Shown piece by piece: positions 1 through 20,309 of a stretch of 20,309 nt of DNA. A program made the translations under genes and the position numbers. The stretch spans positions 1 to 20,309 of the IMG/VR virus record IMGVR_UViG_3300024520_002965, one strand, 5' to 3'. The number at the start of each line of letters is the position of its first letter. Positions within the stretch are counted from its first letter, which is position 1. Source of the DNA: a virus. The notes beneath the pieces were generated by a model. The model was not told the origin of the DNA, ran no database searches, and saw only the letters and a program-made list of their open reading frames with translations.

Positions 1-461
1 GCCGCTCTGAAGCTAGCGCGGCTGGCTGTACTGGTTCCTTCCTCTGATGTGCACAACGTGCGCCATCCACCGACAGCCAAGAGACCAGCATGCATAGCCT
101 GGTTCCTTACTGGGTCCGGGTCCAGGTCCCAGGTCTTCCCCGGTGGGTCAACGTAGCCGTGTGCACTGATGGAAGAGAGCAGGTCTCCCCATGCAATGTC
201 CGCATCGTCCAGTTCCGACAGCGCCACCGATGGGGTGTGACTCTTGAGCACACCTGGGGTGGGCCACCACTTGGAGTCTGGACTCTCCAGGTAGGAGAGC
301 GCCGCCATCATGGCCTCGTTGTCTGAGCATCCCGACAGGATGACCTCGTAAACCTTGAGCCCTGACCTCGCCCTATCGGCGGAAGCCCATGCTGCTGGGG
401 GTTTCAATCCTGCATCCTCGAACAGTCCGAAGATAGCTCTCACTGTGTCTTCACTTGCCAT
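1..461 (-). CDS. Helicase loader/inhibitor-like replication protein (partial, C-terminus beyond left edge)
   Basis: The frame is open from ATG 459-461 to the window edge, about 153 residues with no stop. AAAGGAG lies 8 nt upstream and overlaps the stop of the replication gene before it. The N-terminal half (YEVILSGCSDNEAMMAAL, then a proline/tryptophan segment, WWPTPGVLKSH) resembles the G39P/helicase-loader pattern of phages, in which a small helical domain precedes a 'P-T-xx-I/L' motif. The second half (AWGDLLSSISAHGY... HAGLLAVGGWRTLC) matches a C-terminal pattern common to such phage proteins: 'AW..v...i..yGy ... a+...GgWr.lc'. Family knowledge says these proteins deliver or restrain the replicative helicase at an origin. 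Being directly downstream of the initiator gene fits that role. The function is inferred from pattern and context, and the C-terminus is unseen. Confidence 0.55.
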   Translation of the reverse strand, partial: MASEDTVRAIFGLFEDAGLKPPAAWASADRARSGLKVYEVILSGCSDNEAMMAALSYLESPDSKWWPTPGVLKSHTPSVALSELDDADIAWGDLLSSISAHGYVDPPGKTWDLDPDPVRNQAMHAGLLAVGGWRTLCTSEEGTSTASRASFRA

Positions 462-466
462 GGTCT

Positions 467-1276
467 CTACTCCTTTGTGAATGGGATCACCACTCGGTTC
501 AATGTCTCTGGTTCGTCCAACGCTTCGTCCAACAGATCCGACAGGCTGCGGTAGCTACCCTGCTTTGGGGTGTGCACTCGCTCAGCATCGGAGTGTGCCA
601 TCTCCAGGTACATGTCGAACTTCGTCCCAATGAGGGTATCCACATCGTACCCACCCTCTCGAAGAAAGAGAGCCCGGTCATGGGATGACCTCAGGTACCA
701 GTCAATCACCCTGAGAAGATCCTCAGGCTTGTGGTCCTGAAGTCTGGCGTTGAGGTGGCGGCGGCGCTTGGATGTCAGCTTCAAAGCACGGGCCTTGCCT
801 CCCTCCTTCCGGGCATCGTTGATCTTCTTCCAGGTGTCAGCGAGACCTAAGTTGGGGTTTACTTTGTGTTTAGGATCAGAGGTCTGTTGTTTGTTGTGTG
901 TTGTTTGTAGATCCGCGCGTGTGGAGGCGGGCTGGAGGCGGGCTGGATGAGCGTTGGATGTGGGCTCATGTGATTCCGGTGGTTTAGGTGCTCCATTCTG
1001 GATGGGCGTTGGAGGCGGGCTGGAGGCGGGCTGGAGGCGGGCCTTCCAAGAGGCCTCATCCTTCATGGTCGCCCTGGCCTGCCAGTCGGTCCAGCCCCAA
1101 CGCTCGCACAGTGCTGGCCTGCCCGGTCTCTTCTTCCTACCCATGCACTCCTGATCAGCCCACCAGCGGAGGTCCATCAGTACCGCATCACGAGGCCACG
1201 GCTTGGGCAGTTCAATAGCGATGTTCGGCCACCACCCGACATCGAGTGGGAGCCATGGCTTTGTAGTCTGCTTCAT
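467..1276 (-). CDS. Phage replication initiator (O-protein-like layout: N-terminal winged helix, repeat-coded linker, C-terminal partner domain)
   Basis: 269 aa from ATG 1276, preceded by GAAAGGAT with 5-nt spacing. An in-frame ATG at 1291 would add MKGYT and also has AGGA-like sequence. Residues about 1-75 look like a phage replication winged-helix domain (WWPNIAIELP..WPRDAVLMDLRWW.., then RPALCERWGWTDWQAR..MKDEASWKA, the usual 'WGW' recognition-helix region). Residues about 79-120 are a low-complexity linker rich in Ala/Arg/Pro/Ser, encoded by 11-bp DNA repeats. The C-terminal part (LTSKRRRHLNARLQDHKPEDLLRV IDWYL.., ending TLIGTKFDMYLEMA) is the conserved phage-replication C-terminal pattern. 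By analogy with lambda O, the first domain should bind the iterons in its own gene and the last should recruit the helicase or loader encoded next. It is separated from the upstream rusA by 86 nt containing a hairpin. Confidence 0.75.
   Translation of the reverse strand: MKQTTKPWLPLDVGWWPNIAIELPKPWPRDAVLMDLRWWADQECMGRKKRPGRPALCERWGWTDWQARATMKDEASWKARLQPASSPPPTPIQNGAPKPPESHEPTSNAHPARLQPASTRADLQTTHNKQQTSDPKHKVNPNLGLADTWKKINDARKEGGKARALKLTSKRRRHLNARLQDHKPEDLLRVIDWYLRSSHDRALFLREGGYDVDTLIGTKFDMYLEMAHSDAERVHTPKQGSYRSLSDLLDEALDEPETLNRVVIPFTKE
846..910. other. Strand-asymmetric, A/C-rich (minus strand) tract beside the iterons; candidate DNA-unwinding element
   Basis: The plus strand here is almost free of C and dominated by T and G (for example TGTTGTTTGTTGTGTG). 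The minus strand is therefore an A/C-rich tract with runs such as AACAACACACAACAAACAAC. It is more AT-rich than the flanking coding sequence and begins 11 bp from array A. In lambda-type origins an asymmetric A-rich tract lies beside the iterons and is where strands open. That role is inferred here. In protein terms it encodes a Gln/Thr/Asn/Lys-rich part of the linker. Confidence 0.5.
922..1042. repeat. Two arrays of four 11-bp direct repeats (iteron-like), consensus TGGAGGCGGGC
   Basis: Array A has units at 922, 933, 944 and 955; array B at 999, 1010, 1021 and 1032. All are spaced exactly 11 bp, and the gap between arrays (966-998) is 33 bp, so both arrays are in the same 11-bp phase. Five units are perfect (922, 933, 1010, 1021, 1032). 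The others are TGGATGAGCGT (944), TGGATGTGGGC (955) and TGGATGGGCGT (999). Eleven is not a multiple of three, so each unit is read in a different frame; the conserved object is the DNA, not a peptide unit. Lying in the linker of a replication initiator gene, this matches lambdoid and plasmid iterons bound by the initiator. Confidence 0.75.
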
Positions 1277-1304
1277 TGTGTATCCTTTCATGTCCTGTTC
1301 CTGT

Positions 1305-1327
1305 ACCCCCTGGAGCGACCAGGGGGT
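1305..1327 (-). terminator. Perfect 9-bp GC-rich hairpin between rusA and the replication initiator gene
   Basis: ACCCCCTGG (1305-1313), loop AGCGA, then CCAGGGGGT (1319-1327). It lies in the 86-nt gap between the rusA stop and the initiator start, so it forms in the leader of the initiator's message. No U-tract follows on the minus strand (the next bases are ACAGGAACAGG), so a simple intrinsic terminator is doubtful. A partial terminator/attenuator, an RNA-stability element, or a structured DNA site near the origin are alternatives. Confidence 0.4.
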
Positions 1328-1362
1328 TGGGCGAATGCCCTAGGATACAGAATGCTGTGGCT

Positions 1363-1821
1363 TCAAGTCACCGCAGCCTTTCCATTGTACTCGATAAGGG
1401 GAAATACTTCCACCTCCACATGGGGGCTCTCATCCCGTGCTGCGAAAAGGTCATAGCACTCCACGTAGCAGACTTGGGCGTCATCATAAAACACCAGCGG
1501 GTTGTCCTTTGTACCCTGGAGGCTGTCAAGAAGGGCCTTCAGGGTGTTGTCTATGTCGCACCGATGAGGCCGGTACAGCCGGGTGTCGGGGTCCCTCTTG
1601 CGGAGCAGGCGCTTGGGTCTCTTGTGCACAAAGCAAGCACGCACACCCACCGCTCCATCAAAGGGCTCAGCCCTGTGGTTGGCACGGATGATGGTGCTCG
1701 CCATGTCCAGCCAGGCACGTGTCTTCTTGTCAGTGTAGGCACGAGCGAACCCACCACGTGTGGTGATCCTGGGTCTGCCCATGGGGACAGGCTCCCCCGG
1801 GATGATGCAGGTGAACCTCAC
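1363..1821 (-). CDS. rusA: RusA-family Holliday junction resolvase
   Basis: 152 aa from a GTG start at 1819-1821. The GTG overlaps the TGA of the upstream regulator (GTGA) and is preceded by GAGGGAG. The ORF is open further upstream, but that extension is Cys/Ala-rich and coincides with the regulator's coding sequence. RusA hallmarks are present: an N-terminal strand and P-G-x-P-x-x-x-x-R motif (IIPGEPVPMGRPR), and the catalytic core CDIDNTLKALLDSLQ with D89, D91, K95 and D99, followed by FYDDAQV (D113/D114). E. coli RusA is 120 aa; the extra length lies between the first strand and the core. The family is known to cut four-way DNA junctions as a metal-dependent dimer; here it would resolve recombination or replication intermediates before packaging. 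It is translationally coupled to the regulator gene. Confidence 0.9.
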   Translation of the reverse strand: MRFTCIIPGEPVPMGRPRITTRGGFARAYTDKKTRAWLDMASTIIRANHRAEPFDGAVGVRACFVHKRPKRLLRKRDPDTRLYRPHRCDIDNTLKALLDSLQGTKDNPLVFYDDAQVCYVECYDLFAARDESPHVEVEVFPLIEYNGKAAVT

Positions 1822-2165
1822 TTGCTCTCCCTCGCCAGCAACTCCAGCGCACACAGCCGCTCGAATGCACGCAACTCCAGCGCAGTGAAAAGATACCAGA
1901 GAGCATTGGCCGGTGGCAGCCGTGAGCCACCCTCCCAACGTGACACGTCAGGCTGGCGCACCGCCCTGCCCAGGTGACAGATGCGAGCAGCGATGTGCCC
2001 CTGTGACAACCCTATCTCCTCCCGGCGCTGACGCAGAAACCCCCCGATAGTGGGCCCTCCCTCCCATTCCAGGTGTGACATCTCCTTCAGCTTGCTCTTC
2101 TCCTCCTCCGTGATCTCCACCTTCAATGGGTCCGTGGGTTCGCGCCAGAATCTGTCCTTGTCCAT
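1818..2165 (-). CDS. XRE-type helix-turn-helix transcriptional regulator (repressor-like)
   Basis: 115 aa from ATG 2163-2165, preceded by GGAGG with 5-nt spacing; this is preferred to a longer form starting at 2219 that lacks a clear site. Residues about 41-97 (IGGFLRQRREEIGLSQGHIA...VRQPDVSRWEGG.. PPANALWYLFTAL) read as a lambda-repressor-like HTH: an 'L+..R...gLsq..iA' helix 1-2, an enlarged turn, a 'Q..VSrWE.G' recognition helix, then a closing helix. The first 40 residues are charged, and there is no visible peptidase or cleavage domain. It is the first gene of the leftward operon and faces the rightward recombination operon across a palindrome at 2195-2209. It is therefore likely to control one or both. 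The direction of control (repressor or activator) is not visible. Confidence 0.75.
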   Translation of the reverse strand: MDKDRFWREPTDPLKVEITEEEKSKLKEMSHLEWEGGPTIGGFLRQRREEIGLSQGHIAARICHLGRAVRQPDVSRWEGGSRLPPANALWYLFTALELRAFERLCALELLARESK

Positions 2166-2194
2166 GACTGCCTCCGTGGTATTATTTCCAATGA

Positions 2195-2209
2195 ATGCTT
2201 GACAAGCAT
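2195..2209. promoter_or_regulatory. Perfect palindromic operator candidate (ATGCTTG-A-CAAGCAT)
   Basis: Two perfect 7-bp half-sites around a single central base, in the 94-bp region between the divergent HTH regulator and the recombination operon. The palindrome covers a perfect TTGACA hexamer on the plus strand (2199-2204) and a TTGTCA on the minus strand (2200-2205). A dimeric HTH protein bound here would be expected to block promoters facing both ways. It is the only clear copy I found in the window. Confidence 0.6.
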
Positions 2210-2228
2210 ATGCCACCATGTCATGAAT
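2199..2228 (+). promoter_or_regulatory. Candidate promoter for the rightward recombination operon
   Basis: TTGACA (2199-2204) is a consensus -35 box lying within the palindrome. The -10 region at 17-18 bp spacing (CATGAA / ATGAAT, 2222-2228) is only a weak match to TATAAT. No better promoter was seen in the divergent region for this direction. The leftward promoter is also expected here (TTGTCA on the minus strand) but has no convincing -10. Confidence 0.35.
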
Positions 2229-2259
2229 GGCAAGTGACTTTCACAAAGGAGTAGAAAAA

Positions 2260-2487
2260 ATGAATCTCACAGAACAACTGTTCCAACAGTTCTCAACGGC
2301 AGCCCACCAAGACAGGGGAGCCATTGAAGACATGCTTGCCAGCCAAGAGAGGCAAGACCCACCCAACAAGCACGCAGCTTGGTACCGCCGCCAGTACGAG
2401 AAGGTGTCTCGGTCCCTTCGGATTGCGCTCCAACGCATTGACGAGTTGGAGGCTGAACTCAAGGCCCTGAAGGAAGGTGAAGAATGA
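2260..2487 (+). CDS. Small coiled-coil protein of unknown function (75 aa)
   Basis: The start is ATG 2260 with AAAGGAG 8 nt upstream; an in-frame ATG at 2227 lacks such a site. The protein is charged. Its C-terminal third (RSLRIALQRIDELEAELKALKEGEE) has a heptad-like pattern and is probably a short coiled coil. The stop overlaps the start of the single-strand annealing gene (ATGA), so it is coupled to it. I do not recognise the family. As first gene of the recombination operon it could be an early regulator or an accessory of the annealing protein, but this is context only. Confidence 0.7.
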   Translation: MNLTEQLFQQFSTAAHQDRGAIEDMLASQERQDPPNKHAAWYRRQYEKVSRSLRIALQRIDELEAELKALKEGEE

Positions 2488-3143
2488 GTACCAAGATTGA
2501 CCTACCCTACCTGCGGAAGATGGGTGCCATCATCAAGCTGCAAGGCAAGGAGTACACCACCCACCAGGGGCTGCTCTATGTAGCCCACCAGCAGGGCATC
2601 ACCTCTATCACCACTGAACTGGTGTCGGAAGATCAGGACAAGCGCCGCGCTGTGTTCAAGTCAACAGCCACTGGAGAACGCGGCACCTTCACAGGCTGGG
2701 GAGATGCCGACCCCTCCAACGTGGGCAAGATGATCGCCAGCGCCTACCTCCGAATGGCGGAGACACGAAGCATCAGCCGCTCCCTCCGCCTGTACCTGGG
2801 CATAGGCATGACGGCCTATGATGAGTTGCCCGGGAAGGAACAGGAAGAACCAGCACCAGCACCAGCACCAGCACCAGCACCAGCGCCAGCGCCGGTTGAG
2901 CCCGAACCACAGAAGTGGAGCGACAAAGAGCGCAAGACGTTCATGGCTCGCATCGCACAGCCTGACATCAACTACCGGTACGAGGTCATCAAGAAGATGT
3001 GCGAGTTGATGGAGAGGCCACCACCCTCACTCATGGAGGAAAAGCAACGGCAAGCACTCATTGCTTTCTGTCTCACGGAAAGCGGACAACTGAAACTCTC
3101 CGATGCCCACGCGGTCATCGACTACCACCGAGGTAACCCATGA
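2484..3143 (+). CDS. ERF/Rad52-like single-strand DNA annealing protein (recombinase)
   Basis: 219 aa; the start ATG overlaps the upstream stop, with AAGGAAGG ahead of it. The N-terminal domain (residues 1-115) carries the pattern typical of phage annealing proteins: a beta-sheet stretch (HQGLLYVAHQQGITSITTEL..), then the GERGTFTGWGDADPSN segment and the helix AYLRMAETRSISRSLRLYLG, the usual 'A..RMAETRAi.RALR..+g'. Residues 123-137 are a Pro-Ala linker encoded by a CCAGCA microsatellite. A C-terminal helical domain (about 145-219) follows. The family pairs complementary single strands for phage recombination and repair. Co-location with SSB, Gp157 and RusA supports this. The exact subfamily (ERF or another Rad52-fold clade) cannot be settled by eye. 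Confidence 0.8.
   Translation: MSTKIDLPYLRKMGAIIKLQGKEYTTHQGLLYVAHQQGITSITTELVSEDQDKRRAVFKSTATGERGTFTGWGDADPSNVGKMIASAYLRMAETRSISRSLRLYLGIGMTAYDELPGKEQEEPAPAPAPAPAPAPAPVEPEPQKWSDKERKTFMARIAQPDINYRYEVIKKMCELMERPPPSLMEEKQRQALIAFCLTESGQLKLSDAHAVIDYHRGNP
2850..2891 (+). repeat. (CCAGCR)7 hexanucleotide microsatellite coding a Pro-Ala linker
   Basis: Five identical CCAGCA units followed by two CCAGCG units, in frame within the annealing-protein gene. They encode a rigid Pro-Ala linker between the annealing domain and the C-terminal domain. Such repeats are prone to copy-number change by slippage, which would alter linker length without breaking the frame. Confidence 0.85.
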
Positions 3144-3649
3144 CAACCACGACTGAACTGCTGAACCAAGGACTGGAACTTCTGCTTCAACTGGAAGAGG
3201 TTGGAGGAGAACTCACCGAGGAGTACATGGCCCTTGTCTCCACATGGATGGAGGGAACCGGCGACAAGCTCGGAGGCATCTATTTTGTGCGCCAACAAAC
3301 ACGGGGACAGATGGAGCTACTGCGGGAGGAAGAGAAGCGCCTCGCCAACAGGAGGAGGGGCATGGAGAAGCTGCTCGACCATCTCAACAGCAGCGCCCTC
3401 TCCCTGCTCAAGCAGAGGGAAGCGTTCGGGGAGGAGCCCAAGGTGAAGACCCCGACCTACACCGCCTGGTTGCAGTCATCAAAGAGCGTCACGCTTGAGG
3501 AAGGGGTGACCATTGAGGAGGTGCCGGAGTCTTACCGCATTCCACAGCCCGACAGACTGGACAAGGCAGCAGCCAAGAAGACCATGGCGGGCGGCATGGG
3601 AATCCATGGGCTGAAGGTCATCGAGTCTGAATCAGTCAGGTGGAGGTGA
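3140..3649 (+). CDS. Siphovirus Gp157-like protein
   Basis: 169 aa; ATGA overlap with the annealing gene, GAGGT 6 nt upstream. The N-terminus (LLQLEEVGGELTEEYMALVSTWM.. GDKLGGIYF) and the long central helix (ELLREEEKRLANRRRGMEKLLDHLN, about residues 55-95) match the Gp157 layout: a short 'g.lteE....l' region, then a K/E/R-rich coiled coil, then a conserved tail (VTIEEVPESYRIPQPDRLDKAAAKK) resembling the 'iPeeY..p..p.+dK..ik' motif. The family was named from Streptococcus thermophilus phage Sfi21 and is regularly found beside phage annealing proteins and SSB. Its molecular role is unsettled; context suggests work on DNA during recombination. Confidence 0.75.
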   Translation: MTTTTELLNQGLELLLQLEEVGGELTEEYMALVSTWMEGTGDKLGGIYFVRQQTRGQMELLREEEKRLANRRRGMEKLLDHLNSSALSLLKQREAFGEEPKVKTPTYTAWLQSSKSVTLEEGVTIEEVPESYRIPQPDRLDKAAAKKTMAGGMGIHGLKVIESESVRWR

Positions 3650-3652
3650 GTG

Positions 3653-3784
3653 ATGGAACCGATCACGTGTGCCCACTGCGGTGAGTCATGCTCGCCCAAG
3701 GATGTGCCCTTCTATGACCTGTGCAAGCTGTGCGGAGACGAGCGCTTCGTGGACCCTGAACCTGAGGAAGAAGACTATGACTGA
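3653..3784 (+). CDS. Small zinc-finger-like acidic protein (43 aa)
   Basis: ATG 3653, with GGAGG in the end of the upstream gene 7 nt before it. It contains two Cys pairs, CAHC (residues 6-9) and CKLC (24-27), about 14 residues apart, which is a C4 zinc-ribbon/knuckle arrangement. A strongly acidic tail follows (DPEPEEEDYD). It lies tightly between Gp157 and a membrane-peptide ORF that overlaps its stop by 8 nt. The structured Cys spacing and the good ribosome site support a real gene. Function unknown. Confidence 0.65.
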   Translation: MEPITCAHCGESCSPKDVPFYDLCKLCGDERFVDPEPEEEDYD

Positions 3785-3863
3785 TTGCATCTACCTGGAC
3801 TGTCTCAACGTGTTCGTGATTCTGTTTGCCATTGCGGTACAGATGCTGTGGGTGCGGATATGA
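3777..3863 (+). CDS. 28-aa hydrophobic membrane peptide
   Basis: It starts within the last codons of the zinc-finger ORF (ATGACTGA junction), with AGGAAG upstream. After a short polar start (MTDCIYLDCLN) it is almost wholly hydrophobic (VFVILFAIAVQMLWV), consistent with a single transmembrane segment. It is followed by 33 nt leading to SSB. Position and coupling suggest it is translated, but an ORF this short could be chance. Confidence 0.45.
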   Translation: MTDCIYLDCLNVFVILFAIAVQMLWVRI

Positions 3864-3896
3864 AGGACTCAAACTTAACACAACAAGGAGCCAATC

Positions 3897-4274
3897 ATGG
3901 CAAACAAAGTATTCCTGCTCGGCAGGCTGGGCGCTGACCCAGAAGTAGTAGAAACCAAGACAGACACCTCAGTCACCAAGCTGCGCTTGGCTACGACAGA
4001 ACGTCGCAAGGGAGCAGACGGTGAGTGGGGCGAGGCAACCGAGTGGCACAACATCGTGTGCTTCGGGCGCACCGCAGAGAACGTGGCTGCCTACACAGCC
4101 AAGGGCAAGGAGCTATACATCGAGGGTGCCCTGCGTACCCGCAAGTGGGAAGACCGGGACGGTAACGCCCGCTACTCCACTGAGATTGTAGCGAACAACG
4201 TCCAGTTCATTGGCCCACGAGTGGAGCGCAAGGAACAGAACAACGGGTACAACGAAGACATCGCCCCGTTCTAA
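3897..4274 (+). CDS. ssb: Single-stranded DNA-binding protein
   Basis: 125 aa, AAGGAG 7 nt upstream. Classical bacterial-type SSB OB fold: NKVFLLGRLGADPEV at the start, then LRLATTERR, the signature TEWHNIVCFGRTAENVAAYTAKG, ELYIEGALRTRKWEDRDGN and STEIVANNVQFIG. The C-terminus is short and ends DIAPF, a variant of the acidic DDIPF tip that binds partner proteins. The linker is much shorter than in E. coli SSB (178 aa), as is usual for phage SSBs. It would coat single strands during replication and work with the annealing protein upstream. It is the last gene of the rightward operon, and hairpins follow immediately. Confidence 0.95.
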   Translation: MANKVFLLGRLGADPEVVETKTDTSVTKLRLATTERRKGADGEWGEATEWHNIVCFGRTAENVAAYTAKGKELYIEGALRTRKWEDRDGNARYSTEIVANNVQFIGPRVERKEQNNGYNEDIAPF

Positions 4275-4275
4275 G

Positions 4276-4326
4276 ACAACAATACCCCCCTGCCCAGGAG
4301 TAGAGAAAAGGACAGGGGGGCGTTGT
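4276..4326 (+). terminator. GC-rich hairpin after ssb
   Basis: CCCCCCTG (4285-4292) pairs with CAGGGGGG (4313-4320). A further two pairs sit inside, and ACAAC/GTTGT (4276-4280/4322-4326) sits outside. It starts two bases after the ssb stop. The loop is long (about 14-20 nt) and there is no clean U-run, so it may act together with the next two hairpins. Confidence 0.5.
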
Positions 4327-4336
4327 AGTACTGAGA

Positions 4337-4356
4337 GTCCCGCCGCTAAGTGGGAC
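4337..4356. terminator. Second, weaker hairpin in the convergent region
   Basis: GTCCC (4337-4341) and GGGAC (4352-4356) with a 10-nt loop, between the other two hairpins. On its own it is weak evidence; it is listed because it completes a series of three. Confidence 0.3.
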
Positions 4357-4374
4357 CTATGCAGAATAGCGGAG

Positions 4375-4402
4375 GTAGCCCTTTCGGGCAACGGCTACTT
4401 TT
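4375..4402 (+). terminator. Rho-independent terminator candidate for the rightward operon
   Basis: GTAGCC (4375-4380) pairs with GGCTAC (4393-4398), followed directly by TTTT (4399-4402) on the plus strand. An alternative inner stem GCCC-TTTC-GGGC (4378-4389) is also possible. The right arm overlaps the stop codon of the convergent lipoprotein-like gene, so one structure could serve both operons, although only the plus direction has the T-run. Confidence 0.55.
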
Positions 4403-4601
4403 CCTCTGCGCCATCTTCTTTCTCTTCTTCCGCCGGCTCTTCAGCCTTCGGCTCCTCCTCTTGGGCTGGAGCCTCTTCAGCTACTGGAGCGGGGGGCGTT
4501 GGGTCTACGGTGCAAGAACCGAACTGGGTTCCAATGACAAGGCACCCGCCAGCTACGCCAGCAGTGACACCATGCTTCTTCATAAGTGCTTTGATATCCA
4601 T
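4395..4601 (-). CDS. Small acidic lipoprotein-like protein, last gene of the late operon (o-spanin candidate)
   Basis: 68 aa from ATG 4601 with GGAGG 5 nt upstream; a TTG 12 nt earlier is less likely. The N-terminus is MDIKALMKKH followed by a small-residue/hydrophobic stretch with two candidate lipid-attachment cysteines: AGGC (Cys20) and FGSC (Cys30). The rest is Pro/Ala/Glu-rich and very acidic (PTPPAPVAEEAPAQEEEPK...). It follows the endolysin gene. Short lipoproteins beside phage lysis genes are often outer-membrane spanins, but no partner inner-membrane spanin is evident, so an o-spanin role is only a candidate. A surface or exclusion lipoprotein is another option. Neither cysteine has a canonical Leu at -3. 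Confidence 0.65.
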   Translation of the reverse strand: MDIKALMKKHGVTAGVAGGCLVIGTQFGSCTVDPTPPAPVAEEAPAQEEEPKAEEPAEEEKEDGAEEK

Positions 4602-4616
4602 ACTTTCCTCCAACGC

Positions 4617-5399
4617 TCACGTAACATCGGTGGAGAGCAGAAGCGTGTAGGTAAAGACCTCATCACCGCTGGCCTTGCACACAGCCATGGCATGCTTCCA
4701 GTCTTCCTTCCTCCTGAAGACAGTGCACCCGGCACTCCATTTATTTACAGCGCGAGAATCAGTTGAAAACGAGCCCTCACCGCTAACCGGGTCCTCACCG
4801 CAGTGGTGGATGTTGATTCCGTGCCAGCCGGTATCCAGGGTAGAAGCACCGCGCCGGACAACCACCACACCGCCACGCTGACACAGCGTCTGGTACCTGC
4901 CTTGGTGTAGGTCAAAGGTGTAGACATCCCGGTACTGCCCAGGCTCAAGCACCGCTGCCCCCTCCACCCGAAGGGGATTCTCCAGCCAGTACGTGCCGGG
5001 GTCCGTGGTGCAAGCGTAGACCTTGTGCTGCCAGTGATCGTTCTCGAACCAGGCAATGTGGAACTCGTCATCAAACCGATTCTGAATCCCAGGCACAGCG
5101 CGAACACCCACCAAGTTCACCCGATCCTTGTAGACCTTGTGCCCCTTACGACGAACCGCCTTCAAGATGGCCGGTTCCTTGGACGCATCAGGCCTGTGAG
5201 GCAGAGCAAGCGCCTCCATGGTGCGAGGGCCAACGATTGCATCTACCTCCAAGCCTGAGGCTTCCTGGAAGATACGCACCGCTGACATCGAGGCAGGCCC
5301 ATAGATCCCATCTTCTGCCAGTGGGCCATAGCCAAGCTCATTGAGTTGTGACTGAATCTCTTTCACATTGGGACCATGAGCCCCAGGGTGGATGGTCAC
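4617..5399 (-). CDS. Endolysin: peptidoglycan-binding domain plus L,D-transpeptidase (YkuD)-like domain
   Basis: 260 aa from a GTG start that overlaps the holin-like gene's stop (GTGA). Residues 9-64 are a PG_binding_1 domain (GPNVKEIQSQLNELGYG.. EDGIYGPASMSAVRIFQ.. VDAIVGPRTMEAL). Residues about 88-250 form the catalytic part, with TTDPGTYWLENP, a beta-rich core, GINIHHCGE (H198/H199) and WSAGC (S222, C225). The His...S-x-G-C pair is that of cysteine L,D-transpeptidase-type enzymes, though the spacing between His and Ser-Gly-Cys (about 23 residues) is longer than the usual bacterial YkuD motif. No signal peptide is seen, so it needs a holin to reach the wall. It would cleave or remodel peptidoglycan at lysis. 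Catalysis is inferred from residues only. Confidence 0.75.
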   Translation of the reverse strand: MTIHPGAHGPNVKEIQSQLNELGYGPLAEDGIYGPASMSAVRIFQEASGLEVDAIVGPRTMEALALPHRPDASKEPAILKAVRRKGHKVYKDRVNLVGVRAVPGIQNRFDDEFHIAWFENDHWQHKVYACTTDPGTYWLENPLRVEGAAVLEPGQYRDVYTFDLHQGRYQTLCQRGGVVVVRRGASTLDTGWHGINIHHCGEDPVSGEGSFSTDSRAVNKWSAGCTVFRRKEDWKHAMAVCKASGDEVFTYTLLLSTDVT

Positions 5400-5569
5400 T
5401 TGTCAACCTTCTCAATGATGTGGTCCAGCTTGACCGCGATGTCCTGCATGATGCGGTCTACCAAGTCGTCCACCCTCTTGCCCTGCTGCTTGTTGTTCCA
5501 CACCAGGAAGATGATGAATGCGCCAGCCATTCCAGCATCACTGAGGATCCCTATGAAGTCACTTTCCAT
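5396..5569 (-). CDS. Small single-TM protein, holin-like (BhlA/UviB-like architecture)
   Basis: 57 aa, ATG 5567-5569, 2 nt after the stop of the upstream membrane protein. It has a short acidic start (MESDFIGILSDAG), one hydrophobic segment (MAGAFIIFLVWN, about residues 14-25), then a charged amphipathic tail with heptad character (VDDLVDRIMQDIAVKLDHII EKVDK). One N-terminal TM segment plus a cytoplasmic helical tail, directly coupled to the endolysin, is the layout of BhlA/UviB-type holins. It is inferred to form or trigger the membrane lesion for lysis. Confidence 0.65.
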   Translation of the reverse strand: MESDFIGILSDAGMAGAFIIFLVWNNKQQGKRVDDLVDRIMQDIAVKLDHIIEKVDK

Positions 5570-5572
5570 GGC

Positions 5573-5845
5573 TCACTCGCAGACTGCGCCAGTGGCGGCA
5601 CAGATGGCAGCCAATGACTTGCTGTTCTCACTCACGTCAGCACGGAGCGCACGCTGCTCTACCATCAAGGTCTCCATCCTCTCAGCACCCACCGGGTGGG
5701 ACGGCATAGATGCGTGGTAGGTGACCTCTTGCTTGAGATGGTCCACCTCTTCGCTGGTGTTGTCCATGCGTGCGTACACACCACCGGCCCCGAAGATCAT
5801 AGCCGTGCCCCAAATGGCAATCTGGGAGAACGTGTTCAGATCCAT
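5573..5845 (-). CDS. Second small membrane protein of the lysis region (90 aa; TM plus coiled coil)
   Basis: ATG 5845, preceded by a G-run (GGGGGGTAGAG) that may serve as a ribosome site. A hydrophobic segment at residues about 6-24 (FSQIAIWGTAMIFGAGGVYA) is followed by a polar region with probable coiled coil (EEVDHLKQEV.., then METLMVEQRALRADVSENSKSLAAI) and a small Cys-containing end. The topology resembles single-pass holins, antiholins or inner-membrane spanins. The coiled-coil exterior and position upstream of the holin/endolysin pair make an i-spanin or antiholin role possible, but sequence alone does not decide. Confidence 0.65.
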   Translation of the reverse strand: MDLNTFSQIAIWGTAMIFGAGGVYARMDNTSEEVDHLKQEVTYHASMPSHPVGAERMETLMVEQRALRADVSENSKSLAAICAATGAVCE

Positions 5846-5862
5846 CTCTACCCCCCGGAGAT

Positions 5863-6159
5863 CTACTTCTTAGCCGCTTTCTTCTTGGGTGCTGCCTTCT
5901 TCTTGGCTGCCTTCTTCTCAGCACGACGCACACGAAGCCTCGCCAGAAACACGCCATGTGATGACTGCTTGGCTGATGTGGATACTACCCACTGAAGCAA
6001 CTCATCCAAGTCAAACTCAATAGGAACCCGCAGAACATCCCCCTCGTCTACAACCTCTCCTACTGTAAACGGAAAAGCACCCTGTCTTAGAAAGGCCCGC
6101 AGTGCAGCCAAGGCCGGCTTGCGAATGCCTTTGTCTGAGATGATCAGTTCATGGTCCAT
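5863..6159 (-). CDS. 98-aa protein with histone-H1-like Lys/Ala tail
   Basis: AGGAG 7 nt before ATG 6159. Residues 1-78 are a compact mixed domain (ISDKGIRKPALAALRAFLRQ, then VPIEFDLDELLQWVVS). The end (residues 80-98: AEKKAAKKKAAPKKKAAKK) is a run of AAKK-type units as in histone H1 and bacterial HU/H1-like tails. Such tails bind DNA or RNA nonspecifically through charge. Its place in the late operon between virion and lysis genes suggests a virion DNA-associated or condensing role, or an action on host nucleic acid, but the N-terminal domain is not recognised. The tail-coding DNA is a short imperfect repeat. Confidence 0.75.
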   Translation of the reverse strand: MDHELIISDKGIRKPALAALRAFLRQGAFPFTVGEVVDEGDVLRVPIEFDLDELLQWVVSTSAKQSSHGVFLARLRVRRAEKKAAKKKAAPKKKAAKK

Positions 6160-6167
6160 TGGTTCTC

Positions 6168-6455
6168 CTATTCGTCCATCTGTCCATAGCCGAAAAATAT
6201 CGCTTGGTCATGGGTCATCTGAGTCACACCAGGAGTGTCGTCTACTGACTTCCACTGCGAGCCACCACCCGGAGCGCTTTCCATAATGTTTTCTGCTCTC
6301 GTTGGGGTACAGCCAATCACCAGAAAAGGCCCGACAGCCACGCACCGTGATGTGGTACCGAGAGAAACACCCCACAACGAACCGCTTCCAGCGTCCTCCA
6401 CAAAGACGCGGGCCGCTGAGTTTGAGCTACATTCCATACAAATGAGAGTGTCCAT
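6168..6455 (-). CDS. Hypothetical late protein (95 aa)
   Basis: ATG 6455 with AGGAAAC upstream; the stop lies 8 nt before the next start, whose ribosome site overlaps it. The sequence opens with a Cys-pair (LICMEC) and has a beta-rich middle (ARVFVEDAGSGSLWGVSLG, CVAVGPFLVIGC) and a polar end. There are no TM segments or recognised motifs. Operon position between virion proteins and the Lys-rich protein is the only clue. Not recognised. Confidence 0.65.
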   Translation of the reverse strand: MDTLICMECSSNSAARVFVEDAGSGSLWGVSLGTTSRCVAVGPFLVIGCTPTRAENIMESAPGGGSQWKSVDDTPGVTQMTHDQAIFFGYGQMDE

Positions 6456-6463
6456 GTAGTTTC

Positions 6464-7204
6464 CTAAAGCATTGGCAAGACAACATGTCTTACTTTCAGA
6501 TCGCTAAACGTTCCACCCGTCCTGCTGGCGGTGGCACCGATGGCAAGAAAGCCACGAACATTTGTTCCAGCCCATACCCCACTCGGATTGCGGGAGGAGT
6601 TGACTCGACCGTATGCGGGACCAGTGTTGCTCGTGGATCTAATAAGGGGATCGCGCAGACAGTTGAGATCTCCATCAGAACCGAGAGCGATGGAAAGGCT
6701 ACCACCGTTTGCCACTACCGTGTCCGCAGCATCACCATTCCACGGGGTTGCTGCAATGAACTGCGTCCCGGTGCTGCCTGCTTGAACTTGAATGCTGGCG
6801 TAAATCCCGTGCTGCTTGGTGGCCCCGGACCCGGTCAATGTTCCATCGTACATTCCTACATAAATCAGATACCCATCATTAGGTGTGCCCGTAAACGACA
6901 ACTCTACAATCACAGTACCCGCCGTCTGGTAGTTGAAAGAACTGTCAATCTCCCAATCCCAGAGCGGACAATCAGGCGTAAATGGACCGACAGCGCCTTT
7001 GATATTTCCGGGGTCTCCAGACCCCAGCACCACCGTAGTTGTAGGCCCATAAGAAGCCGAACTAATAATCGAAGCTGGGTCTTGAATAAGATTACTGGCA
7101 GACAGAGACACGTCTGTCCAGGGGCTTGCTGGCCCTCCTGCCGCTGGGGCCGGAGGAATGATGCGGGTTGCTTCAACCCCAACGCTTCCGTAACGAATAC
7201 CCAT
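6464..7204 (-). CDS. Virion protein, probable tail appendage or decoration (246 aa)
   Basis: ATG 7202-7204 overlaps the upstream stop (TAATG), with AGGTGG upstream. It is rich in Gly, Ser and Thr, with repeated short beta-strand patterns (TVIVELSFTGTPNDGYLIYVGMYDGTLTGSG, then a predicted lectin- or jelly-roll-like core with IYASIQVQAGS and GFLAIGATA). There are no coiled coils or signal peptide. Its place after the largest ejection protein corresponds to the fibre position in T7-like order, so a receptor-binding or decoration protein is plausible. I cannot name a family. A full-length antisense ORF exists but looks like a shadow. Confidence 0.7.
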   Translation of the reverse strand: MGIRYGSVGVEATRIIPPAPAAGGPASPWTDVSLSASNLIQDPASIISSASYGPTTTVVLGSGDPGNIKGAVGPFTPDCPLWDWEIDSSFNYQTAGTVIVELSFTGTPNDGYLIYVGMYDGTLTGSGATKQHGIYASIQVQAGSTGTQFIAATPWNGDAADTVVANGGSLSIALGSDGDLNCLRDPLIRSTSNTGPAYGRVNSSRNPSGVWAGTNVRGFLAIGATASRTGGTFSDLKVRHVVLPML

Positions 7205-7563
7205 TACGCCACCTTCTCGTAATCAAGCGATACCGTGATCTCATCACCAGCATGGCTGGATTGAATCGCCACAAATAGAGTACCGAACTGGCCGTCAACT
7301 GCTGTGGGTTGTGCGAACATCAACTCCTCCGAGTCAATCTTAGTGGCCGTGGCCGAATACTCCAAGACAATGGGAAGCCCAGCGGTAGCACCACTGGTTT
7401 CACGCACCTCAAGAGCAATCGTTGTACCAGAACCGGAGTTCTTCACAGCACGAACACGGCGAATGACTACCCGGGCAGGAACAGTCAGCCCGGTAAGCTC
7501 TTCCATGCTTGTGCCTGTGGTGGTGTGGGTTCCAGTTACCCTTCCGTAAATCAGTGATGACAT
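7204..7563 (-). CDS. Small beta-rich virion protein (119 aa)
   Basis: ATG 7563 with AGGAAG upstream. The frame is open further back to 7686, but that part overlaps the end of the giant gene and is compositionally odd. Alternating strands (VPARVVIRRVRAVKNSGSGTTIALEVRETSG, LPIVLEYSATATKI.., TLFVAIQSSHAGDEITVSLDYEKV) suggest one beta-sandwich domain, like phage decoration or fibre-base domains. It is coupled to the 246-aa gene by a 1-nt overlap, so the two may work together. Function inferred from context only. Confidence 0.7.
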   Translation of the reverse strand: MSSLIYGRVTGTHTTTGTSMEELTGLTVPARVVIRRVRAVKNSGSGTTIALEVRETSGATAGLPIVLEYSATATKIDSEELMFAQPTAVDGQFGTLFVAIQSSHAGDEITVSLDYEKVA

Positions 7564-7571
7564 TGTTCTTC

Positions 7572-10500
7572 CTATTGACCCATTGCTTGGAGTTCTTGCT
7601 GCATAGCGTATCTCATTTGTACCAGTGCCTGTAGTTCCCCTGTAACCTTCATCGGGGTGGAAAGGTTGGAGGCATACGCCCACCAACTACCATCCCCGTG
7701 TCTCTTCATCTCCACATCTTCTGCGATTATACCAGCCTTGATCATATCGGTGGTGTACTCGCGGATGTTGCGGTCTATACCAATAGAGATGGCGACGGCC
7801 TTGAAGAAGTGCCACTTGAGTAGCCCCCCCTTGTCTTCAATGCGGTATTGGGTGGGCACCCCATCCTCATCAAAGGTGGGTTCACCTGGCTTCATCTTCT
7901 TTCTGGGGACAGCCTTGATGTTGAACCAATCCTGAGAGATCTCCCACAAACCAACCGACTTGAGGAACTGCACATAGCGTGCATCAAACACAGGACCGGG
8001 ACCCTCCCGTCTTTCCAGAAGCTCCTTCTTGTCTTTGTAATACGACAGAACGGGATGCTGAATGAAGTCATCAGCAAGGTACTCAGCCAATATGGCATCG
8101 CCATACCCTGACCCGAACACTATGGCCATCGCATTCACCAGGGTTCCAAACCCCTCGATGGCTGGCACCTGTGGCCCAAAGTGCCCGGTCCATACGCGGT
8201 CCCACTCCTCTCCGTAGAAACCCCACAGCCTGCTGCGCTGGTAGTCGTCCTCATACAGCCATGTGCCAGAGGCCTTCTGCTGCTGGTGAGATGTCACCAC
8301 CATTCTTCTCAGGTTTCTCACCGCCCCCGGATCCCGCACAAACGCCTTGGCTATTTCCACGATGTTCATCATCTGAAAGGCATAGAACAATACAAACTGT
8401 CCCACGTTTTTGCGAGTCTTTGGGTCGATGGCTCCGTAGTCAAGCAGTGCGTTGCGTGCGAGCTTAGCTGAGATCTCCGGTGTCTCTCCACGGGAGAGCG
8501 CTTCCCGAAACACAGCCTCGCGGAAAGCCATGTCTGCTTCCTCTGTCCAGCGGTTCCAGATGTTCTTGTGAAACGGATCCAGCCACCTGAGTGCGCTTCT
8601 CGTAGAACCCGCCGGCATGAAGTCGGGCTTCATCTTCGCAGCGCGGTACACATCCTTGATGACGTTGTCTCCCAACTGAAAGGTCACCTGGCTAAAGCGG
8701 ATGTTGTGCTTGTCCATCAGCTTGGACACTTCATCCCTGGTGTATTTGCGCCCTGCCTTGGTAACAATCACCACATCGCCTGGGTCTGCCCAGTATCTCT
8801 GCTGCAAGTAGGTGGACAGTTTGCGTGCACCGGGCACATTCGCCTCTTCAGCCACAGAAGCCAGCCGCTTTACCGACGCATCTGGAATGGCCTTTACGGC
8901 TGCCCATACATAGGAAGGAGAAGTGATCGCCACAATGAGGGGGGCGGTGACATTGTTCTGCCCGATGAAGCGCATGTTGGGAAGAGGAACACCACCCAGG
9001 AAACCACTGATGGTACCCCTGCGGATCGTGTCGATAGCCAGCCACAGATAGCCGCTAATCGCCTCGTCCAGTGGCTTGTCACGCAGGTTCAAAGCCTCCA
9101 GCCCCTCCCTCAGTTTCCCGCTGAAGGTGGCCTTCTTTACCGACTCATAAAGACCTTTGGACTGAGGAGTAAGAAAGATGCCCCGACCACCACTCATTCC
9201 CACAAGAGATGGGAAGACGCTGTAGTCGAACTGCTTCTTGCCGGTGACGCTAATCCCTATGGAGCCCAGCATCCCCATGTACCGATCCACATTCATGCTG
9301 GTGAGGGATTGGAAGACAGCCTCTGATACCTGTTGGGCGTATTGGGTACGTGCCGCTTCAAAGCCGTCCGACCCCTTGGACAGCCCACGCGCCTCCAACA
9401 TCTTGTCTATCTCTGAAAGGATGTTGTCAGAGCGGAGAATGACCTTGGTGACGCGGTCTTGGTTGGTGATGGACTCGTACAACCTGGCCTGCACCGACTG
9501 TCCGTTGACAGTTCCCTTTTCCACAATCTCACCCAGGGCCTGCTCTGCTACTTCCTTGCGGTTGGCTGGGGTGAGGGAGGCAGCGTGCTTTGAGATGGCG
9601 TCAGCCACAGACTCAGAAACCCCCTCGGCCACAATCGCTTCTGACACCTTTCCCTGCTCTCCTACGCTACGCCCGAAACCAATGAGCAACTCTGGGTAGG
9701 TCTGCGCCAGCTTCTGTTCGGCTTCTCCCAGCTTGGTCTTTCGGAACTTATCCATCGCCCAGACAGCAGCAGCAGCCATGGGCTCGTCAACCCCACCACC
9801 ACGCAGCGTGCGCTTTCCAAGCCCGCGACCCACAAGTTCAGGGTTCATGCCGCGAGCAAACTCAATGGCCTTCAAGACATTCTCAGCATCAAGGGTGTCT
9901 ATGCCCGCCTCTCTCAGCATGCTGGGAAAGGTGCTTGGTGCGTTCTTCTCAATGTTGAAAGCATCACCAAAGAAGTTCTTAACAATGGAGGTCAGCGCAT
10001 CAGCCGCATCCTCCAGCGGAGGCAGTGGAGTGTTGGTCTCCTTTGCTATGCGCCGGGTGAGAGCAAGGTCCTCACTCAGCAGGTCCTGCATCAGCATGTT
10101 CCATGCTTGCTCTGGAGAGTCTGCCTCCTCACCGTACTTGATGACCTTCCTTGTGAACTCAGCGGGCAACTCCACCACCATCTCTTGAAGCTCGCGAATC
10201 CAGGTATCCAACTCAATCGAGGTTCTTCCTGTCGTCTTGATGTTCTTTGCGGGAGGAGGAAACCCCTCATTGAGTAGGGCCTGAACCCCACGCCTCAATG
10301 TCCCCATGTTTCTGAACACGGTAAGCCGGCGTTGTACGGGCTCAAGAGAGCGCTCGGCAGCCGCCCCGGTGTACCGCAAGCGCACAGAACTTTTGATGGC
10401 CTGCATCCAGGTGTCTGCCGCCACAATGCCGTGCACCCAAGCATAGTCCTCTTGGCTCAGAGGCTTCGCTTTCTTCAGGTCTTGGTAGATCCGAAAGATG

Positions 10501-12626
10501 CGGGAGTTCTTGCCAATCGTAGCTGCTGGCATCTCCCTTCTTATGGCTGCCATCACCTGCTTCGGGCGCAGAAACCGCTGCTTGTCTCCCACCTGCGCGG
10601 TCTTGGTAATCTCCTTTATCTTTGAGTTGACCGCATCCCCCACCTCTGCCACCGCTTTCTTGGTGACAATGACGTAGTCGGTGACGCGAACCCAGTCGTT
10701 GGGAAGCACGTTGGCAAAGTGCTCCTTGAGCCTTCCCTTTGCAAGAGTCTTCACCACCTCCTCAGCGATGTCATCAGCCGCCACACCGATGGCCTCTGCC
10801 TTCCGTACCTGCTGGATGATCTCCTTACCAAGCAGGGTGTCCCCGAAGCGCAACACCCGATCTGTGTCCTTCGCTCCCTTTGCCACCTTGTCTGAAGCCT
10901 TTGCGACCCGGGCTGCCATTTCATAGATGGTCTCAAGCTCACCGATCATCTTTCCAGCAAGCGAGTCGGTGGGGAACTTGGCTCCCTTTCCTGCTCTAAT
11001 GGCTGACGCGACATCACCCGCCATCATCTCAGCAACCTGGCTGGGAACCGTTGCCTCCTCCAACACGAGAGCACCGCGAGCCTCCAACCCAAGCCCCTTG
11101 CTTACAGCCTCCACCTCTCTCTTTAGGATCTGTTGAGTGGCTGCCTTTACAGGCTCTGCCATGGTGTTGAAGACCTTGGCTACCTGGGGCAGATCAGCCC
11201 TTGCCGCTATGGAGCCGCCAGCAGAAAGTGCGCCCTTTACCGCCGGCTTTAGTACAGGGTATGGCGTGACAGGAAGAGGCAACTCTCCCAACGTTCCTGC
11301 TACCCAGGGTATCCATTCGTACCCAGTTCCCTGGTAAAGCCTTTGGGTGGCTTGAAGTCTGGCGGCATCATCACCCAGACCGTTTCCCAGCGCTACGGAA
11401 ATAATGATGTCTCTCTGCCAGCTACCTGTATTTGATTCTTCTCCCCTTCCTGCATGCCAAGGCGCGTCATCCGGTTTTTTTAGCGTTCGAGTAGCCGCCA
11501 TTGCTGTGGGAGCAAAGCCCGAAAGAGCAGCGGCATAGTTAGACAGGCTTTTTTCTCCAGACTGTAGACCTTGAAGAGCCTCCTCCTGGATTTGATAGAG
11601 CCTGTAGTTGATGTCTTCTGTGTCAAGAGGGTTGCCTTGCTCGTCCACCTCAAAGCTGATGGCATCCATGGCTGTCTTGGTAACAGGCCGAAACAATGAC
11701 ACCAGATCACGCATTCCGGCAGCAAGGGGGGTCTCGTAGGGAATGCCCTCTGAACTCTCGTTTACCAACGCCCATCGCGCCAACTGCTTGGCGTAGGAAC
11801 TCATGCTGCGCTGTGGCTTGTCCTCTCCTGGGATGTCAACGTCCTTGAAGGCAAGGTCGCGCCAGTCCAGGTACATCTCGTCAGCCAGATCGCGGATCTC
11901 TTCGTCCTGCTCCCTCTTCTTTGCGGTGGCTTCGGGGCTGACCGGCTCAACGCCTGGTTGATTGAAGTACAGCCTACGCGCCTCTGCCCTGAAATGCTGT
12001 CTCTTGGTGACCAACAGGTCCCTTGCGGCCCGCTCGTAGTAGTTCCGGTACACCGCCTGCCGGTCTTGCCCAGGGTTTTCCCTAAGAGCCGCCTGTGCTT
12101 GCTGCTTGGCGATTGCTCGCAGCGCGTTCTCTTCTTTCTGAAGGATTTGGTCTCGTTCCGTCTTCGCCTTCTTCATTGCCTCCGCGTCCTGTGGGGACAC
12201 CAGAGGTTGGGGCATGAGGGCGGCTACGAGTGCTTCAGATAGTGGCGATGTCTCCAACACACCAGGAGTAGGCGCTTCGATTCTTTTCCCTCTGGAGGTT
12301 CGAGGTGCCTCCATGACTTCTCTGGCAGCCGCAACACCTGCTTGTCTGGCTTGTGGTCCTGAAGCCTCAGGGGGCTGATCCATTGAAACGCTTCGAGCCG
12401 CCCCAGAAAAGGATCGCCCCATTGCTTCTTCACTGACGGGGCGTCGTTGGTTTGCCGACAAGTCACCCGGGTCTGCTGGTGGAACCGTACCAGTGGCTTC
12501 CATTCGTCTAAGAAGCTGTTCATAGGCAGCCTCAGCAGCTTCGGGACCCCACTGCTGTGCTTCGGATCGAACAAAGTCCGCCTCCAAAGGTGGCAGGTTG
12601 GCGAGTTGTTCCTCAGATACTGGCAC
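7572..12626 (-). CDS. Giant internal virion / DNA ejection protein (1684 aa, T7 gp16-position)
   Basis: The start is GTG 12624-12626 with AAGGAAG 4 nt upstream, inside the end of the 729-aa gene (14-nt overlap). It is almost wholly helical and charged, with a low-complexity N-terminal 150 residues, several hydrophobic patches in the C-terminal half (about residues 1210-1290) and a segment near residues 1390-1425 (ARNALLDYGAIDPKTRKNVG then FVLFYAFQMMN). That segment matches a motif I know from very large phage virion proteins ('a+.alfDY..l...E+...r.viPFy.w...n'). Size and order after 265- and 729-aa genes parallel T7 gp14-15-16 (196, 747 and 1318 aa), the proteins ejected to form the periplasmic DNA channel. 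I see no lytic transglycosylase motif at its N-terminus, unlike T7 gp16. Role inferred. Confidence 0.8.
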   Translation of the reverse strand: MPVSEEQLANLPPLEADFVRSEAQQWGPEAAEAAYEQLLRRMEATGTVPPADPGDLSANQRRPVSEEAMGRSFSGAARSVSMDQPPEASGPQARQAGVAAAREVMEAPRTSRGKRIEAPTPGVLETSPLSEALVAALMPQPLVSPQDAEAMKKAKTERDQILQKEENALRAIAKQQAQAALRENPGQDRQAVYRNYYERAARDLLVTKRQHFRAEARRLYFNQPGVEPVSPEATAKKREQDEEIRDLADEMYLDWRDLAFKDVDIPGEDKPQRSMSSYAKQLARWALVNESSEGIPYETPLAAGMRDLVSLFRPVTKTAMDAISFEVDEQGNPLDTEDINYRLYQIQEEALQGLQSGEKSLSNYAAALSGFAPTAMAATRTLKKPDDAPWHAGRGEESNTGSWQRDIIISVALGNGLGDDAARLQATQRLYQGTGYEWIPWVAGTLGELPLPVTPYPVLKPAVKGALSAGGSIAARADLPQVAKVFNTMAEPVKAATQQILKREVEAVSKGLGLEARGALVLEEATVPSQVAEMMAGDVASAIRAGKGAKFPTDSLAGKMIGELETIYEMAARVAKASDKVAKGAKDTDRVLRFGDTLLGKEIIQQVRKAEAIGVAADDIAEEVVKTLAKGRLKEHFANVLPNDWVRVTDYVIVTKKAVAEVGDAVNSKIKEITKTAQVGDKQRFLRPKQVMAAIRREMPAATIGKNSRIFRIYQDLKKAKPLSQEDYAWVHGIVAADTWMQAIKSSVRLRYTGAAAERSLEPVQRRLTVFRNMGTLRRGVQALLNEGFPPPAKNIKTTGRTSIELDTWIRELQEMVVELPAEFTRKVIKYGEEADSPEQAWNMLMQDLLSEDLALTRRIAKETNTPLPPLEDAADALTSIVKNFFGDAFNIEKNAPSTFPSMLREAGIDTLDAENVLKAIEFARGMNPELVGRGLGKRTLRGGGVDEPMAAAAVWAMDKFRKTKLGEAEQKLAQTYPELLIGFGRSVGEQGKVSEAIVAEGVSESVADAISKHAASLTPANRKEVAEQALGEIVEKGTVNGQSVQARLYESITNQDRVTKVILRSDNILSEIDKMLEARGLSKGSDGFEAARTQYAQQVSEAVFQSLTSMNVDRYMGMLGSIGISVTGKKQFDYSVFPSLVGMSGGRGIFLTPQSKGLYESVKKATFSGKLREGLEALNLRDKPLDEAISGYLWLAIDTIRRGTISGFLGGVPLPNMRFIGQNNVTAPLIVAITSPSYVWAAVKAIPDASVKRLASVAEEANVPGARKLSTYLQQRYWADPGDVVIVTKAGRKYTRDEVSKLMDKHNIRFSQVTFQLGDNVIKDVYRAAKMKPDFMPAGSTRSALRWLDPFHKNIWNRWTEEADMAFREAVFREALSRGETPEISAKLARNALLDYGAIDPKTRKNVGQFVLFYAFQMMNIVEIAKAFVRDPGAVRNLRRMVVTSHQQQKASGTWLYEDDYQRSRLWGFYGEEWDRVWTGHFGPQVPAIEGFGTLVNAMAIVFGSGYGDAILAEYLADDFIQHPVLSYYKDKKELLERREGPGPVFDARYVQFLKSVGLWEISQDWFNIKAVPRKKMKPGEPTFDEDGVPTQYRIEDKGGLLKWHFFKAVAISIGIDRNIREYTTDMIKAGIIAEDVEMKRHGDGSWWAYASNLSTPMKVTGELQALVQMRYAMQQELQAMGQ

Positions 12627-14802
12627 CAGTCTTCCTTATAGAAACCTGAGCGCCTGGGGTTGCTTCTGCGTACCAAGCTGGAAGCGGCAGCCCCATTGCT
12701 TGGGCCGCACGCGCCAGAAGGTCATGGTATCGAGGGTTTCCGGGGATCTTGGACGTGCTTTCGGAGAACTCAACAGTCGCCCTTTCAGCCATTGATCCCT
12801 TATACATACCGCTAAACTCCTCCAACAACTCGGGAACTTGTTCAGCGATTTCCTGGCCGACTGGTCTCGCACCAGCCTTCACAGCATCCGCACCCGCAGC
12901 AATCCATTTTCGGTAGCCCTGATCTTCTGGATTTTCGGCTCGGGGAAAGAACGTTTGCATAAGTGTTGGCGCAGCAATAGTTGGCACCGCAATATCAGAC
13001 TGACCCGGAGCGGGTGGAAGCGGAATCGAAACTTCTGATGTACCAAGGGGCTCACCTGGAACATCAATGGGGGTAAATCCCAGCGAGTCTGTCTTGATTT
13101 CAGACGCGGAAAAAGTTCCTTCCGGGCCTTCCTCCATTCTTACGGGTCCCTGTACCCGTTCCTGAATCACCTGTTCTGCCTCCACCTCGGGTGAGGGCTC
13201 AAGGCCATTACCAGACTCCGTTTGTCTTCTTGCTTCAAATCTGGCAAGGTCCTCCAACATCTGTTCTCTTCTTGCCCTTACCGCTTCGTCCTCTGCAAGC
13301 CCAGCCAGCATCTGCTCTCTTCTTTCCTCGGGCGACATCTGAAGAGATTCTTCATAGCTTGCCTCCCAATCTGGAAGCGCTGGATCTTCCGGGGGTCTCT
13401 CCTTTGCTTCCTGTGTGGGGGTAGATGCCGCCGTCGCGTTCTTCTCATTGAGGGTCAACATCAAAAACCGCTCCATGATCTCATCACGGTGACGCCTTAC
13501 GTCTGAGGCCGGAGCCCCCGACCCAAGGTCCGCCTGCGCCAGTTCAGTAGCCACACGGATGGCGTTGTTTCCACCTACGAGCGTACCCGCTCCCAGTTGG
13601 GAGTACATCTCGTTAGCGCGTTGCCATTCAATGGAACCCTGGTCCTCTGGGAGAACGCTCCCCCCCGCTCGGTAGTTCTGCAACGCCCGAACGCCTTGGG
13701 TCATCATGATCTTCTGGTCTTCAGATAGCTTGTCAAACTGGGTGGCCAAGTCATTGGCTCCCGTCAGTCGCTCCAGTCTACGAATGCGGGCGTCTTCCAT
13801 TCGTGGTGTCTTATCCCAGACAGATCGGGTCTCTCTTCCTTCCACAAGGTCAGCCAGGCGTTGTTCTCTCCGCTCCCCAACAGCCTCTCTTTGTCTTGCG
13901 TAGGGGTCGTATAGTTGGGGCTTTGCAATCTCCGCAGCACGAGCACGCACAGCCTCCGCCGTGATCTCTGTTGGTGCGCCAAGCGCCTCAAGTCGGTCCT
14001 CAATAGCGTCCCTTCCGCCACCCTCTTCTTCAAGCTGCTCGATTCTCAGTTGAATAGCGGATCGTTGCTCATCGTTGAGGTCAACCAACGTATTCTGCAA
14101 CTTCCTCAGTTCTCTGGCGCTTCGGTAGGCTGTAATTGGGATTTCCCCGACAGTCGTTTCCTGTAGCCTTGTGCGTTTAGCTTCAAGACTTTGTTGGGTC
14201 TGAAGTGCAGGATTAACCCCCGTGATTTGAAAGACACCATCCTCGATTGCCTTGAGATGTTGTGGACTCAACTGTTGCCCAGCGTTTTCTAGCTGATCAA
14301 CCATCCACCCTTTGAGGTCTATCGCATAAGACTGAGAAGCAAGCTCATGGCTTTGCGCCGCACCTCCCTTCAGCTTATCTATTTTTTCGTTGGTAAGAGC
14401 GAGATTGACCACCGCTCGCACTGCGGCATTCGCCCTTGGCTTGGTGGCTGCTTCCATAAAGTCGTCATTCAGCAATGACAAAGAAGTGCTGTCAAATCGC
14501 GTTGCCTTGTCCACCTTCAGTGAAAAGTCCTTCACCCCTTTGACTTGAGCGTTCAAGTCATTGTTTACCGCCCTCTGTGCATTGAAGAGCTTGAAGTTCT
14601 GCTCTCCGGTCAAGCCTCCTGAAGAGCGGGCAGCCTTTTTGTACGCAGCAACCTGCTTGTCCATGGCGGTCAGTTGGCTTTGCAGGTATTCCCGATATGC
14701 TTTTTCGCTTTGTACCACACCGGCCAACTCCCTGGCCGCTGCCTCCATGGACTCATCCATGATCTCAGTCTGGCGCTTTAGGTATACGTCGTAGTAGCCC
14801 AT
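12613..14802 (-). CDS. Internal virion / ejection protein, coiled-coil rich (729 aa, T7 gp15-position)
   Basis: ATG 14800-14802, one base after the stop of the 265-aa gene, with GGAGAC about 8 nt upstream. The first 300 residues are long helices rich in Ala/Glu/Lys/Arg/Gln (SMEAAARELAGVVQSEKAYR.., KLQNTLVDLNDEQRSAIQLR). A central part (about 440-530) has repeated EERREQML / RREQMLEDLARFEARR units. Then comes a Pro-rich, less ordered stretch (GEPLGTSEVSIPLPPAPGQS) and a C-terminal helical region. There is no signal peptide or enzyme motif. Length is close to T7 gp15 and it lies in the same order between a small Gly-zipper protein and a giant protein, so I infer an inner-core/ejectosome component. 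Confidence 0.75.
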   Translation of the reverse strand: MGYYDVYLKRQTEIMDESMEAAARELAGVVQSEKAYREYLQSQLTAMDKQVAAYKKAARSSGGLTGEQNFKLFNAQRAVNNDLNAQVKGVKDFSLKVDKATRFDSTSLSLLNDDFMEAATKPRANAAVRAVVNLALTNEKIDKLKGGAAQSHELASQSYAIDLKGWMVDQLENAGQQLSPQHLKAIEDGVFQITGVNPALQTQQSLEAKRTRLQETTVGEIPITAYRSARELRKLQNTLVDLNDEQRSAIQLRIEQLEEEGGGRDAIEDRLEALGAPTEITAEAVRARAAEIAKPQLYDPYARQREAVGERREQRLADLVEGRETRSVWDKTPRMEDARIRRLERLTGANDLATQFDKLSEDQKIMMTQGVRALQNYRAGGSVLPEDQGSIEWQRANEMYSQLGAGTLVGGNNAIRVATELAQADLGSGAPASDVRRHRDEIMERFLMLTLNEKNATAASTPTQEAKERPPEDPALPDWEASYEESLQMSPEERREQMLAGLAEDEAVRARREQMLEDLARFEARRQTESGNGLEPSPEVEAEQVIQERVQGPVRMEEGPEGTFSASEIKTDSLGFTPIDVPGEPLGTSEVSIPLPPAPGQSDIAVPTIAAPTLMQTFFPRAENPEDQGYRKWIAAGADAVKAGARPVGQEIAEQVPELLEEFSGMYKGSMAERATVEFSESTSKIPGNPRYHDLLARAAQAMGLPLPAWYAEATPGAQVSIRKTGASI

Positions 14803-14803
14803 G

Positions 14804-15601
14804 TCAGTTGGTCTCCAGTCCTATACTTTCATAGGCTTCCATTACTTCCCTAAACTCTGCCAAAGTCATATCCTTTACGCCCGTGGCATCTTCCATAGAT
14901 TTTTTCTGTTGAGCGACAGCCTCTGATCCACCATAAAGCGTGCCTATATCGTCAGCGGTTTGCATGAACTGAGCGAAGGCCTCATCAGTACGGCGAGCCA
15001 GCGCCTCCTCAGCATCCTCAGCACGCTCCTCCTCTCCCTCGATGAGTCTGAGAAGCTCCTCTCGCTGAGCGTCTTCTTCCCGCGCTGCGGCGGCTTCGAT
15101 CTGCGCTTGAATCCGTAGTTGATTCTCTGCTTCTACCGCATCTGCTGCCTGCTGAGAGCGAAAGATAGCACCTGGCTGAGTGCCCGGAAGACCTGCTGCT
15201 TGCTGTAGCCTTTGCTGTTGCGCCGCCCTTTGCCCAGCCACAGTGGGAACCAGAAAGCGATTCGCGATTTCCTGGTACTCGCTGTCTGAAAGAACCCCTT
15301 CCCGCTGCGCCTCCTCCAAAGCAGCCAATACCCTTTCACCTCTGGCTCGGTCTGCTGCGCTGCCCTTTCTGGCTCGCAGTCCACCAATGCCAGCGCCAAC
15401 TCCAGCCCCCACAGCCGTTCCTATCGCGGTTCCTATTGGTGCTGCGCCAAATGCGGCACCGATTCCAGTACCCACAGCCCCACCGACCTGTGAACCCATT
15501 GTGCCCCCCGCTGCCCGCCCAGCCATCAGCGCGTCTTGTTGGGCTTGTCGTAGCTGCGCCTCGTATTCTTCTGCTGTCGGTAGTCCGTATTCGTCTGGCA
15601 T
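14804..15601 (-). CDS. Gly-zipper internal virion protein (265 aa, T7 gp14-position)
   Basis: ATG 15599-15601 with AGGGGG upstream. Residues 32-75 are a long glycine-zipper (AAGGTMGSQVGGAVGTGIGA.. repeating GxxxG/A with Ala, Val, Ile), typical of helices that pack tightly in membranes or pores. The remainder is strongly helical and Ala/Gln/Glu-rich (QIEAAAAREEDAQREELLRL, EEERAEDAEEALARR). T7 gp14 is a small ejected protein thought to form the outer-membrane part of the DNA channel, and a Gly-zipper here suits such a role. It is first of the three-gene ejection set. Confident as a virion-type gene, less so on mechanism. Confidence 0.75.
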   Translation of the reverse strand: MPDEYGLPTAEEYEAQLRQAQQDALMAGRAAGGTMGSQVGGAVGTGIGAAFGAAPIGTAIGTAVGAGVGAGIGGLRARKGSAADRARGERVLAALEEAQREGVLSDSEYQEIANRFLVPTVAGQRAAQQQRLQQAAGLPGTQPGAIFRSQQAADAVEAENQLRIQAQIEAAAAREEDAQREELLRLIEGEEERAEDAEEALARRTDEAFAQFMQTADDIGTLYGGSEAVAQQKKSMEDATGVKDMTLAEFREVMEAYESIGLETN

Positions 15602-15609
15602 AAAACCCC

Positions 15610-16302
15610 CTAAACGTAGTAAGCCTCAAGACTCACGCCCCAAGACACCATCATCATGTAGTGCCCCTCGCAATGACCTCTTAGCCCGATATGGTGATGA
15701 CCCACCCCAAGGTTTGGTCTTGAGTGAAAACCGCTCCAAGGACTTCTTTTGTGTAGCGCGATGTTGCTTGCAACTCCCCCCGTAGGGACGGCACTTTGTC
15801 CGGCGCTCATGATCTCCCTTTCTCCAGACATAATGGTTTGAGCAAAATCAACGTCATCCAAATACACCTGAATCTTTGCGTAGTTATTTATAGGCGTGAC
15901 ATTACTAATAGGCGGAAAAACACAACTAACAAAGAAGTTGAAAAACACATTGGCTGGTTGTGCCAGGTAAAAGCTGATGGTGCAGTTTTGCAGGGTCATA
16001 TCCTGCGGTGTTGTTGGAATACTGCGGGCGGTTGGTGCGGCCACAATAAAGGATCGGTCGGACGCAAAAGAGTTGAAGCCGCCGGCTACACCTGAAATCA
16101 TCTGCAACTGGTTATTGATCGGATTGTAGGAGCCATGGGCAAGATGCTGTTGCTTGATAGGGTTGGCTGGAAAACCAGTCAGGTCAGCAGCTACTGCCCC
16201 ACCGTTGATGTAAGCGCCCATCGCTTCCAGGTTGGCGTCTACATCCGCCGAGACAATGGTGTTTCCGTCTACGAATGCAGCAGAGGGTGGGGTGTAAGCC
16301 AT
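15610..16302 (-). CDS. Virion protein with fibre-like N-terminus and His-rich C-terminus (230 aa)
   Basis: ATG 16300-16302 overlaps the upstream stop (TGATG), GAGGAA upstream. The N-terminus (AYTPPSAAFVDGNTIVSADVDANLEA) is like the short attachment motif at the start of many phage fibre/appendage proteins ('tPPtfvdG.visAadlNa'). The middle is beta-rich with hydrophobic strands (CTISFYLAQPANVFFNFFVS). The last 45 residues hold seven His and a Cys in short spacing (ALHKRSPWSGFHS.. GVGHHHIGLRGHCEGH), which could bind metal. It is one of three consecutive similar-sized virion genes. Exact role unknown; a tail appendage or neck/whisker piece is most likely. Confidence 0.7.
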   Translation of the reverse strand: MAYTPPSAAFVDGNTIVSADVDANLEAMGAYINGGAVAADLTGFPANPIKQQHLAHGSYNPINNQLQMISGVAGGFNSFASDRSFIVAAPTARSIPTTPQDMTLQNCTISFYLAQPANVFFNFFVSCVFPPISNVTPINNYAKIQVYLDDVDFAQTIMSGEREIMSAGQSAVPTGGVASNIALHKRSPWSGFHSRPNLGVGHHHIGLRGHCEGHYMMMVSWGVSLEAYYV

Positions 16303-17126
16303 CAGCCGTTCCTCATGTGAACAGTGGAAAGATTCACGACGCCCAAGTTGTGAGTAAGGTTGGAGCCCACGCTAATGCACTTGAACACGCGCCCGGTGAC
16401 CGCGTCATGTTGATAGCGCAAGCGTCCCCGAAAGAACAAGCTAATGGCAAACACGGTCAGATTGGCCGCCCCCGTTGGATGTTCGTACACAAGCATTCCC
16501 TGACTGGTTTGTTTAGTGTTTTGAACTCCACCAGCAAACACCGCCGAGTTGTAGGAAAATACCGCACAACCATCCGTCATGTAGTTGGTCTGCGCCCCAT
16601 TGTAGTTCTCAATGATGATGTCTTCGTTGATGGCTCTGGTTTGTGCTAAGTCCGCACGCTTTGGAATGATGGTGAAGTTAGCGCCAGCATTGCTTACAAG
16701 ATCCCACTGCGGAAAAGCAACAGCCAACTCCTCGTTTTCAAAATCTACATGCTCAAACGCGCCCGCCCCACCAGCACCATTGTGGTTGTTCAGAGTGGCC
16801 ATGAAGTGAATACGAAGAACATCTCCAGCAATAAGAGTTCTTCCACTTCCACCAAAGTCGATCCGCTGTGTTGCCAGCGCCGGTATCTCCACGTCGTTGC
16901 TGCCATCACTTACAATGGCCGCACTTGCCTGAATAACAGCAGGAACATTCATGGCTATTACAAGATTTGGATCGCTGATGTTGCCTGCATGGATGCCGCG
17001 AGATTTGATGTTGTTGGCATCGAGGTTGGTTGTAGCAGTCGTTACATCCGTGAACTTGGTATTGGCTGATGCGGCGGTTGTGACCACCCCAGGAGCGCCA
17101 ATGTTTTCGTTGATGATTCGCGCCAT
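16302..17126 (-). CDS. Virion structural protein (274 aa)
   Basis: ATG 17124-17126 overlaps the upstream stop (TAATG), with AGGT upstream. It opens with a Thr/Ala-rich segment (NENIGAPGVVTTAASANTKF), then alternating strands with many Asn/Thr/Gly (AMNVPAVIQASAAIVSDGSN, TLIAGDVLRIHFMATLNNHNG, LTVFAISLFFRGRLRYQHDA). It has no enzyme motifs. The fold is likely beta-sandwich. It sits between the 218- and 230-aa genes in one tightly coupled block downstream of the nozzle gene. Likely a minor tail or decoration protein, by position and composition only. Confidence 0.7.
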   Translation of the reverse strand: MARIINENIGAPGVVTTAASANTKFTDVTTATTNLDANNIKSRGIHAGNISDPNLVIAMNVPAVIQASAAIVSDGSNDVEIPALATQRIDFGGSGRTLIAGDVLRIHFMATLNNHNGAGGAGAFEHVDFENEELAVAFPQWDLVSNAGANFTIIPKRADLAQTRAINEDIIIENYNGAQTNYMTDGCAVFSYNSAVFAGGVQNTKQTSQGMLVYEHPTGAANLTVFAISLFFRGRLRYQHDAVTGRVFKCISVGSNLTHNLGVVNLSTVHMRNG

Positions 17127-17782
17127 TATCGGTACCTATTGATTGCCATAAGGCTGCCGCCATCCCACCAAACCATGGGAAGCGCGTTGGAGGCATTTCT
17201 TTGTGGGGCAGTTGCTCTCCACCCGACAGACAGGCTCGATCCAATCAGTTGAGGCACAGGCACACTGGCACAAAGGTGCACATTGCCGCGCCCACGGTAA
17301 ATCTTTCCCGTTTGTGCAATGGTATTCCCATCGATTTGAAGACGAAACTGAACCCAGGTAAAACCGCCCGCATAGAGATCGAAAAAGTTAGTCCAAAACC
17401 AAGCATTGAAAAACAACTGCAACATGCCTTCTTGTATGTCGAAGGTCATATTTTCCCCATTGTTTACCCATTGACCCTGGTATTTCTCTCCCGTCAATCC
17501 CTCATAGGTCACGCCGCCACTTGTGAGAACATCCGCGTAGTTCTCATTCATGGAAAGTTGTGGGTTGGGCTGGCCGCTTCTGAAGTCACTATTGACAAAA
17601 ATCCGCATCATGGCTTGGTCTGCAATGTGCGTATCTGTCAACTGCCCAGTTTGGGACGGTAGGTTCATGTGATCGAAACCGCCGTTCACAACACCCTTGT
17701 ATTCGTTGTACTGGCGATCAAACTCAGGGCCTTCCAGCAGGTTCTGGCTTCTGATGTCTCGTGTGGTCCAATCAAAGCTCAC
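17126..17782 (-). CDS. Virion structural protein (218 aa)
   Basis: GTG start 17780-17782 overlapping the nozzle gene's stop (GTGA), with GGGGAAGA upstream. Aromatic- and Asn-rich, with a Trp/Phe-rich core (LQLFFNAWFWTNFFDLYAGG), a strand-like second half (FTWVQFRLQIDGNTIAQTGK, VHLCASVPVPQLIGSSLSVG) and an N-terminal region of short helices. No recognised family. It is the first of three coupled virion genes directly after the nozzle gene. It probably belongs to the tail or its appendages. Confidence 0.7.
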   Translation of the reverse strand: MSFDWTTRDIRSQNLLEGPEFDRQYNEYKGVVNGGFDHMNLPSQTGQLTDTHIADQAMMRIFVNSDFRSGQPNPQLSMNENYADVLTSGGVTYEGLTGEKYQGQWVNNGENMTFDIQEGMLQLFFNAWFWTNFFDLYAGGFTWVQFRLQIDGNTIAQTGKIYRGRGNVHLCASVPVPQLIGSSLSVGWRATAPQRNASNALPMVWWDGGSLMAINRYR

Positions 17783-20058
17783 GAGGTCTTCCCCTTGGCC
17801 GTTTGGGTCTTGTTCGTTTCGTATTCTACTGCATAGCCAAGAAGAACGATGTCCTCATTGGTGCTGATTTCAAAAGCAAAGTGACTCGCCGCCTCATTTG
17901 CTATTGGATAGCGAATCTCGGTAACCATTTCCTCCGTCCACGCAGAGGTTCCCCAAATGGCAGAGTCGTAAACCGTTTGGTCTGGGTGTTCGGGGCGCTG
18001 CATCTTGCGGCCCGCAGTGGTGGTTCCGGTGATTGAGTAGTCCTTGAAGTAGGTCATGGGGATCGCGTTGTCCCCCTCGGTCAGCACATACAGATAGACG
18101 TACTTCACAAACTTCTTCTGATTTGGATACCCAAAGTCCATCCATGCCGTTTTATAGGTAGAGGTGAGGGGAGGCCTAACAACCGCTGTGGGCGGATCTG
18201 TATTCGGGGTTGTATAGCCACCAATGCGTTTGCGGCTGATGACAAACAAGCCCGCCTCGTAGTTATCTCCAGGAGACCATCCAGTCGGCTTTCCGGTGTT
18301 GTTTCCAAAGACAAGATTTCCGTCATTGTCTGTAGCTATAGAGCCTACCGGAAAACCTTCCCGAAAACTCCAGGACTGTTTTTCTACGTGGTACACGATT
18401 CCTTTGGCCGGCTTCTGTTTTCCATCAAAAGGAATGTAGCAATGCCACTCCCCCCACTTCCGTGAATAGGCAGCCACCGATCTGGCTATCACTGAGGTTG
18501 TAGCTCGCTCAATCGTTTCAAAGATTGAATCAGAAAGCCTTTCTATCTGAAGGGAAGATCCGCCATCATTTGTGCCGCTGATGGCATACACACCGTCCTC
18601 AGATAGAAACATTACCCCAACACCAGGCACGGTTGTGATGGAGTTTGGCGCTCGTGTTCCCACACCCTGAACAAAAGGAGAACTGGTAAAACCGTTGGCG
18701 TTCATTGCGGGCCGAATCAGATCGATAGCTTTCTCACGGAAAACAAGAAGTTGGTTGTTGTAGACCTTGAAGCCCGTGATCGTGCCTCCCTCTTCAGTTC
18801 CAAAATCGAAAAAGCTGAGAGCACCAAAGGAATCTATCTGGTTGGGATTACTGAAATAAACCCGATATGGGTCATTCTGACCACCATCCAAGAACAACCG
18901 ACCCATATATGATGCGCCGAATCTGGGCGCGGCTGTAGGCATCAATACCGAATCGGACTCAAGAGGGGCCAGTCTTACAAGTCCTGCATCAGACACGTAG
19001 TCTACAAGAGCGGTATCATCGTTATTGTTGACCTGGAAGGCGTAGTAGAAAACTTCATCGGCCCCTCCAGCGATGGCGTCATCAGTAATAGAGGCAGTGG
19101 TTGACTGCTCTCCAAGGTTCTTGGTTCTATAGAGTCTTCGAGCAACTGTTCCTTGTGGGCCCTTCGGAAGATCCGACAGATAAACACAATGCCTTGAGGT
19201 TCCAAACAGCCCTTTGTCTCGATAACCAACGGGATTAGTAGGGGCGGCATACTGGGAGGTCGTGGGACCAATGTTTGTGGTCCAGGTCACAGAATCGCTT
19301 GCTTCTGAAAGTGGAGATTCTGACCCATTTTCACTGATAAAGGAAACCTTCCATCTATAGGCATTCACTTTTCCATCGGTGCCATAGCCAAGCCCATATT
19401 CCTGAGGATTGATATCCAACCTCCCGGACCCCTCTTTGAAAAGAAGGGGTAGAGCACCACCCACGGTCACTTTCGCAGGGTATTCGATTAGGGGTGCCCC
19501 TTGTGCGCCTGGGTTTCCACCGTCAGCTTCATCCACCTGCCAAGGTATAGGAGCGCCAGGAATACCATTCCACCCAAGCCGATACATCACCCCAGTCATT
19601 GGGTCAATCTTTAGCGGCCTATCGTGGCCGTTTAGAAAGATTAGATATCTACCGTATGGAACGTATTGAGCACCTGGCTCATCATCTGCTCTACGTTGAA
19701 GCGGTGTACGCCAAGTACGAAAAGCGGTCTCGGTGCCCGGATTACCAAAGACGGAACATAGCTGGTTCGTGCCAGAATCGGATCCCGGTGTTCCAACATA
19801 CCGCTCATACATGTAGTGCTCAATCGCTCCGCCTTGCGTGGACCAAACAAAGTTGCTGTATGTTTCTGTGTCATCATTGAAAGGACCATAGACAGCAGCC
19901 GATGACTGGAACTTTTCGTACCCAACACGGGAATCCCAACCACCGGTTTTTTGGTCAACAGTAAAGTTGGTTACGTTGTCCGCAGAGCGCTCTTCGGGTG
20001 GAACCTTTTGATCCACCCCCGTCAAGAACATTACCTCCAACCGCCGGTTCGTCTTCAT
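17779..20058 (-). CDS. Tail nozzle / tail-tubular-B-like protein (759 aa)
   Basis: The frame is open to 20250, but the likely start is ATG 20058: it follows the upstream gene's TGA by 2 nt (TGAGAATG), and the part before it is the out-of-frame image of that gene. No strong ribosome site is seen, so it may rely on coupling. The N-terminus (LTGVDQKVPPEERSADNVTN.. GGWDSRVGYEKF) is a typical opening of podovirus nozzle proteins. The middle has strands matching the shared region of these proteins (MGRLFLDGGQNDPYRVYFSN, TGFKVYNNQLLVFREKAIDL, GVGVMFLSEDGVYAISGTND, WHCYIPFDGKQKPAKGIVYH), consistent with a beta-propeller-like body. Length is close to T7 gp12 (794 aa), and it follows a connector-like gene as gp12 follows gp11. 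Confidence 0.8.
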   Translation of the reverse strand: MKTNRRLEVMFLTGVDQKVPPEERSADNVTNFTVDQKTGGWDSRVGYEKFQSSAAVYGPFNDDTETYSNFVWSTQGGAIEHYMYERYVGTPGSDSGTNQLCSVFGNPGTETAFRTWRTPLQRRADDEPGAQYVPYGRYLIFLNGHDRPLKIDPMTGVMYRLGWNGIPGAPIPWQVDEADGGNPGAQGAPLIEYPAKVTVGGALPLLFKEGSGRLDINPQEYGLGYGTDGKVNAYRWKVSFISENGSESPLSEASDSVTWTTNIGPTTSQYAAPTNPVGYRDKGLFGTSRHCVYLSDLPKGPQGTVARRLYRTKNLGEQSTTASITDDAIAGGADEVFYYAFQVNNNDDTALVDYVSDAGLVRLAPLESDSVLMPTAAPRFGASYMGRLFLDGGQNDPYRVYFSNPNQIDSFGALSFFDFGTEEGGTITGFKVYNNQLLVFREKAIDLIRPAMNANGFTSSPFVQGVGTRAPNSITTVPGVGVMFLSEDGVYAISGTNDGGSSLQIERLSDSIFETIERATTSVIARSVAAYSRKWGEWHCYIPFDGKQKPAKGIVYHVEKQSWSFREGFPVGSIATDNDGNLVFGNNTGKPTGWSPGDNYEAGLFVISRKRIGGYTTPNTDPPTAVVRPPLTSTYKTAWMDFGYPNQKKFVKYVYLYVLTEGDNAIPMTYFKDYSITGTTTAGRKMQRPEHPDQTVYDSAIWGTSAWTEEMVTEIRYPIANEAASHFAFEISTNEDIVLLGYAVEYETNKTQTAKGKTS

Positions 20059-20060
20059 TC

Positions 20061-20309
20061 TCAGCCCAGGGTTGTGAGGCTTGGGGTAGGTGCCGTGTAA
20101 AGCTCGCTCTCCTTGTATCCTCTCTTGATCCAGAAGGTAGCCCCCTCGGTGAGATGCCGGTTGCACATCTTGAGCAACTCCGCGTCTGCTTTGTGCCGAT
20201 ACATCTCGGAGTGCTGGAGGTTGTTGTGCTTGACGAACAACTCCTGGCAAGCCCGGTAGACCAGATACCGATGGCTGGCGCTGGGGAACTCAGGAACATC
20301 AGCATCGTC
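20061..20309 (-). CDS. Probable head-tail connector / tail-tubular-A-position protein (partial, N-terminus beyond right edge)
   Basis: 82 residues open to the window edge, ending in TGA 20061-20063, 2 nt before the nozzle start. The visible part begins DDADVPEFPSASHRYLVYRA, then CQELFVKHNNLQHSEMYRHK. This 'P.ip..yH..Lv..A...ly.+..d...a..y+.k' pattern is common in the C-terminal part of phage connector-type proteins. A polar tail ends TAPTPSLTTLG. Its position before the nozzle gene matches T7 gp11. Family assignment is tentative because most of the protein is outside the window. Confidence 0.6.
   Translation of the reverse strand, partial: DDADVPEFPSASHRYLVYRACQELFVKHNNLQHSEMYRHKADAELLKMCNRHLTEGATFWIKRGYKESELYTAPTPSLTTLG

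Follow-up and report, generated by a model that had tools for sequence, protein, structure and literature searches.

The iterons of phage lambda are near-inverted repeats of 18-19 bp, which are bound by dimers of the O protein and spaced 20-24 bp apart. In SPP1, oriL lies within gene 38, encoding the replisome organizer G38P, and comprises direct repeats and an AT-rich DUE, with the loader gene adjoining; gp38 at oriL provides the direct precedent for the initiator binding step (PMC6316719). ORF20 of phage 80alpha could not be complemented in trans, and autonomous replication was obtained from ORF20-21 alone, which lends genetic support to the binding step (PMC5499656). Iteron plasmids carry direct initiator sites in helix phase (PMC5043065), and lactococcal plasmids possess 22-bp iterons upstream of rep (PMC3387028). 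Judging from lambda O, SPP1 gene 38 and 80alpha ORF20, iteron origins nested in an initiator gene are an already known arrangement. We found no 11-bp iterons in phages in the literature searched; accounts in other journals are possible. The DNA analysed here (the window, a virus record of 20,309 bp) contains two arrays of 11-bp direct repeats. We consider it probable (approximately 0.77) that these arrays, at 922-1042, serve as iterons bound by the initiator, in a phage origin situated where the initiator gene itself encodes its linker.

The probable initiator gene and its neighbours

Gene 467-1291 probably encodes a replication initiator, of 269 aa if the ATG at 1276 is used or 274 aa with the ATG at 1291. 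Its product matched phrog_19658 (replication initiation protein) in PHROGs at 1.5e-4, or 6.3e-7 in a one-genome search, and had no match in Pfam or NCBIfam. The curated score for Phg_2220_C (PF09524/TIGR02220) was not reached. A profile of the Phg_2220_C domains of known phage initiators scored 11.8 bits over residues 166-232 of the window protein, while the best of 1000 shuffles scored 8.2 bits. The AF2 model based on a 14-row alignment was partly usable, with an HTH-like region at pLDDT of approximately 80-85, a C-terminal helical region at approximately 75-89 and residues 81-138 below 50, the latter being a predicted disordered linker; the single-sequence run was uninformative (pLDDT 38). 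The fold search with the AF2 model returned phage HTH and replication initiator proteins, a partly circular result, as the alignment of the model contained Aeromonas relatives, and the PDB fold search gave no match. The similarity to the Phg_2220_C C-terminal domain was distant in both sequence and fold. Searches of named phages, viral contigs and genome contigs yielded no close initiator homologue, and the match H41 was attributed to chance.

The genes for RusA, SSB and the Gp157-type protein lie close to the initiator gene (Table 1), likewise in several surveyed phages; the RusA protein had no close homologue in viral contigs. The position of gene 3-461 makes its product a candidate helicase loader. 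This product was similar to P0002 (BLASTP 5e-8, 26%), whose gene lies second after that of the Aeromonas phage 4_4512 initiator, and gave weak matches to phrog_9804/10105, a family with no described function. It was not assigned to any Pfam family.

Several further features were observed in the window. Protein gene 2484-3143 contains at 2849-2890 a codon-phased 6-bp repeat, (ACCAGC)n, read as a Pro-Ala repeat, and was one of just two control genes to exceed all of its shuffles in the survey described below. A small protein encoded at 5863-6159 has a histone-H1-like KKAAKKKAAPKKKAAKK tail. The 1684-aa protein encoded at 7572-12626 had no Pfam or PHROGs family and no relative in viral contigs. 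The virion protein encoded at 17779-20250 (phrog_3287) matched 'phage stabilization protein' weakly, and two short contigs (L005 and L006) contain relatives with 56% identity.

Table 1. Positions of the genes and DNA elements discussed in the text.
Feature	Position	Strand	Remarks
Downstream partner gene	3..461	-	reaches window end; candidate helicase loader
Probable replication initiator	467..1291	-	HTH-like N-terminal part, disordered linker, Phg_2220_C-like C-terminal part
A/C-rich strand-asymmetric tract	~846..911	-	directly 3' of arrays in coding sense; candidate unwinding/loading site
Array B	922..965	+	TGGAGGCGGGC x2 (922, 933), then near units TGGATGAGCGT (944) and TGGATGTGGGC (955)
Near unit TGGATGAGCGT	944	+	
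Near unit TGGATGTGGGC	955	+	
Spacer separating arrays A and B	966..998		33 bp; 11-bp register maintained
Array A, coding-5'	999..1042	+	near unit TGGATGGGCGT (999), then TGGAGGCGGGC x3 (1010, 1021, 1032)
Near unit TGGATGGGCGT	999	+	
RusA-type Holliday junction resolvase	1363..1821	-	PF05866 3e-21; phrog_140 1.8e-29; upstream, same cluster
HTH (Cro/CI-like) regulator, head of leftward cluster	1818..2219	-	HTH_31 1.2e-5, just under cut-off
Siphovirus Gp157-type gene, divergent early cluster	3140..3649	+	PF05565 1.1e-14
Single-strand DNA-binding protein	3897..4274	+	PF00436 1.4e-34

The repeat arrays and the adjoining tract

The unit TGGAGGCGGGC is present in five exact copies on the + strand (922, 933, 1010, 1021 and 1032), accompanied by three near units with 2-4 mismatches. 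The positions of the exact and near units delimit the two arrays, both spanned by gene 467-1291. The initial annotation had described two arrays of four 11-bp repeats each; the arrays are real, and the count of four holds only when the near units are included. Its claim of a single phase was correct, with all eight units in one 11-bp register across both arrays and the spacer, whose three 11-bp blocks are unlike the repeat unit. This common phase alone is weak evidence, since it would arise by chance in about 1 case in 11 or if the arrays were remnants of a single one. As had been proposed, the repeats fall in the linker-coding stretch of the initiator gene; they encode residues 79-119, almost all inside the predicted linker, between the HTH-like and Phg_2220_C-like domains. 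The exact two-unit sequence was not found in other viral contigs in the viral contig search.

The best repeat score of gene 467-1291 was equalled by 0 of 1000 synonymous-codon shuffles, and its highest lag-11 match (29/33) was likewise reached in 0 of 1000. Throughout the 20 kb, the two arrays were the only strong lag-11 segments (29/33 and 26/33), followed by a segment at 17/33. The differences between units were distributed over codon positions 1, 2 and 3 as 4/3/3, with no third-position bias, and the variant ACGC[C/T]CATCCA is common to the units at 944 and 999, which are read in different frames. The repeats could have arisen as a by-product of replication slippage lengthening a flexible Pro/Ala/Ser linker, the peptide alone being of importance. 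Linkers tolerate change, three exact copies amount to 33 bp, an in-frame length, and the peptide ARLQPAS is encoded in both arrays, all of which would suit such an origin of the repeats. However, slippage is unlikely given a repeat score beyond that of synonymous shuffles, the even spread of differences, the recurrence of variant units in other frames, and the distant relatives described below, in which, in contrast to control genes, the 11-bp DNA period persists as the peptide changes. The tandem direct repeats in the initiator coding sequence thus exceed what the peptide needs. It had been argued that selection must act on the DNA as 11 is not a multiple of 3; this arithmetic does not imply it, and the shuffles, the 4/3/3 spread and the family-wide period are what point to it.

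Two further alternatives to initiator-binding iterons were weighed. The units might serve as operator or other regulatory sites for another protein, e.g., the HTH repressor (1818-2219), or in autoregulation, with no origin involved. A repressor-like HTH gene does adjoin the cluster, but the arrays are situated approximately 235 bp inside the coding region, no promoter-like site was found near them, and the linker position of the repeats recurs specifically in initiator genes, so that we regard a regulatory role as improbable. Even less probable is a non-B structure (a two-tier G-quadruplex) formed by the G-rich + strand and pausing replication or transcription. The G4Hunter scores over the arrays (1.1-1.3) would allow it, but they are surpassed elsewhere in the window (1.76 near 15504), and the units of the relatives are mostly A/C-rich and incapable of such folding, yet keep the same 11-bp spacing.

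The A/C-rich, strand-asymmetric tract noted beside the arrays was confirmed, as the A+C content of the coding strand at 846-911 (52/66) is the window maximum, tied by overlapping positions only. The GC content of the tract was 0.40, compared to 0.55 overall, and the AT content decreased from the 3' flank of the arrays (0.55) to the gene (0.42) and the 5' flank (0.35). With regard to duplex stability, the tract ranks among the lowest 1.4% of the 60-bp windows, though it is not the minimum. The tract is AT-rich to a moderate degree only, and the destabilisation adjoining the repeats is likewise moderate. Cumulative GC skew was dropped as an origin marker, since the record, with just 1 kb left of the arrays, is probably a fragment.

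The 11-bp period among phage initiator genes

Of 19 phage initiator genes, that of the window among them, 14 had linker DNA repeats exceeding all 60 synonymous shuffles, versus 2 of 92 control genes drawn from the neighbouring genes. The shuffle statistic gave no significant linker repeats for TP901-1 rep and mEp390, and linker repeats are therefore common rather than universal. The annotated lambda O iterons were recovered by the repeat statistic, the lambda control lags being 23/24/20.

The 11-bp period was evaluated in 24 deduplicated relatives of the GWIKLHR/RWGWS type (23 from one IMG/VR scan, and Ray17). These relatives, which are not independent samples, had a mean lag-11 z of 2.89 versus -0.04 in 72 control ORFs (Mann-Whitney, 4e-10). 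In the per-lag table for the 24, the mean z was 2.83 at lag 11 and 1.73 at lag 22, all other lags from 7 to 40 remaining below 0.8. Following clustering at 40% identity, p11 was <= 0.05 in 12 of 16 clusters and <= 0.01 in 9 of 16, and 4 of 16 lacked the period; lags 10, 12 and 13 were at chance level, barring one 12-bp case. The units vary among lineages at the 11-bp spacing (AACTAACAAAC, TGACCAGGCAG, CAAACGATAAC, GATGAGGAACA, ATGAACAACAA, ACATCAAAACR and others), an S. aureus phage carrying a seven-fold ACATCAAAACR-like array. Among distant relatives, the linker peptide changes with the unit and the DNA period is mostly kept. The expectation that homologous linkers would diverge in protein and retain DNA repeats was thus borne out in 12 of the 16 distant clusters.

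The window displays the same 11-bp linker DNA period as the GWIKLHR-type genes. The closest relative found, obtained in the last profile scan (L088), contains 6.8 copies of a different 11-mer, AACAACAAATG, at the same place in the linker; pairwise BLASTP of the two initiators gave 31% and 6e-7 with the compositionally biased linker included. The N-terminal profile of the GWIKLHR group had no significant match to the window protein, whose alignment to the N-terminus of the group was limited to the short motif RWGWT. The tie of the window to the 11-bp group therefore consists of the C-terminal domain, the linker and short motifs, and its place there would be that of a distant member, judged by similarity of sequence. 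In the relatives, the AT content of the 60 bp 3' of the array was 0.77, versus 0.70 in the 5' flank and 0.68 in the gene. The period in homologues, the array of L088 and a tract located 3' of the array as in the relatives lend support, at the level of sequence, to the reading of the locus as an embedded iteron origin.

Many relatives also possess a DNA-conserved tract, ACAAACAAGAATGATAAGAAT, 3' of the array (L088 1119-1162; L084, L055, L058, L066 and others), which is a candidate unwinding or loading element. Across 23 non-independent genes, the Lys codons AAG:AAA were used 62:17 in this tract versus 142:450 in the remaining gene sequence (odds ratio 11.6, p 4e-21). The peptide NKNDKNNK served as a search pattern for relatives, with L084 and L088 found by other routes. 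This element is absent from the window, which lacks the AAGAATGATAAGAAT tract that many relatives carry directly behind the array. The initiator linker of Aeromonas phage 4_4512 (L007, 3140-3266) carries 2.8 perfect 45-bp units, each made of two 22/23-bp half units, and is a two-turn version of the 11-bp design. We tentatively suggest that a large, sequence-divergent phage group may share an origin inside the initiator gene, in which initiator-specific sites of lineage-dependent sequence recur at exactly one helical turn (11 bp) and a conserved A-rich tract in triplet phase (ACAAACAAGAATGATAAGAAT in many) comes next, the window being a GC-rich outlier.

Proposed mechanism and comparison with known systems

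According to the iteron model, initiator molecules would occupy the direct 11-bp units in succession, at one per helical turn and all on the same DNA face, with the N-terminal HTH probably making the contact. The resulting nucleoprotein array would strain or open the A/C-rich tract adjoining it on the 3' side, and the replicative helicase would be brought to the opened strands by the C-terminal domain and the 3-461 product. The opening step is modelled on lambda and the iteron plasmids (PMC5043065) and thus applies to the window by analogy; we infer binding, opening, loading and the status of the site as the main origin of the phage. A simple rule for locating origins in unannotated phages would be to scan the disordered initiator linker for a DNA period of 11 bp. 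Because the unit sequence changes while the spacing stays, the relatives could reveal which initiator residues read which bases, and they could also show whether spacing by a single turn leads to a filament-like, DNA-opening complex.

The initial description of the locus as lambda-O style is appropriate to its layout, with the putative origin in the initiator gene, a candidate opening tract 3' and the partner gene downstream. It fails for the iteron type, because lambda iterons are near-inverted and spaced 20-24 bp apart, whereas the units of the window are 11-bp direct repeats lacking such symmetry and spacing. The likeness between the window initiator and lambda O is one of layout. As in the window, the repeats of lambda ori lie where the initiator linker is encoded; the opening tract, a candidate in the window, adjoins them, and the gene for the helicase-recruiting partner is directly downstream, where the window has its candidate at 3-461 (PMC5043065). 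Iteron plasmids resemble the window in having direct sites in phase with the helix (PMC5043065), but their iterons are typically outside the rep coding region and their initiators belong to other families (PMC3387028). Based on its published description, SPP1 oriL shares with the window direct repeats inside the initiator gene (PMC6316719). In Staphylococcus phage 80alpha, the origin has been annotated and genetically placed within the initiator gene of the ORF20-ORF21 region (PMC5499656). Both 80alpha and the window have Phg_2220_C-type relatives, and a ssDNA-annealing protein, SSB and RusA are encoded nearby; the linker periodicity is 12/15/18 bp in 80alpha and 11 bp in the window. The GWIKLHR/RWGWS replisome organizers (L088, L058, L051, A403 and Staphylococcus phage ECel-2020a) have 11- or 22-bp direct linker repeats. 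Their units are mostly A/C-rich and form one continuous array, in contrast to the G-rich units and two arrays of the window, and like the window they carry an AT-richer tract 3' of the array.

Follow-up and report, generated by a model that had tools for sequence, protein, structure and literature searches.

A viral PG_binding_1 protein with a predicted YkuD-like cysteine centre as a candidate L,D-peptidase endolysin of a widespread phage family

The 20,309-base stretch of viral DNA analysed here, which we call the window, encodes on its minus strand a protein that is most likely a cysteine L,D-peptidase endolysin. We assign a probability of about 0.7 to the fuller reading, in which a tailed-phage endolysin joins a PG_binding_1 module to an L,D-peptidase domain of the YkuD fold and cuts stem peptides or their cross-links. 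A preliminary description of this DNA had pointed to the pairing of a binding module with a His...Ser-Ala-Gly-Cys centre. That pairing is real, and the interpretation built on it is supported as a whole, apart from two corrections that concern H199 and the spacing and insert of the catalytic centre. Judged from gene order and domain content, a role as endolysin is favoured because a holin-like gene overlaps the candidate, relatives carry fusions to lysozyme or Amidase_2 domains, and common lysin families are absent from most of the domain's carriers that were searched. The features under discussion are collected in Table 1.

Table 1. Coordinates of the endolysin candidate, its parts and its neighbours in the window
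Feature	Position	Strand	Basis or remarks
Endolysin candidate, 260 aa	4617..5399	-	PG_binding_1 plus YkuD-like catalytic domain; ORF, Pfam, PHROGs, predicted structure
PG_binding_1, aa 9-64	5208..5375	-	Pfam PF01471, E 2.2e-17
YkuD-like catalytic domain (phrog_3000), aa 76-260	4620..5174	-	phrog_3000, E 1.5e-18; AlphaFold2; VIA-align
H198, putative catalytic general base	4806..4808	-	110/110 rows; aligns with conserved His of YkuD profiles
S222 of the SxGC motif	4734..4736	-	110/110 aligned rows
C225, putative nucleophile	4725..4727	-	110/110 rows; aligns with conserved Cys of YkuD profiles
Insert of 9-11 aa in the His-Cys loop, about aa 202-212	4764..4796	-	Alignment gaps, spacing table
Holin-like protein, 57 aa	5396..5569	-	One N-terminal hydrophobic segment plus charged tail
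90-aa protein, weakly hydrophobic N-terminal segment plus HPVG motif	5573..5845	-	Upstream of the holin-like gene
Lipoprotein-like protein	4395..4601	-	MDIKALM start (by eye), hydrophobic segment, Cys, Pro/acid-rich tail

The open reading frame runs from a GTG start at 5399 to a stop at 4617, the extent first proposed for the gene, and Pfam recovered the PG_binding_1 module that had been claimed for it. This module also gives a PG_binding_3 match (residues 40 to 82, E = 8.3e-6) and aligns with the N-terminal domain of SleB at a VIA-align Z of 14.0. All six NCBIfam matches fall inside residues 2 to 76, so that the catalytic domain receives no name, and Pfam matched nothing beyond the binding module, with no PF03734 match above the cut-off. 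The C-terminal domain of about 185 residues, which holds H198, S222 and C225, is covered by two PHROGs, namely phrog_3000 (“unknown function,” residues 90 to 244) and phrog_33083 (“endolysin,” residues 106 to 244, E = 3.8e-10); further PHROGs endolysin families match the binding module. PG_binding_1 is present in only 7 of the 31 aligned members, and it is therefore the C-terminal domain that defines the family.

Structure prediction, which the preliminary description had named as its own test, gave a YkuD-type fold. AlphaFold2 modelled the domain alone from 110 sequences with a mean pLDDT of 94.4 and a pTM of 0.90, and the whole protein from 31 sequences with a mean pLDDT of 86.8. The fold assignment rests on VIA-align, applied to the domain as a second look at 998 chains ranked by Foldseek, with 45 PDB entries listed. 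Rows 1 to 42 of these 45 reach Z scores of 6.4 to 9.8, and rows 43 to 45 stay at or below 2.3, the score of the first unrelated chain; a Z below 8 can reflect a merely common arrangement, and 12 of the 45 listed rows reach 8. By title or from the general literature we take rows 1 to 42 to be L,D-transpeptidases or L,D-carboxypeptidases, except for 4xxt, whose title differs. Csd6 (Z 9.8, rmsd 3.4, 121 residues aligned) and Pgp2 (Z 9.8, rmsd 3.6, 127 residues aligned) stand at the top, and the whole-protein model finds the same structural neighbours for its catalytic region. With Z scores of up to 9.8, the predicted fold supports the L,D-transpeptidase-like catalytic domain originally suggested. 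Neither VanW-type nor CHAP-type folds appear among the structures listed, an absence that does not exclude them.

Other comparisons point to a distant relationship with YkuD. When only the domain was submitted, Foldseek returned nothing at E of 0.001 or below (best E 0.33, unrelated), and the best 50 matches listed are unrelated chains with no L,D-transpeptidase among them. With the whole protein, Foldseek did rank the L,D-transpeptidase structures 4lpq (1.7e-6) and YcbB (8.9e-6) high, at rmsd values of 12.7 and 16.3; we do not rely on these ranks because the binding module is shared and the superposition is bad. Searching PDB sequences with the profile of the family brought up no L,D-transpeptidase. 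In a single-sequence search nearly all matches listed covered the N-terminal binding part, and none of those listed aligned to the catalytic domain of a YkuD protein. PF03734 exceeded its cut-off in none of the 31 members scanned, which yielded one weak match (E = 0.031). Profile-profile comparison gave a weak signal that was nonetheless specific. Against 14 YkuD sequences (alignment A4, a subset chosen before any comparison to exclude long-loop forms), hhalign aligned the H...SxGC stretch over 47 columns (E = 0.0004, probability 35%) with a score of 29.8; the best of 100 column-shuffled controls scored 22.1, and the reversed control scored 12.4. A broader set (A3, 30 of 37 YkuD loci, drawn up without L200, L211 and L225 and, by the author's choice, without L204, L214, L222 and L228) gave an E of 0.0018, a probability of 15% and a score of 25.0, versus 18.7 at most in 100 shuffles and 20.5 reversed. 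We read the domain as probably a remote member of the YkuD-fold enzymes, one that escapes the curated models tried here.

The residues of the proposed centre lie where they had been placed (H198, H199, S222, A223, G224 and C225), and most of them are invariant. H198, S222 and C225 are identical throughout 33 distinct proteins, the window protein included, and the invariant positions of the 110-row alignment (A2) include R100, D111, T131, H165, Q174, R183, N196, H198, S222, A223, G224 and C225. The second histidine of the centre did not hold up in the same way: position 199 is variable in A2, with R in 73 and H in 17 of the 110 rows, which leaves H198 alone as the conserved histidine. The SAGC motif occurs in 185 of 185 distinct relatives, a count that is partly circular because two profile scans used a SAGC pattern. 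The first scan of viral contigs used six patterns, none of them with SAGC; DPGTYWLE was one of the six, and its presence in 33 of 33 proteins is conserved by construction (DPGTYWL(E) served as a scan pattern in the first scan and in both profile scans). The exact pattern WHGINIHH occurs in the window protein only among the 33. The histidine and SAGC are kept in the phages ACA1, crAss002 and Rudgehvirus jaberico, and SJC03 has SLGC; the family pattern is therefore SxGC, as in YkuD enzymes.

The long His-to-Cys spacing and the extra insert, the other feature singled out at the start, do exist in the window protein, where the spacing is 27, but they are private to it. By script, 182 of 185 distinct relatives have a spacing of 16 to 20; among the other three, L022 is a regex artefact (19 in another table), and L125 and L086 are nonmatches that measure 16 and 18 by eye. 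YkuD-type enzymes have a spacing of about 16 to 20 as well. In the 33-sequence alignment the remaining rows have a gap at the insert (11 columns for L002 and L003, 9 for most), and both AlphaFold2 models show the insert as a low-confidence loop. Because the relatives keep to 16 to 20, we regard the insert as private to the window protein and not as a mark of the family.

The family extends well beyond the window. The first scan of viral contigs yielded 41 loci, which reduce to 33 distinct proteins with the window protein included and with the partial L041 and identical copies removed; alignment A1 omits L029, the partial L041 and L011, which has letters X. In contigs that represent each species by a single genome, a profile scan confirmed 119 stretches; a profile scan of viral contigs confirmed at least 553, and 80 were kept from each. 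A total of 193 stretches passed filters on letters X, length and start, and clustering at 78% identity reduced them to 109, or 110 with the window, which form A2. A match was found in 18 of 295 genomes from the class of one carrier (the carrier counted) and in none of 14 control genomes. In a phage collection, the whole protein matched 354 records, where the matches listed from H25 on are N-terminal only (at most residues 3 to 152), and the catalytic domain alone matched 24 records, a few of which are RefSeq duplicates of a phage already counted. These 24 comprise crAss-like phages, large Bacteroides phages, the Pseudoalteromonas phages ACA1, ACA2 and proACA1-A, and uncultured ones. Two of the records are unannotated; the annotations of the others give hypothetical proteins and one “peptidoglycan-binding domain 1 protein,” and name an enzyme in none.

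Fusions in bacterial relatives link the domain to known lysins. Among 10 bacterial relatives scanned by Pfam, partly picked for length, Phage_lysozyme precedes the domain in L111 (Desulfonema magnum) and Amidase_2 precedes it in L094, L116 and L120; L054 has PG_binding_1 below the cut-off, and the other five have no Pfam match or matches of E 0.1 or worse only. The same arrangement is seen in phrog_33083, with a lysozyme match at the start and a phrog_3000-type domain near the end.

The gene order in the window resembles a lysis cassette. On the minus strand the 90-residue protein is followed by the holin-like gene, the endolysin candidate and the lipoprotein-like gene, and the holin-like stop and the candidate's start share GTGA, a 4-nucleotide overlap. 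The lipoprotein-like protein is a possible outer-membrane spanin candidate. The names holin and spanin rest on architecture, since no named holin or spanin family matched either protein: the holin-like protein has no significant PHROG (best E 0.049), and the lipoprotein-like protein has no Pfam or PHROG family match. The 90-residue protein likewise has no PHROG match (best Pfam E 0.083); by eye, proteins with the HPVG motif also lie beside the lysin in L031, L033 and L132. A similar small membrane protein ends at the lysin start in L001 to L003, with a protein of the MDIKALM... type downstream (L001 and L002 look identical in their cassette genes). L124 and L125 have the downstream lipoprotein-like neighbour only, and the close relatives L123 and L128 have neither neighbour by the criteria applied. 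Of 90 viral loci, 52 have a small hydrophobic ORF abutting the lysin and 38 have none in this position; for other ORFs of at least 150 residues the figure is 56 of 346. A looser adjacency tally (54 of 95 upstream, 55 of 95 downstream) was set aside, as it had no control and counted spurious ORFs.

Three further proteins of the window deserve mention in their own right. Just upstream of the lysis genes, positions 5863 to 6159 (minus strand) encode a 98-residue protein with a Lys/Ala-rich, histone-H1-like C-terminal tail and no Pfam or PHROG match. A 1,684-residue late protein at 7572 to 12626 (minus strand), without a PHROG match, is possibly an internal virion or tape-measure-like protein. The protein at 2484 to 3143 (plus strand) has a long PAPAPAP repeat tract and is encoded opposite the late genes.

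We evaluated whether carriers of the domain encode another lysin in 15 records of our choosing, namely, 11 viral contigs of 61 to 175 kb (completeness not given) and the records of ACA1, crAss002, SJC03 and Rudgehvirus jaberico, all four of them labelled complete. All 15 contain phrog_3000. Amidase_2, Phage_lysozyme, Peptidase_M15_4, Peptidase_M15_3 and CHAP were each found in none of the 15, and an SLT domain was found in 3. GH19 likewise gave no match in the 15, but with a silent control this search carries no information. Overall, 12 of the 15 have no match to the seven lysin families searched, namely these six and GH19. In the record of L004 (G026:108386-109221), the SLT domain adjoins the YkuD-like lysin gene on the opposite strand.

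These observations are consistent with the following mechanism. The small membrane protein encoded just upstream would open the inner membrane first, after which the PG_binding_1 module would dock on peptidoglycan. With C225 as the nucleophile, H198 as the base and the support of the SxGC backbone, the enzyme would attack the third stem residue, which is meso-DAP in most Gram-negatives, at the carbonyl of its L-centre. A thioester would form and be resolved by water, and the domain would thus act as an L,D-peptidase that cuts stem peptides and cross-links and does not make them. Against this reading, most YkuD enzymes that are known build the wall or trim it; in a phage lysin, hydrolysis would be the simplest activity for such a fold. 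The cysteine of YkuD enzymes is acylated by meropenem. We infer that the neighbour is probably a holin, the outcome probably cell lysis, and the reaction probably hydrolysis over transpeptidation; the bond cut may be that of a 3-3 or of a 4-3 cross-link. YkuD enzymes are described as forming a thioester between the cysteine and the third stem residue, which is passed to an amine in transpeptidation or to water (PMC12729407). In one study, cross-linked dimers were cut by LdtCd2 and by LdtCd3, but LdtCd1 showed no endopeptidase activity (PMC10792238).

The strongest competing explanation, to which we give somewhat less than one chance in five, is that the protein modifies the wall, trimming or capping stems as an L,D-carboxypeptidase or a Tlde1a-like exchange transpeptidase, and that another protein lyses the cell. 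Its nearest structures, Csd6 and Pgp2, are cell-shape enzymes, and the YkuD-fold L,D-carboxypeptidases Csd6, Pgp2 and Bd1075 are together among the best matches (Z 8.7 to 9.8 over 121 to 129 residues). We take Pgp2 and Bd1075 to be L,D-carboxypeptidases. All three are bacterial and not phage proteins, however, with 13 to 16% identity to the domain over aligned residues. L,D-carboxypeptidase activity is described for Csd6 (PMC6403190), and the T6SS effector Tlde1a, in which an L,D-transpeptidase fold is used against the wall of another cell, shows that such activity can be toxic (PMC9638812). Tlde1a differs in its T6SS delivery and in combining carboxypeptidase and exchange activity, and it is absent among the structural matches listed. 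In crAss002 the family gene has an exonuclease and the terminase nearby and is not adjacent to any annotated holin, which fits a wall-modifying role; in Rudgehvirus jaberico, too, an exonuclease is nearby and no holin is annotated beside the gene. The crAss002 annotation names a holin and no endolysin. The holin-like neighbour and lipoprotein-like gene of the window, the lysozyme and amidase fusions of relatives and the 12 carriers without another lysin among the families searched argue against wall modification, and the cutting of L,D cross-links is favoured over it.

A tail or virion-associated protein is an unlikely alternative whose appeal comes from gene order in other phages. The family member of the cultured Pseudoalteromonas phage ACA1 is gp35 (phrog_3000, E = 1.2e-63), encoded between the tail tube and tail assembly chaperone genes and away from the holins, and the Moritella gene adjoins sheath, tube and tape-measure genes, an order that by eye recurs in Pseudoalteromonas luteoviolacea. 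The lysis genes of P2-like phages, however, are usually among the tail genes (PMC10612066), and the window copy overlaps a holin-like gene. The ACA authors describe the endolysin as “as yet unidentified” in the same source, a point in favour of the endolysin reading for gp35. Pfam found no lysin domain in the 10 of 52 annotated ACA1 proteins scanned, gp35 included.

Least probable of all is that the catalytic domain is a second or accessory module and that a lysin encoded elsewhere does the lysis, since the record of the window (G000, 20,309 bases, completeness not stated), the SLT gene in 3 of 15 relatives and the attachment to another lysin domain in L111, L116, L120 and L094 would allow it, but an invariant His/Ser/Cys centre is unexpected in a binding module, 12 of 15 records lack the searched lysin families and PG_binding_1 is often missing from the protein (24 of 31 members).

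The endolysin candidate differs from the known systems to which it is closest. YkuD L,D-transpeptidases (PF03734; Ldtfm, LdtMt2 and YcbB) share the fold, with VIA-align Z scores of 6.4 to 9.2 for entries so titled, and have the histidine and SxGC in the same order. In contrast to PF03734, the phrog_3000 domain has its own conserved R100, D111, T131, H165, Q174 and R183, and it carries SAGC where SHGC is commoner in PF03734, a few matches of which also have SAGC. The longest structural alignment (150 residues, Z 8.2) is with 8qzg, a Gluconobacter oxydans 1,3-L,D-transpeptidase that differs in being a bacterial cross-linking enzyme with 10% identity; its catalytic domain is described as distantly related to YkuD (PMC10727944). 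Among phage families, phrog_3000 is the domain of the window protein and has no assigned function, and phrog_33083 has the domain behind a lysozyme; the two descriptions give no catalytic type.

YkuD domains are not new to phages. PhaLP contains a YkuD cluster with 10 occurrences among phage lytic proteins (PMC8310338), defined by PF03734, cd16913 or PF10908, whereas the phrog_3000 family shows a weak PF03734 match at most and no PF10908 match in Pfam-A. A domain table of phage endolysins has a YkuD row of 3 (PMC5017753), and YkuD is described in one gut phage protein (PMC13284279). A literature search over titles and abstract openings returned no report that calls the phrog_3000 family an endolysin. 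The L,D-transpeptidase mention in a phi29 review concerns an Ig-like domain and not a phrog_3000-type enzyme. Because phage YkuD domains are known but rare and the tested Pfam models miss this one, we count the large phrog_3000 subfamily as a new form of a domain type already recorded in phages.

If the endolysin reading is true, a widespread phage family of “unknown function” (at least 553 viral stretches and 24 phage records) gains a catalytic type, the gap reported by the ACA phage authors is filled, an endolysin that hydrolyses L,D bonds reverses the better-known role of the YkuD fold, and the range of bonds cut by lysins is widened. Enzymes of the phrog_3000 type may be the missing lysis enzyme of other phages. 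A broader proposal, for which the odds fall slightly short of even, is that phrog_3000 constitutes a large overlooked class of Gram-negative phage endolysins (crAss-like, P2-like and metagenomic) that lyse alone as cysteine L,D-endopeptidases and include the missing endolysin of ACA1, ACA2 and crAss002-like phages.

Two features of other loci stand apart from the window. In Bacteroidota, similar small proteins (by eye) lie upstream of the lysin domain in L071:3511-9981 and L108:3292-8588, possibly an undescribed type of provirus; of five upstream proteins of L071 scanned against PHROGs, four had no match and the fifth a weak one. Two family ORFs lie close together in each of L044, L071, L076, L085, L086, L091 and L118, and at least one copy in L044, L071, L076 and L086 has, by eye, a hydrophobic C-terminal segment.
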